From Vreelandella subglaciescola (lineage in GTDB: Bacteria; Pseudomonadota; Gammaproteobacteria; Pseudomonadales; Halomonadaceae), in contig NZ_LT670847.1 of NCBI RefSeq assembly GCF_900142895.1, positions 1,178,001 through 1,242,000 on the forward strand: a stretch of DNA of 64,000 nucleotides, written 5' to 3'. Shown here in pieces: positions 1-64,000 of the stretch. How positions within the stretch are numbered: the stretch's first letter is position 1; each line of letters opens with the position of its first letter. The notes under the pieces were generated by a model that saw only the letters and a list, made by a program, of their open reading frames with translations, did no database searches and was not told the origin of the DNA. The position numbers were made by a program, and so were the translations under genes.

Positions 1-44
1 TCGGGATGGCGGGCATTGCGCCCGCGCTGTGCGTCGCTCACGGG

Positions 45-710
45 TCAGCCCAGCCGCGCACTGATAAAGCGGCTAATGTCATTAATTTGCGCGGGGCACA
101 GCGAATGCGCCATTTCATAGCGCCGGAACTCAACCGCATAGCCTTGTGTCCGGAGCGCCTCAACGCCCTGATAGCCCAGGCTTTCAGGCACTATCGGGTC
201 AGCGGTGCCGTGATGCGCCTCGATGGGCAACGCGCGGTTAGCTGCAGATAGCCTTAGCGCCTGAGGATTAGCCAGATAGGTCGACATCGCCAGCAGCCCG
301 GCAAGCGGCTGAGCAAACGTCAGCGCCGCCTGATAGGCCACCGCCCCGCCCTGGGAAAACCCCGCGACAATGATCCGCCGGCTATCAATGCCATGATCAA
401 TCTGCGCCTGAATCAGCTGCTGGATACGCTCGGCCGAGTCCGTCAGCTGTGCCGCATCCACCTTGCGGCCCAGATCCACGGATAAAATGTCGTACCAGGC
501 CGGCATCGTCATGCCGTTATTCACGGTAACGGCAAGCGACGGCGCATGGGGCATGATAAAACGCATGTCCACGCCGTCAGGCAAATCAAGCTGAGGCACA
601 AGCGGTTCGAAGTCGTGGCCGTCAGCGCCCAGTCCGTGAAGAATAAACACGCAGGCATTGGCGGGCCGTCCGGACGACGGCTCGATAATCAGCTCACTTT
701 GTCGGGTCAT
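45..710 (-). CDS. Carboxylesterase / phospholipase-type alpha/beta hydrolase
   Basis: A 221-residue alpha/beta hydrolase of the Abhydrolase_2 (carboxylesterase/acyl-protein thioesterase) family, which hydrolyses short-chain esters in the cytoplasm. The early HGLGAD oxyanion strand, the nucleophile elbow GFSQGG (Ser119), HGTADPIVP (Asp171) and the late EMAHSLCP (His202) supply the catalytic triad in the expected order. The MPAWYDI segment is typical of Pseudomonas EstB-like members. The length is normal for the family and there is no signal peptide. It stands alone, about 75 bases downstream of the SLC13 permease start region on the same strand. The natural substrate cannot be told from sequence. 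Confidence 0.9.
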   Translation of the reverse strand: MTRQSELIIEPSSGRPANACVFILHGLGADGHDFEPLVPQLDLPDGVDMRFIMPHAPSLAVTVNNGMTMPAWYDILSVDLGRKVDAAQLTDSAERIQQLIQAQIDHGIDSRRIIVAGFSQGGAVAYQAALTFAQPLAGLLAMSTYLANPQALRLSAANRALPIEAHHGTADPIVPESLGYQGVEALRTQGYAVEFRRYEMAHSLCPAQINDISRFISARLG

Positions 711-784
711 TACAGTTTTTCCTTACCTTGGACAATACGCGCTACCCTAGCGCAAAGCGCCGGGTACGGCGAGAAAAGAGCCGG

Positions 785-2554
785 CTAGAACGGCCATATC
801 AGCGGTATCAGCGACAGCGCAATCGCCGCCGTCAGCAGGTTGAGCCCGCTGCCCACGCGTAAAAAATCGCGCAGCTGGTAGCCGCCGGGGCCGTACACCA
901 TCAGGTTGGTCTGATAGCCCAGCGGTGTTAAAAAGCTGGTGGACGCGGCAAACATCAGCGCGACGACAAACGGCATGGGGCTAACGCCCAGACTTTCCGC
1001 CGCCGACATGGCCACGGGGAACATGATCACCGCCGCGGCGTTATTGGTCACCACTTCGGTCAACAGCGCCACCGTCACGTAGACGCAGATCAGCAACAAC
1101 AGGGGGCTCCCCGAAGAAAGCGAGATAACCGCACCGGCCAGCGTATTGGCCGCGCCCGAGCCGGTCAGCGCCGCGCCGACACCGAACGAGGCCGCGATGG
1201 TCAACAGCACCTGAACATCCAGACTGCGTTTGGCACTACCCACCGAGCAGCAGCCGGTTAACAGCGCCGCCGCCGCCCCCATGACGGCCGCGTTGAGCAG
1301 GCTGGTCAGGCCAAAGGCGGCAAGGCCTGCCACGCCAAACAGGATGCCCCAGGCCAGCGGCGCTTTTTCATGCGCCGGGCGCGCCGCGCCGTTCAATTCG
1401 CTGACCAGCAGAAACTCTCGGGACTGGCGATGGCGGGCAAGAAACGGCGGGCGCACTTCCAGCAACAATACATCGGCCGGCTGCAGCCGCACGTGCCCTA
1501 GATTGCCGGTGACCCGCTCGCCGCCACGGCAGATGGCCAGCACCACCGCGCCATAAAGCGTCCGAAAGCGCCCGTCGCGTATCCGCTGACCGATAAACTG
1601 GCACTGTCGCGATACCACCACCTCGACCAGCCGGCGTTCCTTGAAGGCGGTTTCCAGATTTGAATGGGCATCGCGGGACGGCAACAGCCCGCGGATCTGC
1701 TGCAGCTCGACGGCCGCCGAGCGCGTGCCGGCAAACACCAGCCGGTCTTTGCCCTTGAGCACTTCTCCCGGCCCCACCACGCTGACGATATTGCCGGCGC
1801 GCTCGATCTCTACCAGAAACAGTTCGCGCAGATGGCGCAGGCCGGCCTCTTCTACCGTGCGCTCGGCCAGCGGCCCCCGGGCGTCCACCTCCATTTCGAT
1901 GGTGAACTCGCGCGGGTTGGCAAAGGCTTGGGACGCGCCGCCACGTCGCGGCAACAGCATTGGCGCAATGGTCAGCAAATAGGCCAACCCGGCAAGCGCA
2001 ACGGGAATCCCCACCCAGGCCAGATCGAAAAGCCCCATATCCAGCGCAGGGTAGCGTTCACGCAGCAGGCCATAGACGACGAGGTTAGTGCTGGTGCCAA
2101 ACAGCGTGATGGTGCCGCCCAGAATGGAAGCAAAGCTTAACGGCAGCAAAAACCGCTGGGCCGAAAAGCCCAGCCGCCGGCTCCAGCTCAGCACCGCCGG
2201 CAGGTAAGCGGCGACAATCGGGGTATTGTTCAACAGGCCGCTCAGCGTGGCAACCGGCACCAGCAGACGAAAAAGCGCCCGACGCTCGCTGCGGGGGCGG
2301 CCCAGCACGTGGCGCACCAGCAGGTCGATGCCGCCGGTTTCACGAATGCCCGCCACCAGCACATACATGCACGCCACGGTAAACAGCCCGCTGTGGGAAA
2401 AGCCGCCCAGCGCCTCCTCCGGGCTGAGCACGCCCAGCACCAGCAGCAGCATGACCGCACCCAGCAAAATGACATCCGAGCCCAGGCGCGACAGCGCCAT
2501 CAGCGGAAAAATCGTCAGTACCACGCCAATGGCAATCCAAGCATCCAGCGACAT
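785..2554 (-). CDS. SLC13-family permease with central TrkA-C (RCK_C) domains
   Basis: An inner-membrane carrier of the divalent anion/Na+ symporter (SLC13/ArsB-like) superfamily. Hydrophobic helices at both ends flank a soluble insert of about 200 residues with two RCK_C-like repeats (around LFLVEIERAGNIVSVVGPGE and RRLVEVVVSRQCQFIGQRI). This membrane/RCK_C/membrane layout is that of bacterial SLC13 permeases suspected of sulfate, phosphate or dicarboxylate transport. The segments NNTPIVAAYLP and TNNAAAVIMFP are the paired re-entrant TNN motifs. The start is placed at MSLDAW rather than the upstream MKRRHN, because a transmembrane helix begins directly after it. The substrate is unknown. Confidence 0.85.
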   Translation of the reverse strand: MSLDAWIAIGVVLTIFPLMALSRLGSDVILLGAVMLLLVLGVLSPEEALGGFSHSGLFTVACMYVLVAGIRETGGIDLLVRHVLGRPRSERRALFRLLVPVATLSGLLNNTPIVAAYLPAVLSWSRRLGFSAQRFLLPLSFASILGGTITLFGTSTNLVVYGLLRERYPALDMGLFDLAWVGIPVALAGLAYLLTIAPMLLPRRGGASQAFANPREFTIEMEVDARGPLAERTVEEAGLRHLRELFLVEIERAGNIVSVVGPGEVLKGKDRLVFAGTRSAAVELQQIRGLLPSRDAHSNLETAFKERRLVEVVVSRQCQFIGQRIRDGRFRTLYGAVVLAICRGGERVTGNLGHVRLQPADVLLLEVRPPFLARHRQSREFLLVSELNGAARPAHEKAPLAWGILFGVAGLAAFGLTSLLNAAVMGAAAALLTGCCSVGSAKRSLDVQVLLTIAASFGVGAALTGSGAANTLAGAVISLSSGSPLLLLICVYVTVALLTEVVTNNAAAVIMFPVAMSAAESLGVSPMPFVVALMFAASTSFLTPLGYQTNLMVYGPGGYQLRDFLRVGSGLNLLTAAIALSLIPLIWPF

Positions 2555-2666
2555 TACACACGCCCTTTGGTTATCCGTCAGGGTATTGTGCCGCCGCTTC
2601 AATATTCTAAAAAGTTATTTTTAGAACCAGATTAATTCACTTAAAGAATATACAAACACAGGGCAA

Positions 2667-2696
2667 TAAAAAACCCCGCCGTAGCGGGGTTTTTTC
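2667..2696. terminator. Bidirectional intrinsic terminator
   Basis: Hairpin with arms CCCCGC/GCGGGG and A and T runs on either side, downstream of the cold-shock gene and upstream of the SLC13 permease gene. It would end the leftward csp transcript and insulate the permease gene. Confidence 0.8.
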
Positions 2697-2751
2697 AGCA
2701 TGCCGACTGTTAGCCGGCAGCCAACATCTTGGCGGTTAAGTCATTTATGAC

Positions 2752-2958
2752 TTAGTCTTCCGCTTTGATGTTGGAAGCCTGAAGGCCTTTCTTGCCCTGT
2801 GTGACGTCGAAGGAAACCTTCTGGCCGTCTTGCAGAGTTTTGAAGCCGTCAGCTTGAATTTCGGAGAAGTGCGCGAACAGGTCGTCGCCATTGTCGTCCG
2901 GAGAAATAAAGCCGAAGCCTTTAGTGTCGTTAAACCACTTAACGGTACCAGTTGCCAT
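2752..2958 (-). CDS. CspA-family cold-shock protein
   Basis: A 68-residue single cold-shock domain that binds single-stranded RNA and DNA as an RNA chaperone. It carries both RNP motifs ([10 protein letters not shown] and DLFAHFSEI) and the usual GTVKWFN start. The ATG at 2958 (MATGTVKWF) is chosen because it gives the standard 65-70 residue length. The open frame extends upstream but encodes nothing family-like there. A long 5' region faces msrA, as is common for csp genes with regulated untranslated leaders. Which E. coli paralogue it matches cannot be said. Confidence 0.95.
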
Positions 2959-3264
2959 TATCGAAATTCCTCGATTTAGCGAAATATGGATCCGGGAAAT
3001 ACCCGAGTTGCAGTGGGTAGAACAAGAAACTTTCACCAGACTCAACGCTCGAGGCGCTTCAATGCTGCTGACAACGTTCGACTTGCTAACCAACTGCGAA
3101 GCATCATGGCCTTTTCCCGAGCGCACGTCAACACAATCCGTAAAATAATGTTGTTACGTCACAGCATATACACAGGCGATACAAACCGCGGAACTCGTAT
3201 ACGCTGCGCACATCCAATAACGTAGTACGCGATGGATTTCGCCCAATACCCCACAGGAGCGTCC
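2959..3264. other. Divergent intergenic region, csp / msrA
   Basis: About 300 bases between the diverging csp and msrA genes, expected to carry both promoters and a csp 5' leader. I see no further gene. The upstream extension of the csp frame (to 3126) has no recognisable protein content. Confidence 0.5.
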
Positions 3265-3909
3265 ATGATGCTATCTACCCGTTTTCGCCTGCTGCCTCTT
3301 GCCGCCGCAATCGCTGCCGGCATGGTCGCATCGACGGCTCACGCCGCTGAGACAACAACCGCCGCTGACGGTGCGAGTACGGCCGTTTTTGCCGGGGGCT
3401 GCTTCTGGTGCATGGAACCCCCGTATGACGATCAGGCCGGCGTCACTGCCACTACCTCTGGCTATATCGGCGGTGAGCTTAAAAACCCGAGCTACGAGGA
3501 AATTTCCGGCGGTGGTACCGGCCACGCCGAGGCGGTGAAGGTGACCTATAACGCCGACGAGATCGGCTACGCCAAGCTGCTGGAGATTTTCTGGCGCAAC
3601 ATTGACCCCTTCGCCGAGGATCGCCAGTTCTGCGATAGCGGCGCCGAATACCGCTCGGCGATTTTTTACTCAAGCGAGCGCCAGCGCGAGCTGGCCGAAG
3701 CCTCCAAAGCCGAGATGCAAGAGCGCTTCGATCAGGAGATTGCCACCCAGATTGTGCCCGCCAGCACCTTTTGGGATGCGGAGGACTACCACCAGAACTA
3801 TGCCGAGAAAAACCCGCTGCGCTACAAGTTCTACCGCTTTGGCTGCGGGCGCGACGACCGCCTGGAAGAGGTGTGGGGTGATGAGGCCGGCGGCCCGACC
3901 TTCAATTAA
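3265..3909 (+). CDS. msrA: Peptide-methionine (S)-S-oxide reductase, exported
   Basis: MsrA reduces methionine S-sulfoxide in proteins. The reactive motif GCFWC (nucleophile Cys46) and a C-terminal FGCGR resolving cysteine are present. HAEAVKVTYN and EDYHQNY are family landmarks. The start at 3265 (MMLSTRF) follows an AGGAG ribosome site and begins a clear signal peptide (LLPLAAAIAAGMVASTAHA), so the enzyme should work in the periplasm rather than the cytoplasm. No MsrB is fused or adjacent. The 3' end overlaps the convergent pgpA stop by four bases. Confidence 0.93.
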   Translation: MMLSTRFRLLPLAAAIAAGMVASTAHAAETTTAADGASTAVFAGGCFWCMEPPYDDQAGVTATTSGYIGGELKNPSYEEISGGGTGHAEAVKVTYNADEIGYAKLLEIFWRNIDPFAEDRQFCDSGAEYRSAIFYSSERQRELAEASKAEMQERFDQEIATQIVPASTFWDAEDYHQNYAEKNPLRYKFYRFGCGRDDRLEEVWGDEAGGPTFN

Positions 3910-4394
3910 CGGCGGCAGTAGCGCCAGGCGCTAAGCAGGGCCGCCATGCAAGCCCACGCAAGCGCGGCGGCAACAAGGTCGTCGGCAACGATACCCAGCC
4001 CGCCGGGCAGTGCTTCTGCCCAGCTGACCGGCGGCAGTTTAAGCGCATCAAATGCGCGAAAAATAGCAAAGCCCACTATCAGCCACGGCCAGTGGCACGC
4101 GGCGGCTATCCCGCGCCGATTCGACAGCCCCAAAAGCGCCAGCGGAAACGCGACGATTTCATCCAGCACGATGCTACCCGCATCGCCGCCGGCAAAATAC
4201 TGCACCGATGCCCAGTGGCATACTGGCACCGCCACAAGCGCCAATACGGCAATAACCGCCCCTTGGCGCCTTGGCGTTTTGCCTCCTAGCCACCATGCCA
4301 GCGCCACGCCCCACAGCGAGCCAAAGGTGCCCGGGGCAAAAGGCATGAACCCGACCCCCAAGCCGGTAGCCAGCCACAAATTCAGCGTTTCCAT
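3906..4394 (-). CDS. pgpA: Phosphatidylglycerophosphatase A
   Basis: PgpA dephosphorylates phosphatidylglycerophosphate to phosphatidylglycerol in the inner membrane. The N-terminal ATGLGVGFMPFAPGTFGSLWG segment and the downstream VLDEIVAF motif are diagnostic. About 162 residues with several hydrophobic helices match the family. The ATG at 4394 is preferred over the GTG at 4403 because AGGTGGA lies seven bases upstream. thiL, the usual E. coli neighbour, is absent, so the gene appears detached from the nus/rib/thiL cluster. Confidence 0.9.
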   Translation of the reverse strand: METLNLWLATGLGVGFMPFAPGTFGSLWGVALAWWLGGKTPRRQGAVIAVLALVAVPVCHWASVQYFAGGDAGSIVLDEIVAFPLALLGLSNRRGIAAACHWPWLIVGFAIFRAFDALKLPPVSWAEALPGGLGIVADDLVAAALAWACMAALLSAWRYCRR

Positions 4395-4456
4395 TACATC
4401 CACCTGTTAAGCGGCTAGGATAAGAGTTTATACGGAGCTTAAAGCTCGGCGGAGCT

Positions 4457-5776
4457 TCAGGCTTGTGAGGGCAGAATGCGTGTCAGATAACTGTGTTCCA
4501 GCGCACTGGGCGTTTGAGGCGGGCGAGGGATGCGAACGATATGGCCGCTGCCGGGCGCGTACTCCATAGCTACGCCGTTGCGGTTTTCCATAACCGATAT
4601 CGAAAACGTTAGATTGCCCGAGGGTGTGATCAGCTCAAGCTGGTCGCCCGGTGCAAACTTGTTTTTCACATCGATGGTGAGCCATTGGCCGTCGTCATGG
4701 GTGATGGTGCCCACCACCTGCTGGGTGCCCAGATAGGATGAGCCTCTCTCGTAGGTCTGGTATTCCTGAGGCATATGCCGGCGCAGGAAGCCTTCGGTGT
4801 AGCCGCGATTGGACAGTGCTTCCAGCTCATTCATCAGGCCCATGTCGAAAGCTTTACCTTGAGTGGCTTCATCAATAGCCCGGCGATAAATCTGGGTAGT
4901 GCGGGCCACGTAATAGGTGCTCTTGGTACGCCCCTCAATTTTCAGGGAGTGCACGCCCATGGCTGCGAGCTCGGCCACATGCTGTACGGCCCGAAGATCC
5001 CGGGAGTTCATAATATAGGTGCCGTGCTCATCTTCATAAGCGGGGATGTAGCTGCCGGGGCGGTTGGGTTCTTCCAACAGGATTTCTTTTGGCTCGTAGC
5101 TTTGCACGTCGCTTTGGTCTGATGTGGCAATCAGGTCACCCGTGTGGTCGTGGGTGTGCTGAACTTCTTTGTAGTTCCAGCGACAGGCATTGGTGCAGGC
5201 GCCTTGGTTTGCGTCCCGGTGGTTCATATAGCCGGAGAGCAGGCAACGCCCAGAATAGGCCATGCACAGGGCGCCGTGAACGAACACCTCCAGTTCCATC
5301 TGCGGAACCCGCTCGCGGATGTCGCGGATTTCGCCTAGGGCGAGCTCCCGAGACAGAATCACCCGGCTGATGCCCTGGCGGCGCCAGAATTCCACGGTTG
5401 CCCAGTTTACGGCGTTGGCCTGTACCGAAAGATGTATGGGTTGATCGGGCCACTTTTCCCGCACCAGCATAATCAAACCAGGGTCTGACATGATCAGGGC
5501 GTCTGGCTTATATTCGAGTATCGGTTCCAAGTGCCTCAGGTAGGAGCGCACTTTGTCATTGTGGGGCGCTATGTTGGATACCAGATAGAACTGCTTGCCC
5601 AGAGCGTGGGCTCGTTTAATGCCTGCGCCCAGAGTGGCAGCGTCTTTGAAGCTGTTGTTGCGCACCCGCAAGGAGTAGCGTGGCTGGCCGGCATAGACAG
5701 CATCTGCGCCATAGGCGAATGCGGTTTCAAGGTGCTCTGGGGTGCCGGCAGGTGCCAGCAGTTCTGGGATAATCAT
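4457..5776 (-). CDS. trhP: tRNA U34 hydroxylation protein TrhP (U32 peptidase family, YegQ)
   Basis: A close match in order and motifs to E. coli YegQ/TrhP, which acts in prephenate-dependent formation of 5-hydroxyuridine at the tRNA wobble position. It begins ELLAPAGTPEHL, has GADAVYAGQPRYSLRVRNN, the U32 signature EVFVHGALCMAYSGRCLLSG, then NQGACTNACRW with iron-sulfur-type cysteines, and KIEGRTKS. At 439 residues it is near full length (E. coli about 453). By eye its base composition is a little lower in GC than the flanking genes. The protease label inherited from the U32 family should not be read as a protease activity. Confidence 0.93.
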   Translation of the reverse strand: MIIPELLAPAGTPEHLETAFAYGADAVYAGQPRYSLRVRNNSFKDAATLGAGIKRAHALGKQFYLVSNIAPHNDKVRSYLRHLEPILEYKPDALIMSDPGLIMLVREKWPDQPIHLSVQANAVNWATVEFWRRQGISRVILSRELALGEIRDIRERVPQMELEVFVHGALCMAYSGRCLLSGYMNHRDANQGACTNACRWNYKEVQHTHDHTGDLIATSDQSDVQSYEPKEILLEEPNRPGSYIPAYEDEHGTYIMNSRDLRAVQHVAELAAMGVHSLKIEGRTKSTYYVARTTQIYRRAIDEATQGKAFDMGLMNELEALSNRGYTEGFLRRHMPQEYQTYERGSSYLGTQQVVGTITHDDGQWLTIDVKNKFAPGDQLELITPSGNLTFSISVMENRNGVAMEYAPGSGHIVRIPRPPQTPSALEHSYLTRILPSQA

Positions 5777-5940
5777 GGGGGCTCCAAGTAGGTCAGTGGT
5801 TGGCTATTTTGCCGTAAGCTAATGCACTTTCCCTTGACCCTGCTCAAACGTCTTATTGATTGTTTTCAGGTGATCAGCATTCACCATGCCCGTGGCAAGG
5901 TGGGCGTTGAGGTGGTGGCGTCACAGTTACAATAGCGGTG

Positions 5941-8900
5941 TTAAACGCCGTGAATGGCGACCGTACTGCCCCGCCGGCTGGTGCTGACGTCAACTCGCAG
6001 CGGCATCTGTTCTTTCAGCTCGCTAACGTGGGAAATAATCCCGATCATGCGCCCGCCCATCTGCAGCTCGCTGAGCGTAGCGATGGCCTGATCCAGCGCG
6101 TCCTGATCGAGGCTGCCAAAACCTTCGTCGATGAACAACGTATCCAGCTGAATGCCGCCGGCGTAGGCCTGCACTACATCGGAAAGCCCCAGCGCCAGCG
6201 ACAGCGCCGCCATAAATGATTCGCCGCCGGAAAGCGTAGCCACCGGGCGATTTTTGCCGGTATAGGTATCGGCCACGTCAAGCTCCAACCCCGACGCACT
6301 GTTGCCGCCGGTAGGTTCGTCGCGGCGCACCAGCTGGTAGCGCCCGCGGCTCATGCGTACCAGGCGCGCTGACGCCTGTATTAACACGTCATCGAGCAGC
6401 ACGCCCAGCACAAACCGTTGCAGGCTGACGCGCTTCCCCGTGCGCCCGTTGGCCACTTCGCTGAGCGTGCCCCACACGCGATACTCGGCTTCCAGCGCCT
6501 GCTGCTCGCGGTGCGCATCAACCAAGCGCTTTTGAGTGTGCTCCAGCTGATTATGCCGGGCATCAAGCTTGCGCCACGTCTCGTTTTCCTGGGTTTCCCA
6601 CAGGCGCGCCTGCACGGCCTTTTCATGCAGCGCGTCTACATCCGGCGGCGCCAGCCCCGTAAGGCGCGCGCGGCTCGCGTCTAACTGGCCGTCGAGCTTG
6701 GCCAATGTGTGCTGGTAGTGCTCAACCTCAGCGCTTAGCCGCTCGCTTTCGGCGTCGTCCAGCCGCGCGTGTAAAAAGCCGTGTTCGTCGTCAAAGACGC
6801 TTTGAGAAAGCGCCTGCTGCCAGTCGGTGTCTGCCTGTTGAGTTGCCTCTTCTGCGCTAGATGCCCGATACTGCGCGCCGTCCTGTGCGGCTTCAGCGCG
6901 CGCCAGCTCGGTGGCAGCCTGCTGCGCGCCATCCTGTGCTGCCTGCCAGGCGTGTTCGCGCTGGGTAATGTCGCCGGTAATACTATCCAACTGCTCACCG
7001 AGCACCTCGAGCGTGGGCTGGCCTTCGGGCAGTGCGTTGCGCAACTGTTCACACTGGGCCTCCAAGCGCTGATGCTTAAGCTCGGCGTCTTTAAGCGCGG
7101 GCTCAAGCTGTTTAAGCGCCTTATCTTGGGTGCTCCAGCCGTTGCGCAGCGCGGCAAGCGTCTTGTGCTGCTCGGCTATCTGTTCGGCAAGCGCGGCGTG
7201 GCGGGCAGCATCACGCTGTTTGTCGCCGCACGCCTGTGCCACCGCTTCAAGCGGCTGGCTGGCCCAGTCGCCCAGCGCCTCAACGTACTCGCGTCGCTGC
7301 ACATCGTGCTGCTCAAGCCGCTGGCTTAAAAGCTGCACGTGCTGTTTCGCCGCGTGTTCGTCGTTTAGCGCCTGTTCGTGGGCGTAACCGGCTGCTTCAA
7401 CCGCTTCTTTCGTCACCGTGACGGCGTCTGCCACCGCCGGCGCGGGGTGCTCAAGGCCGCCGCACACCGGGCAGGGCGCGTTTGGCTCAAGCGTGCGGGC
7501 AAGCCAGGCGGCTTGGCCCTGATGCCAGCGCATGGCCTGCTCGGTCGCGTGGGTTTTGCCGCGTGCGGCATCGCGGGTGCGCTGCTCGGCGTCCGCGTGA
7601 GCCGTATCAAGCGACTCAACCAGCGGCGGGCGCCGGGCGTCGTGCTCGGCAAGCGTCTGGCGCTGGCGATGCAGGGCGTTCAGGTGGTGAAGCGCATCAA
7701 CGCTGCCGGCAAGCGTCTGCTGTTCTGCCTGCGCTTTCTCAACCACCGCCCCAAGCTCCTCGCCCTGCTGGCGAATGCCGGCCTGCTGCGCCTCGGCATC
7801 GGCGTATTGCTGGTGAAGTGTGCGCCACGTCTGGCTGGCCGCATGGCTGTCTTGTGCGTGCCGGGTTAACGCGCGGCGCTGGTCGAGCGCATGGCTCAAC
7901 GTGTTGTGCCGCTCGCGCAGTGCGGCAAGCCCGTCGTGACGTTCCCGCGCGGCGCCGAGCGTCTGTTGCGCCCGGGCGTTTTCCTCGCGGCGCAGGTTAA
8001 CCGTGGCGGTGTCGCGCTCAAGCGTTTGCGCGGCGCTTTCAGCGGCCTGCTGCGTCTGATGCCGGGCGTTAAACGGCGCGGCGAGTGTCCGGGTTTGCTC
8101 ATGCGCCTTGAGGCGTCCCTGAGCATTGTCGATGCGCGCCTCGTCTTGCACGTGGGCGGCATGCGCCGTTTCCAGTTTACGCTGCTGATCAAACAGCGCC
8201 TGATGCTCATGGCCGCTGTGTTCGGCGCGCTCGGCACGCTGGCGTTCGGCACGGGCGTTCGTCAATGCCGTTTTTGCCGCGTCAATTTGCGGCGCCAGCT
8301 CTGCCAACGCCTCTTCCAGCACGGCTTCGCTTTCGACGCCGCTGGCGTCGAGAATCCCCTGCATCCGCTGGCGGTGATCGCTCACCTCCCGCGTAATGCG
8401 ATTGGCGCGTTCGCGCAGCCGCTCTTCAATGCGCGAGAACAGCCGGGTTTGAAACAGCTGCGAGAAAATCTGCTCGCGCTCGGCCGAACCGGCCAACAGC
8501 AGCTCGCGGAACTGGCCCTGGGGCAGCACCATTACCTGACGGAACTGCCCCGCATCCAGCCCCAGCAGCGCCTGCACCTCGGCCGTGGCATCGCTTACCT
8601 TGCGCGCCACCAGGCATTCGTCAACCTCGCCGTCAGCGTTCAGCCGCCACAGCTGAGCTTCGGGCTGTTGGGTGGTTGTGCCTTCGCCGCGCGCCTTGGG
8701 CCGTTCCTGCTGGGGCACGCGGCGGACACGATAGCGAGTGCCGCGCAGGCGAAAATCCAGCGTGACTTCGGTGAGCAGGCTAGCGGCGGCCTGATCGCAG
8801 CGCATCTGCGCAGGTTCGCGTTCGTTGCCCGTGGTCTGGCCGTAAAGCGCGAAGCACAGCGCGTCTAGAATCGAGCTTTTGCCTGCGCCGGTAGGGCCGT

Positions 8901-9000
8901 TGATCAAGAACAGCGGGCTTTTCCCCAGCGCGGAAAAATCCAGCGTCTGGGTGCCGGCAAAGGGGCCAAAGGCCTGCAGGGTCAGCAAAACCGGGGTCAT
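5941..9000 (-). CDS. sbcC: Exonuclease subunit SbcC (Rad50-like SMC ATPase)
   Basis: ATPase subunit of SbcCD, which opens and degrades hairpins and protein-blocked DNA ends. Walker A GPTGAGKS lies at residues 35-42. Long heptad-rich coiled coils surround a zinc hook CPVCG near the middle. The C-terminal lobe has the ABC signature LSGGESF and Walker B LFIDEGFGSLD. The length of 1019 residues fits SbcC. Its ATG overlaps the sbcD stop (ATGA), so the two are translationally coupled. The antisense strand of this gene is almost stop-free in long stretches because of GC bias. Confidence 0.96.
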   Translation of the reverse strand: MTPVLLTLQAFGPFAGTQTLDFSALGKSPLFLINGPTGAGKSSILDALCFALYGQTTGNEREPAQMRCDQAAASLLTEVTLDFRLRGTRYRVRRVPQQERPKARGEGTTTQQPEAQLWRLNADGEVDECLVARKVSDATAEVQALLGLDAGQFRQVMVLPQGQFRELLLAGSAEREQIFSQLFQTRLFSRIEERLRERANRITREVSDHRQRMQGILDASGVESEAVLEEALAELAPQIDAAKTALTNARAERQRAERAEHSGHEHQALFDQQRKLETAHAAHVQDEARIDNAQGRLKAHEQTRTLAAPFNARHQTQQAAESAAQTLERDTATVNLRREENARAQQTLGAARERHDGLAALRERHNTLSHALDQRRALTRHAQDSHAASQTWRTLHQQYADAEAQQAGIRQQGEELGAVVEKAQAEQQTLAGSVDALHHLNALHRQRQTLAEHDARRPPLVESLDTAHADAEQRTRDAARGKTHATEQAMRWHQGQAAWLARTLEPNAPCPVCGGLEHPAPAVADAVTVTKEAVEAAGYAHEQALNDEHAAKQHVQLLSQRLEQHDVQRREYVEALGDWASQPLEAVAQACGDKQRDAARHAALAEQIAEQHKTLAALRNGWSTQDKALKQLEPALKDAELKHQRLEAQCEQLRNALPEGQPTLEVLGEQLDSITGDITQREHAWQAAQDGAQQAATELARAEAAQDGAQYRASSAEEATQQADTDWQQALSQSVFDDEHGFLHARLDDAESERLSAEVEHYQHTLAKLDGQLDASRARLTGLAPPDVDALHEKAVQARLWETQENETWRKLDARHNQLEHTQKRLVDAHREQQALEAEYRVWGTLSEVANGRTGKRVSLQRFVLGVLLDDVLIQASARLVRMSRGRYQLVRRDEPTGGNSASGLELDVADTYTGKNRPVATLSGGESFMAALSLALGLSDVVQAYAGGIQLDTLFIDEGFGSLDQDALDQAIATLSELQMGGRMIGIISHVSELKEQMPLRVDVSTSRRGSTVAIHGV

Positions 9001-10145
9001 TCGGCGGTCTCCTCGTCGCGGTTGAGCGTCTCGATCAGCTCGGTCACGGCGGTCTCTTGCGCCTCATCCATCACGTCGCCTTTTACCTGCTCGAAAAAGT
9101 CGCCAAACATGGCCAGCGCATTGAACCCGAGCCGTTCGCGGTCCAGCCGGGCATTACCGTGGATTTCCAGCATGCCGGGCTTTTCCAGATGCAGCACGTT
9201 GGGATACACCGCGCGCAGCTTGCCCATGGGGTCGAGAATCGCGTGGCGGTCGGTCAGGCGCACCATCAGGTAGTCGTCCGGGGCGGGGTCATCCGCCGCC
9301 TCAGCGATGATCGTCTCCAGCTCGCCTTCGAGCACGCGCACGTTGCGTTCTGGCGTGAGTGCGACGTGGGCGATGTTCGTCACGCCGCTGGCGTCCATGT
9401 CCACCAGCGTCACGCCCTTGTTATGGCTGGCCTCGGAGAAGCTGTATTTCAGCAGCGAGCCGCTGTAGCGGATGTGGGCTTCGCCGCGATATTGCGGGCC
9501 GTGCAGATGGCCCAGGGCGACGTAGTCAAAGTTACGCATCGGCGCCCAGGCCACGCTTTCGGCGCCGCCCAGGCTCAAGGGCCGTTCGGAGTCCGACGCG
9601 CTGCCGCCGGCCACAAAACAGTGGCTCATCAGCACGGCGTGGCGCTTAGGGTCGCGATGTTCGTCAATCCGCTCAAGCAGGTAGCGGTGCGCGGCGTCAA
9701 AGTCGCGCACGTCAGCGCCAAAGTGGCTGCGCACGTGTTCGGGGTCGGCGTAGGGAATGCCGAACACGTCGACCTCCACGCCGCCGGCGGCAAGCGTCAC
9801 CGGGGTAAAGGCGGCGTCCAGCTCCGAAATAATATGCAGCCCGGACTGGCGCAGCTGGCGGGCGCCAAAGCCCAGCCGGCGCGCACCGTCGTGATTGCCG
9901 GAAATCATCACCACCGGCAGGCCGCGCGTCTCGCATAAAGCGAAAAGCACGTCATCAAGCAGCGCCACCGCGGCGGCCGGCGGCACCGAGCGATCGTAAA
10001 TATCGCCGGCGATCAGCACGGCATCGACCTGCTCGCGGTCAACAATGGCCAGCAGCTGGTCGAGAACAAAGCGCTGATCGTCCAGCAGCGAAAGATTGTG
10101 CAGCAACCGGCCCAAATGCCAGTCGGCGGTGTGCAATAGGCGCAT
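8997..10145 (-). CDS. sbcD: Exonuclease subunit SbcD (Mre11-like nuclease)
   Basis: Calcineurin-like metallophosphoesterase nuclease, partner of SbcC. Metal ligand motifs are visible: TADWHLG at the N terminus, IAGDIYDR, ISGNHDG, MSHCFVAGG and ALGHLHGPQ. The start is set at MRLLHTADWHLG (10145), since this is the universal N terminus. The frame extends further upstream without homology. It ends in a four-base ATGA overlap with sbcC, so the order on the minus strand is sbcD-sbcC as in E. coli. Confidence 0.96.
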   Translation of the reverse strand: MRLLHTADWHLGRLLHNLSLLDDQRFVLDQLLAIVDREQVDAVLIAGDIYDRSVPPAAAVALLDDVLFALCETRGLPVVMISGNHDGARRLGFGARQLRQSGLHIISELDAAFTPVTLAAGGVEVDVFGIPYADPEHVRSHFGADVRDFDAAHRYLLERIDEHRDPKRHAVLMSHCFVAGGSASDSERPLSLGGAESVAWAPMRNFDYVALGHLHGPQYRGEAHIRYSGSLLKYSFSEASHNKGVTLVDMDASGVTNIAHVALTPERNVRVLEGELETIIAEAADDPAPDDYLMVRLTDRHAILDPMGKLRAVYPNVLHLEKPGMLEIHGNARLDRERLGFNALAMFGDFFEQVKGDVMDEAQETAVTELIETLNRDEETAE

Positions 10146-10255
10146 CCCGGCCCCCGTGAGTGATGTAGCGTGTGGCGCCAGTTTAGCGCCGCCGGCGGCT
10201 CTGGTATACGCTGCGCCAGCGCATCGCTTCTCCATGACCATAAAGGAAGGTTCTC

Positions 10256-10870
10256 ATGCTCGACCGCTTCACCATGCCGCTGACCCACCGACCGTTGGAA
10301 CGGCTGGCACGCCTGTTCCACGGCCGGCTGACGCCCGATCAGGTGACGTTTGGCGCCTTTATCATCGGCATGGCCGCCCTGCCGCTGCTGGCGTTTGAGC
10401 ACTACGGCTGGGCGCTTTGCGTTATTGTGCTCAACCGCCTGGGCGACGGGCTGGACGGTGCGCTGGCGAGGCTTGCGGGGCAGGTGAGCGACGCCGGCGG
10501 GTTTCTCGATATCGGGCTGGATTTTGTCTTCTACGCCGCGGTAGTGCTCGGCTTTGCGCTGGCCGACCCCGCCGCCAACGCATTGGCAGCAGCGTTTTTG
10601 CTGTTTTCCTTTATCGGCACCGGCACGTCGTTTCTGGCCTTTGCCATCGCTGCTGGCCGGCGCGGCATCGAGCGCCCGCGCTTTCTGCAAAAGGCCTTCT
10701 ACTATATGGAAGGGCTGACCGAAGGCACCGAAACCGTGGCAGCACTGGTGTTATTTTGCCTGTTTCCCGAGCAGTTTGCGTGGATAGCCACGCTGTTTGC
10801 ACTAGCCTGCCTGATCACCACCGCGACCCGGCTGTGGGGCGGCTACCGTGCCTTGAGCCTTGAGCCATGA
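10256..10870 (+). CDS. CDP-alcohol phosphatidyltransferase family protein
   Basis: Integral membrane enzyme of about 204 residues that transfers a phosphatidyl group from a CDP-linked donor to an alcohol. The family motif DxxDGxxAR(x8)GxxxDxxxD is complete (GDGLDGALARLAGQV, then GGFLDIGLD). The remaining sequence is hydrophobic helices. A good ribosome site (AAGGAAGG) precedes the ATG. It diverges from sbcD. It is too short and divergent to call as PgsA or PssA, and the acceptor alcohol is unknown. Confidence 0.85.
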   Translation: MLDRFTMPLTHRPLERLARLFHGRLTPDQVTFGAFIIGMAALPLLAFEHYGWALCVIVLNRLGDGLDGALARLAGQVSDAGGFLDIGLDFVFYAAVVLGFALADPAANALAAAFLLFSFIGTGTSFLAFAIAAGRRGIERPRFLQKAFYYMEGLTEGTETVAALVLFCLFPEQFAWIATLFALACLITTATRLWGGYRALSLEP

Positions 10871-10913
10871 ACATGCGTCAGACGCGTAGCGCCGGCGTGC
10901 GCTGCTCAACCAC

Positions 10914-11822
10914 TCACTGTTCGGTCAAAAAGACCTTGAACGCCTGCCACAGCGGGCTTCGATAGCGATCGGGATGCCATACCAGAGAAAACGTGCGCGA
11001 CAGCGAAAGGCTATTCTCCAGTGCCACCAGCTCGCCGCGCTCAAGCTCGCCGGCCACGCTCAGGTGCGACAGGCAACCAAGGCCGAACCCCGCCATCACC
11101 GCCTGCTTGATCGCCTCGTGCTGGCTTAACTTCATGCGCACAGAAAGCCGCTTGACGTGATGGAGCACCGCCGCCTCAAAAACCTCCCGCGTGCCCGAGC
11201 CGGTTTCGCGCAGGATCCACTCGGCCCCGGCAAGGTCGGCGTCGCTTAGCGGCTGCTGCGTCTGTTGTTGTGACTGCTGCTGCGCCAGCGGGTGGCTAGG
11301 CGCGGCAATGATCACCAACCGGTCTTCGCACCAGGCTTCGCTTTGTAAGCGCGGCTCGTGGCAACGTCCTTCGATCAGGCCGATATCGGCGTCAAAGCGC
11401 AGCAGGTCGTTAATCACCTCGCCGGTATTGCGCAGGCGCAGGCGTAAGTCCACGCCCTGATGGGCGTCGCTGAAGCGCCCCGCCAGCATGGGTAGCAGGT
11501 AGGTGCCAACGGTCGCGCTGGCCGAAATGTTGAGCGTGCCGCGCAAGCGCCCGTCGGGCTCTTCGGCGGCAGCGACGAAATCGGCCATGCCGTCGAGCAG
11601 GCGCTCGGCGCGGGGCAATAGGTGGCGCCCCATGTCGTTTAAGCGCAGCTTACGCCCCGGGCGCTCGAAAAGCCCGACACCCAGCTGGCGCTCCAGCTCC
11701 CCCAGCGCCTGACTGGTCGCCGACTGCGACAGGCTCAAATAGCGCGCGGCCGCCACCACGGTGCCCTCCCGGGCCACGGCCACAAACACCTGCAGCTGGC
11801 GAAACGTGACGGCATGGCTCAT
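10914..11822 (-). CDS. yeiE: LysR-type regulator, YeiE-like
   Basis: A 302-residue LysR-family regulator: an N-terminal winged helix-turn-helix (VAAARYLSLSQSATSQALGELERQLG) followed by a substrate-binding-like effector domain of about 200 residues. It is divergent from yeiH, the same arrangement as enterobacterial yeiE/yeiH, where YeiE is a sulfite-responsive activator. The function here is inferred from that context. The start ATG at 11822 is the last of four ATGs spaced exactly 14 bases apart in a tandem repeat. The three upstream ones open five-codon mini-ORFs (see the adjoining repeat entry). Confidence 0.88.
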   Translation of the reverse strand: MSHAVTFRQLQVFVAVAREGTVVAAARYLSLSQSATSQALGELERQLGVGLFERPGRKLRLNDMGRHLLPRAERLLDGMADFVAAAEEPDGRLRGTLNISASATVGTYLLPMLAGRFSDAHQGVDLRLRLRNTGEVINDLLRFDADIGLIEGRCHEPRLQSEAWCEDRLVIIAAPSHPLAQQQSQQQTQQPLSDADLAGAEWILRETGSGTREVFEAAVLHHVKRLSVRMKLSQHEAIKQAVMAGFGLGCLSHLSVAGELERGELVALENSLSLSRTFSLVWHPDRYRSPLWQAFKVFLTEQ

Positions 11823-11864
11823 AACAAACGACTCATAACAAACGACTCATAACAAACGACTCAT
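11823..11864 (-). repeat. Three 14-bp tandem repeats forming a coupled mini-ORF chain upstream of yeiE
   Basis: Read on the minus strand, ATGAGTCGTTTGTT occurs three times head to tail, ending at the yeiE start codon. Each repeat opens ATG-AGT-CGT-TTG-TTA-TGA (Met-Ser-Arg-Leu-Leu-stop). Its stop overlaps the next repeat's ATG as ATGA. The third mini-ORF overlaps the yeiE ATG in the same way. ATGs lie at 11864, 11850, 11836 and 11822. The pattern may act in translational coupling or may simply be a slippage-generated duplication of the start region. Confidence 0.85.
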
Positions 11865-12008
11865 GGCAATACGCTCTTCAACGGCCTTTCACTCCTTGTC
11901 GATAATCGCTTATCGGTTTTACCGAACAGTTATATATTTATTTCATGATAACCATATAACGACCAGCCGCATAGAATAGCCACAGACGTACACTCAAGGA
12001 GCACCGCC

Positions 12009-13013
12009 ATGTGGCAAGGTCTTATTCTCTGCGCCGCCCTGACCCTTGCGGGTTTTGGTATTTCGCTGCTGCCCGGCATTAGCGACAGCGGCGTTAGCCC
12101 GCTGGTCTTTTCACTGCTGCTGGGGCTGGTGCTGGGCAATCTGCCCGCTGCTCGCGGCCTTGCCACTGCGGCCAAACCGGGGCTGGGGTTTGCCACCCGC
12201 TGGCTGCTGCGCGGCGGTATCGTACTATTTGGCTTCTCGCTGACCGTTCAGCAGATTTTTGTGCTGGGTCCGAAAATCATCCTGCTCGATGTGCTGGTGA
12301 TTACCAGCGTGCTCACGGCGGGCTACTTCATCGGTACGCGGATCCTGGGCATGGATCGTGAAACCACCCTGCTGACCAGCGCCGGTAGCGCGATTTGCGG
12401 CGCCGCGGCGGTACTGGCGACGGAATCTACCATTCGCTCGCGCCCGGCGGCGGCATCCATGGCGGTAGCCACCGTAGTGCTGTTCGGCTCGTTGGCCATG
12501 CTGGTGCATCCACTGCTTTATCCGCTGACGCACATGAGCGAGGGGCTTTACGGGGTGTACATCGGCGCCACCGTTCACGAAGTGGCCCAGGTGGTGGCCG
12601 CCGGCGACGCGGTCGGCCCCGATGCCCTGACCAACGCCATCGTGGTGAAGCTGGTGCGGGTGATGCTGCTGGTGCCTTTCCTGCTGATCGTCGGCCAGTG
12701 GTGGCTGCGCAAAAACGCGACCCCAACGGAAGGCCCCGCTGGCGAAACAGCCAAGCTGACCATTCCTTGGTTTGCCTTCGGCTTTATGGCCATGGTCGGG
12801 GTCAACAGCGTCATTACGCTGCCCGAAGCGCTGCAGAGCGCGCTGATTCTTGCCGGCCAGATCGGCATGACCATGGCCATGGCAGCACTGGGCTTTGAAA
12901 CGCGCATTGAAAAGCTCAAAGCGCTGGGCATCCGCCCGTTTATTCTGGGGCTTATCCTGTTCGTTCTGCTGATTGTCGGCGGCGGCGCGGCAAGCCAGCT
13001 TTTAATGGGATAA
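12009..13013 (+). CDS. yeiH: YeiH-family putative sulfate/sulfite exporter (UPF0324)
   Basis: A 334-residue polytopic inner-membrane protein with about ten hydrophobic helices. The LGLVLGN segment near residue 37 and SAICGAAAVLATE are typical of the YeiH/YeeE-like PSE family. It diverges from the YeiE-like regulator, which supports regulated export of a sulfur oxyanion. That substrate is an inference from the family and neighbour. An AAGGAG ribosome site precedes the ATG, and an intrinsic terminator-like hairpin follows. Confidence 0.88.
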   Translation: MWQGLILCAALTLAGFGISLLPGISDSGVSPLVFSLLLGLVLGNLPAARGLATAAKPGLGFATRWLLRGGIVLFGFSLTVQQIFVLGPKIILLDVLVITSVLTAGYFIGTRILGMDRETTLLTSAGSAICGAAAVLATESTIRSRPAAASMAVATVVLFGSLAMLVHPLLYPLTHMSEGLYGVYIGATVHEVAQVVAAGDAVGPDALTNAIVVKLVRVMLLVPFLLIVGQWWLRKNATPTEGPAGETAKLTIPWFAFGFMAMVGVNSVITLPEALQSALILAGQIGMTMAMAALGFETRIEKLKALGIRPFILGLILFVLLIVGGGAASQLLMG

Positions 13014-13032
13014 TCCGTTAATATCAGCGTCA

Positions 13033-13068
13033 CCAAGCGGCCCCAGCGGCCCCAGCGGCCGCTTTTGT
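13033..13068 (+). terminator. Terminator-like GC palindrome after yeiH
   Basis: AGCGGCC units repeated and inverted (AAGCGGCC ... GGCCGCTTTT) with a short T run, directly after the yeiH stop. A plausible intrinsic terminator for yeiH. Confidence 0.6.
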
Positions 13069-14285
13069 GTACCCGCACCCCTAAGCAGCGAATTGAAGGT
13101 GTGCGCTGATAAGCGCACTATATTCGCTTTAAGCTGACTAACGAAACGACGATCCACCGACTCACCAGTGACTAACGAGAGGCGCTATGTTCGGCTACCC
13201 ACGACTGATTTATTACGTATTTTTATGCCTGACCGCCATTGTAGGAATAGCGGTTGCTTTTTTGGCGCCACACTGGCTGTGGCTTTGGTGCGTAATGCCG
13301 GTACTTGCTGCCATCGGCGCCTGGGATCTTAACTCCACCAGTAACGTGCTGCGCAACTATCCCGTTATTGGTCACATGCGCTATCTGTTTGAGTTTATTC
13401 GCCCCGAAATGCGTCAGTATTTTTTTGAATCCGACGTCAGCGGCCGGCCGTTCAACCGCGCCCAGCGCGACATCGTCAACAGCCGGGCGCGGGGCAACGG
13501 CGATACCTCACCGTTCGGCACCCGACGCGACATGGAAGACACCGGCTTTCACTTCGTGCAGCACTCCATGGCGCCCAAATCCGTCCATATACGCTACGCG
13601 CGCCTGACCATCGGCAATGCCCAGTGCGCTCAGCCCTACGACTCCTCGCGGCTTAACATCTCGGCGATGAGCTTTGGCTCGCTGTCGGGCAACGCCGTGG
13701 CGGCGATGAACAAGGGCGCCAAGATCGGCGGTTTTGCCCAGGACACCGGCGAAGGGGCTATCAGCCCCTACCACCAAGAACACGGTGGCGACTTAATCTG
13801 GGAAATTGCCAGCGGCTACTTTGGCTGTCGCAACGACGACGGCTCATTCAACGCCGAAAACTTTGAGAAAAAAGCCCGCTTGGATCAGGTCAAGATGATC
13901 GAGCTCAAGCTCTCGCAAGGTGCCAAGCCAGGCCACGGCGGCCTGCTGCCCGGCTCCAAGGTGAACCGTGAGATTGCCAGCACCCGCGATATACCGGTCG
14001 GCCAAGACTGCGCCTCTCCGGGCACCCACCCCGAATTCAGCACGCCCACCGGCATGTTGCAATTTCTCCAGCGGCTGCGCGAACTCAGCGGCGGAAAGCC
14101 GGTGGGTTTCAAGCTGTGCCTGGGCCGGCGTCAAGAGTTCATGGCGGTATGCAAGGCGATTATTGACACCAACATCGTGCCCGATTTTATTACCGTCGAC
14201 GGCGCTGAAGGTGGCACAGGGGCTGCACCCACGGAGTTTTCCGACTTTATCGGCACCTACCTCAACGAAGCGCTGCCCTTTGTGC

Positions 14286-14290
14286 ATAAC
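14286..14290 (+). repeat. 5-bp target-site duplication ATAAC (second copy 16008-16012)
   Basis: ATAAC borders both ends of the IS1380-type element. Removing one copy restores the interrupted reading frame exactly. Confidence 0.95.
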
Positions 14291-16007
14291 CCCGCCTAAT
14301 TCACCGGGCTGAGACAGAAAAGAAGATGGCGAGCAGTTTCTCTTGTAGAATCAAGATGTTCCTGAACGAACACAATTCAAGAGGACCACTCGCCATGGGT
14401 GAAAGCTTATCCCCCTGGACCCCGTCATGCAACGGGTCCATCCGCGTCGAGCTCAGCGGCCATCGCACCACCAGCGACAGCGGTGCTTTGCTGTTGCGTG
14501 AAGCCCTCGACAACAGCGGCATGATCGATGCGCTGGACGACCATCTGGTCGATCACCGCGACCCGGATCGCGTCCGCCACTCGTTAGCCAGCCAGCTGCG
14601 TACCCTGGTGCTGCAGCGTTCGATGGGCTGGATCGACCTCAGCGATACCGATACGCTTCGCCGTGACCCGCTCTGGCAGCTAGCCTGCAGTGATGCCCGC
14701 GGGACAACGCCGTTGGCTCAGGACCGGCCATCTCAAGCGACGCTGTCGCGGCTGCTGACGTGCCTGGGCCGCGACGACAATATCGATACCGTGCATGAGG
14801 GCCTGCTGCGGCTGGCGGTCTGGCGACTGACCTCGCTGAACGGCGGCGAACGCCCCGAGCATCTGACGCTGGACATCGACGGCTTGCCGATCGACGTTCA
14901 CGGCCACCAGGGCGGTTCGGCGTTTCATGGACTTTACGGGGCCAGAATATACTCGCCTTTGGTGGCCTCGCTGGCAGAGACCGGCGACATGGTGGGCGGC
15001 CTGCTGCGTGAAGGTAACGCCGGCCCAGCCGAGAATGCCGATACCTGGATCCCACATCTGGTGCGGCGACTCAACGAGAGCACCGGGGCCAAGGTCAAGG
15101 TGCGCATCGACGCCGGCTTCACCGACAACGACACGCTTGAGGCGCTGGAAGATCGCGACATCGAGTATCTGGGCCGGTTGCGCAGTCATACGGGCCTGCA
15201 GACACTGGCAGCGCCACATCTGAAGCGGCCACGCGGCCGGCCCCCCGAGCAACCTCGGGAATGGTGCCATGACCTGGCGTACCAAGCCGGTACCTGGCCG
15301 GCGCCGCGGCGCGTGGTGCTGGTGGTACAAGAGCGGCCCGATGATCTGCTGCTGCATGCCTTCTTTTTGGTCACCAATCTCGGCAAGTTCGACTGGCCGC
15401 CGGAAAAGGTCCTGGCGCTTTATCGCAAGCGCGGCAGCGCCGAAGCCCACATGGGCGAGGTGAAGTCGTCGCTCGATATGCATCTCTCCTCGACTGATCG
15501 CGGTGTCTCCACCGTCCAGGACGTCATGGCCCGCAACGAGGTAAACCTGCTGCTGACTCTCTGCGCTTATCAGGTGCTACACGGGCTGCGTTGCCTGTTG
15601 GAACGACAGACCCGGCAGGGCTGGAGCCTGAAGCGGATGCGCGAGCAGGTGCTCAAGGTGGCCGCCACGCTGACAGTGCACGCCCGGCGTATCACCGTGC
15701 ACCTCGGCGATGCCGCCGACAAATGGTGGCCATCCTTACTGAAGGGGTTGCCGCGGCTGACGGCATTGACCTGACACGTCGCATTACTCAGCCTTTTCCA
15801 GCAGACAAAACGGCCACTATGGAGGCCGACGACCACGGCTGCGCCGTCACTCGAAACCAATGAACTTCAGTTATAAATATCACGGCATTGATACGATAAA
15901 GCTATGTGCTAATCGGCTACTCAGCGACCGTATGACATAAAAGCCGGTCGGTCCCGGTCACCACGGGACGTAAAACGCTCGTTCGGCGTCCTGATGAATA
16001 AGGCGGG
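14291..16007 (+). mobile_element. IS1380-family insertion sequence, copy 1
   Basis: A 1717-bp element with imperfect terminal inverted repeats beginning CCCGCCT(A/T)ATTCA, one transposase gene, and a 5-bp ATAAC target duplication. An almost identical copy of equal length lies inverted at 33458-35174. The non-coding tail of about 230 bp after the transposase gene is shared by both copies. The intact duplication shows that no rearrangement has crossed this copy since it inserted. Confidence 0.95.
14395..15774 (+). CDS. IS1380-family transposase
   Basis: A DDE transposase of about 459 residues. Visible landmarks are the N-terminal SDSGALLLREAL, the DIDGLPIDVHGHQGG acidic strand, VRIDAGFTDNDTLEAL and a C-terminal YRKRGSAEAHMGEVKSS (the conserved Y-(2)-R-(3)-E type region). 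The ATG at 14395 (MGESLSPW) is preferred, with AGAGG upstream. An open extension of 23 codons exists but differs between the two copies, which suggests it is not coding. The gene is intact, so the element may be active. Confidence 0.92.
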   Translation: MGESLSPWTPSCNGSIRVELSGHRTTSDSGALLLREALDNSGMIDALDDHLVDHRDPDRVRHSLASQLRTLVLQRSMGWIDLSDTDTLRRDPLWQLACSDARGTTPLAQDRPSQATLSRLLTCLGRDDNIDTVHEGLLRLAVWRLTSLNGGERPEHLTLDIDGLPIDVHGHQGGSAFHGLYGARIYSPLVASLAETGDMVGGLLREGNAGPAENADTWIPHLVRRLNESTGAKVKVRIDAGFTDNDTLEALEDRDIEYLGRLRSHTGLQTLAAPHLKRPRGRPPEQPREWCHDLAYQAGTWPAPRRVVLVVQERPDDLLLHAFFLVTNLGKFDWPPEKVLALYRKRGSAEAHMGEVKSSLDMHLSSTDRGVSTVQDVMARNEVNLLLTLCAYQVLHGLRCLLERQTRQGWSLKRMREQVLKVAATLTVHARRITVHLGDAADKWWPSLLKGLPRLTALT

Positions 16008-16498
16008 ATAACACCTTGGTGGGTATCGGCAAGCGCGACGAGATCACCGTGATCGCCAGCGGCAAGGTGGCGATGGGTTTTGACATGGTGGAAAAGCTCG
16101 CCCTCGGCGCGGACATGTGCAACGCTGCCCGCCCGTTCATGTTCTCGGTCGGCTGCATTCAGGCGCTGCGTTGCCACACCAACACCTGCCCCACCGGCGT
16201 TACCACCCAGAACCCGGCGCGCAGCCGCTCGCTTGACGTGGACACCAAGGCCGAACGGGTACACAACTACCACAAGGCCACCATCGCCTCGTTCATGGAT
16301 ATTGTCGGCACGCAGGGGCTGGATAGCCCCGACGAGCTCGGCCCCCAGCATATTTTCCGCCGCTCGCTCAAAGGCCCGTCGCGCCCGTGCACCTCCCTCC
16401 ATCCGACGATTGAAGCCGGTGCGTTTCTACGCAATGAGGTGCCGGAAGAATACGCTGAGGCCTGGCAGCTAGCCAGAGCCGACCACTTTTAGCACCGC

Positions 16499-16531
16499 GA
16501 CGGCCGCACAGCATGTGCGGCCGTCTTTTTT
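16499..16531 (+). terminator. Intrinsic terminator after the glutamate-synthase-like gene
   Basis: CGGCCGCACA/TGTGCGGCCG hairpin followed by TCTTTTTT. It stands 25 bases before the ThDP gene start, so it would separate or attenuate transcription between the two genes. Confidence 0.85.
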
Positions 16532-16555
16532 CATCGGTGAAGAAGGAGCTAGCGA

Positions 16556-18331
16556 ATGACCGATACCGTCAGTGATTTTATCGTCAAACGGCTACGCGAG
16601 TGGAACATTCACCGCGTTTACGGCTACTCAGGCGACGGCATCAACGGCATGATGGAGGCTCTGCGCCGCGCCGAGGGCAACCCGCGCATGGTACAGCCGC
16701 GCCACGAGGAGCTGGCCGCCTTCATGGCCAGCGCACACGCCAAGTTTACCGGCGAGGTAGGCGTATGTATTGCCACCTCGGGCCCGGGTGCCGTGCATTT
16801 GCTCAACGGCCTTTACGACGCCAAGAAAGACCACATGCCGACAGTGGCGATTGTCGGCCAACAGGCGCGTATGAGCCTGGGCACCGACTACCAGCAGGAA
16901 ATCGACCTGCTCTCGCTCTACAAGGACGTAGCCGGTGACTACGTCCATATGGTCAGCGACCCGGCGCAGGCGCGCCATCTGATTGATCAGGCCATCCGCA
17001 TCGCCATTGCCCGGCGCACGGTCACGGCCATCATCGTACCCAATGACGTGCAAGACCTGCCCATGGTCAACCCGCCCCGCGAACACGGCGCGGTATTTTC
17101 CGGCAGCGGCTATCGTATACCGCACACCCTGCCCGATGCCGCCGACCTTAACGACGCCGCCGAGCTATTAAACGCCGGTAAAAAAGTCGCTATTCTCGCC
17201 GGCGCCGGCTGTAAGCATGCCGTTGACGAAGTGCTTGCGCTTGCCGACAAGCTCGGTGCGGGCGTAGCCAAGGCGCTGCTGGCCAAAACCATGTTCTCCG
17301 ACGACGTCGAATATGTGACCGGCACGGTGGGTCTTTTGGGCACCGAGCCTAGCGCCGACATGATGGCCGGCTGCGATACCCTGCTGATGATCGGTACCCG
17401 CTTCCCCTACGCCGAGTTCCTGCCCGTGGAAGGCCAGGCGCGGGCGGTGCAGATCGACATCGATGCCGAAGCGCTGGGCATTCGCTACCCCACCGAGGTC
17501 AATCTGGCAGGCGATGCCCGCGGCACGGTGGCGGCTCTAACCGAGCGAGTCTCGCGCAAAGACGACCGCAAGTGGCAAAATACGCTGATCGAGAAAACCC
17601 GCGACTGGTGGGCGCTGATGGACAAGCACGCCCAAATCAAGGCCGACCCGATCAACCCGCAGGCGGTATTTGCCGGGCTTTCACGCCAGATGCCAGAGAA
17701 GGCCCTGCTCGCCTGCGACGTGGGTTCGGGTACTAACTGGTACGCCCGCCATTTGAAAATAAAGCGCGGGGTGATTGGCTCGGTATCCGGTGGGCTGGCG
17801 TCAATGGGTAACGGCGTGCCCTACCTGATTGCCGCCAAGTTCGCCTACCCCGAGCGCCCGGGGATCGCCATGGTAGGCGACGGCGCCATGCAGATGCTGG
17901 GTAACCAGGGGCTGATCAGCCTGGCGAAATACTGGCAGGAATGGGACAACCCCACCGCCGTGGTGCTGGTGCTCAACAACCGCGATTTGAGTCAGGTCAG
18001 CTGGGAACAGCGAGTGATGGAAGGCAACCCCCGCTTTGCCACCTCGCAGGATGTTCCCGACTTCGCCTACGACGAATACGCCGAACTTTTGGGGTTGAAA
18101 GGCCTGCGGCTGGAGCGCCCCGAGGATATCGAACGCGTTTGGGCTGAGGCGCTGTCGGCCGACCGTCCGGTGGTCATCAACGCCTACACGGATGCTGAAA
18201 TCGCCCCGCTGCCGCCGCACATCAGCTTTGAGCAGGCCAAGGGCTTTATGAGTTCGATGTTCAAGGGCGACGCCGACGCCAAGCACGTCATCACCGAGTC
18301 CATGCGCCAAGTGGCGGCTAAATGGTTTTAA
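16556..18331 (+). CDS. Thiamine diphosphate-dependent enzyme (pyruvate oxidase / acetolactate synthase-like)
   Basis: A 591-residue protein with the three-domain layout of the POX/AHAS family. The N-terminal Pyr domain has the catalytic glutamate in RHEELAAFMA (about residue 52). A central FAD/Rossmann-like domain follows. The C-terminal PP domain has the ThDP/Mg motif GDGAMQML ... VLVLNN. The substrate is uncertain: it lacks the context of ilvB/ilvN, and no regulatory subunit adjoins. The AAGGAG ribosome site is ideal. It follows the disrupted glutamate-synthase-like gene, but a strong hairpin lies between them. Confidence 0.85.
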   Translation: MTDTVSDFIVKRLREWNIHRVYGYSGDGINGMMEALRRAEGNPRMVQPRHEELAAFMASAHAKFTGEVGVCIATSGPGAVHLLNGLYDAKKDHMPTVAIVGQQARMSLGTDYQQEIDLLSLYKDVAGDYVHMVSDPAQARHLIDQAIRIAIARRTVTAIIVPNDVQDLPMVNPPREHGAVFSGSGYRIPHTLPDAADLNDAAELLNAGKKVAILAGAGCKHAVDEVLALADKLGAGVAKALLAKTMFSDDVEYVTGTVGLLGTEPSADMMAGCDTLLMIGTRFPYAEFLPVEGQARAVQIDIDAEALGIRYPTEVNLAGDARGTVAALTERVSRKDDRKWQNTLIEKTRDWWALMDKHAQIKADPINPQAVFAGLSRQMPEKALLACDVGSGTNWYARHLKIKRGVIGSVSGGLASMGNGVPYLIAAKFAYPERPGIAMVGDGAMQMLGNQGLISLAKYWQEWDNPTAVVLVLNNRDLSQVSWEQRVMEGNPRFATSQDVPDFAYDEYAELLGLKGLRLERPEDIERVWAEALSADRPVVINAYTDAEIAPLPPHISFEQAKGFMSSMFKGDADAKHVITESMRQVAAKWF

Positions 18332-18349
18332 GGTCTAGAGGGTTTTAAG

Positions 18350-19357
18350 CTAGAAACCGGCCTGTTCGAGGTGACCGGCTAGCTCCTCAAGAATCTCCAG
18401 CCCCTGAACGTCGGTTTCCAGCATCGGCAGGCGGGGGCGCGGATAATCCCCCAGCTCCCGGTCAATGCGCGCGAGGTACTGCGCTTCCTGTTCGCGGCGG
18501 CGGCGTAAAAACTCGCCGTCGGCATTTTCGGGAATGACGCGGTTCACCAGCGTTGCCGCCACGGGAATCCCCGCTTCTTTCAGCGCCGCGACCGAACGCC
18601 CGGTTTCCAGAATCGGCAACCGCTCCGGCGTCATCACGAAAATAAAGTTGCTGACGGCGCTGTCTTCCACGGCGCGGCGCGCCTGCATAAATAGACGGCG
18701 CCGGCGCTTCAGGGTATCGGCGATCGAGCGGGCGCGGTCATCAAGGTCGCTGTCGGCGTCCTGGGTGGGATCGGCAAACGGCGAGGCAATGTCCTGGCCA
18801 CCTTTGGGCGTCAGGTGTTTGAGCACCTTACCCAACTCTTCCGATTTACGACTGTGCGCCAGCAGCCCATCGGTCCAGGCGGCCATGGCTTCGGGCAGGC
18901 TCAACAGGCGCAGCGTGTGGCCGGTGGGCGCGGTATCGAAGACGATCAGGTCATACCCTTCGCCCTCTTCGGTGACCAGCCGCGCGATGCGCTCCAACAG
19001 CGCCGCCTCCTGGGTGCCCGGCGACTGGCGCGAAAGACGCATCTGGCGCTCCATTTCGTCCATCATCCGCGGCACGGTAAAGCGGCGCATCTGGCTGGTA
19101 ACGCGTTGCAGGTGCGCCTCGACCTCAGCGTCGGGATCAATCTCCATCGCATCAAGGTCAGGCGCCAACCGGCGCGGCGCATCGCCCAGCGCGCGGTCAA
19201 ACACATCGCCCAGGCTGTGCGCCGGGTCGGTGGATACCACCAGCGTTTTGCGCCCGCGCTTCGCAGACAAAAGCGCAAGCGAAGCCGCCACGCTGGTTTT
19301 GCCCACGCCACCCTTGCCGCCCACCCACAGCAGACGGCGATCAAGAAGTTGTTTCAT
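18350..19357 (-). CDS. ArsA/Get3-family ATPase lacking all cysteines
   Basis: A deviant-Walker ATPase of 335 residues: P-loop GGKGGVGKTS at the N terminus, switch I STDPAHSLGD, switch II VFDTAPTGHTLRLL, and an A-loop-like region with VNRVIPEN. One ATPase domain is present, as in Get3 and half of ArsA. I see no cysteine anywhere, so neither the arsenite-binding cysteines of ArsA nor the CxxC zinc site of Get3 exist. There are no ars genes nearby. It is the last gene of a leftward unit with cstA and a small CC-ending protein, 27 bases from the latter, suggesting a role connected with that transporter. Confidence 0.85.
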   Translation of the reverse strand: MKQLLDRRLLWVGGKGGVGKTSVAASLALLSAKRGRKTLVVSTDPAHSLGDVFDRALGDAPRRLAPDLDAMEIDPDAEVEAHLQRVTSQMRRFTVPRMMDEMERQMRLSRQSPGTQEAALLERIARLVTEEGEGYDLIVFDTAPTGHTLRLLSLPEAMAAWTDGLLAHSRKSEELGKVLKHLTPKGGQDIASPFADPTQDADSDLDDRARSIADTLKRRRRLFMQARRAVEDSAVSNFIFVMTPERLPILETGRSVAALKEAGIPVAATLVNRVIPENADGEFLRRRREQEAQYLARIDRELGDYPRPRLPMLETDVQGLEILEELAGHLEQAGF

Positions 19358-19384
19358 GGTTGGCCTTTCGGGATTGTAAAAGAG

Positions 19385-19675
19385 TCAGCAACAGCGAAAA
19401 TCATCCAGCGGCGAATGCTCCATGCCCATGCGCAAATGCCAGTCGTGAAAACGCTCAAGCATCAGCGGCTGCAGTTCGATGGTGTAATAAGCGACCGGAT
19501 TGGGCACGCCCATCAGTTCGGAAAACACCATGAGCATGAACAGATCGTCTTCGTCGCGTTTGGCACGGGCGATAGCGCCCCGATACGGGGCGCTGTAATA
19601 CTCTTCGGCAAGATAACGGGCCTGGCTGAGCCAGGCCTTGAGTTTTTCCCGCCGTGAGAGGTCGTCGTCACGCAT
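19385..19675 (-). CDS. Small conserved protein ending in Cys-Cys (cory-CC-star type)
   Basis: A 96-residue soluble protein rich in charged and aromatic residues (YLAEEYYSAPYRGAIARAK, DDLFMLMVFSELMGVPNP). It ends FRCC directly before the stop codon, with no other cysteine. Proteins with this C-terminal Cys-Cys and this neighbourhood are what I recall being named cory-CC-star. A perfect AAGGAGG ribosome site precedes the ATG. Spacing to cstA (48 bases) and the ArsA-like gene (27 bases) implies one operon. A role as an accessory or metal-handling partner of CstA is inference only. Confidence 0.7.
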   Translation of the reverse strand: MRDDDLSRREKLKAWLSQARYLAEEYYSAPYRGAIARAKRDEDDLFMLMVFSELMGVPNPVAYYTIELQPLMLERFHDWHLRMGMEHSPLDDFRCC

Positions 19676-19723
19676 AAGACCTCCTTGATACAGGACGTGT
19701 TAGCACAGTGTCAGAAGACAGTG

Positions 19724-21397
19724 TCAGGAGGTGGCGTCGACTTTTTCCTGACGCACACGTTTAAGCGCTGCGGCGCACTCCATCGCCACTAGAATCGAGG
19801 CCACCAGCACCACGATATCCAGCCCCAGCAGGAAGTAGTTTTCGGCTTCGTAGAAGCTTTTCAGCTGGGCAAACAGCGCCAGCACCGTCATCACCATCAA
19901 GAAAATCAGCGGCGCCAGGGTGTACCACATGGGGCGGCCCAGACGCACCAGTATCACCGTGACCACCAGCAGCGTAAGCCCTGCCAGCAGCTGGTTGGTG
20001 GTGCCAAACAGCGGCCAGATGATCAAGCCACCGGAGCCATCTGCACCGGCACCAAAGGCCAGCACCAGGCAGGAGACGACCGCCAGAAGCGTCGCTATCG
20101 CGGGCTTTTTCATCCACTGCTGGTTATAGATTTCGCCCCATTCCTGGAAGATGTAGCGCTGCAGGCGCAGGCCGGTATCCATGGTGGTGCCGGCAAACAG
20201 CGCGGCCATCACGGTCAGAAGCGTGGCTGCAGTGGTTTCCGGCAGGCCAATGCCGTTGCTGATGATGTAGGCGCCGCCTTCCACAAAGGCGTTAACGCCG
20301 CCCTTGCCGAATGCATCGTACATGGCGCTCCACTCACCGTAGGTGGCAAAGCCGGCGGTGGCGGCAAGAATCGCGCCCAGCGCCAGCATGCCTTCACCCA
20401 CCGCGCCAAAGTAGCCAACAAAGCGTGCATCAGTCTCTTTATTAAGCTGTTTGGACGTCGTACCGCCAGCCACCAGACCGTGGAAGCCGGAAATGGCCCC
20501 GCAGGCAATAGTGACGAACAATAGCGGCAGCATCGACGGCGTGCCTTCGGGCAGGTTGGTGTTGTACATCGGCGCGACCAGCGCGGGGTTGAACATCACC
20601 AGCGCGCCGTAAAGAATAATCAGACCGATAAACAGCTGCAGGCCGTTGATGTAATCGCGCGGCTGCAACAGCATCCACACCGGCAACAGCGAGGCAATGG
20701 CGGCATAGCCAAACAGGATCAGAATCCATACGGCGTTACCCGACAGCGCGCCCACCTGCTCGGGCATTTGTACCGGCACCGACGGCCCGATACCGATCAG
20801 CGCATACAGCGCGACCACGCCAATTACCGAGACGACCGCCAGGCTCAGAATGCGCCGGTAAATCAGCTGTCCAATAATCAGCGCCACCAGAATCGCGCCC
20901 CAGACCGGTACCACCGCGCTGGAGAACTTCATCATCAGCCCGGCAATCACCACGGCAAATACCGCGTTAACCATCAGCAGCAGCAAAAAGATCACGATCA
21001 TGAACACGCTGCGCGCGCGTTTACCGACCACATCCCCGGTCAGCGAGCCCACCGAACGCGCCTTGTTGCGCACGCTGGCCCATACCGCGCCGGTATCGTG
21101 CACGCCGGCAAACACCACGGTGCCGATGCTCACCCACAAAAAGGCCGGCAGCCACCCCCAGATCACCGCAATAGCCGGCCCCACAATGGGCGCGGCACCG
21201 GCTACCGAGGTAAAGTGGTGGCCCCAGAGCACGTAGCGGTTGGTGGGCACAAAATCCACACCGTCCTCGAACTCGTGAGCCGGCGTTTTAAAGTCCGGAT
21301 CAAGCCGGAATATCTTCTCGGCGATAAATTTCGAGTACACAAAGTACCCAAGCGCCATCAGGCCAAGCCCCAGCGCCAGCAAAACGACTGCACTCAT
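19724..21397 (-). CDS. CstA-family carbon-starvation transporter
   Basis: A 557-residue inner-membrane carrier with many helices. The N-terminal landmark NRYVLWGHHFTSVAGAAPIVGP and FAGVHDTGA are characteristic of CstA/BtsT. Characterised relatives take up pyruvate or peptides during starvation. It is shorter than E. coli CstA (about 700), as in the compact CstA subfamily. It is the first gene of the unit cstA / CC-ending protein / ArsA-like ATPase. The usual YbdD-type small partner is absent and the CC-ending gene occupies its place. Confidence 0.9.
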   Translation of the reverse strand: MSAVVLLALGLGLMALGYFVYSKFIAEKIFRLDPDFKTPAHEFEDGVDFVPTNRYVLWGHHFTSVAGAAPIVGPAIAVIWGWLPAFLWVSIGTVVFAGVHDTGAVWASVRNKARSVGSLTGDVVGKRARSVFMIVIFLLLLMVNAVFAVVIAGLMMKFSSAVVPVWGAILVALIIGQLIYRRILSLAVVSVIGVVALYALIGIGPSVPVQMPEQVGALSGNAVWILILFGYAAIASLLPVWMLLQPRDYINGLQLFIGLIILYGALVMFNPALVAPMYNTNLPEGTPSMLPLLFVTIACGAISGFHGLVAGGTTSKQLNKETDARFVGYFGAVGEGMLALGAILAATAGFATYGEWSAMYDAFGKGGVNAFVEGGAYIISNGIGLPETTAATLLTVMAALFAGTTMDTGLRLQRYIFQEWGEIYNQQWMKKPAIATLLAVVSCLVLAFGAGADGSGGLIIWPLFGTTNQLLAGLTLLVVTVILVRLGRPMWYTLAPLIFLMVMTVLALFAQLKSFYEAENYFLLGLDIVVLVASILVAMECAAALKRVRQEKVDATS

Positions 21398-21518
21398 CGT
21401 GACGTTCCCTATAGCGATTTAATGTTTTTATACATCTGCCTGTTCCACAGAGGCCAACACGATAATCAATCGCCCGCACTGGTGTCACGTTAAAAAATGA
21501 GTCAATCCGGCCAGTCGC

Positions 21519-22073
21519 TTAAAACCCGACGCTAACGCCAAATACCGCACCGCTATCCAGCGTGCGCGCGCTCTGGTTATCAAACTCGGTGCGGTAGTAA
21601 CGGTAACCGCCGAAGGCATAGGTCTGCGAGGTCAGCTTAATGCGCGCTTCGGCGCCGTAATCATAGCTTTCCTTGAGGTTGCCCTGAGTCAGCCCTTCGG
21701 GCGTATAAAAGCCGTAGCCACCCAGCTTGAGCAGGGGAATCGGCGTGGGGATAAACACCGAGCCGCCAAGCCCTACGCCGCCGCCATTACCGTAGTAGGT
21801 ATCCTGATACTGATAGCGGGCGCCCACTTCAACATCAAACAGCGGCAGCGGCGGTAAAAACATCAGCGAGCCGGAATACACATCCGCGTGGTGGCCGCTG
21901 TCATCCGAGGTAAAGTATCCCACCCCGGCGCGTATCGTGGGCAGTATCGACTGGCTGGCCTGAACGCCGTAGCCGTTTTCGTGAGCATTGGCCGAAAAAC
22001 TTAGCGCCATAGCGCTCTGGCTGAAAGCAAACAGCGCCGCTGAAGCGAGTAGCACACCGGATTTTTGGAACAT
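21519..22073 (-). CDS. YfaZ-family outer-membrane protein
   Basis: A beta-barrel-like protein of about 184 residues with a cleavable signal peptide (LLASAALFAFSQSAMA). Alternating hydrophobic/polar strands end in the terminal aromatic motif GVSVGF, as expected for BAM-inserted proteins. The repeated short strands (IRAGVGYF, VEVGARYQYQ, AFGGYRYYR) fit the YfaZ family. The ATG at 22073 is chosen because the signal peptide starts there. The function of YfaZ proteins is unknown. Confidence 0.78.
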   Translation of the reverse strand: MFQKSGVLLASAALFAFSQSAMALSFSANAHENGYGVQASQSILPTIRAGVGYFTSDDSGHHADVYSGSLMFLPPLPLFDVEVGARYQYQDTYYGNGGGVGLGGSVFIPTPIPLLKLGGYGFYTPEGLTQGNLKESYDYGAEARIKLTSQTYAFGGYRYYRTEFDNQSARTLDSGAVFGVSVGF

Positions 22074-22366
22074 GGCATGATTTCCTGGCAAAGATGAAGT
22101 TAACCGTGACGTATCAGCGACGTACGCTGATGCGCAATTATCATACACTTATGTATGTATAACGCCATGAAAACCGCTCGTTGGCGCACGAAAGACAAAC
22201 CACCACCGCCGCACTATGCTACTGAAGTGATGCTTTCAAATGATGAGTTTCTTACGTACCTGGCTGCTTACGTGCGTATGTTTACACGCTCATGCTTACG
22301 TTCGCCGGCTTAAACCTTCATGCTGAAAACGCCTCATGCGCAAACCCTCACGGCAAGGAGACGCCG

Positions 22367-23062
22367 ATGTCTGACGATGCTTTTACGATTTTGCTCTACC
22401 TCGGTGCCGCATGGCTGGCCGGCAGCCTGATTGGCCTGGAGCGCAGCTTTCACGGGCGCCCGGCGGGTTTTCGTACCCACGCACTGGTGTGTGCGGCCTC
22501 GGCGCTATTGATGCTGGTTTCCACGCACCAGGCTCAGTGGGTAGACCCGAGCCTGCCGATGTCGTCGATCCGCGCCGACCCGACCCGCATGGCGCAGGGC
22601 ATCATGACCGGCATCGGCTTTCTTGGCGCCGGCGTGATTTTCAAGGAAGGGCTGACGGTGCACGGCCTGACCACCGCCGCGTCGATCTGGATGACGTCGG
22701 CGCTGGGCATTCTGTTCGGGGTAGGGTTTATGTTTCCCGCCGTGGTGGCAACGGTCGCCACGCTGCTGACGCTGTCGCTGTTTCGCCGTGTGGAATCGCT
22801 GATGCCAAGCGAGCTGTTTGCCGATCATGAGCTTTGCTACCCCATCGACGCTGTGGAAGAGGAGGATCAGGTACGCCGCATGATTACCGAGCACGGCTGC
22901 AAGGTCAGAACCATGAGCTACCGGCTGAGTAATAATGGTCAGCTGTTTCACTACTATATGGTGCTGCAGACCCACGACCGCAAAAACATCGCCCGGCTTG
23001 CCACTCACCTGCGCCAGTCCAGCACGATTTTGGAATACCACCTGTCACCCACCGGCGGGTAA
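22367..23062 (+). CDS. MgtC/SapB-family membrane protein
   Basis: A 231-residue protein with N-terminal hydrophobic helices carrying the family core SLIGLERSFHGRPAGFRTHALV and GIGFLGAGVIFKEG, followed by a soluble ACT-like C-terminal region (DQVRRMITEHGCKVRTMSYR). MgtC proteins modulate magnesium homeostasis and the F-ATPase in other bacteria, and that role is not shown here. The start at 22367 follows AAGGAG. The frame also opens at 22292, without support. A shared convergent terminator follows. Confidence 0.88.
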   Translation: MSDDAFTILLYLGAAWLAGSLIGLERSFHGRPAGFRTHALVCAASALLMLVSTHQAQWVDPSLPMSSIRADPTRMAQGIMTGIGFLGAGVIFKEGLTVHGLTTAASIWMTSALGILFGVGFMFPAVVATVATLLTLSLFRRVESLMPSELFADHELCYPIDAVEEEDQVRRMITEHGCKVRTMSYRLSNNGQLFHYYMVLQTHDRKNIARLATHLRQSSTILEYHLSPTGG

Positions 23063-23077
23063 AACGTCCCTTCAACG

Positions 23078-23119
23078 CAAAAGCGCCCGCTACCGTATGC
23101 CGATAGCGGGCGCTTTTGA
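23078..23119. terminator. Bidirectional terminator between mgtC-like gene and purine permease
   Basis: AAAAGCGCCCGCTA / TAGCGGGCGCTTTT with a short loop, A run and T run, centred between convergent genes. It should terminate both transcripts. Confidence 0.9.
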
Positions 23120-23177
23120 TTCATCACTGCATTGCGTAAAGGCTCATTATCAAGGATTTATTTTTAAGCCCTTGGCC

Positions 23178-24521
23178 TTAAACGCTTTCGGCGCCCTCGG
23201 TATGGTGAGGCAGAATCAGGTTCAGGACAATGGCGATCAGTGCACCGGGAATCAGGCCGGATTCGATAATCGCGCGCACGTTTTCCGAATACGCCGAAAA
23301 CAGCTCCTGCTGCGCCGGCAGGCCAATGGCTGCGGAAAGCGAAAGCCCGATGATCACCATGTTGCGCTTGTTGAACTCGATGCCGCTAAGCATCTTGATG
23401 CCCGCGCTGGCAATCATGCCGAACATGATCAGCACCGCCCCGCCGAGTACCGCGCTGGGAATGCTGGAGACCACGCCACCCATTTTGGGGAACAGCCCCG
23501 CCAGCACCAGAAACGTCCCGCCGATGGCCACCACGTAGCGGCTAACCACGCCGGTCAGCGCGACCACGCCGACGTTCTGGCTAAAGCTGATTTGCGGGTA
23601 GGCGTTGAAAATGGCGGCGAAGACGCTGCACAGCCCGTCGGCCATGACGCCACCGGAAAGCTCTTTCTCAGTCGGTTCGCGGTTCAGTCCGCCCGCCGTG
23701 GTGCCGACGATATCGCCGATGGATTCCGCACAGGTCACCAGCGACAGCAGCACCACCGGCAGGATGGCCGCCAACTTGAACTCTATGCCAATGGCCAGCG
23801 GCACGGGCAGGGAAAACCACTCGGCCTTGCCCACGCTGGCAAAGTCCACGGCGCCCAGCAACAGCGCTGCCACATAACCAACAATCAGCCCGGCCAGCGG
23901 GGCGATTTCCGACCAAATGCCCCGGCCGAACTGGTGCATGACCACGGTGACGATCAGCACCACCGATGCCATGATGAGATGGCGAGGCGCACCAAAGTCG
24001 CTCGCCCCGAAGCCGCCGCCGATGTAGGCAAAGGCGACCGGCATGAGCAGCATCCCGATCATGATCACGAACGTGCCCGTGACCACCGGCGGAAACAGAA
24101 ACCGGAACCAGGGCAACAACAGCCCCACCACTGCCATGGCCAAGCCCCCACACAGCGCTGCTCCCAGGGCGGCGGGCACGCCCATACCGACGGCAATGGG
24201 AATCAAAATCGGCACAAAACCAAAGCTGGTGCCCATCACGATGGGCAGTCTTGCCCCAATGCGGCCAATGCCCAGCGACTGGATCAGCGTCGCCACCCCG
24301 GCCACAAACATCGCCGCCTGAATCATCAGCGTGGTCTTGGCCTCGGAAAGATCAGCGGCGTTAGCGATGATAATAGGCACCGTCACGTTGCTGACAAACA
24401 TTGCCAGCACGTGCTGAATGCCCAGCGGAATGGCCTTGCTCCAGGGCGGCATGGCGTTTACAGCATTGGTGCTGGGAGCCGACGCATTCGCGTCATGGGA
24501 TAGCGTATTAACTTCAGACAT
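23178..24521 (-). CDS. NCS2 (uracil-xanthine type) purine permease
   Basis: A 447-residue cation-coupled nucleobase carrier. IPLGIQHVLAMFVSN opens the domain and the SFSQNVGVVALTGVVSR segment is the NCS2 signature of purine, xanthine and uric-acid carriers. About 12-14 transmembrane helices are apparent. It lies downstream of, and on the same strand as, the purine deaminase gene, about 100 bases away. It probably imports the deaminase substrate or product. The exact purine is unresolved. Confidence 0.88.
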   Translation of the reverse strand: MSEVNTLSHDANASAPSTNAVNAMPPWSKAIPLGIQHVLAMFVSNVTVPIIIANAADLSEAKTTLMIQAAMFVAGVATLIQSLGIGRIGARLPIVMGTSFGFVPILIPIAVGMGVPAALGAALCGGLAMAVVGLLLPWFRFLFPPVVTGTFVIMIGMLLMPVAFAYIGGGFGASDFGAPRHLIMASVVLIVTVVMHQFGRGIWSEIAPLAGLIVGYVAALLLGAVDFASVGKAEWFSLPVPLAIGIEFKLAAILPVVLLSLVTCAESIGDIVGTTAGGLNREPTEKELSGGVMADGLCSVFAAIFNAYPQISFSQNVGVVALTGVVSRYVVAIGGTFLVLAGLFPKMGGVVSSIPSAVLGGAVLIMFGMIASAGIKMLSGIEFNKRNMVIIGLSLSAAIGLPAQQELFSAYSENVRAIIESGLIPGALIAIVLNLILPHHTEGAESV

Positions 24522-24618
24522 CGAAATGTCTCCTGCCAGTTTCCATTGTTGTTATAGGCGCCGGCGTTGGCCCGGCGCCGTTTGCGTCGTCATCGTGTTG
24601 TCGGAGAGAAAAATACCA

Positions 24619-25968
24619 CTAGGCGCGCAGGCGCCGGGCAGCGGCATCATGGCGGTGCAGCAGTGCATCCAGATCAACATCGCAGGGCGCGCCGTCTTGC
24701 ACTTTCCAGCGCCCAGCAACCATCACGCGATCCGCCCGGTGAGCCCCGCATAACAGCAGCGCGGCCAGCGGGTTTTCAGCGCCGGAAAAGCGCGCCTCAT
24801 CCAGCGTAAAGAGCGCCAGATCAGCCTGCTGGCCGGGCTCCAGCCCGCCAATGTCGTCACGCCCCAGGCACGCCGCGCTGCCTTGTGTGGCCCAGCGCAG
24901 CACCGTTTCGTGAGACAGCTGATCAGCGCCGTAACGCAGCCTTCCGAGCAGCAGCGCCTGACGCATTTCTTCGGCCAAATTGGAGTGATCGTTGGACGCC
25001 GAGCCGTCTACGGCCAGCCCCACCGGCGCACCGGCACGCTCCAGATCCAGCGTGCGACACATGCCAGAACCCAGCACCATATTGGAAGACGGGCAGTGGG
25101 CAATGCCGGTGCCCGCCTGCCCCAGGCGCTGGATTTCGTCGTCGTTGAAATAAATGCCGTGGGCCAGCCAGGTGCGATCAGACAGCCAGCCGCAGTCTTC
25201 CAGATAGTCCAGTGGGCGCATGCCGAACAGTTTCTCGCAATAAGCGGTTTCGTCCTGGGTTTCGGCCAGGTGGGTATGCAGGCGTACGTCTTTATCACGG
25301 GCCAGCTGAGCGCTGTCTCGCATCAGCTCGCGGCTAACCGAAAACGGCGAACACGGCGCCAGCGCAACGGTCACCATCGCGCCTTCGCCACGCTGGTGAT
25401 AGCGCTCGATCAGCCGCTCACTGTCCTTGAGAATGGTCGCTTCGTCCTGCACCACGGACTGCGGTGGCAGCCCGCCCTGATCCTTGCCTACGCTCATGGA
25501 ACCGCGGGTCAGCGAGGCGCGCACGCCCAGCCGCTCGGCCGCTTCGACCTGACGATCAATGGCGCCGGTCAGCTTGCCCGAAAACACGTAGTGATGGTCG
25601 GCCACCGTGGTGCAGCCGGACATCAGCAGCTCGGTCATGGCCAGCTCACTGGCCAGGCTGAGCTGCTCTTCATCCAGCCGTGCCCAGACGTCGTAAAGCG
25701 TGGTCAGCCAGGGGAATAGCGCCTTGTTAAGCGCCGGCGAATACGCCCGGGTCAGCGTCTGGTAGAAATGGTGGTGGGTGTTCACCAACCCCGGCAGCAG
25801 CACGTGCTGGGAGGCATCAAACACCTCGTCCACCGGTGTTTCAGGGCACATACCGGCGGCCACTTTTTCGATGATGCGCGTGCCGCGTATCACCACGCCA
25901 CCCCGTGCTTCTTTATCAAGGCAGTCCAGCGGGTTACGCACCCACAAGGTACGAGTGTTATCGGTCAT
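24619..25968 (-). CDS. 8-oxoguanine deaminase-like amidohydrolase
   Basis: A 449-residue metal-dependent amidohydrolase of the guanine/8-oxoguanine deaminase and hydroxyatrazine hydrolase group. Metal and substrate motifs appear in order: GLVNTHHHFYQTLTRA, a later LHTHLAET, WLAHGIYF, and GLAVDGSASND. Family members hydrolyse the amino group of 8-oxoguanine to give urate, consistent with the purine permease downstream. The start is set at MTDNTRT (25968), seven bases after an AGGAAAG ribosome site that lies inside a perfect hairpin. Guanine or a related aminopurine remains possible as substrate. Confidence 0.85.
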   Translation of the reverse strand: MTDNTRTLWVRNPLDCLDKEARGGVVIRGTRIIEKVAAGMCPETPVDEVFDASQHVLLPGLVNTHHHFYQTLTRAYSPALNKALFPWLTTLYDVWARLDEEQLSLASELAMTELLMSGCTTVADHHYVFSGKLTGAIDRQVEAAERLGVRASLTRGSMSVGKDQGGLPPQSVVQDEATILKDSERLIERYHQRGEGAMVTVALAPCSPFSVSRELMRDSAQLARDKDVRLHTHLAETQDETAYCEKLFGMRPLDYLEDCGWLSDRTWLAHGIYFNDDEIQRLGQAGTGIAHCPSSNMVLGSGMCRTLDLERAGAPVGLAVDGSASNDHSNLAEEMRQALLLGRLRYGADQLSHETVLRWATQGSAACLGRDDIGGLEPGQQADLALFTLDEARFSGAENPLAALLLCGAHRADRVMVAGRWKVQDGAPCDVDLDALLHRHDAAARRLRA

Positions 25969-25973
25969 GAAAA

Positions 25974-26057
25974 CTTTCCTCATCAGGAAAGACCGCCCTC
26001 CGTAGTGACGAAGGGTTACCCACGGCTGTGGTTCAGGTGCCTTTCAGGTACCGGAGG
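25974..26057 (-). promoter_or_regulatory. Structured 5' leader with alternative stems and a hidden ribosome site (candidate riboswitch)
   Basis: On the minus strand, CCUCCG (26057-26052) can pair with CGGAGG (26002-25997). This encloses a triloop hairpin (26051-26037) and a CCAC/GUGG hairpin (26031-26020). The 3' half of that stem can instead join an 8-bp hairpin, CCCUUCGU/ACGGAGGG (26015-25996). A third hairpin, CUUUCC/GGAAAG (25991-25974), holds the ribosome site of the deaminase gene. Mutually exclusive stems plus a masked ribosome site are the hallmarks of a translation-controlling riboswitch. It matches no riboswitch consensus I know. The ligand is unknown, with a purine likeliest by context. 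Confidence 0.6.
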
Positions 26058-26153
26058 CAGTCGTTCAACGTTGCGTCGTGTTTCACCACACCTTGTGTAT
26101 CGCGCGTTAGCGCAGCTTGTTGTGTGCGATGAATCCCGAGTCTCACTCAAAGC

Positions 26154-26167
26154 TGACCGAAAGGTCA
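26154..26167. promoter_or_regulatory. Small palindrome TGACC-N4-GGTCA upstream of the purine deaminase leader
   Basis: An inverted repeat with 5-bp arms about 100 bases upstream of the structured leader. It could be an operator or part of the promoter. It lies in otherwise gene-free sequence between the deaminase and glycine-zipper genes. Confidence 0.3.
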
Positions 26168-26272
26168 ACTACTCATTTTTATTCTTCCCGCGAACGTTAG
26201 TTCATGAATTAACAATGGACAGAGATTATTTCGCTACGCGCAGGCCGGCGGATGCGGCCACGTTCTGAAACC

Positions 26273-26298
26273 AAAAAACCCGCCTGGCGGCGGGTTTT
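26273..26298 (-). terminator. Terminator of the glycine-zipper gene
   Basis: AACCCGCC/GGCGGGTT hairpin followed on the minus strand by TTTTTTGG, about 35 bases downstream of the glycine-zipper stop codon. Confidence 0.85.
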
Positions 26299-26329
26299 GC
26301 ATCAACAGCGCAGGCTATTGCACGTCCTG

Positions 26330-26935
26330 CTACCCTTCGCGCGTATTGCGCCAGTCGGGCGAGCCGTTTTCCAGTAGTACGCGTTCACCGTCAGGCTTGT
26401 TCTCAAGGCGAGTAGTGCGCACGCTTTCACCGTCGCGCCATGAGACGTCGTAGCCTTCGGTTTCCTGGTGGGTGTCTACCACCGTGCGGCATTCTTCACG
26501 GGTGACCGTGCGCGTCTGCGGCTGAGACTGCCCGGCCTGGGCACGCTGCCGGTTTTCCACCCGATCCTGCACCTCGCGCCCGGCCAGGGCACCGCCGATG
26601 GCACCGGCAGCCGTGGCAATTTTCTTGCCGCTGCCGCCGCCCACCTGATTCCCCAGCAGGCCACCAACTACGGCACCGGCGGCCGAGCCCAACAGCTTGT
26701 TCGGATCGCTGCTTCTCGCTTGTGGCTGCGACTGCTGCTGAACGGGCTGCTGTACCTGCACGTTTTCGCACACTTCTCGCGGCGTCTCGACGGTGCGGGT
26801 CAGCGCCTCCACGTCAACAATCTCGGCGTAACGCGGCCCGTCGGGCTGTTCCTGAATCTGCCACGCGCCAAATGCCAGGCCACCCAGCCCCAGTATCGCA
26901 AGCGTTGACCCTACCACGATGGATTTGCTCATCAT
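26330..26935 (-). CDS. Glycine-zipper 2TM domain surface-antigen-like protein
   Basis: A 201-residue envelope protein. It has an N-terminal hydrophobic segment (VVGSTLAILGLGGLAFGAW), a Gln-rich linker, then the glycine-zipper pair LLGSAAGAVVGGLLGNQVGG and ATAAGAIGGALAG found in 17 kDa surface antigen/OmpA-anchoring proteins. The C-terminal region (TREECRTVVDTHQETEGYDVSW) is a recurrent extension in gammaproteobacterial members. Two adjacent ATGs can start it. The second (26932) has the better spacing to GGGAG. No lipobox is visible. The function is unknown beyond the envelope location. Confidence 0.78.
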   Translation of the reverse strand: MMSKSIVVGSTLAILGLGGLAFGAWQIQEQPDGPRYAEIVDVEALTRTVETPREVCENVQVQQPVQQQSQPQARSSDPNKLLGSAAGAVVGGLLGNQVGGGSGKKIATAAGAIGGALAGREVQDRVENRQRAQAGQSQPQTRTVTREECRTVVDTHQETEGYDVSWRDGESVRTTRLENKPDGERVLLENGSPDWRNTREG

Positions 26936-27124
26936 TACTCTCCCAGGCGCGAGCCTTGTGTCTGTTCGCTAGCGTATGTGCTTAGCGTGATGACCAGAGA
27001 ATACCCAAGCCCGAGCACACCTTGAAGGCATGCACGCAGATTTCACAAAGTTTGCCGAAGTGAGGCGGAATTAACACAGCATCGCCACGACACGCCCAAA
27101 ACGCCTGACGCATCCCCCAAGTGC

Positions 27125-27153
27125 TTGACACCCGGCGCACGACTTTTTATGGT
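27125..27153 (+). promoter_or_regulatory. Sigma70-type promoter-like sequence
   Basis: TTGACA, a 17-base spacer, then TATGGT. A consensus -35 box and fair -10 box on the plus strand would start a transcript about 155 bases before the small ORF at 27319. Confidence 0.5.
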
Positions 27154-27318
27154 TGATGCTCAACAGATGCAGCAGCACCGCCGATTTAAGCAACCAACTT
27201 GCGGGCGGAATACAAATACAGCTAAAGCGGCGTACGGCTTCATTCCCCTGGGTCGGCGCTAGCCGAACTTTTCTGTGCCGCGCCTTAGCCGCAGCACGCA
27301 GGGGTAAAGGAGCCGACC

Positions 27319-27510
27319 ATGACCCATCGTACCCAGCCGCATCACAACCGCCCTTCCAGCAGCCTCGCGTATCTTGCCGCGCTTGATCTCTCAAGCGACG
27401 ATCTCGTGCGCCCAGCGCTTTGCAACGCCGCTATTCTTGCAGGCCGTGCCTGCCGATCCGCGACGAGCGATGAACGGACGGAAAAAAGCCGAGCCGTGCA
27501 GTCCGAATAA
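27319..27510 (+). CDS. Candidate small protein, unknown function
   Basis: A 63-codon ORF starting MTHRTQPHHNR with an excellent AAAGGAG ribosome site at correct spacing and a promoter-like sequence upstream. The protein is Arg/Ser/Ala-rich with no membrane segment and no domain I recognise. The region is otherwise non-coding, and a GC-rich genome throws up open frames readily. The ribosome site and promoter are the only positive evidence. It could also be a gene remnant. Confidence 0.35.
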   Translation: MTHRTQPHHNRPSSSLAYLAALDLSSDDLVRPALCNAAILAGRACRSATSDERTEKSRAVQSE

Positions 27511-27568
27511 TGGCCACTCCAAGCAGGGAACATGCAATTTCGCCTCCGAGCCGGCCGGAGGCGTCGAG

Positions 27569-28525
27569 CTACTGCAGAGAGCGGCGTGATGCCTTCTCCT
27601 GATACATACTGCGATCTGCCTCGCGAACGGCATGCTGGAGCCCGAGCTGGGGTTGGCGTGTCGCCCAGCCGATAGACGCCATAATGCCGGCATGGGCAAG
27701 CGCCTCACGAATACGGTCGACGACGTTATTCAGCTCGAGGCCATTGCACTCCACGCAGAGCACGCCGAATTCATCGCCGCCAAACCGGGCGACAATGTCG
27801 CCCTGACGCACGGCACTGTTCAGTACTTGTGCCGTACGGCGCAGCAGGTCGTCCCCCGCGGCATGCCCTTGGGTATCGTTGATTTCCTTGAGGTTATCCA
27901 GATCAAGCACCGCAATACCAGTGGGACTGCCGTACCGGCTGGCCCGCGCTTCTTCATGGGCGATCACGGACTCCCAGCCGTGGCGATTAAAAATCCCGGT
28001 CAGGCAATCAGTGATGGCATCACGCCGACTGCGCTCCAACATCCTCTCCTGCTCGACCGTTCTGAGCTCGTGAGACAAAATAGTTCCCAACAGCTTGCCA
28101 CACAGTTCAATCAAGGGCAGCTCGTTTCGAAGCGACTCCGCCTGCTCTTTGGGATCGATCGCACAGAGCGTACCGAACAGGCTGCCGTCGTCCTTACACA
28201 CGGGAACGCCAATATAGGCCCCGATTTCAGCCTGTTCATTGATCAACGCCTCGACAAACACGGGGATTTCGGCGGAGCTGGGGGCAACTCTTGGCCCGTC
28301 ACCGCCCACCATGCGCGAGCAGAAGCTGTCCGCCCATTGAAAAACAGCCCCGTCCTGTATGCCATACGACCGGTCATCAGCCTGCAGCACGATCCACTCG
28401 GCCCCCTCTGTCCTGGTCATCATCCACAGGCCCATGTCGATGCGACCTCGAAGAAAGCCAAGCACGGCGCGGCTTGCCGACTCGAACCCCTGGAAAGGCA
28501 GCATATCCAGCGTCGTTTGTCCCAT
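27569..28525 (-). CDS. GAF-GGDEF diguanylate cyclase
   Basis: A 318-residue cytoplasmic signalling enzyme making cyclic di-GMP. An N-terminal GAF domain (IGVPVCKDDGSLFGTLCAID) senses an unknown small ligand. A helix (ERMLERSRRDAITDCLTGIFNR) leads into a GGDEF domain with an intact RFGGDEFGVL active site. No RxxD inhibitory site is obvious. The start at 28525 (MGQTTLDML) follows a strong GGGAGGGGAG ribosome site. The longer frame upstream is not supported. It stands alone, with a weak GC hairpin after the stop. Confidence 0.92.
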   Translation of the reverse strand: MGQTTLDMLPFQGFESASRAVLGFLRGRIDMGLWMMTRTEGAEWIVLQADDRSYGIQDGAVFQWADSFCSRMVGGDGPRVAPSSAEIPVFVEALINEQAEIGAYIGVPVCKDDGSLFGTLCAIDPKEQAESLRNELPLIELCGKLLGTILSHELRTVEQERMLERSRRDAITDCLTGIFNRHGWESVIAHEEARASRYGSPTGIAVLDLDNLKEINDTQGHAAGDDLLRRTAQVLNSAVRQGDIVARFGGDEFGVLCVECNGLELNNVVDRIREALAHAGIMASIGWATRQPQLGLQHAVREADRSMYQEKASRRSLQ

Positions 28526-28765
28526 TGGCTCCCCTCCCGTCGACCAGAAATAAGTGAGACGCGTATTTCGCGACCTGAGTGAGAAAGTCCGCACGGCGGT
28601 GTGCCGCCAGCACGGTTCACTTTTATCCTTAAGATACGGATATATGATAGAGAAACCAATTTCTTATTGGCAGCAGGCCGCACAACCGCTGCCTCACGGG
28701 TTGCCCTTCTTCATCGGCTCGTCCCACTATGGTAAGCCATAGCCCACTCATCACAGGAGCGCCAC

Positions 28766-29317
28766 ATGAGCCACAAGGCCTTGCTGAATATCGACTACAC
28801 CCACGACTTTGTCGCCGACGACGGCAAGCTTTCCTGCGGCGCGCCGGGGCAAGCACTGGAAGACAGCATCGTCGGGATTACCGAAGCGTTTATCCAGGCC
28901 GGCGATGACGTCTTCTTCGCCATTGATGCCCACCTGGACGATGACCCTCATCACCCGGAAGCCAAGCTTTTTCCGCCGCACAACATTATGAACACTGCCG
29001 GGCGCGACCTCTACGGCAAGCTCGCCGGCGTCTACGACCAGCACAAACATCTGCCCTACGTGCACTATTTCGACAAAACCCGCTACAGCGCCTTTGTCGG
29101 CACGCCGCTTGAACTCAAGCTACGCGAGCGCGGCATTACCCAGCTGCATCTCGTGGGCGTTTGCACCGACATCTGCATCCTGCACACGGCGATGGATGCC
29201 TACAACAAGGGCTTTGACATCGTTGTTCATCGCCAAGGCGTTGCCAGCTTCAATCAGGCAGGCCACGACTTTGCGCTTGAGCACGTTAAAAACGTGCTGA
29301 GTGGGAAGGTGGTGTAG
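28766..29317 (+). CDS. Isochorismatase-family cysteine hydrolase
   Basis: A 183-residue hydrolase with the catalytic triad of the nicotinamidase/isochorismatase fold: Asp10 (LNIDYTHDF), Lys104 (FDKTRYSAF) and Cys133 (GVCTDICILHT). The cis-peptide region precedes the cysteine as expected. CAGGAG provides the ribosome site. Candidates are nicotinamidase or a related amidase, but no pathway partners flank it. It converges with a disrupted nuclease-like gene whose remnant ends 41 bases away. Confidence 0.9.
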   Translation: MSHKALLNIDYTHDFVADDGKLSCGAPGQALEDSIVGITEAFIQAGDDVFFAIDAHLDDDPHHPEAKLFPPHNIMNTAGRDLYGKLAGVYDQHKHLPYVHYFDKTRYSAFVGTPLELKLRERGITQLHLVGVCTDICILHTAMDAYNKGFDIVVHRQGVASFNQAGHDFALEHVKNVLSGKVV

Positions 29318-29358
29318 GAAAGACGACGAATGCAGAGCGGGCCGCATAGCGACATGCT

Positions 29359-29904
29359 TCAAACACCAAGCGCCTCAATTTCCTCACGGCCACGCACCCG
29401 ACCATAAAGGCCAATCAGCCCTTTAGGACCGAGCATCGAGAGCCTGACGACGGGCAACTGAGTTTTGGCAAAGCCATCATATATGGCTTTCTGCTACTGT
29501 TTCCTGGTAAGCAAACCAATACGGATCGGCGTGTAGTGCTCGCCCAACTCAATCAGCAAAAGCTGGTTCCAGCTTGGCGTCAGGCGCACGCTGCGACCGC
29601 GCTGATTCTCTTGGGTGATGGCCTTTACCTGAATAAAAGCATCGCCTTCGATCAGATCATAGCCAGGATTAGACAGCCCCTCGGCTTTACATGGCGCATA
29701 GCCCAAGGCCTCCAGAAAACGCATGCCGAGGAACTCGCCGATACGGCCAATGATATTACCGTTGCCGCCAATGCGTTCCGGCACCTCGCGACCCAGCGCC
29801 AATAGCGCTTTGCGCGCTTGGAGATAATTCTCAATCGCGGACTTGATGTCGGCGTCCCTACTTTGGATAGGCACGGTAAGTTGATTCATCTCATAACGCT
29901 CCAT
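29359..29904 (-). pseudogene. PD-(D/E)XK-like protein (DUF6998 type) with in-frame amber codon
   Basis: Residues 1-136 encode a small restriction-endonuclease-fold protein: GRIGEFLGMRFLEALGY, NPGYDL, then QVKAITQEN, matching the E / D / (E/Q)xK pattern of that fold. A TAG at 29494-29496 stops it after RKQ. The same frame then continues for 44 good codons (QKAIYDGFAKTQLPVV, then LGPKGLIGLYGRVRG) to a TGA at 29359. This looks like a CAG-to-TAG mutation truncating a protein of about 181 residues. The start may be the Met at residue 6 (GGAG upstream). It is adjacent to and co-directional with the GIY-YIG gene. The DUF number is from memory. Confidence 0.7.
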
Positions 29905-29949
29905 GTCTTTATGATCTGCATCATCAATACGAATGTGACAGTACCTTTT

Positions 29950-30879
29950 CTATTTGCTTGCTTCTCTGACCGCCTCACTCACCTGCTGGTCCTGCCAGTC
30001 GCCGTAGGTCAAACCGCTTTCTTCCGTCTTCCAGGAAGTCCGTCCGTTGGCGCTACGGCCCGACACTACCGCAGCAGCTGCACTGGGGCTGTTAAAACTC
30101 TGATCTACGTTGAAGATCTTCGTACCGTTACTTTCCGTCAGCACCCCATCCTCGCAAAGCTGATTATAGAGGCTCTGATAGCCACGCTCAGTACCGGCCC
30201 AGGCACCACGGGCCAGGGAGCCTTTGAAGACGTAAAATTCACCGTCAATTTCCTGGCTTGTGGCACGGATGCCGTGCCGCGGCACTTCCAAGGTGAAATG
30301 GGGGGACACCTCGGGTTCCGTCGCTAGCGTCGCTTCAGGTTCTCTTGAGGGACGGGCTGTCTCGCGCAGAAAATCCAACCCCAGCACCGGCAGCACGGTG
30401 CGGATCTGCTCCGCAAAGAATGCCATATCGGCACGATCCGACTCAGGCAGACTGATGTATTCGTGGGCGGTGCCATTCATCAGCCTGCAGCGGCCGATTT
30501 GGCCAGCACTCTGGATCAGCAGGCTTTCCAAATATTTGACGTGTGCCTTGGTGAGGTTCTGGTCTTTACTGGTCACCAGGCACACTTTCTCCCAGAAGTC
30601 CTTGCCACCCTTGTCTTCCGGGCGGTTATGCTGCTTGAGCCGCGTGCCGACGTCGTCGCTTTCGCCGATGTAAATCAACGGCCGCAGGCTATTCTCGGGG
30701 TCAGGGCCGATAAGGAAGTAAATTCCGGTGCGTCCGCACTCCGGACGCTGCACTAGCTCACTAAGCTTGCTGCGCGGGCTAGTGAGCACGCGGCCAGTCC
30801 AGTTCATGATCTCCGCGGTAAGCAGGCCGTTGGGCGTGCCATCCACCAGAAAAAGTCGAATACTGCGTCCCTGAATCAT
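29950..30879 (-). CDS. GIY-YIG nuclease with C-terminal DUF4357
   Basis: A 309-residue protein. An N-terminal extension is followed by a GIY-YIG domain starting GIYFLIG with YIGES 20-odd residues later (the two halves of the motif), a basic RLKQH helix, and an acidic LESLLIQ metal-site segment. The C terminus has DUF4357 (SPSAAAAVVSGRSANG, then WKTEESGLTYGDW). Such fusions are frequent in restriction and defence loci. Its neighbour is the disrupted PD-(D/E)XK-like gene. A 35-bp sequence about 115-150 bases upstream is repeated upstream of hsdM. The target and role are unknown. Confidence 0.85.
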   Translation of the reverse strand: MIQGRSIRLFLVDGTPNGLLTAEIMNWTGRVLTSPRSKLSELVQRPECGRTGIYFLIGPDPENSLRPLIYIGESDDVGTRLKQHNRPEDKGGKDFWEKVCLVTSKDQNLTKAHVKYLESLLIQSAGQIGRCRLMNGTAHEYISLPESDRADMAFFAEQIRTVLPVLGLDFLRETARPSREPEATLATEPEVSPHFTLEVPRHGIRATSQEIDGEFYVFKGSLARGAWAGTERGYQSLYNQLCEDGVLTESNGTKIFNVDQSFNSPSAAAAVVSGRSANGRTSWKTEESGLTYGDWQDQQVSEAVREASK

Positions 30880-31208
30880 GAGCCTTCCTTCGATTAATCG
30901 GTCGCGCGCGGCTCAACGAGCATTAGCACCTCCTGAGAAGTGGCATTCTCGGAGAAGCTTCATTGACGATGCAGCCGCACTCACGTAAATGCTGAAAATG
31001 GCAAAAGGGCCACATGATACACAGCGCCGAAGGTAGCTTGCAGGATAAATACCGCTCGCCGTACGCGGAAAGCCGGCGCTGCCAAGCTCACCCCGCTACA
31101 CTGTTTTTGCGTGACTGTTTGTACGTAACTGATTGAACGTGCGGTTCAGCATCTTCCACGTGCTGAGCCACGCCACCGCCCCACTTCTTCTCGCCAAGTG
31201 AGTGAATC
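30880..31208. other. Divergent intergenic region, GIY-YIG gene / DUF3047 gene
   Basis: About 330 bases without a gene. It holds one copy of the 35-bp repeat (30995-31029) and presumably both promoters. No other structure is evident. Confidence 0.5.
30995..31029 (+). repeat. 35-bp direct repeat, copy A (copy B at 39409-39443)
   Basis: Both copies read AAAATG(G/A)CAAAAGGGC, then (C/T)ACATGATACACAGCGCCG, differing at two positions. They are in the same orientation, 8414 bases apart, and each lies upstream of a leftward gene: the GIY-YIG nuclease here and hsdM there. The similarity stops sharply on both sides. Confidence 0.9.
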
Positions 31209-31865
31209 ATGATCAAACCCTTTTACCCCTGCTGCCTGATAATGCTACTGGCAGCTCCCGTCATTGCGGAAGATGACCTGACGTTCTCACCGTACGAGAT
31301 CAATGCCTGGCCGACACGCTCCTTCGAGGGAGAAACCGGCTATCGAGTCGTCGAGCGGGAAGGCACCCCACTCCTCCAGGCCAGCGCCCAAAAACAGGCC
31401 TCGGCCAAATACCTGGAACGCGAGATCGACCTTGGAAAAACGCCTTACCTGCATTGGTGCTGGCAGGTATCGGGCATCTATAAAGGCCTCGACGAAACGC
31501 AAAAATCCGGTGACGATTACCCGGCCAGGGTCTATGTAGCCCGCAAAACGGGGCTGCTGCCCTGGCAAGTGGAATCGGTGAACTACGTGTGGGCCTCAAG
31601 CCAGCCGGCCGGCACAAGCTGGCCCAACGCTTTTACCTCACGCGCCCAGCTGCTGGCCCTGCAAAGTGGCAAAGCCCGCGTGGGCGAATGGGTGGCCGAA
31701 GTGCGGGATATCCGCGACGACTATCAACGGCTCTTCGGAAGCAGCCCGGACAGCATCGACGGCCTCGCCCTGATGAGCGATGGCGACAATACCGGCGGCA
31801 ATGCCACGGCATGGTTTACCAAGCTTGGCTTATCCGCCAGCCCCGAACCGCCGGAGTGCCCGTAA
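31209..31865 (+). CDS. DUF3047 periplasmic protein
   Basis: A 218-residue protein with an N-terminal signal peptide (CCLIMLLAAPVIA). Its body carries the family landmarks YLHWCWQVSG, KSGDDYPARVYV and VNYVWAS, with a C-terminal DGLALMSDGDNTGGNATAW. DUF3047 proteins are exported and of unknown function, with a predicted beta-sandwich. The 3' end overlaps the likely start of the pyrophosphatase gene, suggesting coupled translation. Confidence 0.85.
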   Translation: MIKPFYPCCLIMLLAAPVIAEDDLTFSPYEINAWPTRSFEGETGYRVVEREGTPLLQASAQKQASAKYLEREIDLGKTPYLHWCWQVSGIYKGLDETQKSGDDYPARVYVARKTGLLPWQVESVNYVWASSQPAGTSWPNAFTSRAQLLALQSGKARVGEWVAEVRDIRDDYQRLFGSSPDSIDGLALMSDGDNTGGNATAWFTKLGLSASPEPPECP

Positions 31866-32506
31866 GCCGAGAACCGGCTGTCATCAGGGCGTCATGGCAC
31901 GCAGTTAACGTCTCTCGCCGTACGCTGCCCCCGGCCGCCGGCCTGCTCGCCGCCTCTGCCGCCCACGCCCAGAACGTGTTCGACTACCCCCAGACCGACG
32001 ACGCCCCGGACACCTTTCACGTGGTCAACGAAATCCCCGCCGGCAGCTTCACCAAGTACGAAATCAACGCCGACAACGGCCAGCTGATCGTCGACCGCTA
32101 CGTTTCGATGCCGGTGCGCTACCCGGCCAACTACGGCTCAATCACCAGCTCCACCGGCGGCGACAACGACCCGCTGGACGCGCTGGTCATCACCCGGGAC
32201 GCCATCTACCCCGGTGCGGTCATCAAGGCCCGCGCCATCGGCGTGCTGCGCATGATTGACGACGGCGAAGCCGACGACAAGATCATTGCGGTGCCGGCAA
32301 GCGACGTGGACCCGACCTACGCCGACATCAAGGAAATGGCCGACCTGCCGAAGATGGACGCCGAGCGCCTGAACGCCTTTTTCCGCGTCTACAAAAACCT
32401 CCCCGACGGCGGCGACATCCAGCTTGACGGCTTTGGCGACGCAAGCGACGCCCGGGAAATTCTCACACAAGCCTTCGACGCCTACGCAAAGGAACACGGC
32501 GAGTAA
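31856..32506 (+). CDS. Family I inorganic pyrophosphatase with apparent signal peptide
   Basis: The domain from about 31970 onward is a clear soluble inorganic pyrophosphatase: NEIPAGSFTKYEIN, VDRYVSMPVRYPANYGSI, and the signature GDNDPLDALV with the Mg-binding aspartates. It is preceded by RRTLPPAAGLLAASAAHAQ, which reads as a Sec signal peptide. That is unusual, because the enzyme normally works in the cytoplasm. No in-frame ATG sits close to the signal. A GTG at 31856 overlapping the upstream gene is the best candidate. An out-of-frame ATG near 31894 would fit if one base had been lost, so the start is unresolved. Confidence 0.8.
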   Translation: MPVSREPAVIRASWHAVNVSRRTLPPAAGLLAASAAHAQNVFDYPQTDDAPDTFHVVNEIPAGSFTKYEINADNGQLIVDRYVSMPVRYPANYGSITSSTGGDNDPLDALVITRDAIYPGAVIKARAIGVLRMIDDGEADDKIIAVPASDVDPTYADIKEMADLPKMDAERLNAFFRVYKNLPDGGDIQLDGFGDASDAREILTQAFDAYAKEHGE

Positions 32507-32524
32507 GCACCCGCTTCAGCCCGG

Positions 32525-32920
32525 CTACAGCCACAGCAGGCGCACCACGGCAATGTTGGCAAAGCTCACCAGCAGCAAAAAGCTTACGTAGGTCAGCACC
32601 AGATAGCGGAAATAGTTGCGCCGGCTGTGCTGCACAATGCCGGCTTCTTCCTGGTGGGCGCGGTGCGCCGCGGCAATTTTGGCAAACAGCGTCAGCTCAA
32701 AATGCATCAGCGCAAGCGTGATCAAGGCCAGCATGCTGCCCAGCAGCGGCGCGATAAGAATCCAGCCTTTCAACACCTGGGTAATTTCAGGCTTGAGGTA
32801 CGGCACCGCGCCCAGCACCACCACGGCGATGGTGATCTGAAACAGCTTTTGCCAAATATGATCGTGGCGGTATTTGTACTCGTCCCACAGCAGCGCATCG
32901 GGGCCATCTATGTAGTACAT
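32525..32920 (-). CDS. Hypothetical inner-membrane protein
   Basis: A 131-residue protein with three hydrophobic helices (ITIAVVVLGAVPYL, GWILIAPLLGSMLALITLAL, and a C-terminal VLTYVSFLLLVSFANIAVV). A short cytoplasmic stretch rich in His and Arg (AAAHRAHQEE) lies between helices two and three. I do not recognise a family. It converges with the pyrophosphatase gene, 18 bases apart. Confidence 0.65.
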   Translation of the reverse strand: MYYIDGPDALLWDEYKYRHDHIWQKLFQITIAVVVLGAVPYLKPEITQVLKGWILIAPLLGSMLALITLALMHFELTLFAKIAAAHRAHQEEAGIVQHSRRNYFRYLVLTYVSFLLLVSFANIAVVRLLWL

Positions 32921-33015
32921 ACGGTGCTCCTTGCCGAGATGTATGCTGAGTTCAAGAATCCCGCGGCTCGATGAGAGCTCTTGAAGGCAAGCATTGGGAC
33001 CCTAAACTAGCCCTC

Positions 33016-33363
33016 CTAGCCGAAAAAACAATCGTTTTCGTCGGCATTCACCACGGCAAAAACCTCCTCAACGGAGCGTGCCTCGGGCTTGGGCGTGTAC
33101 GAATGCCACTTTAGATCGCTGCGCATCCAGTAGAGTTTCCAGCATTGATGCTTTTTTACGTAGGTGGCTTTTGCCACCGGTAACTCGATAATTCTGGAAG
33201 GCTCGCGGATGTCCGGGCGAAGCTCGACAACCTGCACGTTTTGGCCAGCAATGCGAACGTCAATATCTAACTGCGAGCGGATATGCACGGGCGGCCGACA
33301 CGCTTCCAGAAATACTGCCGCGGCTTTTTGAATTTTCTTCTCTTCGAGTTCGCTGAATACCAT
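33016..33363 (-). CDS. DUF3024 protein
   Basis: A 115-residue small soluble protein. EKKIQKAAAVFLEACRPP opens it, and the family core is VVELRPDIREPSRIIELPVAKATYVKK reduced here to its recognisable parts PVAKATYVK and CWKLYWMRSDLKWHSY. The function is unknown. It is the last intact gene before the second IS1380-type element, whose left end lies about 95 bases upstream of its start. Confidence 0.75.
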   Translation of the reverse strand: MVFSELEEKKIQKAAAVFLEACRPPVHIRSQLDIDVRIAGQNVQVVELRPDIREPSRIIELPVAKATYVKKHQCWKLYWMRSDLKWHSYTPKPEARSVEEVFAVVNADENDCFFG

Positions 33364-33457
33364 GTAGATTCTCTATGGAAACCCCTGTTCAATGTATGAT
33401 AAAGCGGTAAAAAAACCGCGCAGTGAATTTCACGATCGACCTTAATCGACCTATTAA

Positions 33458-35174
33458 CCCGCCTTATTCATCAGGACGCCGAACGAGCGTTTTACGTCCC
33501 GTGGTGACCGGGACCGACCGGCTTTTATGTCATACGGTCGCTGAGTAGCCGATTAGCACATAGCTTTATCGTATCAATGCCGTGATATTTATAACTGAAG
33601 TTCATTGGTTTCGAGTGACGGCGCAGCCGTGGTCGTCGGCCTCCATAGTGGCCGTTTTGTCTGCTGGAAAAGGCTGAGTAATGCGACGTGTCAGGTCAAT
33701 GCCGTCAGCCGCGGCAACCCTTTCAGTAAAGATGGCCACCATTTATCGGCGGCATCGCCGAGGTGCACGGTGATGCGCCGGGCGTGCACTGTCAGCGTGG
33801 CGGCCACCTTGAGCACCTGCTCGCGCATCCGCTTCAGGCTCCAGCCCTGCCGGGTCTGTCGTTCCAACAGGCAACGCAGCCCGTGTAGCACCTGATAAGC
33901 GCAGAGAGTCAGCAGCAGGTTTACCTCGTTGCGGGCCATGACGTCCTGGACGGTGGAGACACCGCGATCAGTCGAGGAGAGATGCATATCGAGCGACGAC
34001 TTCACCTCGCCCATGTGGGCTTCGGCGCTGCCGCGCTTGCGATAAAGCGCCAGGACCTTTTCCGGCGGCCAGTCGAACTTGCCGAGATTGGTGACCAAAA
34101 AGAAGGCATGCAGCAGCAGATCATCGGGCCGCTCTTGTACCACCAGCACCACGCGCCGCGGCGCCGGCCAGGTACCGGCTTGGTACGCCAGGTCATGGCA
34201 CCATTCCCGAGGTTGCTCGGGGGGCCGGCCGCGTGGCCGCTTCAGATGTGGCGCTGCCAGTGTCTGCAGGCCCGTATGACTGCGCAACCGGCCCAGATAC
34301 TCGATGTCGCGATCTTCCAGCGCCTCAAGCGTGTCGTTGTCGGTGAAGCCGGCGTCGATGCGCACCTTGACCTTGGCCCCGGTGCTCTCGTTGAGTCGCC
34401 GCACCAGATGTGGGATCCAGGTATCGGCATTCTCGGCTGGGCCGGCGTTACCTTCACGCAGCAGGCCGCCCACCATGTCGCCGGTCTCTGCCAGCGAGGC
34501 CACCAAAGGCGAGTAGATTCTGGCCCCGTAAAGTCCATGAAACGCCGAACCGCCCTGGTGGCCGTGAACGTCGATCGGCAAGCCGTCGATGTCCAGCGTC
34601 AGATGCTCGGGGCGTTCGCCGCCGTTCAGCGAGGTCAGTCGCCAGACCGCCAGCCGCAGCAGGCCCTCATGCACGGTATCGATATTGTCGTCGCGGCCCA
34701 GGCACGTCAGCAGCCGCGACAGCGTCGCTTGAGATGGCCGGTCCTGAGCCAACGGCGTTGTCCCGCGGGCATCACTGCAGGCTAGCTGCCAGAGCGGGTC
34801 ACGGCGGAGCGTGTCGGTATCGCTGAGGTCGATCCAGCCCATCGAACGCTGCAGCACCAGGGTACGCAGCTGGCTGGCTAACGAGTGGCGGACGCGATCC
34901 GGGTCGCGATGATCGACCAGATGGTCGTCCAGCGCATCGATCATGCCGCTGTTGTCGAGGGCTTCACGCAACAGCAAAGCACCGCTGTCGCTGGTGGTGC
35001 GATGGCCGCTGAGCTCGACGCGGATGGACCCGTTGCATGACGGGGTCCAGGGGGATAGGCTTTCACCCATGGCGAGTGGTCCTCTTGAGTCAAGTTCGGT
35101 TAGGAACATATTGATTCTACAAGAGAAACTGCTCGCCATCTTCTTTTCTGTCTCAGCCCGGTGAATAAGGCGGG
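33458..35174 (-). mobile_element. IS1380-family insertion sequence, copy 2, without matching target duplication
   Basis: 1717 bp, the same length as copy 1 and nearly identical, in opposite orientation. The bases outside its ends differ (ATTAA on the left, ATAAG on the right), unlike the clean ATAAC duplication of copy 1. The right end interrupts hsdS, and the rest of hsdS does not reappear on the left. This indicates a deletion with one endpoint in the element, or recombination between two direct copies. Confidence 0.95.
33691..35070 (-). CDS. IS1380-family transposase
   Basis: A transposase of 459 residues matching the product of copy 1 over its whole length. The few base differences seen are silent (for example an Ile codon in ARIYSPL). 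The differences in the upstream 23-codon extension change residues, which supports MGESLSPW as the true start. The gene is intact. Confidence 0.92.
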   Translation of the reverse strand: MGESLSPWTPSCNGSIRVELSGHRTTSDSGALLLREALDNSGMIDALDDHLVDHRDPDRVRHSLASQLRTLVLQRSMGWIDLSDTDTLRRDPLWQLACSDARGTTPLAQDRPSQATLSRLLTCLGRDDNIDTVHEGLLRLAVWRLTSLNGGERPEHLTLDIDGLPIDVHGHQGGSAFHGLYGARIYSPLVASLAETGDMVGGLLREGNAGPAENADTWIPHLVRRLNESTGAKVKVRIDAGFTDNDTLEALEDRDIEYLGRLRSHTGLQTLAAPHLKRPRGRPPEQPREWCHDLAYQAGTWPAPRRVVLVVQERPDDLLLHAFFLVTNLGKFDWPPEKVLALYRKRGSAEAHMGEVKSSLDMHLSSTDRGVSTVQDVMARNEVNLLLTLCAYQVLHGLRCLLERQTRQGWSLKRMREQVLKVAATLTVHARRITVHLGDAADKWWPSLLKGLPRLTALT

Positions 35175-36269
35175 ATAAGCGGGCGTGCGTGTGAAAAAGT
35201 AATAGTATTTGGAGCTATACATTTCCTCTAACGAAACCTGCCATAATCTATCTGGCAGATAAATACCAGCTGGGGCATCAAGCACCAGACCAGCAGACCC
35301 AACTAAATCGGGTGTGTTCATCCTGCTAACAATCAGTGTATTTTCACGCACCGGGCAAGAGACCCGTCCTAAGTCCTCTCGATTAACCGTTTTATTTTCA
35401 CGCCAATCAAACCATCCCTTATAAACGCAACTGGTCTTCAGCACGCCTAACTCACCTTGAGCTGCTGGAACATCAGCCGCGTTGACACTTGTACCCGACT
35501 CCACCGAGTTAATAGCTCGCTTCAGCGGCTTCACCTCCCAATGCGCCGGCACGTCACCCAGCCATTCCACGCCGGAGTCTTTCATCGGTGCGTCGGGGTC
35601 GAGGCCTTTGGTCACGGCGTGGGAAATCACCGCCTGGCGCTTTTCCTTGAGCAGCTTGATCAGGCGCTGCTGCTCGGCGATCAGCGCGTCGATGCGGGCG
35701 GTTTCGTGGTCGAGGAAGGCGGCGATACGCCCTTGCTCTTCTAAGGGAGGCAAAGGGATTGGCAAATTGTCTGACGCATACTGACCGAGGCCTACACGTG
35801 TTAAACCGTTTGCAGAAATGTTGAAGTAAAACTTGGCAGAAGCAGAATCAAAATAATGCTTCAAAAACTGACCAAAGATAGAAAAGTGGGGTCTAACAAT
35901 GGACAAATGATAACCACATACTACCCCAGGAAGCGTTTCGGGGACATGTGCAGCAATAGCTATGTCGTCTGATGATTCAGAGTCTTTAGTGAAAATAACA
36001 TCGCCTTTCTGAAGGGAAAATTTTTCAATCTGTCCTTCTGAGGCTGTGGCTTTCATGAAGCACATACCTTGGACGATTTCACTATGGTAATATACATCAG
36101 TATAGTTACACAGCAGGACTGTCCGTTCCCCTTCTACCGACTTCTTATCAACATTACTCGGCATAACATTGCATTGCCGCTTAAGCGGTTGAACTTGCCA
36201 ATGCACCGGCACCGCGCCCAGCCACTCGACACCGGAGTCTTTGTACTCGGGGTATCCTGTAAAACTCAT
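35175..36269 (-). pseudogene. hsdS: Type I restriction specificity subunit HsdS, 3'-truncated by IS1380 copy 2
   Basis: The first 365 or so residues of an HsdS protein. The N-terminal half begins KDSGVEWLGAVPVHW and holds target-recognition domain 1. A central conserved helix (ARIDALIAEQQRLIKLLKEK) follows, then a near-repeat of the opening (KDSGVEWLGDVPAHWEVKPL) that starts recognition domain 2. The frame runs into the element after FFTRTPAY, losing the end of domain 2 and the C-terminal helix. The start at 36269 overlaps the Abi stop as ATGA, with GGGAGGGGG upstream. Recognition domain 1 is visibly AT-rich against GC-rich conserved parts, typical of domain exchange. Confidence 0.9.
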
Positions 36270-37246
36270 ATTTTTGCCCCCTCCCTTGCGCTCATTACTG
36301 CTTCTCGCCAAAAAAGCTCCGTGTCCCAATGGCCAGGGAAACCCATGTGCGGACGTGAGAACTGAGGATAACGATCCAGAAGTATCACCAGCCGCTCGGC
36401 CCACTGGCTAGCAGGCGATACGACTTGCATCAGCGATTCAATCACCACGAGCTGTAGATACAGGCGTCTTTTCGGATTAAGGCGCTGCTTAGGATATTGT
36501 TGAGCCCCAGTCTCGATATTGTCTGGAATACTCGGCCAATCGGCCGGGATCTTTCTCGGCATCTCGGGGCGACTACCAAATTCACGGTTCCATACGCGGC
36601 CATGATGCGCGCAAACGTTGCGCAGGTCGGACAAGCTTCGAAACCAGGATCTTAGTACCGGCATCTTCCAGCCAAAATGTCCCTCAAGGCGCTGGGTATC
36701 CTCGGGCAGCCGCAGTTTCGCCACTAGCGTCGAGACCTCCTTGAAAGTCAATAATTCCACCGCCATCCAGATCGGCGGCTGATTTGGGGCTTCACGGTAC
36801 TTCTTGCGATAGTGCGCTAGAAAGGTCTCGGTCTCTCGCCCCTTGGCCGCGTTCTCCAGCTTCTCCAACAGCCATCCATGGTTGTATCGGGTGTCAAAGA
36901 TGTCCGGATTCAGGTAGCCGTGAGGGCCATGGTGCTCCGCTAAAGTATTAGTCAACTGGGCGCGCAGTGCGACCTCAAGCCGTTCGATGGCATCAAGCAG
37001 CAGCAAGCGAAGTTCTCGATCAAAGACATAGAGCCTCAGCACATCATCGAAAGAAGTGCCCTCCAAAAAACGATGCTCCTGGAGCCCTGGCTGGTAGAAA
37101 GGGCGCGTGTAGGCTGAAAGGCGAAAATAACTGATATTGGCCAAGTAGTGACGCACCCGAGCCTCGTCGGGCATTGCTAGGCCACGGCTGCGTAGCGTCG
37201 TGACTTGCTCTTCAATGCTGTGCGCAGGCTTGTGGAAATCGCTCAT
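36266..37246 (-). CDS. Abi_2-family (AbiD/AbiF-like) abortive-infection protein
   Basis: A 326-residue protein with the Abi_2 landmarks: HYLANISYFRLSAYTRPFY near the N terminus, a middle FDRELRLLLLDAIERLEVALRAQL, and a C-terminal RNVCAHHGRVWNRE, the HEPN-like R-x4-H region expected of an RNase. It lies between hsdM and hsdS, overlapping hsdS by ATGA and preceded by a GGAGG ribosome site. The arrangement suggests phage-triggered toxicity tied to the modification genes. With hsdS truncated and hsdR missing, its present control is unclear. Confidence 0.85.
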   Translation of the reverse strand: MSDFHKPAHSIEEQVTTLRSRGLAMPDEARVRHYLANISYFRLSAYTRPFYQPGLQEHRFLEGTSFDDVLRLYVFDRELRLLLLDAIERLEVALRAQLTNTLAEHHGPHGYLNPDIFDTRYNHGWLLEKLENAAKGRETETFLAHYRKKYREAPNQPPIWMAVELLTFKEVSTLVAKLRLPEDTQRLEGHFGWKMPVLRSWFRSLSDLRNVCAHHGRVWNREFGSRPEMPRKIPADWPSIPDNIETGAQQYPKQRLNPKRRLYLQLVVIESLMQVVSPASQWAERLVILLDRYPQFSRPHMGFPGHWDTELFWREAVMSAREGAKI

Positions 37247-37263
37247 GCACGACCTCCAGACAC

Positions 37264-37306
37264 AAAAAACCCGCCAAAGTGTGCTTCATCGAGAGGCATG
37301 GCGGGT
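37264..37306 (-). terminator. Terminator-like hairpin between hsdM and abi
   Basis: CCCGCCA/TGGCGGG arms around a 22-base loop, followed on the minus strand by TTTTTTG, about 70 bases after hsdM and just before the abi ribosome site. It would reduce read-through from hsdM into abi-hsdS. Confidence 0.6.
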
Positions 37307-37373
37307 GTGTTAGCCGGGATATTGGGGCACAGCCCTTTCATTGTCAATACGTATTTTACGTGGCCAGTAGACA

Positions 37374-39359
37374 TCATACCGCCATCTCCTCGATCATCTG
37401 CTTGATGCGGTCGGTGCAGGCTTTGAGGTCGGCGTCGATAGCTTCCAGCGGGCGCGGGGGCTCGAAGATGTAGAAGTGGCGGTTGAACGGGATCTCGAAG
37501 CCGACGATGCCGAGGCGCTCGTCCAACGCGTCGCGCTTGTCTTCGTCGATCCAGGCATCGGGTACGTGGGGCTTCACTTCGCGCTCGAAGTAATCAAACA
37601 CTGACTCGCCCAGCGGTACGTTTTCGTGGTCGCGCAGGCCGGTGTCGGGTTCGGGGTTGCCCTGTTTGTCGCGGCAGATGTCGGCCTCGGGGTCGCGCTC
37701 GCCAAGGGCGGCAAGCACGGCCTTTTGCAGCGGCGCGCCGACTTTCATGCCGGCCGGCAGGTGTTCGGCAAAGGCGGCCTTTAGTGCCTTGAGAAACGCC
37801 TCGCGGTTGGTGAACACTTGCGCATCATTCAGGCTTGCACAGGCGGTTAGCGCGTTGCGTTCGGGATCAGCAAGCTTTTGCACGGGCTTTTGCTCGTCAA
37901 GCCGCGCCAGGCGCTCGGCGCTTGCCTGAAAGCTCAAGCGCAACGGGCGCTCCACAGTAATGCGGCGGTAGCCGAAGGCTTCCACCGGGAACAGCTTGCT
38001 CTCTTCGCTTTCTTGACAGGTGCCGTAGAGGCGCACGATCTCATCGAGGTCGCGCTCGGCGATAAAGTGGCGCTTACTGCCCAGCGACTTGCGCATTTTG
38101 CTGCCCCGGGCGGTGGCGTCGATCAGCTGCACCTTGCCCCGGCGCGCGGCAGGTTTGTTATTCGAAAGCACCCAGATGTAGGTGGCAATGCCGGTGTTGT
38201 AGAACAGGTCCGTAGGCAGGCCGACAATAGCCTCGACCATATCGTGCTGCAGCAGATAGCGGCGGATTTCTGACTCGCCGCTGCCCGCGCCGCCGGTAAA
38301 CAGCGGCGAGCCGTTGAGGATGATGCCAATGCGCGAGCCGCCCTCTTGCCGGGGGCGCATCTTGCTCACCAGGTGCATGAGAAACAGCAGCGAGCCGTCG
38401 GAGACGCGCGGCAGACCCGGGCCAAAGCGGCCGTCATAGCCTCTATGCTTGTGCTCGTCGACCACGCCTTTCTGGACCTTCTTCCAGTCCACGCCGAACG
38501 GCGGGTTGGACAGCATGAAATCAAACGGCTGACCCGCCAGCTGGTCGTCAGACAGCGTGTTGCCCAGCTTGATGCGCTGGACCGCCTGCCCCTTGATCAG
38601 CATGTCGGCCTTGCAGATAGCGTAGGACTCGGGGTTAAGCTCCTGGCCGTGGAGCGAGACGCTCATGCCGCCGCTGATCTGCTGCATGTAGGCGTCGCTT
38701 TCGGACAAAAAGCCGCCGGTGCCCGCGGTAGGGTCATACACGGTGACGATGCCGCCGCTTTTGAGCTTGTCGTCCTGCCCGGTGAGCACCAGCGAGGTGG
38801 TCAGGTGGACCACGTCGCGCGGGGTGAAGTGCTCCCCCGCGGTCTCGTTGGAGCTTTCGGCAAACTTGCGGATCAGCTCTTCAAACACCAGCCCCATGCC
38901 GTAGTTGGACAGCCGCTCGGGGCTTAGGTCGGTGGCGGCGAAGCTTTGCACCACCTGATACAGCAGGTTGGCGGCGTCGAGCTGCTGGACGTAGTTGTCG
39001 AACTCGAAGTGCTCGAAGATTTCGCGCGCATCCGCACTGAACGAGCGCACGTAGCTCATCAGGTCGTCGGCGGTTTGGGTCGGAGACAGCGTGCCCAGCG
39101 TCAGCGGCGAGGCGTTGAAGAAAGGCTGACCGGCCTCGCGCAGCAACAGCTGGTCGCGCACCGTATCGGGTTTGTTTTGATGGGCTTGGGCGGCGCTGAG
39201 CACTTTGTCTTTAGAGGGTTCGAGTATGCATTCCAGACGACGCAGCAGCGTCAGCGGAAGAATCACGCGGCCGTATTGGGACTGCTTGAAATCACCGCGC
39301 AAAAGGTCCGCCACGGACCAGATAAACGCCGCCAGCTGAGAGTGGTCTTCCGTATTCAC
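37374..39359 (-). CDS. hsdM: Type I restriction-modification DNA adenine methyltransferase HsdM
   Basis: A 661-residue N6-adenine methylase. It has an N-terminal HsdM_N helical domain (LAAFIWSVADLLRGDFKQS), the S-adenosylmethionine motif DPTAGTGGF, and the catalytic motif NPPF in FMLSNPPFGVDW. A long C-terminal region ends in helices (DADLKACTDRIKQMIEEM) that contact HsdS. The GTG at 39359 is chosen because the domain starts there and AAGGGG precedes it. The frame upstream is not family-like. The gene is intact, but hsdS is truncated and hsdR absent, so it may be inactive or depend on another specificity subunit. Confidence 0.93.
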   Translation of the reverse strand: MNTEDHSQLAAFIWSVADLLRGDFKQSQYGRVILPLTLLRRLECILEPSKDKVLSAAQAHQNKPDTVRDQLLLREAGQPFFNASPLTLGTLSPTQTADDLMSYVRSFSADAREIFEHFEFDNYVQQLDAANLLYQVVQSFAATDLSPERLSNYGMGLVFEELIRKFAESSNETAGEHFTPRDVVHLTTSLVLTGQDDKLKSGGIVTVYDPTAGTGGFLSESDAYMQQISGGMSVSLHGQELNPESYAICKADMLIKGQAVQRIKLGNTLSDDQLAGQPFDFMLSNPPFGVDWKKVQKGVVDEHKHRGYDGRFGPGLPRVSDGSLLFLMHLVSKMRPRQEGGSRIGIILNGSPLFTGGAGSGESEIRRYLLQHDMVEAIVGLPTDLFYNTGIATYIWVLSNNKPAARRGKVQLIDATARGSKMRKSLGSKRHFIAERDLDEIVRLYGTCQESEESKLFPVEAFGYRRITVERPLRLSFQASAERLARLDEQKPVQKLADPERNALTACASLNDAQVFTNREAFLKALKAAFAEHLPAGMKVGAPLQKAVLAALGERDPEADICRDKQGNPEPDTGLRDHENVPLGESVFDYFEREVKPHVPDAWIDEDKRDALDERLGIVGFEIPFNRHFYIFEPPRPLEAIDADLKACTDRIKQMIEEMAV

Positions 39360-39408
39360 CGTGCCTTCCCCTTTACCGTGCCTGCCGCGCGGCCGTGGTG
39401 GCCGCGCA

Positions 39409-39443
39409 AAAATGACAAAAGGGCTACATGATACACAGCGCCG
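39409..39443 (+). repeat. 35-bp direct repeat, copy B (copy A at 30995-31029)
   Basis: The partner of the repeat upstream of the GIY-YIG gene. It lies 50-85 bases upstream of the hsdM start, between hsdM and a GC-rich hairpin. Confidence 0.9.
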
Positions 39444-39444
39444 G

Positions 39445-39478
39445 GGGCGGGTGCAGGGCAAGGGCTCTGCACCCGCCC
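39445..39478. terminator. GC-rich hairpin downstream of mesD
   Basis: A perfect 12-bp stem GGGCGGGTGCAG/CTGCACCCGCCC with a 10-base loop, 20 bases after the mesD stop. No T run follows, so it may be a weak or RNA-stabilising terminator. Confidence 0.6.
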
Positions 39479-39497
39479 TGAAGAGTCTGGAGCTGGC

Positions 39498-40526
39498 TTA
39501 GCCGGCAAGCTCCTTTCTGACGATCTCCGCACCGGCACTCAACGCTTGCTGCTTGGCGCGGGCCACGTGGCGCGGCAGCGGGGCCATGCCGCAGTTGGTG
39601 GTGGGATAGAGGTTCTCGGCGTCGACAAATTGAAGCGCCTTGCGCAGCGTATTGGCGACTTCTTCCGGCGTTTCGATGTCTTGGGTGGCCACGTCAATCG
39701 CGCCGACCATCACCTTCTTGCCGCGGATAAGCTCAATCAGCTCCATGGGCACGTGGGAGTTCTGGCATTCCAGCGAGACGATATCGATGCCGGATTTTTG
39801 CAGCTTGGGGAACACTTCTTCGTACTGACGCCACTCGGAGCCGAGGGATTTTTTCCAATCCGTATTGGCCTTGATGCCGTAGCCGTAGCAGATGTGGACG
39901 GCGGTTTCGCACTTCAGGCCTTCAATGGCTTTTTCCAGGGTAGCGATCCCCCAGTCGTTCACCTCATCAAAGAAGACGTTAAACGCCGGCTCGTCGAACT
40001 GGATAATATCCACGCCCGCCGCTTCCAGCTCGCGGGCTTCTTCGTTGAGCGCCTTGGCAAACTCCCACGCCAGCTTCTCACGGCTTTTATAGTGGCCGTC
40101 GTACAGGGTGTCGATCATGGTCATGGGGCCGGGCAGCGCCCATTTGATCGGCTGGTCGGTTTGCCCGCGTAAAACCTTGGCGTCTTCCACAAACACGGAC
40201 TTTTGCCGGGATACCTCACCCACCACTGACGGGACGCTGGCATCGTAGCGGTTGCGGATTCTGACGGTTTCGCGCTTATCGAAGTCGACGCCGTTGAGAT
40301 GCTCGATAAAGGTGGTGACAAAGTGCTGGCGCGACTGCTCGCCGTCGCTGACGATGTCGATACCCGCGTGCTGCTGTTCGTGCAGCGCCAGGCGCAGGGC
40401 GTCCTGCTTGCCTTCTACCAGCGCTTCATCCTGCAGTTTCCAGGGGGACCACAGCACCTCCGGCTGCGCAAGCCAGGACGGTTTGGGCAGGCTGCCGGCG
40501 GTCGACGTGGGTAACAGTTTTGCCAT
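39498..40526 (-). CDS. mesD: MetE-like methionine synthase core protein, MesD type
   Basis: A 342-residue single TIM-barrel domain homologous to the C-terminal catalytic half of MetE. Visible metal and homocysteine-site motifs are VSDGEQSR, FDEPAFN, HICYGYG with the zinc-ligand His-x-Cys, and a late TTNCGMAP cysteine. It lacks the N-terminal folate-binding MetE half. The upstream DUF1852 gene is the known obligate partner MesX of MesD-type folate-independent methionine synthases (Price et al., recalled). The assignment rests on this pairing. The methyl donor of MesD is not established. Confidence 0.82.
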   Translation of the reverse strand: MAKLLPTSTAGSLPKPSWLAQPEVLWSPWKLQDEALVEGKQDALRLALHEQQHAGIDIVSDGEQSRQHFVTTFIEHLNGVDFDKRETVRIRNRYDASVPSVVGEVSRQKSVFVEDAKVLRGQTDQPIKWALPGPMTMIDTLYDGHYKSREKLAWEFAKALNEEARELEAAGVDIIQFDEPAFNVFFDEVNDWGIATLEKAIEGLKCETAVHICYGYGIKANTDWKKSLGSEWRQYEEVFPKLQKSGIDIVSLECQNSHVPMELIELIRGKKVMVGAIDVATQDIETPEEVANTLRKALQFVDAENLYPTTNCGMAPLPRHVARAKQQALSAGAEIVRKELAG

Positions 40527-40566
40527 GATGGAAGACCTCGTGATGAATGGGTACTGAACTCAAGGT

Positions 40567-41550
40567 TCAAAGAGCAACGCTTGCCGACCACTGCTCAAGA
40601 ACATGCCGATACGGCTTGATGAAGTTTTCTTCAACAAACTTGCCCTGTTCGGTCGCCAGCCGGCTGCGCTCTTCCCGGTCATAAACGATACGAGTCAGCG
40701 AATAGTCCGGTGCCTCCAGGCTCGGCTGGTAGACGGCTTCTGCCGCCGAGTTGGCGTTGTAGATTTCCGGACGATAGATCTTCTGGAAGGAATCCATGGT
40801 GCTGATGGTGCTGATCAGCTCAAGACTGGTGTAGTCGCTGAGCAGGTCGCCGGTGAAATAGAACGCCAACGGCGCAACGCTGCCCGGCGGCATGAAATAC
40901 CGCACCCGCATGCCCATCTCGTTGAAGTACGCATCGGTCAGGGAGTCTTCTTCTTGGCGGTACTCCACGCCCAGCACCGGGTGGACATTGTCCGTGCGGT
41001 AGTAGGTCTTGGTGCTGGATACGCTGATGCAGATCACCGGCGGCTTGTTAAAGTTCTCCTTGTACGCATCAGAGTTCAAAAAGGCCTTGAACAGACGGCC
41101 GTGCAGCACGCCAAAATCACTCGGGACGCTGAAGGAGTCCCGGCCTTCGTTGTGCTCTTTCAGCACCACGCTGAAGTCGTAATCCCGCACGTAGGAAGAA
41201 AAATTATTGCCCGTAATCCCCTCGATGCGCTCGCCGTTTTCCCTGTCGAGAATATCGACTTTCAAAATCTCGATCAGCGGCAGGTCGCTGTCTTCGGCGG
41301 TTTCGTCCACGGCCATTTCCGCCGAAATGATATTCAGCTCCACGGCGTAGCGGTCGCCGTTGGGGTTATCCCAATTCGCCAGGGCGTTGAAGCGGTTGTC
41401 GATCATCTTCAGGGTATTGCGCAAATTTTCTTCACGCACCTCCCCTCTGGCCAGATTGGCAAAATTGGTGGTGATGCGGGTAGCGTCCGCCGGCCGATAG
41501 TTTTCATCGAAGCGGATACTCTTGATCGAAAATGCGAAATCTTTGCTCAT
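40567..41550 (-). CDS. mesX: DUF1852 protein, MesX-type partner of MesD
   Basis: A 327-residue protein starting MSKDFAFSIKSIRFDENY, the conserved N terminus of DUF1852. Further conserved parts are ISVSSTKTYYRT, HPVLGVEY and VRYFMPPGSVAPLAFYF. It is required together with MesD for methionine synthesis in bacteria where the pair was studied. Its biochemical role is unknown. It lies 40 bases upstream of mesD on the same strand. An open frame extends 63 codons further upstream to 41739. I take that as leader sequence, because the family homology begins at 41550. Confidence 0.82.
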   Translation of the reverse strand: MSKDFAFSIKSIRFDENYRPADATRITTNFANLARGEVREENLRNTLKMIDNRFNALANWDNPNGDRYAVELNIISAEMAVDETAEDSDLPLIEILKVDILDRENGERIEGITGNNFSSYVRDYDFSVVLKEHNEGRDSFSVPSDFGVLHGRLFKAFLNSDAYKENFNKPPVICISVSSTKTYYRTDNVHPVLGVEYRQEEDSLTDAYFNEMGMRVRYFMPPGSVAPLAFYFTGDLLSDYTSLELISTISTMDSFQKIYRPEIYNANSAAEAVYQPSLEAPDYSLTRIVYDREERSRLATEQGKFVEENFIKPYRHVLEQWSASVAL

Positions 41551-41767
41551 GGGAAATGACCATCCTGGTGCCTGAAACATGAATCCAGGGCAACTGTCTG
41601 TGGAGCAGCCCTGCGGCGCGATGTAGCGGGCCAGCGCTCGGCGGGGTGCGCCACGGCTGTAACAATGGGAAGGAGTATCCAGCCCGGCCGTGCACAAGGC
41701 AAACTGGAGATACTCATGGTCAATATTAGTTTCATTCATGGTGAGCGGCAGCGCCCGGCCCCGGCGC

Positions 41768-43135
41768 CTAAAACACCATATGCGCCACCAGCGCGATCAC
41801 CGGCAGAGTGACCAGGGTACGCAGCAGAAAAATCACGAACAGCTCAACCACGTTGACCGGCACCTTGCTGCCCAGCAGCAAGGCACCCACTTCCGACATA
41901 TAGATCAGCTGGGTGACGGAGAGCGCGGCAATCACAAACCGCGTCATCTCGCTTTCGATGGAGCTTGCCAAAATCGCCGGAATAAACATGTCGGCAAAGC
42001 CTACCACCATGGTTTGCGAAGCGGCGGCGGCCTCGGGGATGCCCAGCCATTCCAGCAGCGGCACAAACGGCAGCCCAAGCCAGCCAAACAGCGGCGTGGT
42101 TTCGGCGATGATCAGCGCCGTGGTGCCAAACGCCATGACCACGGGCAGCACGCCCAGCACCATGTCCAGCGCGTTGTGAACGCCGGTACGCACCACCAGC
42201 CCCAGGCTGTCTATCCTGCTGGCCCGGGCAAGCGCCAGGGCGTAGCCGTGGCTTAGCCGCGAATAGCCCGCCGGGGTGGCTTCGCTGCCGGCCGGGCGAG
42301 GTTCGCCGTTGATAAAGGTGTCCTTTTTCCAGCGCAGCGGCGGCAGGCGCGGCACCACAATAGCGGCCACCACGCCTGCCAGGCACACCGCAAAGTAGAA
42401 CGGCAAGAACAGGTGCTCCAGCCTTACCTGAGCGAGCACCACCAGGCTAAAGGTGATCGACACCGCCGAAAACGTGGTGCCAATCACCGCGGCTTCGCGC
42501 TGGGTATAATGATGGCTTTCGTACTGCTTGCTGGTGAGCAGTATGCCCACGCTGCCGTCGCCAAGCCACGAGGCCATGCAGTCCACCGCGGAGCGCCCGG
42601 GCAGGCGAAATACCGGCCGCATGATGCCGGTGAGCAAGGTGCCAATAAACTCCAGCAGGCCAAAGTCCAGCAGCAGCGGCAGCAGCAGGCCAGCAAACAC
42701 AAACACCGCAAACAGTACGGGCAACAGGTCATGGAGCACCAGGCCGCCGGTGTCAGCGCCGTACAGAAGCTCGGGCCCCACCTGCGCGTAAACCAACACC
42801 ACAAACACCGCGCCCACCAGCCGGCTGGCAAGCCACACCGGGCTGATATTGAACAGGGTGTTCAAAAAGGGGTGTTCAAGCACCGATGTTGGCCTGAGCA
42901 GCTTAACCAGCAGCGAAAACACCGCCGAGACCACGATCAACGCCGTGACAATGCTCGGCAGCGCGCCGTCCAACAGCGCCTGCAGGCTTTTTGCCAGCAC
43001 CGCGATCATGATGGTGAGATCGCCCTGGTAGCTCACCGGCGTCATGAACAGGAAAATCCCCAGCAATGAGGGCAACACAAACATCAGCACGTTACGCGCG
43101 CCGGGCTTTGGCGGCTTGGCCGGTGACTCTTTCAT
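41768..43135 (-). CDS. YjiH-family nucleoside-recognition-domain membrane protein
   Basis: A 455-residue polytopic inner-membrane protein. VLMFVLPSLLGIFLFMTPV opens it. SAVDCMASWLGDGSVGILLTSKQY and MVVGFADMFIPAILAS are the paired gate-like segments of the YjiH/spore-maturation (Gate domain) family. The substrate is unknown. It lies 218 bases upstream of mesX on the same strand. Whether it belongs to the methionine unit is open. Confidence 0.82.
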   Translation of the reverse strand: MKESPAKPPKPGARNVLMFVLPSLLGIFLFMTPVSYQGDLTIMIAVLAKSLQALLDGALPSIVTALIVVSAVFSLLVKLLRPTSVLEHPFLNTLFNISPVWLASRLVGAVFVVLVYAQVGPELLYGADTGGLVLHDLLPVLFAVFVFAGLLLPLLLDFGLLEFIGTLLTGIMRPVFRLPGRSAVDCMASWLGDGSVGILLTSKQYESHHYTQREAAVIGTTFSAVSITFSLVVLAQVRLEHLFLPFYFAVCLAGVVAAIVVPRLPPLRWKKDTFINGEPRPAGSEATPAGYSRLSHGYALALARASRIDSLGLVVRTGVHNALDMVLGVLPVVMAFGTTALIIAETTPLFGWLGLPFVPLLEWLGIPEAAAASQTMVVGFADMFIPAILASSIESEMTRFVIAALSVTQLIYMSEVGALLLGSKVPVNVVELFVIFLLRTLVTLPVIALVAHMVF

Positions 43136-43449
43136 AACAACTCCCTCAAGCAGGCCCGGCCTCCCCTGCCTGGGTAAAGATCAAGCATGCGATTGATTCA
43201 AGGCCTTCGCGACAGCGCATAAAACATCCCGGCAACGAACGACCACCGCCGGAAAATATGCTGGAAAACCGCGCATTTTACGTCAAAAACCTGCTGCCAG
43301 AAAGTAAACGCCAAGGCACATCCCCTGCCTGCAAAGGCGGCCGCCGCACGCACCTGCCAATATTTGCCGTGCCGCTTGCAGTCAGCGACTTATGACCTGA
43401 AGCTGCCTTGTCAGCAGCATCTGCGTTTTGTCATACCCGGAGACATCCC
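43136..43449. other. Divergent intergenic region, yjiH-like / ykvA-like
   Basis: About 310 bases between two diverging genes. I see no ORF of substance, repeat or RNA structure. It presumably carries both promoters. Confidence 0.4.
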
Positions 43450-43854
43450 ATGCGCCGCAACCACTCCACTACGCAAGGCCCCTCCGCTGCCGAAGACATG
43501 AGCCACGAGACGGCGGACGACATCCAGCAGCACGAGCGGGATTACTCGGAAGAAGGCTTCTGGAAGAAAATCTCTCAGTACGCCAAAAAGGCAGGGGAAG
43601 GCACAATTATCCAGGCCTTGAAGCTGTACTACGCGGCCCAGGACCCGGATACGCCCACCTGGGCCAAAACCACCATTTACGGCGCGCTGGGATATTTCAT
43701 ATCGCCCATCGATGCGCTGCCCGACTTCACGCCGGTGCTGGGCTATACGGATGATTTGGGCGTAATGGCAGCCGCCATCGGCATCGTCGCCGTACACATC
43801 AAAGAAGAGCATGCCGAACAGGCACGGCAAACCCTGAAGCGCTGGTTTTGGTGA
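43450..43854 (+). CDS. YkvA/DUF1232 family protein
   Basis: A 134-residue protein whose second half holds the DUF1232 core KTTIYGALGYFISPIDALPDFTPVLGYTDDL in pieces such as YFISPIDALPD and GYTDDLGVM, a short helical hairpin thought to sit at the membrane. The N terminus is polar and acidic. The start at 43450 follows GGAGA. The function is unknown. A terminator follows before the tRNA gene. Confidence 0.85.
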   Translation: MRRNHSTTQGPSAAEDMSHETADDIQQHERDYSEEGFWKKISQYAKKAGEGTIIQALKLYYAAQDPDTPTWAKTTIYGALGYFISPIDALPDFTPVLGYTDDLGVMAAAIGIVAVHIKEEHAEQARQTLKRWFW

Positions 43855-43935
43855 GGGGGTTGGCAGATGGCCGGTGTGTGGCAGTGTCTCACCATGGCCA
43901 ACTTCCCCGGCAGACCTTGGCTGCCCCAAAAACAA

Positions 43936-43960
43936 CAAAACCCGCACAAGGCGGGTTTTG
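43936..43960. terminator. Terminator AAAACCCGC/GCGGGTTTT
   Basis: Short stem with A and T runs on both sides, after the ykvA-like gene and downstream of the leftward tRNA. It can serve both. Confidence 0.85.
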
Positions 43961-43987
43961 TCATTGAATATCTGTCATTAAGACAAA

Positions 43988-44064
43988 TGGTGGGCCCAGT
44001 AGGACTTGAACCTACGACCAAAGAATTATGAGTTCTCTGCTCTAACCAACTGAGCTATGGGCCC
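43988..44064 (-). tRNA. tRNA with CAU anticodon, probably tRNA-Ile2 (lysidine) rather than elongator Met
   Basis: A complete 77-base cloverleaf including encoded CCA: acceptor GGGCCCA/TGGGCCC, D arm AGCTCAGTTGGTTAGAGC, anticodon loop CTCATAA, T arm with GGTTCAAGTCC. The acceptor pairs C4-G69 and C5-G68 and the TTGGTCG variable region resemble E. coli tRNA-Ile2, whose C34 becomes lysidine, more than elongator tRNA-Met (U4-A5 region). This identity is inference. No integrase or attachment duplication adjoins it. Confidence 0.9.
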
Positions 44065-44189
44065 CTCGTGCGGAGGCGTATGATACCGGATGCGGGAAAC
44101 CGAGGCTAGACTTCAGCTGAAAAGTGTCGGTACTCGTCGATTTTTCAGACAGCATCCGGTGACCGATCCAATTGATAAGGAGCTTGCGT

Positions 44190-44777
44190 ATGTTGAAGAA
44201 GACCTGCCATTTGGCCTGTGCGTTAGGCGTAGCGTGCTTGAGCCTGGCATTGCCGGCGCAGGCGAGCTGGACGCTGATACCGTCAGAGTCGCACATGGGT
44301 GTGACGATTACCGAGCTGACCGCTAGCGGCGAGACCGCGCATCAGCATCAGCTAAGCGGCCTTTCCGGGCGCGTGGCGGATGACGGTACGCTACGCCTGC
44401 CGCTGCGCTTGAACCAGCTCGATACGCTGGAGCGCTTCGAGACGCTGCAGCCCTGGCTTGCAGGGCTGGCCGACACCACGCTTGCCACGCTGACGACAAC
44501 GGTAGATACCCAGCGCCTGGCGGCGCTGCCCGTAGGCAGCACACTGGTAGACACCCTCGTGTTTCACGCCAAGGGGCAGCAAGCGCCGATCAAGCTGCGC
44601 TTTATTCGCCTTGATGAAGCAACCATACGGGTGACTCAGGCCGAGCCGCTCACGCTTGATAGTCAGGAAGTCAGAGCCGACTCGGTGGGCCGCAGCGTGC
44701 TCGCGCTGCTGGGCTACGGCGAAATTAAACGCGATATTCCCGTAACGTTTGAGGCGTTTCTGCAGCGCGAGGAGTGA
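44190..44777 (+). CDS. YceI-family periplasmic protein
   Basis: A 195-residue protein with a signal peptide (LACALGVACLSLALPAQA). A lipocalin-like YceI domain begins SWTLIPSESHMGV and includes LPLRLNQLDTL. YceI proteins bind isoprenoid-type lipids in other bacteria, and the ligand here is unknown. The start at 44190 follows AAGGAG. It precedes the Fur-controlled receptor gene by about 150 bases, but no shared control is evident. Confidence 0.82.
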   Translation: MLKKTCHLACALGVACLSLALPAQASWTLIPSESHMGVTITELTASGETAHQHQLSGLSGRVADDGTLRLPLRLNQLDTLERFETLQPWLAGLADTTLATLTTTVDTQRLAALPVGSTLVDTLVFHAKGQQAPIKLRFIRLDEATIRVTQAEPLTLDSQEVRADSVGRSVLALLGYGEIKRDIPVTFEAFLQREE

Positions 44778-44811
44778 ACTTGCTCATGCTGGAAAGATGC
44801 GACCAATAAAG

Positions 44812-44840
44812 TTAATGATAATCAGTATTATTGATTATCA
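44812..44840 (+). promoter_or_regulatory. Fur-box-like operator
   Basis: TTAATGATAATCAGTATTAT followed by TGATTATCA: a strong match to overlapping GATAAT units of the Fur consensus, about 90 bases before the siderophore receptor start. It implies iron repression of that gene. Confidence 0.75.
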
Positions 44841-44928
44841 CGAATGATCCCGCTACCCTTTGCGCCGACTAACCACTAAACCCGCTCACTGAGCAGAGCA
44901 TGGTCGTTATCCAGCAAGGGATTCCAGC

Positions 44929-47082
44929 ATGAAAAAACGATTCTCCATCGGCGCAGCGATGCTTGCCGGCACCGCTGCGTTTGGCCTTCAGGCGCAAGAA
45001 GCGCAGGACACCATGGTGGTAGTGGGCTCGCGCACACCGTCGCAGATCAGCCAGATTCCCGGCGCGGTGTGGGTCGTGGAAGGTGATGAGATAAAGCAGC
45101 AGCTGGAAACCGGCGCCGACCTCAAGACCACGCTTGGCCGGCTGGTGCCGGGTATGGATCTGGCGCCACAAGGGCGCACCAACTTTGGCCAGAACCTCCG
45201 CGGGCGCAGCGTGCAGGTGCTGATCAACGGCGTGTCGCTGAACAGCTCCCGGGGCTTGTCGCGCCAGTTTGATGCCATCGACCCGTTCAACATCGAGCGG
45301 GTCGAAGTGCTTTCCGGCGCCAGCAGCCTGTACGGCGGCGGCGCTACCGGCGGTATCGTCAACATCATTACCCATAAGGGTGAAGCCGGCCGCCCCAACT
45401 GGCATACCCAGATCAGCACCACCAGCGGTTTTAATGCCGGCGATGACCTGAAAACCCGAGTGGCGCAGTCGGTCAGTGCGGGTAACGAGCGGGTGCAGGG
45501 GTATCTGGGCGTGGCCTATGAAGACAACGGCCGCACCTATGACGGTAACGGCGACGAGATTTTCCCGGATATCGCCCAGACCGACCTGCAGGACAACCGC
45601 CGTATCGACGTTACCGGCAACCTGACCTTTCAGCTGGCCGACGAGCAAACGCTGGAACTGGGCGCGCAGGTGTATCGCTCGGGCTACGAAGGGAATCGCG
45701 GCGTGTATTTCCCCAACATCGACAAGGCGCCACAGCCCAGCCTTGGCGATGCCGAGATTCGTGACGGCTACGCCTCGGATCGCGATCCGGCGACGGACCG
45801 CAAAATGCTCAACGCCCAGTACCACAACGGCAACTTGCTGGGGCAGAACTTTTATCTGCAAGCGTTTCACCGCGAAGAAGAAGCCAGTTTTCAGGCCTTT
45901 CCGTATACGCGCCCGTTGCCCAGCCAAGGGCGTTACGGCATTGAGTTTGCCGCATCCAAGCAAAATACCGACGTCAGCGGCATCAAGGCACTATTTGACG
46001 CCGACCTGACCGATAGCGTCAGCCTGACCTACGGCGTGGACGTGGATCGCGAAACTTTCGACGCCGATCAGATGTTTTTCGACCTACCCTCTTCCGATGC
46101 CAGCGGCGGGCTGGTGCAGGCCGAGTCGCGTACCGAAGAGCGCTACCCCGGCTATTCGGTCGACGGCCTGTCAGGCTTTGTTCAGGGCGACTGGCAGGCC
46201 ACCGACGCGCTCAAGCTTGCCGCCGGCGTGCGCCAGCAACACATGGACGTCGACGTGGACGACTTCACCAAGCGCCGCTACAACCCCGCCACCGGTGCGC
46301 GAACCGGCGTGCTGATCCCCGGCGGCAAGAACGACTACGATGCCACCCTGCTTAACGCCAGCGCTCTTTACGACTTTGGCGCCACGCAAACCTGGCTGCG
46401 CTACAGCCAGGGCTTTGAGCTGCCCGACCCCGCCAAGTATTACGGCAAGGCACCGGGAGTGAGCGTGGGTGCCAACCCGCTGTCGGCCATCAAGACCGAT
46501 CAGGTAGAGCTGGGCATGCGCTACCGCGACGCCAACTGGACGGGGCAGGCCGCCGTTTACTACGCATGGTCGGACAAAGTCGTGGAAAATGCCGACGACC
46601 TGAGCGTTTCCGTCGTCGATGAGAAAAAGCGCGACTATGGTTTTGAAGGCGCGCTCACTCGCTACTTTGATCACGGTTTTGAAGCCGGCGGCACGCTGCA
46701 TCTGGTGCGCTCGGAGCAAAAAAACAACGGTAGCTGGGACAAACGCGATGCACGCTATGCCTCGCTGTCTTCAGCCACGGCCTTTGTTGGCTGGACCAAC
46801 TACGAGCGATCGGTGCGCTTGCAGGCCAACCACGCGTTTGATCTGGAAGACGACAGCGACCACGAAATCGACGGCTACACGACTCTTGATCTTGGCATGA
46901 GCCAGCAAACCGGACTCGGCAAGTTCAGCCTGGGAGTGGATAACCTGCTGGACGAAAGTTACTCCACCGTATGGGGGCAGCGTGCCGCCATGTTCTATTC
47001 GCCCACTTACGGGCCGAAATACCTGTTCGACTATCAGGGGCAGGGCCGCACCTTTACGTTGGGCTGGTCGGCCAGATACTAG
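44929..47082 (+). CDS. iutA: TonB-dependent siderophore receptor, IutA (ferric aerobactin) type
   Basis: A 717-residue outer-membrane receptor. It has a signal peptide (IGAAMLAGTAAFGLQAQ), a TonB-box-like DTMVVVGSR, a plug domain with GRSVQVLINGVSLNSSRG and IERVEVLSGASSLYGGGATG, and a 22-strand barrel ending GRTFTLGWSARY. Many segments align with E. coli IutA (for example FSQGVELPDPGKYYG versus YSQGFELPDPAKYYG, and VWGQRA near the end). No aerobactin biosynthesis genes are in the window, so it may scavenge foreign siderophore. A Fur-box-like site precedes it. Its TAG stop forms the junction with an inserted IS5-type element. Confidence 0.88.
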   Translation: MKKRFSIGAAMLAGTAAFGLQAQEAQDTMVVVGSRTPSQISQIPGAVWVVEGDEIKQQLETGADLKTTLGRLVPGMDLAPQGRTNFGQNLRGRSVQVLINGVSLNSSRGLSRQFDAIDPFNIERVEVLSGASSLYGGGATGGIVNIITHKGEAGRPNWHTQISTTSGFNAGDDLKTRVAQSVSAGNERVQGYLGVAYEDNGRTYDGNGDEIFPDIAQTDLQDNRRIDVTGNLTFQLADEQTLELGAQVYRSGYEGNRGVYFPNIDKAPQPSLGDAEIRDGYASDRDPATDRKMLNAQYHNGNLLGQNFYLQAFHREEEASFQAFPYTRPLPSQGRYGIEFAASKQNTDVSGIKALFDADLTDSVSLTYGVDVDRETFDADQMFFDLPSSDASGGLVQAESRTEERYPGYSVDGLSGFVQGDWQATDALKLAAGVRQQHMDVDVDDFTKRRYNPATGARTGVLIPGGKNDYDATLLNASALYDFGATQTWLRYSQGFELPDPAKYYGKAPGVSVGANPLSAIKTDQVELGMRYRDANWTGQAAVYYAWSDKVVENADDLSVSVVDEKKRDYGFEGALTRYFDHGFEAGGTLHLVRSEQKNNGSWDKRDARYASLSSATAFVGWTNYERSVRLQANHAFDLEDDSDHEIDGYTTLDLGMSQQTGLGKFSLGVDNLLDESYSTVWGQRAAMFYSPTYGPKYLFDYQGQGRTFTLGWSARY

Positions 47083-47938
47083 GGCGTGTTGACGTTTCAT
47101 GGCAGGGGTATTGGCAGGATAGGGGCAAGCTCGCAGAATAAAGGTTCCTACGCCAACAAACTGCAAGCCTGCCATGCCCCGACAAATGCTCACGGATGAA
47201 CACTGGTCGAAGCTGAAACCTATCCTGCTTCAACAAGGTATTTATGACAAGGCTGACTTGCGTACCACGGTGGAAGGCATCCTGTATCGGATGCGCACCG
47301 GCTGCCCGTGGCGGGATCTACCGGAGACGTTTGGCCCCTGGAATACGGTCTACAAGCGTTTTAACGCCTGGTCAGCGAGTGGAAAGCTGATGAGGATTTT
47401 CAACACGCTGGTGGAAGATCCTGATGTCGAGTGGCTGTTCATTGATGGCTCCTACGTCAAGGCTCATCAGGACAGCACAGGGGCTGCCACGGAAGACGCA
47501 GAAGCCATCGGCAAAAGTCGTGCAGGCAATACCAGCAAGATCCACTTGACCGTGGATGCTTATGGGTTACCGATTGCCTTCAGGATAACCGGGGGTGAGG
47601 TGCACGACAGCACGGAAGCCCAGGCATTGATTGACGACTTGCCAGCAGGTGATGCGCTGGTGGCTGACAAGGGCTATGACAGTGAACGTATCCGTGAGCA
47701 GATCGAGGCCAAAGGCATGGCGGCGGTGATTCCACGCAGGCGTAACTCGAAAAAAGGAAATGCCAATCTGGACAGGGGGTTATATCGCTACCGGCATCTG
47801 GTTGAGAATGCCTTTGCTCGACTGAAACCGTATCGCGCCATTGCGACGCGCTACGATAAGCTCAAGCGAAACTACGAAAGCATGGTGGCCTTGGCGTGCT
47901 GTTTGTTGTGGCTCCCAATGTGAAACGTCAACAGGCCC
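47082..47938 (+). mobile_element. IS5-family insertion sequence (single-ORF type)
   Basis: An 857-bp element with terminal inverted repeats GGGC(G/C)TGTTGACGTTTCA, flanked by TA on each side. It sits with its left end on the last base of the receptor stop codon, and its right end abuts the next element across a shared TA. Confidence 0.88.
47174..47923 (+). CDS. IS5-family transposase
   Basis: A 249-residue DDE transposase in one frame. It opens with LTDEHWSKLKPILLQ and GCPWRDLPETFGPWNTVYKRF. The catalytic residues are Asp in FIDGSYVKAHQ, Asp in ALVADKGYDS, and Glu in the VENAFARLKPYR helix. It is intact. Confidence 0.92.
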   Translation: MPRQMLTDEHWSKLKPILLQQGIYDKADLRTTVEGILYRMRTGCPWRDLPETFGPWNTVYKRFNAWSASGKLMRIFNTLVEDPDVEWLFIDGSYVKAHQDSTGAATEDAEAIGKSRAGNTSKIHLTVDAYGLPIAFRITGGEVHDSTEAQALIDDLPAGDALVADKGYDSERIREQIEAKGMAAVIPRRRNSKKGNANLDRGLYRYRHLVENAFARLKPYRAIATRYDKLKRNYESMVALACCLLWLPM

Positions 47939-48791
47939 TAGGTTCTGTCTGAAAAGTCGACCCTCATACATCGTTCGATGCAGGCCAGCGTGACCATCGC
48001 TCTGTAACTGCTGGCAAGCTTGTCGTAGCGAGTATTCAGCCGACGCTTTTCCTTGAGCCAGCCAAACAGACGCTCTACCACGTTGCGCTGACGGTATTTG
48101 GGTCTATCAAACTGATGCGGCAGGCCTGGCCTCGGGCGTCGATGCATGCGCCGTCTGGGGATGATCGGGCGCATACCGTAACGTGTGCAGTAATGTCGTA
48201 ATGCATCGCTGTCGTAGCCCTTGTCCGCCACAAGATAGCGGCTGCGCTTGCGAGGACGACCCGCACGCCCCGGCAATCGAACCTTCTCCAGTAGCTCCGT
48301 TAAGTAGGTCGAATCCGCGCGCTGGCCTGCAGACAAAGAAAATGTGATGGGAACGCCCTGGCTGTCACACAGCAGGTGGATCTTCGTGGTCAACCCGCCA
48401 CGACTGCGGCCGAGTGCATGATCCAGCGGTTCTATTGACCCCCCTTTTTGCCGGCACCGCTGGCCGACCGGGTTGCTCTGATGGACGTCGAATCCACCAT
48501 CCAAGTATTGAGGTCCATATAGCCATCTTCACGCAGACGCAGATGTAGGCGGGACAGAATGTGGTCGAACGTGCCGTCGTCACGCCACTGTCGGAAGCGC
48601 TGATAGACGGTTTTCCACGGACCATAACGCTCCGGCAGGTCGCGCCACTGTGCCCCGGCGCAGAGAATCCACAGAATGCCGTTGAGCATCTGGCGATCAT
48701 CCCGGCGTGGGCGTCCCATAGCCTGCGGCGGAGAAACAATATCTTCGATCACTTGCCAGCGCTGATCGGAAAGTTCGTAACGGCCTGCCAT
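47938..48791 (-). CDS. IS5-family (IS427-like) transposase in two frames joined by -1 frameshift
   Basis: OrfA (48791-48432, MAGRYELSDQRW to GKKGGQ) carries WRDLPERYGPWKTVY and the first catalytic Asp in WMVDSTSIRA. OrfB, in the -1 frame, continues SIEPLDHALGRSRGG, VADKGYDSDAL and the Glu helix RNVVERLFGWLKEKR. Both overlap at a run that reads G-GGG-GGT in the OrfA frame (48444-48438), a fitting -1 slippery heptamer. The OrfB stop TAG uses the flanking TA, so it lies partly outside the element. This is typical of the IS427 group rather than a broken gene. Confidence 0.85.
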
Positions 48792-48851
48792 AGCGGTCTC
48801 CTGCTCAATCAACAGGGACAGCATAACAGCCATGACTTTTCAGACAGAACC
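47941..48851 (-). mobile_element. IS5-family insertion sequence (IS427-like, frameshift type)
   Basis: A 911-bp element with 18-bp terminal inverted repeats beginning GGTTCTGTCTGAAAAGTC and TA on both flanks. It is directly adjacent to the previous IS5-type element. Removing both elements and the extra TAs rejoins the receptor stop codon to downstream sequence with its terminator. Confidence 0.88.
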
Positions 48852-48905
48852 TAGGTTGTGCCCGCAAAGCCCCTGCGCTTTTCCGCTGTTCTCGATACGT
48901 CTTGT

Positions 48906-48931
48906 GCGCCGCCATTCTGGCGGCGTTTTTG
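48906..48931 (+). terminator. Original iutA terminator, displaced by the IS tandem
   Basis: CGCCGCC/GGCGGCG hairpin followed by TTTTT on the plus strand. Without the two elements it would lie about 55 bases after the receptor stop. Confidence 0.75.
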
Positions 48932-48996
48932 CTGCTATTTTTCTTCTTCCCGTCCTTGTCGCGATATTCTGTCGGCCAAATACCGTTAAATGCGCC

Positions 48997-49027
48997 TTGT
49001 GACACGGTTACGGCATGTATGTATAAT
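48997..49027 (+). promoter_or_regulatory. Promoter-like sequence for proVW
   Basis: A consensus -10 TATAAT at 49022-49027 with a weak -35 (TTGTGA) 19 bases upstream. It is about 150 bases ahead of proV. Confidence 0.45.
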
Positions 49028-49174
49028 AAAGCGTAATACTATTCACGTATCGCATGCTCCTTTTTCTTATGGTTCTCGACAGGATGCGGCTCACCCGGTG
49101 CATTCGGGTTGGGTTCGTTGATGTCATGCTTCCTTTCGGGGCGTGTTTTTCTTTCCACTAAAAAGGCATCGCCG

Positions 49175-50377
49175 ATGGACGAGAAACAAAACGTCAAAAT
49201 TCAGGTACGCGGTTTAAGTAAAGTCTTTGGCAAACATCCAAAAAAGGCATTAGAACTGCGCAATCAAGGCCTGAAGCGCCCGGCAATACTGGAACAGACT
49301 GGCCAGACCCTGGGGCTTTCCAACATCGACTTTGACGTCTATGAAGGTGAGCTGCTGGTGATCATGGGGCTTTCCGGATCGGGTAAATCCACGCTGATTC
49401 GCTGCCTGAATCGCTTGATTGACACCACCGAGGGGGAAATCGTCATCGATGGCGAAAACATCCCTACCCTGAGCGACAAAGAGCTCCTGGAATGCCGTCG
49501 CCGGCATTTCTCAATGGTCTTTCAAAACTTTGCGCTTTTCCCGCACCGCACGGTGCAGAAAAACGCCGAGTTCGGCCTGGAAATCCGCGGCATCAGTCAA
49601 AGCGAACGCTATAAAATTGCCCGCGACTCGCTGTCTCAGGTCGGGTTGGACGGCTGGGAAGACGCCTACCCCAACCAGCTTTCCGGCGGCATGCAACAGC
49701 GCGTAGGTTTGGCGCGGGCGCTGGCCAACGATGCCAGCGTGTTGCTGCTGGACGAAGCCTTTTCGGCGCTGGATCCGCTGATCCGCAAGGAAATGCAGCA
49801 GGAACTGACTCAGCTGCAGGCCGAAACCCAGAAAACCACGGTGTTCATCACCCACGACCTCGACGAAGCGCTCAACATTGGCGATCGCATCGTGCTGCTA
49901 AAGGATGGTGAGATTGTCCAGATCGGCACGCCCGAAGACATCCTCACCAACCCCGCTGACGACTACGTGCGCCGCTTTATCGAAGGCGTAGACATGTCGC
50001 GTATTCTCACCGCAGAAAGCGCCATGCGCCCGGTGCGCTCTACCGCACGCGAAAGCGACGGCCCGCGCACCGTGATGCACAAGATGCGCGAAAACAGCAT
50101 CGATTCCATTTATGTGCTCAGCCGCGACCGCAAACTGCTGGGGTTGCTTGAAGTCGACGCTGCAAAAGAGGCCGCTGATCAAGGCGCTACCACTGTCCTT
50201 GACTATATGACCCAGGATTTCCGCCGCGTTAAGCCGGATGAGCCACTGCAAAACCTGTTTGCCATGTTCAGCGAAAAAGGCTTCCCCATCGCCGTGGAAG
50301 ACGACGAACAACGCCTTCTCGGCGTGGTGGTGAAAGGCGCCGTTCTGGATGAACTTGCACGGGCAGGAGATCAATAA
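49175..50377 (+). CDS. proV: Glycine betaine/proline ABC transporter ATPase
   Basis: A 400-residue ATP-binding subunit of an osmoprotectant importer. It carries Walker A GLSGSGKST, Q-loop VFQNFALFPHRTV, signature LSGGMQQRVGLARAL and Walker B LLLDEAFSALDP. The C-terminal part is a CBS pair (MRPVRSTARESDGPRTVMHKM through LLGVVVKGAVLDEL), the module that senses ionic strength in OpuA-type systems. The start at 49175 (MDEKQNV) fits family length. Its TAA overlaps the proW ATG by one base, indicating coupling. Confidence 0.93.
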   Translation: MDEKQNVKIQVRGLSKVFGKHPKKALELRNQGLKRPAILEQTGQTLGLSNIDFDVYEGELLVIMGLSGSGKSTLIRCLNRLIDTTEGEIVIDGENIPTLSDKELLECRRRHFSMVFQNFALFPHRTVQKNAEFGLEIRGISQSERYKIARDSLSQVGLDGWEDAYPNQLSGGMQQRVGLARALANDASVLLLDEAFSALDPLIRKEMQQELTQLQAETQKTTVFITHDLDEALNIGDRIVLLKDGEIVQIGTPEDILTNPADDYVRRFIEGVDMSRILTAESAMRPVRSTARESDGPRTVMHKMRENSIDSIYVLSRDRKLLGLLEVDAAKEAADQGATTVLDYMTQDFRRVKPDEPLQNLFAMFSEKGFPIAVEDDEQRLLGVVVKGAVLDELARAGDQ

Positions 50378-51207
50378 TGGACATCGTACGCATTCCTCTC
50401 GGTGAATGGATCGAAGGCGGCCTTAACTGGCTGACCAGCGAATATTCGGTCGTCACACGGAGCATTTCGCACTTTACCAAAATCGGTATCAACAGCCTCA
50501 ATGATGGGCTGATGTGGCTACCCCAGTGGGCACTACTCGCCATGATTGTCCTCTTGTGCTGGCGCGTATCGTCCTATCGCCTGGGCATTGGTGCCGCACT
50601 GGGGCTGGCGCTGATCTGGAACCTGGGGCTCTGGGATCCGATGATCGAGACGCTGACGCTGGTGGTGATCGCCACCCTGGTGGCTGTGGCCTTCGCCCTG
50701 CCGGTGGGTATTGCCGCCGCGCTTTCCGAGCGGCTTTACCGGCTCAGTATGCCGATCTTGGACTTCATGCAGACCATGCCGGCGTTTGTCTATTTGATTC
50801 CGGCTATCCCGTTTTTCGGTATCGGTTCGGTATCGGCTATTTTCGCGACGGTGATTTTCTCCATGCCGCCGGCGATTCGCTTCACTACCCTTGGCATTCG
50901 CCAGGTGCCGGTAGAACTGATTGAAGCTGCCGACGCCTACGGCGCCACACGCAGCCAAAAGCTGTTTAAAGTGCAGCTGCCGCTTTCGCTGCCGACCCTG
51001 ATGGCCGGTATTAACCAGACCATTATGCTCGCGCTTTCCATGGTGGTTATCGCCGCGATGATCGGCGCCGACGGCTTGGGTAGCGAAGTATGGCGCGCTA
51101 TTCAGCGCTTGCGCCCGGGCGATGGCTTTGAAGCCGGCATTGCCGTAGTTATTCTGGCCATGTTGCTCGACCGTTTGACCCAGTCGCTGCGCCGCTCGCG
51201 CCGCTAA
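50377..51207 (+). CDS. proW: Glycine betaine/proline ABC transporter permease
   Basis: A 276-residue inner-membrane permease with about six helices. The conserved EAA-type cytoplasmic loop is present as ELIEAADAYGATRSQKLFKVQLPLS. The N-terminal WIEGGLNWLTSEYS segment resembles ProW tails. It is shorter than E. coli ProW, as in OpuAB-like members. It overlaps proV by one base and is followed by a 250-base gap before proX. Confidence 0.92.
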   Translation: MDIVRIPLGEWIEGGLNWLTSEYSVVTRSISHFTKIGINSLNDGLMWLPQWALLAMIVLLCWRVSSYRLGIGAALGLALIWNLGLWDPMIETLTLVVIATLVAVAFALPVGIAAALSERLYRLSMPILDFMQTMPAFVYLIPAIPFFGIGSVSAIFATVIFSMPPAIRFTTLGIRQVPVELIEAADAYGATRSQKLFKVQLPLSLPTLMAGINQTIMLALSMVVIAAMIGADGLGSEVWRAIQRLRPGDGFEAGIAVVILAMLLDRLTQSLRRSRR

Positions 51208-51457
51208 ATTGGCCTGTTTGAATAAACCGCGTGATCAGGCCCGCCTTGATACGCGGTCTATTCATGGCCATGCTGTACTAGTATTCAGCTATATCAGCGT
51301 GCAAGACAACACGAGTACAACAAGGCACCGGCCATCTGTACGACTCGGGTACACCGATGCTTTTGGACACTCCTCGTTTGTCACACAAAGCACTCAACGC
51401 GTGCGCTCTTCACCAAGCTTCACCGCGCGCGTCATATCCCCAGGGAGCGACAACACT

Positions 51458-52330
51458 ATGACAACATCTCTACTGAGCTATCGCATTCGCGCGGCGTCAC
51501 TGGCCCTCCTCGCCGGTGCTGGCCTGACGGCGGGCGCTGTTCAAGCCGATGACCAAGACAAGGGCACCGTCAAGCTGTCCTACGTTGAGTGGGCGTCCGC
51601 TGTTGCCTCCACCAACGTGATGAAAGCCGTGCTTGAGCAGGCCGGCTACAACGTCGAAACCTCTTCGCTGTCGGCCGCGGTAATGTGGCAATCCGTTGCT
51701 AGCGGCGATACCGACGCCTTCCTGGCCGGCTGGCTGCCCACCACCCACGAAGACTACAACGAGAAACTGGGCGACCAGGTCGACGACCTCGGCGCCAACC
51801 TTGACGGCACCAAGCTCGGCCTCGTTGTGCCCAGCTACGTGGAAGCCGACAGCATCAGCGATCTCAACGAATACGCCGACGACTTTGACGGCCAGATCGT
51901 GGGTATTGACCCGGGTGCCGGCATCATGCGCCTGTCTGAAAACGTCGTCGACGAATACGATCTCGACTTGAACCTGCAGAGCGGCAGCGGTGCCACCATG
52001 ACCGCAGCGCTGAAATCCGCAATTGCCAATGAAGAAAGCATTGCCGTCACCGGCTGGACGCCGCACTGGATGTTTGCCCGCTGGGATCTCAAGTACCTGG
52101 ACGACCCGAAAAACGTCTACGGCGGCGCCGAGCATATCAACACCGTCGCGCGTCAGGGCCTTGAAGACGACATGCCCGAAGCCTACGCGATTCTGAATGC
52201 TTTCGAGTGGACCGCCGACGACATGGGCGAAGTTATGCTGATGCAGGAAGAAGGCAACGACCCGTACAAGGCGGCCAAGCAGTGGGTGGACGAGCACCCG
52301 GACATGGTCAACGAATGGCTTGAAGGCTAA
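51458..52330 (+). CDS. proX: Glycine betaine-binding periplasmic protein
   Basis: A 290-residue OpuAC-family binding protein delivering betaine to ProVW. Signal peptide SLALLAGAGLTAGAVQA, then VKLSYVEWASAVASTNV, AVMWQSVASGDTDAFLAGWLP, and a C-terminal VTGWTPHWMFARWDLKYL with the tryptophans that cage the quaternary amine. The ATG at 51458 is chosen for the signal peptide and GGGAG upstream. The frame to 51209 has no support. The acidic composition of the mature protein fits a halophile. A strong terminator follows. Confidence 0.92.
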   Translation: MTTSLLSYRIRAASLALLAGAGLTAGAVQADDQDKGTVKLSYVEWASAVASTNVMKAVLEQAGYNVETSSLSAAVMWQSVASGDTDAFLAGWLPTTHEDYNEKLGDQVDDLGANLDGTKLGLVVPSYVEADSISDLNEYADDFDGQIVGIDPGAGIMRLSENVVDEYDLDLNLQSGSGATMTAALKSAIANEESIAVTGWTPHWMFARWDLKYLDDPKNVYGGAEHINTVARQGLEDDMPEAYAILNAFEWTADDMGEVMLMQEEGNDPYKAAKQWVDEHPDMVNEWLEG

Positions 52331-52351
52331 CTCACGCAGTAGCCATCCTTT

Positions 52352-52381
52352 TAGGCCACGCCCTGGTGCGTGGCCTTTTCA
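52352..52381 (+). terminator. Terminator of proX
   Basis: GGCCACGC/GCGTGGCC hairpin followed by TTTTC, 24 bases after the proX stop. Confidence 0.9.
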
Positions 52382-52400
52382 CTCCCAAGAAATGGCCTAG

Positions 52401-53975
52401 CAGTCTGTCGGACTTTCCGCCGCACCGTGAGATACTAACCGCTGTCACCCCGAACTGAGAACATCGCCATGAGCCGCTTTATCCCTGTGGACCGTCAGAC
52501 CGATTACTTACTGCCGCCTTCGGTAGACGAGTGGTTGCCGGATGGCCACTTGGCGCGGTTCGTCGTCGATGTCGTCGAGCAACTGGACCTCTCAGCCCTG
52601 ACTCGGCGTTACGCGGGCCGGGGCTCCAAGGCCCATCATCCCGCGGTACTGCTGAACCTGTTGGTCTACGGCTACGCTACCGGCGTGGTCTCCAGTCGCA
52701 AGATTGAGCGTGCCACCTATGACTCGGTGGCGTTTCGCTATTTGGCCGCCAACACCCACCCCGATCACGACACCCTGGCTACCTTTCGTCGGCGTTTTCT
52801 GCCGGAACTGGAGCAGCTGTTCGTTCAAGTTCTGCTGCTGGCCCGAGAAATGAAGCTACTCACGCTCGGCACCATCGCCTTGGACGGCACCAAACTCAAC
52901 GCCAATGCCAGCAAGCACAAGGCATTGTCATATGGTCATGCCAAGAAACTGGAGGCGCAGTTCAAGGCTGAGGTGAAGGCGCTGACCCAGCGGGCTGCAT
53001 CGGCGGACAAGGATGACGCGGCCGACGGCATGGATATTCCTGCCGAGATAGCCCGGCGTGAAGCACGCTTGGAAGCGATCGCCGTAGCGAAGACCAAGAT
53101 CGAGGCTCGGGCCAAGGAGCGTGAGGCCGCTGAAAAAGCGGCCTACCAGGAAAAGGTGGCACGGCGTGATGCGCAGCGGAAGACGGGAAAGAAACCTCGC
53201 GGACGTGACCCTGAACCGCCAACAGGTGGCCCGCGTGACAAAGATCAGGTTAACCTTACTGATCCGCAGTCACGCATCATGCCGGTCACAGGCAAGGGCT
53301 TCGATCAATGCTATAACGCCCAGGCCGCAGTCGATACTGACAGCATGCTGGTGACTCATACCCATGTCACCCAAGCGACCAACGACAAACAGCAGGTCAT
53401 GCCGCTACTGACGGCGTTGGCGAGACTCCCCGCACCGTTAGCAAAACCAGACCACTTACTGGCCGATACCGGCTACTTCAGTGCTGCCAATGTTCAAGCC
53501 TGCCACGACCACCGTATCAAGCCTCTGATAGCAATGAAGCGCGATGTCCACCATCCCCCGGTCCTTGAGCGCTTTGCCGCTGACCCGCCTACTCCAGCGA
53601 GCAAGGAGCCTGTTGAGCAAATGGCACACCACTTGAAGACACAGGCGGGGCGAGCGCTTTACGCGTTGCGTAAACATACCGTGGAACCGGTCTTCGGGAT
53701 CATTAAACACGTGATGGGGTTCCGGCAGGTCTCGCTGCGAGGGCTGGAGAATGTCAGCGGTGAGTGGCGGCTGGTCACCATGGCATGGAACATTAAACGG
53801 ATGCACCGGTTGGCAGCGGGCTGAGGCGCGTAGCGCTCAGCCGGTAACGACGGATAATCACCTCGCAGAGTAGAAGCCGAGGGGCAGGTTAAGGGTCATA
53901 TACCATCACCAACATAAGGGATGGTTGAAAGACCTACGTCTCAATGCCTTTATCAACATCAAGTCCGACAGACTG
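52401..53975 (+). mobile_element. IS1182-family insertion sequence at a CTAG target
   Basis: A 1575-bp element with perfect terminal repeats CAGTCTGTCGGACTT/AAGTCCGACAGACTG and a CTAG duplication (52397-52400 and 53976-53979). It sits between the proX terminator and the universal-stress-protein gene, whose ribosome site begins only about 20 bases after the element. Confidence 0.95.
52469..53824 (+). CDS. IS1182-family transposase
   Basis: A 451-residue DDE transposase. It opens RFIPVDRQTDYLLPPSVDEW. PDHDTLATFRRRF and TIALDGTKLNANASKH hold the first Asp. A charged Lys/Ala/Glu-rich linker follows, then LLADTGYFSAAN (second Asp) and TVEPVFGIIKHVMGFRQ (Glu). It is intact, so the element is probably capable of moving. 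Confidence 0.92.
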   Translation: MSRFIPVDRQTDYLLPPSVDEWLPDGHLARFVVDVVEQLDLSALTRRYAGRGSKAHHPAVLLNLLVYGYATGVVSSRKIERATYDSVAFRYLAANTHPDHDTLATFRRRFLPELEQLFVQVLLLAREMKLLTLGTIALDGTKLNANASKHKALSYGHAKKLEAQFKAEVKALTQRAASADKDDAADGMDIPAEIARREARLEAIAVAKTKIEARAKEREAAEKAAYQEKVARRDAQRKTGKKPRGRDPEPPTGGPRDKDQVNLTDPQSRIMPVTGKGFDQCYNAQAAVDTDSMLVTHTHVTQATNDKQQVMPLLTALARLPAPLAKPDHLLADTGYFSAANVQACHDHRIKPLIAMKRDVHHPPVLERFAADPPTPASKEPVEQMAHHLKTQAGRALYALRKHTVEPVFGIIKHVMGFRQVSLRGLENVSGEWRLVTMAWNIKRMHRLAAG

Positions 53976-54011
53976 CTAGAACGATACGTACAAGCAGCCA
54001 AGGAGTTACGT

Positions 54012-54440
54012 ATGTTTCAGCACATTATGGTGCCGGTAGATCTTGCTCATATGGAAACACTGGAGCCGGCACTGCAGGTCGTCGCGGACATGGCACGCTA
54101 CTACGATGCCAGCATTACCTACGTGGGCATTACCTCCAACTCGCCTAATAGCGTAGCCCGCACGCCCGATGAATATCAGCAAAAGCTGGAGGCCTTCGCA
54201 CAGCAGCGCCATGCGGTACACGGCCGCCCCGTTTCCGCCAAGGTGTATGGCTCAACCGACCCCATTGCCAACCTCAGTGACCTACTGGTTAACGCGATCA
54301 ACGACGTCAATGCCGACCTGGTTATCATGGCGACCCACTTACCCAAGTCTCTCGACGTTTTTATCCCCGCCCACGGCGACAAGGTAGCGGCACGCGCTTC
54401 CAGCTCGGTTTTTTTGGTACGAGCCCCGCAAGACAAATAA
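54012..54440 (+). CDS. Universal stress protein (UspA family)
   Basis: A 142-residue cytoplasmic Usp fold. MFQHIMVPVDLAHMETLEPAL begins the domain. The nucleotide-binding tail appears as ADLVIMATHLPKSLDVFIPAHGDKVAARASSSVFLVR, giving the G-x2-G-x9-G(S/T)-like loop in modified form. The start at 54012 follows AAGGAG. It lies 35 bases before the BCCT gene in the same direction. In Halomonas elongata a Usp (TeaD) modulates an osmolyte transporter, so a similar pairing is plausible here. The IS1182 element now separates it from sequences further upstream. Confidence 0.9.
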   Translation: MFQHIMVPVDLAHMETLEPALQVVADMARYYDASITYVGITSNSPNSVARTPDEYQQKLEAFAQQRHAVHGRPVSAKVYGSTDPIANLSDLLVNAINDVNADLVIMATHLPKSLDVFIPAHGDKVAARASSSVFLVRAPQDK

Positions 54441-54475
54441 TTCCACTATGTCGATAACTGCAAGGGAGACAGCTT

Positions 54476-56110
54476 ATGGATAATGAGGATAAGCCAAAAG
54501 CACCTCAGGAAGACGCTGGTCAGGGGATACCGGCGCCCACGGGGGCGGCCAACCTGATCGATACCGATTACGTCATCGGCCAGGACAATATTACCTCGAG
54601 CAAGTTTGGCATTAACTTTGACCTTCACGGCAAAGTCTTCATGTTTTCCGCGCTCATCATTTTAATTTTTGTGGTGCTGACGCTGGCATTGCCCGAGCAA
54701 ATGGATCCGTTATTTTCCGGTGCCAAAAGCTGGCTGACCGGAAACCTCAGCTGGGTGTTCTTGTTTGCCGCGAACATTTTTGTGCTCCTAACCATTGGCC
54801 TCATTTTTACGCCGTTAGGCAAAGTTCGCCTGGGCGGCGTGGATGCCAAGCCCGATTTTAGCTATGCCGGCTGGTTTGCCATGCTGTTTGCTGCGGGCAT
54901 GGGTATCGGGCTGATGTTTTATGGCGTGGCCGAGCCCCTGACCCACTTCAGCACCTCGTTGGAAGGAAGCTCATGGGCACCGTTGGGCGGCGCCCAGGGC
55001 GATACCGACGGCGCTACCTCGCTGGGGATGGCCGCAACGATCTATCACTGGGGATTTCACCCGTGGGCCACTTACGCCGTGGTTGCGCTGGCTCTCGCGC
55101 TGTTTTCGTATAATAAAGGGCTGCCGCTCACCATGCGCTCGGTCTTCTATCCGGTATTAGGCGAGCGCATCTGGGGCTGGCCGGGCCACCTGATTGATAT
55201 TCTGGCCGTCTTTGCCACACTCTTCGGGCTGGCAACGTCGCTCGGGCTCGGTGCAACGCAGGCGTCTGCAGGGCTTAATTACCTCTTTGGCATTCCCAAC
55301 AACAACGTGACCATGGTCGTGCTGATTATCGGAATCACCCTGGTGGCACTCGGCTCCGTAGTGGCCGGCGTCGACAAAGGCGTGCAACGGCTTTCCCAGC
55401 TCAACATGGGCTTGGCCATCCTGCTGCTGTTCTTTGTTATCGCCGTGGGCCCGACGCTTGCTATCGCGACGGGCTTTTTCGATAACCTGCTGGCCTACTT
55501 TCAAAACCTGCCGGCGCTCTCCAACCCCTTTGGACGTGAGGACTCCGACTTCGTCGGCGGCTGGACGGCCTTTTACTGGGCATGGTGGATTTCCTGGTCC
55601 CCGTTTGTCGGCATGTTTATCGCCCGCGTCAGCCGTGGCCGTACGGTTCGCGAGTTTTTGATCGCCGTACTGCTCGTGCCCATGCTGGTATCGGTCCTTT
55701 GGATGACCGCGTTTGGGAGTACCGCGATCGAGCAGTTGAACTCTGGGTTTGAAGGCGCCAAGAATGCCGCTAACGAACTTCAGCTGTTTGAAATGCTTGG
55801 CCAGCTGCCGCTTTCGTCCATTACCTCCTTTGTGGGTATCGTTCTGGTGATGGTGTTCTTTATTACCTCATCGGACTCGGGCTCACTGGTGATTGACTCG
55901 ATCACCTCCGGTGGCAAAGTTGATGCGCCCAAGCCGCAGCGCATTTTCTGGGCGCTTCTGGAAGGCTTTATCGCCATCGCCCTGCTGCTGGGCGGGGGGC
56001 TTGGAGCCTTGCAGGCCGCCGTTCTCTCGACGGGGCTGCCGTTTGCCTTGATTCTGCTGGTAGGCTGCTACTCCATTGTGAAGGGGTTGATGAGCGAACC
56101 CCGCGGGTAG
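54476..56110 (+). CDS. BCCT-family betaine/choline/carnitine transporter
   Basis: A 544-residue secondary transporter with about 12 helices. The glycine-rich GMGIGLMFYGVAEP and the aromatic box FYWAWWISWSPFVG in helix 8 are the substrate and ion-coupling motifs of BetP-like carriers. The N-terminal tail (about 50 residues) is polar and the C-terminal tail very short. It is co-directional with the Usp gene and near proVWX, so osmoprotectant uptake is the likely role. Betaine versus choline versus ectoine cannot be settled. Confidence 0.92.
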   Translation: MDNEDKPKAPQEDAGQGIPAPTGAANLIDTDYVIGQDNITSSKFGINFDLHGKVFMFSALIILIFVVLTLALPEQMDPLFSGAKSWLTGNLSWVFLFAANIFVLLTIGLIFTPLGKVRLGGVDAKPDFSYAGWFAMLFAAGMGIGLMFYGVAEPLTHFSTSLEGSSWAPLGGAQGDTDGATSLGMAATIYHWGFHPWATYAVVALALALFSYNKGLPLTMRSVFYPVLGERIWGWPGHLIDILAVFATLFGLATSLGLGATQASAGLNYLFGIPNNNVTMVVLIIGITLVALGSVVAGVDKGVQRLSQLNMGLAILLLFFVIAVGPTLAIATGFFDNLLAYFQNLPALSNPFGREDSDFVGGWTAFYWAWWISWSPFVGMFIARVSRGRTVREFLIAVLLVPMLVSVLWMTAFGSTAIEQLNSGFEGAKNAANELQLFEMLGQLPLSSITSFVGIVLVMVFFITSSDSGSLVIDSITSGGKVDAPKPQRIFWALLEGFIAIALLLGGGLGALQAAVLSTGLPFALILLVGCYSIVKGLMSEPRG

Positions 56111-56157
56111 CAAGCGCCACCTTCGCGCATGCGAAAACCTCCCATGAGAAAGACATC

Positions 56158-56188
56158 TCGGGCAGCCCACGGGCTGCCCATTTTTTTG
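56158..56188 (+). terminator. Terminator of the usp-BCCT unit
   Basis: GGGCAGCC/GGCTGCCC hairpin followed by ATTTTTTT, about 50 bases after the BCCT stop. Confidence 0.9.
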
Positions 56189-56220
56189 CCTATCACCTGT
56201 GTTTTTCAGCATCGTCATTT

Positions 56221-56946
56221 TTAGCACCACAGCGCACTCAGTGGTGTTTCCGGCCGGTAGTGCGTGGCAATTTGTGCCTGCAACAGCTCAGCGGTGGCCA
56301 GCGCATCTACCAGCGCGTGGTGGCCTTGGTAAGCCGGCAGGCCATAGCGTGCGCGGCTGGCGTTAAGCCGGATCGACACCGGCGGGCGCCCCAGCCAGCG
56401 CCGAAACCGCGCCCATGGCGTCTGACGATACATTCGTGCTTCAAGCGACATAGTGTCGATCATGGGAAACAACACGCCTTCCCCGCGCCGCACACGCACC
56501 GCTGCGTCGAGAAAAGGCCGCTCGATATTACGAAAATGCACCACCACAAGCTTGCCGGCGATGGCCTCGAGCAACTCGTCAATCACCGCATCAAAATCCG
56601 GCGCACCGGCAATTTCCGAATGGGTGATGTGATGATAGGCAATAGATGTCGCGGACAGCGGACGCGACGGTTTCACCATCCAGTAGCGCCGTTTGGCGGG
56701 AGTGATGCGCTCAAGCGTAAAAGGCACCACACCCAGACTGACAATCGCGTGACGGCGCTCGTCCAGGCCCGTGGTTTCCATATCCAGCGCGACCATCGGC
56801 ACCTCGGCAATCGGCGTATCGGCTGCCGGCGGCGGCGTCTCAAAAAACCGCCTGACGGCGGGGGTCTGCGCGCCGGCGGCGCGAGCGCGCATGTAGGCTG
56901 CCCAGTCGGCCTGGATAATTTTCTGCCGTGGCCGAATGTCCAGCAT
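56221..56946 (-). CDS. DnaQ-like 3'-5' exonuclease (DEDDh)
   Basis: A 241-residue exonuclease-fold protein. Exo I is VALDMETTGLD. Exo II is VVVHFRNIERPFLDAA, a variant with the family's HxRxIERxFLD form. Exo III is HHALVDALATAEL. The N-terminal 40 residues precede the fold. It overlaps the DUF294/CBS gene by one base, an arrangement common in Pseudomonas-like genomes where the pair lies near acetate metabolism genes. It is not the polymerase III epsilon subunit. Confidence 0.88.
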   Translation of the reverse strand: MLDIRPRQKIIQADWAAYMRARAAGAQTPAVRRFFETPPPAADTPIAEVPMVALDMETTGLDERRHAIVSLGVVPFTLERITPAKRRYWMVKPSRPLSATSIAYHHITHSEIAGAPDFDAVIDELLEAIAGKLVVVHFRNIERPFLDAAVRVRRGEGVLFPMIDTMSLEARMYRQTPWARFRRWLGRPPVSIRLNASRARYGLPAYQGHHALVDALATAELLQAQIATHYRPETPLSALWC

Positions 56947-58859
56947 CAGCGCCGCCCTGACTGGCCGCTGGGCAGCGGATAACGAAACTTCAGAAATTTC
57001 TGCGCGTTACTTAGCACCTGAAAGGCATCCTTGAGTGCGTGGCGCTCGCTGCTCTCGACGTTCTCCGGCTCGATGTTGTTATTTGGCGCCCGGTCCTTTT
57101 CGATATCAATGGCCTGATGACGCAAGCGCGACATACACAGATACTCAAAGGCATAACGCAGTTTGTCGCTAACGCCCGGCGCCAGCAGCGAGGCCTGATG
57201 AATCTCATCCAGCCGCTCGAAGGTATTTTGTGCCTTGGAACCGCAGGCCAGCGCGTGTATGCGGATCATATCCACCATCGGCGCGGTACCACGGCGCTTC
57301 AGGTTGATCGAATTATTCTGCTTGCCGTCATTCTCCATCACGAAGGTACGGAAAAAGCCTAGCGGTGGCGTGCGGTTCAGCGCGTTGCGCGCCATGGCGG
57401 CCAGAAACCGCGGCGAGTGCGGCGCCTGCTCGGCGATCAGGTCCTGCAGCTTCTCAACCAGGCAGGCGTCACCGTAGGCGCTGTCCAGATCAAAAAAGAT
57501 CGAGCTGTGCAGCAGCGTCTCGGGCGTCGGCTCGTTCATCCAGCCGCGAAAATAGTCTTTCCATACGCGCAGCGGTTGGCGCCACCGGACGTTGGTGGCC
57601 ATTATGTCGCCTTTGCAATAGGTGTAGCCGCAGGCGTCCAGCCCATCGCTGATGAATGCTGCCAGCCGCTGAAAATAGTCGTCATGCTGCGCCGGGTCAA
57701 AGGTATCATCCAGCACCAGGGCGTTATCCTGATCGGTCACGATGCTTTGTTCATTGCGCGCCATCGAGCCATTGACCATAAACGCGTAGGGTACCGGCGG
57801 CGGGCCCAGCGCTTCTTCGGCAAGCTCGGCAAGCCGACGGGTAAAGCTGCGCCCGATAGTGGAAAGCGCGCTGCCGATCATCTGCGAATTGGCGCCCTCC
57901 TGCACCATACGCACAAAGGCCGCGCGCACGTCTGGCGCCAGCCGCGCCAGCCCTTCAACGCTCAAACGGCTGAAGATATTGCTGACCAGATACAGCCCGC
58001 TGTGGGTTTCATAGCGGATGATATCGGACAGGTGCACAATGCCCATCGGCCGCTGACGATAGAGCACCGGCAGATGATGCACGTTGTTACGCAGCATAGT
58101 CAGCATCGCCTCGTAAATCGACACGTCCGACTGCACGGTAATCAGCGTCGGCGAGACGACTTCGCCCACCGGGGTCTGTGCCGACAACCCCTGCGCGACG
58201 ATACGGGTACGAAAATCGCTGTTGGTCATGATGCCGCAAATCTGGCGCGTCTCGCTCTTGTCGTCGCGAAAGCAGCGCGGCGCGTCGGGTGCACACGGCC
58301 GGGTGACCAAAAGCGCCGAAGCCTGATCCTCGCTCATCTGACGGGCGGCATCCTGTACACGAGTCTCGACGCTGACCATGACCGGCGCACGAGACAGCAG
58401 GCGACGAATCCGCGTCACCATCATGTCGTTGGACTGCAACTGCTCTTCGGCAATGGTTTCCAGCCGTGGGCGCTCCAGCTCAACAAAATCGGCAAAGTGC
58501 TCGTCCTGCTCGCACAGGTGCGCAAACACCGCGTCTGGAATAAAGTAGATCAGCGTGTCTTCAATGGCCTTGGCAGGAAAACGCACCACATGATCACGTA
58601 GCAGGTTGAAGTGGCCAAAAATATCGCCCTCGCCCAAGCGGTTATACAAATTGCCCTGCCGGCGATACACCTCAACCGCGCCGCTGCGTATATAGCAAAG
58701 CTCGCACGCCTCGGCATTGAGCAGCAGAATATCGTTGCCCGCCTTGAAATAGCGCACCTCAATTTGGTCTGCCATCTCGTCAAGAAGCGCATCGCACAGC
58801 GCATCAAAGGGCGAAAACTGGCTCATGTGCTGGCGAATTTCCATCAGCTCGGCGTCCAT
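56946..58859 (-). CDS. cNMP-binding / CBS / DUF294 nucleotidyltransferase-like protein
   Basis: A 637-residue multidomain signalling protein. Residues about 1-140 form a cyclic-nucleotide-binding-like domain (GDIFGHFNLLRD). A CBS pair follows (VSVETRVQDAARQMSEDQASALLV through RPMGIVHLSDIIRYET). Then comes a DUF294 nucleotidyltransferase with GSMARNEQSIVTDQDNALV supplying the metal aspartates, and a C-terminal helical substrate-binding domain. It resembles GlnD-type uridylyltransferases in its core. The target is unknown. It is coupled to the exonuclease gene downstream. Confidence 0.87.
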   Translation of the reverse strand: MDAELMEIRQHMSQFSPFDALCDALLDEMADQIEVRYFKAGNDILLLNAEACELCYIRSGAVEVYRRQGNLYNRLGEGDIFGHFNLLRDHVVRFPAKAIEDTLIYFIPDAVFAHLCEQDEHFADFVELERPRLETIAEEQLQSNDMMVTRIRRLLSRAPVMVSVETRVQDAARQMSEDQASALLVTRPCAPDAPRCFRDDKSETRQICGIMTNSDFRTRIVAQGLSAQTPVGEVVSPTLITVQSDVSIYEAMLTMLRNNVHHLPVLYRQRPMGIVHLSDIIRYETHSGLYLVSNIFSRLSVEGLARLAPDVRAAFVRMVQEGANSQMIGSALSTIGRSFTRRLAELAEEALGPPPVPYAFMVNGSMARNEQSIVTDQDNALVLDDTFDPAQHDDYFQRLAAFISDGLDACGYTYCKGDIMATNVRWRQPLRVWKDYFRGWMNEPTPETLLHSSIFFDLDSAYGDACLVEKLQDLIAEQAPHSPRFLAAMARNALNRTPPLGFFRTFVMENDGKQNNSINLKRRGTAPMVDMIRIHALACGSKAQNTFERLDEIHQASLLAPGVSDKLRYAFEYLCMSRLRHQAIDIEKDRAPNNNIEPENVESSERHALKDAFQVLSNAQKFLKFRYPLPSGQSGRR

Positions 58860-58943
58860 GCGACCTCCTAAGCGTTATTGACTGGCGTATGGCTGTCATT
58901 CTGGAACGCTTGTTCGCGCCGGTAAAGCGCAGCGCTGCCCGCC

Positions 58944-58982
58944 CATAAAAAAAGCCCGACGCCTGAGCGCCGGGCTTTTATA
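58944..58982 (-). terminator. Hairpin terminator AAAGCCCG/CGGGCTTT
   Basis: A long GC stem with A/T runs on both sides, lying between DUF4168 (leftward) and DUF294 (leftward). It terminates the DUF4168 transcript. A second weaker GCCGGCT/AGCCGGC repeat follows near 59065. Confidence 0.8.
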
Positions 58983-59123
58983 TGCCGCATGTCGGTCTAC
59001 CAGACGTGAAGATCGGGGTTTCGCCGCTTAATCTTCACGCTTATAGTAGTGGCAAGCTGAGTTTAGCCGGCTAACAGGAGCCGGCCTGACTCATTCAAAA
59101 GGGCTTTTCAAGAGAGCTTAGGC

Positions 59124-59513
59124 TCAAGACTGGCCCGCCATCTTTTGCACACGCTGCATCATTTCCGGATTCTGCTGAATAGCTTGGCCAATGGAGTTGA
59201 AGGTATCAACGTCCAAGCCGCTGTTCTCAACGATCTGGATCATTTCTTCGTTGGCTTCAGCGCGGACTTCTTGCTGGGCTTCTTCGCCTTCAGCAGACTG
59301 CAGACGCTCGGTATACTCCTGAGATACCACAGCGATCTCTTGAGACGCATCGGCAAACTGCTGCAGCTGGTCATCGCTGAAATCCTGCGCCGGCGCTTGA
59401 GCGCTCGGCGACTGGCTCTGGGCGGTATCCGCTGACTGCTGAGCTTGGGCAACGCCCGTCATCAAGCCAGTGGCAAGCAGGGCAGCGGAGAACAAAGCGG
59501 TAAAACGTGGCAT
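59124..59513 (-). CDS. DUF4168 exported protein
   Basis: A 129-residue protein with a signal peptide (FSAALLATGLMTGVAQAQ) and a Gln/Ala/Ser-rich linker. A helical DUF4168 domain starts FSDDQLQQFADASQEIAVV and ends FNSIGQAIQQNPEMMQRV. The domain is of unknown function and recurs in periplasmic proteins of halophiles and cyanobacteria. The start at 59513 (MPRFTAL) is set by the signal peptide. Confidence 0.85.
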   Translation of the reverse strand: MPRFTALFSAALLATGLMTGVAQAQQSADTAQSQSPSAQAPAQDFSDDQLQQFADASQEIAVVSQEYTERLQSAEGEEAQQEVRAEANEEMIQIVENSGLDVDTFNSIGQAIQQNPEMMQRVQKMAGQS

Positions 59514-59676
59514 GAAAATAAACCTCTTCGGCGCATTATGAATGTCCCCGTGTGACGGCCTTGTTCGGCACAGGTTCCCATTTAAATGTATCAAAGTGTA
59601 ACAACTATATTATAGCCTCTTTTCACTCACCGACTAAACGGCGCACCGCGCCCCCTATTGCGATGCGAGGAACGCG

Positions 59677-60621
59677 ATGACGAAGCTCTCTTCTGCTCTG
59701 CGCCACACTCATCCCGGCGCGCTTGGCCTTGCCGCCATGCCGGCCGTGTTTGTGCTGCTATGGAGTACTGGTTTTATCGGCGCCAAATTCGGCCTGCCTT
59801 ACGCTGAGCCGTTCACCTTCTTGTGGCTACGCTGCGCGTTTACGCTCGCGGTGCTACTGCCGCTGGTGTTTGCCATGCGTATACCGTGGCCGAATTCTGC
59901 CGCGCTTTGGGGGCATATCGCCGTTTCCGGCACGTTGGTGCACGGCGCGTATCTGGCCGGCGTGTTTTACAGCATCGAGCTTGGCATGCCGGCCGGGCTC
60001 ACCGCACTTCTGGTGGGATTGCAGCCGCTGTTGACGGCGGCCTGCGCCGGGCCGCTGCTGGGTGAGCGGCTGGGCAAAACCCAGTGGTTGGGACTGGCGC
60101 TGGGGCTTTTGGGTATCGCTCTGGTACTTGGCAGCAAGCTCGACTTCGGCGATTCGCTGTTTGAGGGGTTTGAGCTCGGCGCGCTGATCAGCGTCACCGC
60201 TGCGCTACTGGGCATTTCGCTGGGCACGCTCTACCAAAAGCGCTTTTGCACGCGCATGCCGCTGTTATCCGGCGCGGTGATTCAATATCTGGCCGCAGGC
60301 GCGCTGTTTACCTTGGGCGCCGGGCTGTTCGAGACGCGCCAAATTGACTGGACACCCACCTTTATACTGACCCTTGGCTGGCTGGTGTTGGTTTTATCCA
60401 TTGCCGCTATTCTTCTGCTGATGGCGCTGATCAAAAAAGGCGAGGCATCACGCGTTGCCAGCCTGTTTTATCTGGTGCCGCCGGTCACCGCGCTGGAAGC
60501 CTGGTGGCTCTTCGATGAGCGCCTGCCTTGGCTCGGCCTTCTGGGCATGGCTGTGGCCATCGGCGGCGTCATCCTTGTGGCCAAAGCCAGACCGCCCTTA
60601 CGCCATAAACGCTCGTCCTAG
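59677..60621 (+). CDS. EamA/DMT-family transporter
   Basis: A 314-residue inner-membrane protein with ten helices in two EamA repeats. FVLLWSTGFIGAKFGLPYAEPFTF begins the first. LYQKRF marks the mid-loop and SLFYLVPPVTALEAWW lies in the second. Such proteins export metabolites or amino acids, and the substrate is unknown. Its 3' end overlaps the convergent mtgA stop by four bases. Confidence 0.88.
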   Translation: MTKLSSALRHTHPGALGLAAMPAVFVLLWSTGFIGAKFGLPYAEPFTFLWLRCAFTLAVLLPLVFAMRIPWPNSAALWGHIAVSGTLVHGAYLAGVFYSIELGMPAGLTALLVGLQPLLTAACAGPLLGERLGKTQWLGLALGLLGIALVLGSKLDFGDSLFEGFELGALISVTAALLGISLGTLYQKRFCTRMPLLSGAVIQYLAAGALFTLGAGLFETRQIDWTPTFILTLGWLVLVLSIAAILLLMALIKKGEASRVASLFYLVPPVTALEAWWLFDERLPWLGLLGMAVAIGGVILVAKARPPLRHKRSS

Positions 60622-61466
60622 TCGGCATCAAGGCGTTTGAGGTAGCTCGTCCCACCAAGGTTGCGCACCTGCTGTTGAATCCAGCGGCTGCGCTGCTCAA
60701 CGCTGGCTGAAGGTCGGGCCGCGCTGCGCGTTAGCGGGCTGGGTAAAATAGCGGCAAGCAGGCTTGCCTGGCGGGTGCTGAGTGCGCCTGCCGATACGCC
60801 AAAGTAGTGCTGCGATGCAGCTTGTAACCCGAATACGCCACGATCCCATTCGGCAATGTTCAAATACACTTCGAGAATGCGCTGTTTACCCCAAAAGAGC
60901 TCAATCAACAGGGTAAACCACGCCTCGAACCCTTTGCGTAGCCAGCTGCGCCCACTCCACAAGAAGACGTTTTTAGCGGTTTGCTGGCTCAAGGTGCTGG
61001 CGCCACGCAGGCGCCCGCCGTTCCGGCTGGTTTGAAAGGCACGCCGGATCTCGACGAAATCAAAGCCGTGATGCGTGGGAAAACGCTGGTCTTCCGCGGC
61101 AATCACGGCCATTTTTGCCGTACCTGAAAGCGCCTCCAAACTGCGCCATTGATAATCAAGGCGCAACGGCTCGCTTGCCATCCAACTTTGTACCTTGCGC
61201 TCGACCATGATCATCGAGCCCGGTAGTGGCACCACGCGAAACAGCAGCACCAGTGCGATGGACAGCAGCAAAAAAGCAAGCACGCTGCGCCATATCAGGC
61301 GCCGCACAAAGGCCAGCAGGCGTTGCGTTCTTGCGGGCCCCGGCTTTCCCTTACCTTGCTTTGCCTGCCCCTTTTTGGCCTGGGCTCGCGTGGTTTGAGG
61401 CGGCTTACGCTTATTTATACAGATGCTCGGCGTGGTAGCGCAGGTGGTCTTCAATGAACGAGGCAA
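60618..61466 (-). CDS. mtgA: Monofunctional peptidoglycan glycosyltransferase
   Basis: MtgA polymerises lipid II into glycan strands. It has one N-terminal transmembrane helix (VLAFLLLSIALVLLF) and a GT51 domain with the catalytic Glu in AAEDQRFPTHHGFD. It also has GRLRGASTLSQQTAKNVFLW and KQRILEVYLNIAEWDRGVFG. The frame of 282 residues is longer than E. coli MtgA (about 242) because of a basic, Lys/Gln/Pro-rich N terminus. The ATG at 61466 lies 55 bases inside fghA. A non-ATG start further in is possible. Confidence 0.92.
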   Translation of the reverse strand: MPRSLKTTCATTPSICINKRKPPQTTRAQAKKGQAKQGKGKPGPARTQRLLAFVRRLIWRSVLAFLLLSIALVLLFRVVPLPGSMIMVERKVQSWMASEPLRLDYQWRSLEALSGTAKMAVIAAEDQRFPTHHGFDFVEIRRAFQTSRNGGRLRGASTLSQQTAKNVFLWSGRSWLRKGFEAWFTLLIELFWGKQRILEVYLNIAEWDRGVFGLQAASQHYFGVSAGALSTRQASLLAAILPSPLTRSAARPSASVEQRSRWIQQQVRNLGGTSYLKRLDAD

Positions 61467-62262
61467 CGAAGAAATAGCTGTGATCGTAGCCCGGCTGGCG
61501 GCGCAGCGTCAGCGGATGATCGTGCTCTTGGCAGACTTGCTCTAATCGCTCAGGCTTGAGCTGCTCCTCAAGAAACTGGTCAGACTCGCCCTGATCGATA
61601 AACAGCCGCTGGCGTGAGGCGCCATTGGCCACCAGCTCGCAGGCGTCGTACTGGCGCCAGCTCGAGACGTCATCACCCAGGTAATGGGTAAACGCCTTTT
61701 TCCCCCAGGGGCACTCCATCGGGTTAACCATGGGCGAGAAGGCCGACACCGAACGAAAGCGCCCGGGGTGGCGCAGCGCCAGTATCAAGGCGCCATGCCC
61801 GCCCATGGAGTGGCCACTGATGGATTCGCGCCCGTTCACCGGCAAACGCAGGCGCACCACCGACGGCAGCTCTTCTACCAGGTAGTCGTACATCCGGTAG
61901 TGGGTTTTCCATGGTGTCTGGGTAGCGTTGACGTAAAACCCTGCCCCCGAGCCCAGGTCATAGCTGCCGTGCTCACCGGGTACCGCCGTGCCTCGCGGGC
62001 TGGTATCCGGACAGACGATGGCCACGCCAAGCTCGGCGGCCAGCCGCTGGGCACCGGCCTTCTGCATGAAGTTCTCGTCGTTGCAGGTCAGTCCCGAAAG
62101 CCACCATAAAAGCGGCACCCGCCCCTCTTCTGCCTGGGGCGGCAGATAAACGGCAAAGATCATGTCGCAGTCCAGCGCCCGCGAGTAGTGGCGATAGCGT
62201 TTGTGCCAGCCGCCAAAGCTACGATTTTCCGACACTAACTCTAGGGTTTCACTCATGCTCAT
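61411..62262 (-). CDS. fghA: S-formylglutathione hydrolase
   Basis: A 283-residue esterase-D-type hydrolase completing glutathione-dependent formaldehyde oxidation by splitting S-formylglutathione into formate and glutathione. The nucleophile motif GHSMGGHGAL has Ser152. SGLTCNDENFMQKAGAQR and YDLGSGAGFYVNATQ are hallmark segments, and the late YDHSYFF carries the catalytic His. It lies 94 bases downstream of the dehydrogenase gene on the same strand, probably one operon. A GGAG ribosome site precedes it. Confidence 0.94.
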   Translation of the reverse strand: MSMSETLELVSENRSFGGWHKRYRHYSRALDCDMIFAVYLPPQAEEGRVPLLWWLSGLTCNDENFMQKAGAQRLAAELGVAIVCPDTSPRGTAVPGEHGSYDLGSGAGFYVNATQTPWKTHYRMYDYLVEELPSVVRLRLPVNGRESISGHSMGGHGALILALRHPGRFRSVSAFSPMVNPMECPWGKKAFTHYLGDDVSSWRQYDACELVANGASRQRLFIDQGESDQFLEEQLKPERLEQVCQEHDHPLTLRRQPGYDHSYFFVASFIEDHLRYHAEHLYK

Positions 62263-62356
62263 GACAGGCTCCTGTTGATACCCGACGCATTAACGCGCAA
62301 AGCGCGGCGTATACGCCGCGCGTATTGATCTGGCACTTGCTCAGGATGTGATGATA

Positions 62357-63508
<1,152 letters not shown>

Positions 63509-63545
63509 TTACAGTATCTTGCCCACATGTCAGCCGCCCTTTCCG

Positions 63546-64000
63546 CTAGCACTCGATGGCGTTAACGGCCAAGCCGCCCTTCGAGGTTTCCTTGTACTTG
63601 TCCTGCATGTCGCGGCCGGTATCGCGCATGGTACGAATCACCTTGTCCAGCGAGATAAAGTGCTCGCCGTCGCCGTGCATCGCCATGCGCGCCGCGTTGA
63701 TCGCCTTGACCGAAGCGATGGCGTTGCGCTCGATGCAGGGCACCTGCACCAGCCCGCCGACCGGATCGCAGGTGAGCCCCAAATTGTGTTCAAGGCCGAT
63801 TTCCGCGGCGTTTTCCACCTGATCCACGCTGCCGCCCAGCACTTCGGCGAGCCCGGCCGCAGCCATGGCGCAGGCCGAGCCTACTTCGCCCTGGCAGCCC
63901 ACTTCAGCACCCGAGATCGACGCGTTGGTCTTGCACAGAATACCGATGGCACCGGCGGTCAGCAGAAAATTCACCACGTCGTCGTCACTGGCGTCAGGCT
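63546..64000 (-). CDS. sdaA: L-serine dehydratase (ammonia-lyase), C-terminal part
   Basis: The last 150 or so residues of an iron-sulfur L-serine deaminase, running off the window edge. The frame is open beyond the first GTG up to position 64000 ([11 protein letters not shown]). Conserved parts are [40 protein letters not shown] and the terminal [17 protein letters not shown] with a near-terminal Cys, one of the cluster ligands. It converts serine to pyruvate and ammonia. SdaA versus SdaB cannot be told. Confidence 0.92.

Follow-up and report, generated by a model that had tools for sequence, protein, structure and literature searches.

A conserved, apparently undescribed cis-regulatory RNA before the 8-oxoguanine deaminase gene of Halomonadaceae, likely a purine riboswitch

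Results

The deaminase gene and its leader

The window is the whole stretch of DNA that was analysed, 64,000 nucleotides of Vreelandella subglaciescola (contig NZ_LT670847.1, positions 1,178,001 to 1,242,000). Two genes on its reverse strand define the locus.

23178..24521, reverse strand: xanthine-permease-family (NCS2) transporter gene (TIGR03173, 425.9 bits, cutoff 414.15)
24619..25968, reverse strand: 8-oxoguanine deaminase gene (NCBIfam NF006055, 678.8 bits, cutoff 532)

The original prediction spoke of a purine deaminase with a permease downstream, and both genes were assigned by family models above their cutoffs. The transporter gene is probably in one operon with the deaminase gene. 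A xanthine-type permease also comes next after the deaminase in four of the six downstream frames tested (L016, L017, L018 and L019); those tried in L020 and L021 gave no family.

The deaminase start codon at 25968 is the start used by orthologues. It lies five bases past a hairpin at 25991-25974, and a second in-frame ATG (25983) sits inside the loop of this hairpin. The neighbouring gene upstream stops short of a terminator-like stem (26298-26275), and the leader is therefore probably on its own transcript. Scanning 25900-26400 revealed no sigma-70-like promoter; relatives have a promoter-like TTGACA sequence upstream of the conserved core described below. The folding energy of the 205-base leader was -73.3 kcal/mol, compared with a shuffle mean of -60.4 kcal/mol (z -3.0; 1 of 200 shuffles did as well).

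A palindrome lies further upstream.

26153..26168, reverse strand: palindrome TTGACCTTTCGGTCAG, upstream of the leader, a possible operator (exact pattern in 6 of 213 loci)

This palindrome may resemble RutR-type sites, as a transcription regulator's operator would. It is exact in three genomes, namely the window's own (L001, L003, L099), G146 (L004, L098) and that of L053, and was not found in L102, the closest relative. At this place most g19/g20 loci (e.g. L105 and L113) carry palindromic TTGTATACAA / GTACACA boxes, beside the TTGACA box and upstream of the core. These boxes are possibly operators, perhaps of the GntR type.

Stems of the window's leader

The following stems of the leader had been predicted in whole or in part.

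26052..26062, reverse strand: outer stem P0, 5' strand GACUGCCUCCG (pairs with the 3' strand; matched-versus-swapped test)
25991..26002, reverse strand: outer stem P0, 3' strand (complementarity; matched-versus-swapped test)
25996..26015, reverse strand: alternative hairpin, anti-P1, which uses the P1 3' strand and is incompatible with P1 and P0 (8 pairs)
25974..25991, reverse strand: hairpin masking the ribosome binding site AGGAAAG at 25980-25974 (7 pairs; stem kept in L102 and L004)

The closing stem of CCUCCG (26057-26052) with CGGAGG (26002-25997) is present on the reverse strand. Allowing a bulge lengthens it to 11 pairs (26062-26052 with 26002-25991). We found the alternative hairpin 26015-25996 (CCCUUCGU/ACGGAGGG) as described, one of its pairs being U-G, and likewise the hairpin said to contain the ribosome site. 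The latter's stem is kept in both L102 and L004, whose deaminases are 96% and 91% identical to the window's, and its loop is altered in L004. A scan listed this hairpin as terminator-like. Neither L102 nor L004 keeps the U run that follows it, and we therefore prefer masking of the ribosome site to transcription termination.

Two inner hairpins had also been proposed. The one at 26031-26020 is conserved, whereas the one around 26051-26035 is not: it would pair away the conserved core, and it is kept in L102 and not in L004. The stems from which a three-way junction had been built exist, but the conserved structure consists of two stems around an internal loop.

A conserved core of two short stems

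The conserved element, absent from the original list of stems, spans 26043-26011 on the reverse strand. It reads AAGG-CACCUGAA-CCAC-loop-GUGG-GUAAC-CCUU, that is, two short stems around a 13-base internal loop.

26040..26043, reverse strand: P1, 5' strand AAGG (AGG invariant, 19 of 19 cores)
26032..26039, reverse strand: junction CACCUGAA, 5' half of the internal loop (7 of 8 bases invariant and the first nearly so, 19 cores)
26020..26031, reverse strand: P2 hairpin CCAC-AGCC-GUGG (paired in 100% of cells; both-sided changes at 2 of 4 pairs)
26015..26019, reverse strand: junction GUAAC, 3' half of the internal loop (invariant, 19 of 19 cores)
26011..26014, reverse strand: P1, 3' strand CCUU (CCU invariant, 19 of 19 cores)

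Across the 19 distinct cores, which come from several genera, 22 columns are invariant. The conserved internal loop (CACCUGAA plus GUAAC) is the likely ligand pocket. The P2 loop region measures 8 to 44 bases in 50 loci. Five further loci (L165, L167, L168, L169 and L171) have long P2 loops, and the whole match there takes up 106 to 200 bases; in one of them (L169:124-323) more than 100 bases resembling a dispersed repeat are inserted in the loop. In the loci measured, the deaminase match starts 35 to 80 bases past the core.

Distribution of the core

Of 151 family genomes searched at the DNA level, 12 matched, including the window's own; ten of the others match the middle of the leader only. 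Protein search of named genomes yielded 80 orthologous deaminase loci, and core-like sequence was present in all ten Halomonadaceae loci among them. A covariance model of the core (R1) matched 49 of 275 family genomes with E values no higher than 2.8e-7. Every one of these 49 strong matches has the deaminase just downstream, as judged by inspection of the locus in 47 (same strand) and by coordinates in G110 and G104.

Protein search of the same 275 genomes placed 57 orthologues at 78% identity or more, a single one at 64% and another eleven at 52-54%. The core precedes 55 of the 57: the 49 strong matches, one weaker match (G145, L156) and the five long-P2 loci, which came from an unfiltered search. 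Conservation in related genomes had been set beforehand as a test of the prediction, and it was observed. A conserved structured element with P2 pairing kept thus stands in the 5' leader of a metabolic gene in 55 of 57 orthologues, as a riboswitch would. The two coreless orthologues, L166 and L170, keep the promoter-like sequence and the coding start and lack the intervening leader; the core is lost as a unit in both.

The DNA upstream of the 64% orthologue and of three 53-54% orthologues (among L172-L176) holds no credible core. The other 218 family genomes gave no R1 match as strong as E 1e-4 under strict filters, which lose long-loop members; these filters missed the five long-P2 loci and may have missed similar members among the 218. 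In a class sample of 369 genomes, only the window's own gave a strong R1 match. Weak matches in 12 others of the 369 (E 6.5e-4 to 0.092) had neither the core pattern nor a deaminase at the locus and were rejected. Plasmid records contained no match to the window's element.

The 50-locus set leaves out L155 and L157, which are degenerate or orphan copies. L157:1599-1624 (G249, of the window's genus) is a core copy scoring 28.3 bits with no close deaminase orthologue found, perhaps a relict after gene loss. L155:1544-1587 (G184) is a degenerate second core copy, followed by a short stretch that by eye resembles the deaminase N-terminus; tblastn gave no convincing deaminase there (best E 0.01). 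Before an Alcaligenes orthologue of 78% identity (L022:2900-2930), AGGGACCTGAATAACCCTT resembles the core without P2.

Covariation in P1 and P2

Compensatory changes in relatives had been expected, and the inner stem P2 does change with its pairing kept. The P2 covariation score exceeded that of all 500 shuffles and of slid versions. The count of P2 pairs with both-sided changes was matched by 138 of 500 shuffles. Against a simulation on the deaminase tree (47 sequences after removal of three duplicate rows), the P2 pair p5_2/p3_-2 ranked 2 of 1891 column pairs, with 96% standard pairs and an E of about 0.08. First rank went to a pair of columns that do not form a base pair and that track the split between clades. 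The remaining P2 pairs were not significant against this null, and the outer P1 pairs showed no covariation. Since AGG and CCU hardly vary, the pairing of P1 is without covariation support and rests on position and complementarity. A universally long P1 was considered and rejected: P1 is long in some relatives only (10 pairs in L139, L140 and L142), and its outer pairs do not covary. The five long-P2 loci entered none of the covariation or switching tests. Alignment A2, which includes weak and probably unrelated matches, was set aside as evidence.

Pairing alternatives and the ribosome site

By eye, the outer stem P0 wraps the core with lineage-specific letters. Its upstream strand, CUCCGGC in many lineages, is in these complementary to the ribosome site GCCGAGGAG as well. 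The P1 3' strand of L139, L140 and L142 has two possible partners, one upstream (10 pairs) and the other the ribosome site GGACAAC. From the sequences, these alternative pairings look like marks of a translational switch whose logic would favour ON upon aptamer formation.

We compared matched with swapped partners. For P0, matched strands did better in an 8-locus group that includes the window and some close relatives (p 0.009); in 13 loci of the g19/g21 set there was no gain (p 0.13). The upstream strand paired no better with its own ribosome site than with swapped ones in either set (p 0.40 and 0.41), and the same was true of the P1 3' strand (p 0.70). Matched P1 strands marginally beat swapped ones (26 loci, p 0.04). 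After near-duplicates were thinned, leaving 31 of the 50 loci, the core paired more strongly with the bases downstream than with shuffles of them (Fisher 2e-5, 31 related loci, 7 below 0.05). The window's own core had no such excess (p 0.42).

When the aptamer was imposed in the folding model, the ribosome site opened in 21 and closed in 9 of 50 loci. It opened in 11 and closed in none of the 21 loci of the window's and g19/g21 sets; in the remaining 29 it opened in 10 and closed in 9. The window's own site was unmoved (0.20 to 0.21), and its masking hairpin stayed closed. The masking structure differs by lineage, and the window and two close relatives use the local hairpin 25991-25974.

We also considered an upstream peptide ending at the TGA of the core. 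An in-frame start lies within 100 bases in 34 of 50 loci (an uncontrolled count), and the arrangement is not general.

A second leader motif before the same deaminase

A different motif, CCUGGAUCRGCAGACAGG-N-ACUGAGCYGR, precedes the deaminase in 48 of the 80 orthologous loci and in none of the ten from Halomonadaceae. Its hosts include Pseudomonas, Rahnella, Serratia, Microbacterium, Arthrobacter and others (enterobacteria and actinobacteria). It lies at L065:2944-2990, in L055 and at like sites throughout the 48 loci, and also in L177 and L204-L213. A stretch similar to the L169 insert sits between this motif and the gene in L177. CCUG and CAGG form a stem, UCRGC pairs with GCYGG, and in L060 and L069 an A-to-G and a U-to-C change occur together. 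The motif is apparently an H-type pseudoknot, as far as its sequence indicates. With near-duplicates thinned (27 of the 48 loci used), its 3' strand paired better with its own ribosome-site region than with swapped ones (p 0.01).

In a phylum sample not chosen by gene, strong matches occurred in 11 of 299 genomes. A class sample, likewise not chosen by gene, gave one strong match in 340 genomes, which was one of the same 11, and 25 more that were weak (E 1.8e-4 to 0.01). All 11 strong matches precede deaminase orthologues of 62-66% identity. The motif had no Rfam match, and plasmid records gave three partial matches, none covering 80% of the query. Its model (R2) had no match in the window's leader. 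Elsewhere in the window R2 matched weakly at 6898-6955 (reverse strand, 19.4 bits), probably by chance, and at 25636-25683 (10.1 bits).

Two Pannonibacter loci, L059 and L093, share a further conserved stretch, CTGTGCGGAACTCGGGC ... CTATCNAAGCCYGCAGGTCCAG, upstream of the deaminase match at 3001.

Search of known RNA families and literature

No Rfam 15 family reached its gathering score in the leader (whole-window scan) or in 12 loci, four of them with the core. Under permissive settings, the leader and six short loci matched families only at scores that fell far short of the gathering cutoffs. The leader had been said to fit none of the purine, xanthine, guanidine, TPP and ZTP classes, and the Rfam 15 search, which presumably covers the purine riboswitch, agrees. 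The motifs of the main 2017 catalogue are reportedly in Rfam; the catalogue itself lay outside our search of the open-access literature. None of the papers searched joined a riboswitch with 8-oxoguanine deaminase, one review mentioned riboswitches, 8-oxoguanine and a deaminase, the strings of both motifs gave nothing related, and guanine deaminase riboswitch candidates led to NMT1 only.

The passages on NMT1 RNAs in PMC7373994 describe two stems with a conserved junction and place some of these RNAs before 8-hydroxyguanine/guanine deaminase genes. For the crystallised RNA, the corresponding passages of PMC8266621 give the junction as GAAGCG and CGGAAAU and report several bases as intolerant of change. 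Identity with NMT1 was rejected, as these junction bases are absent from the core and the pattern had no match in the window.

Elsewhere in the window, 37269-37305 (reverse strand) matched abiF RNA (RF03085) with 42.4 bits against a gathering score of 37. An abortive-infection type system possibly lies nearby.

Discussion

The core is almost certainly a conserved and apparently undescribed cis-regulatory RNA. The original prediction of an undescribed riboswitch is therefore supported as far as such an RNA before a purine deaminase is concerned, and its three-way-junction model was partly wrong. On balance we favour a small-molecule riboswitch. It is likely a purine riboswitch; if it is a riboswitch at all, a purine is the likely ligand, as judged by gene function alone. 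The full reading, an aptamer of a class outside Rfam that senses a purine and acts as a translational ON switch for the deaminase, has in our view slightly better than even prospects.

According to this proposal, the leader would bear a small cis-acting aptamer in which P1 and P2 enclose the 13-base, nearly invariant internal loop as a pocket. The likeliest ligand would be a purine of the deaminase pathway, such as 8-oxoguanine, guanine, xanthine or urate. Ligand binding would keep P1 and the core intact and so bar the core and the P1 3' strand from pairing downstream. The bound state would then let the outer stem P0 form. Without ligand, the upstream P0 strand of many relatives could cover the ribosome site, and binding would thus raise translation.

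An mRNA leader site for a protein, either an RNA-binding regulator or the deaminase itself, is the strongest competitor, though we consider it unlikely. It would account for the single gene type downstream of every strong match examined, and the confinement of the element to one family (49 of its 275 genomes; only the own genome in 369 of the class) fits autoregulation as well as a riboswitch. Metabolite pockets typically consist of an almost unvarying internal loop flanked by two short stems. The 13-base loop of the core suits such a pocket, and no regulator gene was identified; neither point is decisive.

A constitutive fold that acts on mRNA stability, or as a thermosensor at the masked ribosome site, would involve no ligand. 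The window's masking hairpin, closed with or without the aptamer in the model, fits such a fold. This reading leaves unexplained why the unpaired junction bases are the most conserved, and we regard it as improbable.

Very improbable is a DNA operator for a transcription factor, with half sites AGGCACCTGAACC and GGGTAACCCT and no RNA structure. In its favour, part of the core forms an inverted repeat, and further palindromes that are probably operators are present upstream. The half sites, however, are spaced 8 to 44 bases apart in 50 loci and far more in five others, and this widely variable P2 loop length favours the end of a hairpin over an operator. The P2 letters also change with pairing kept, and the element lies between the promoter-like sequence and the start codon. 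A diverged NMT1 xanthine/uric acid riboswitch is scarcely credible: it too has two stems and a conserved junction and in part precedes 8-hydroxyguanine/guanine deaminase genes in the account of PMC7373994, but its junction bases, several of them intolerant of change in the passages of PMC8266621, are not in the core, and its pattern is unmatched in the window.

If the riboswitch reading is true, the core founds a new class among small cis-regulatory RNAs, one whose internal loop is compact and hardly varies. It fits a transcript of about 45 bases for a ligand-binding assay. Such an assay would directly test whether bacteria sense an oxidised purine via RNA, and would also help to establish what these deaminases really act on. 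Counting the second motif, 8-oxoguanine deaminase would have come under RNA control at least twice. That one gene is preceded by two different conserved RNAs makes it more credible that RNA control of this deaminase is important. It is a tentative and still doubtful possibility that two unrelated, undescribed riboswitch classes independently control 8-oxoguanine deaminase, each responding to the enzyme's substrate or to a closely related oxidised purine, and that bacteria in this way meter damaged or scavenged guanine by RNA.

Comparison with known systems

The second motif shares with the core the same deaminase downstream and the lack of an Rfam match. It differs in being an apparent pseudoknot with other conserved bases.

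The purine riboswitch family (guanine, adenine, xanthine-II and guanine-II) has purine ligands, as suspected for the core too. Its architecture is a three-way junction. In contrast, the core has no Rfam match and consists of two stems and an internal loop.

The NMT1 xanthine riboswitch, as portrayed in the relevant passages of PMC7373994 and PMC8266621, is like the core a short two-stem RNA with a conserved junction and deaminases among its downstream genes. Translational control has been proposed for it (PMC7373994, PMC8266621), as we propose for the core. The conserved junction bases given in the passages of PMC8266621 differ from those of the core. Furthermore, NMT1 is reported there and in PMC7373994 as an OFF switch of many Proteobacteria, whereas the core was found in one family only and its logic looks like that of an ON switch.
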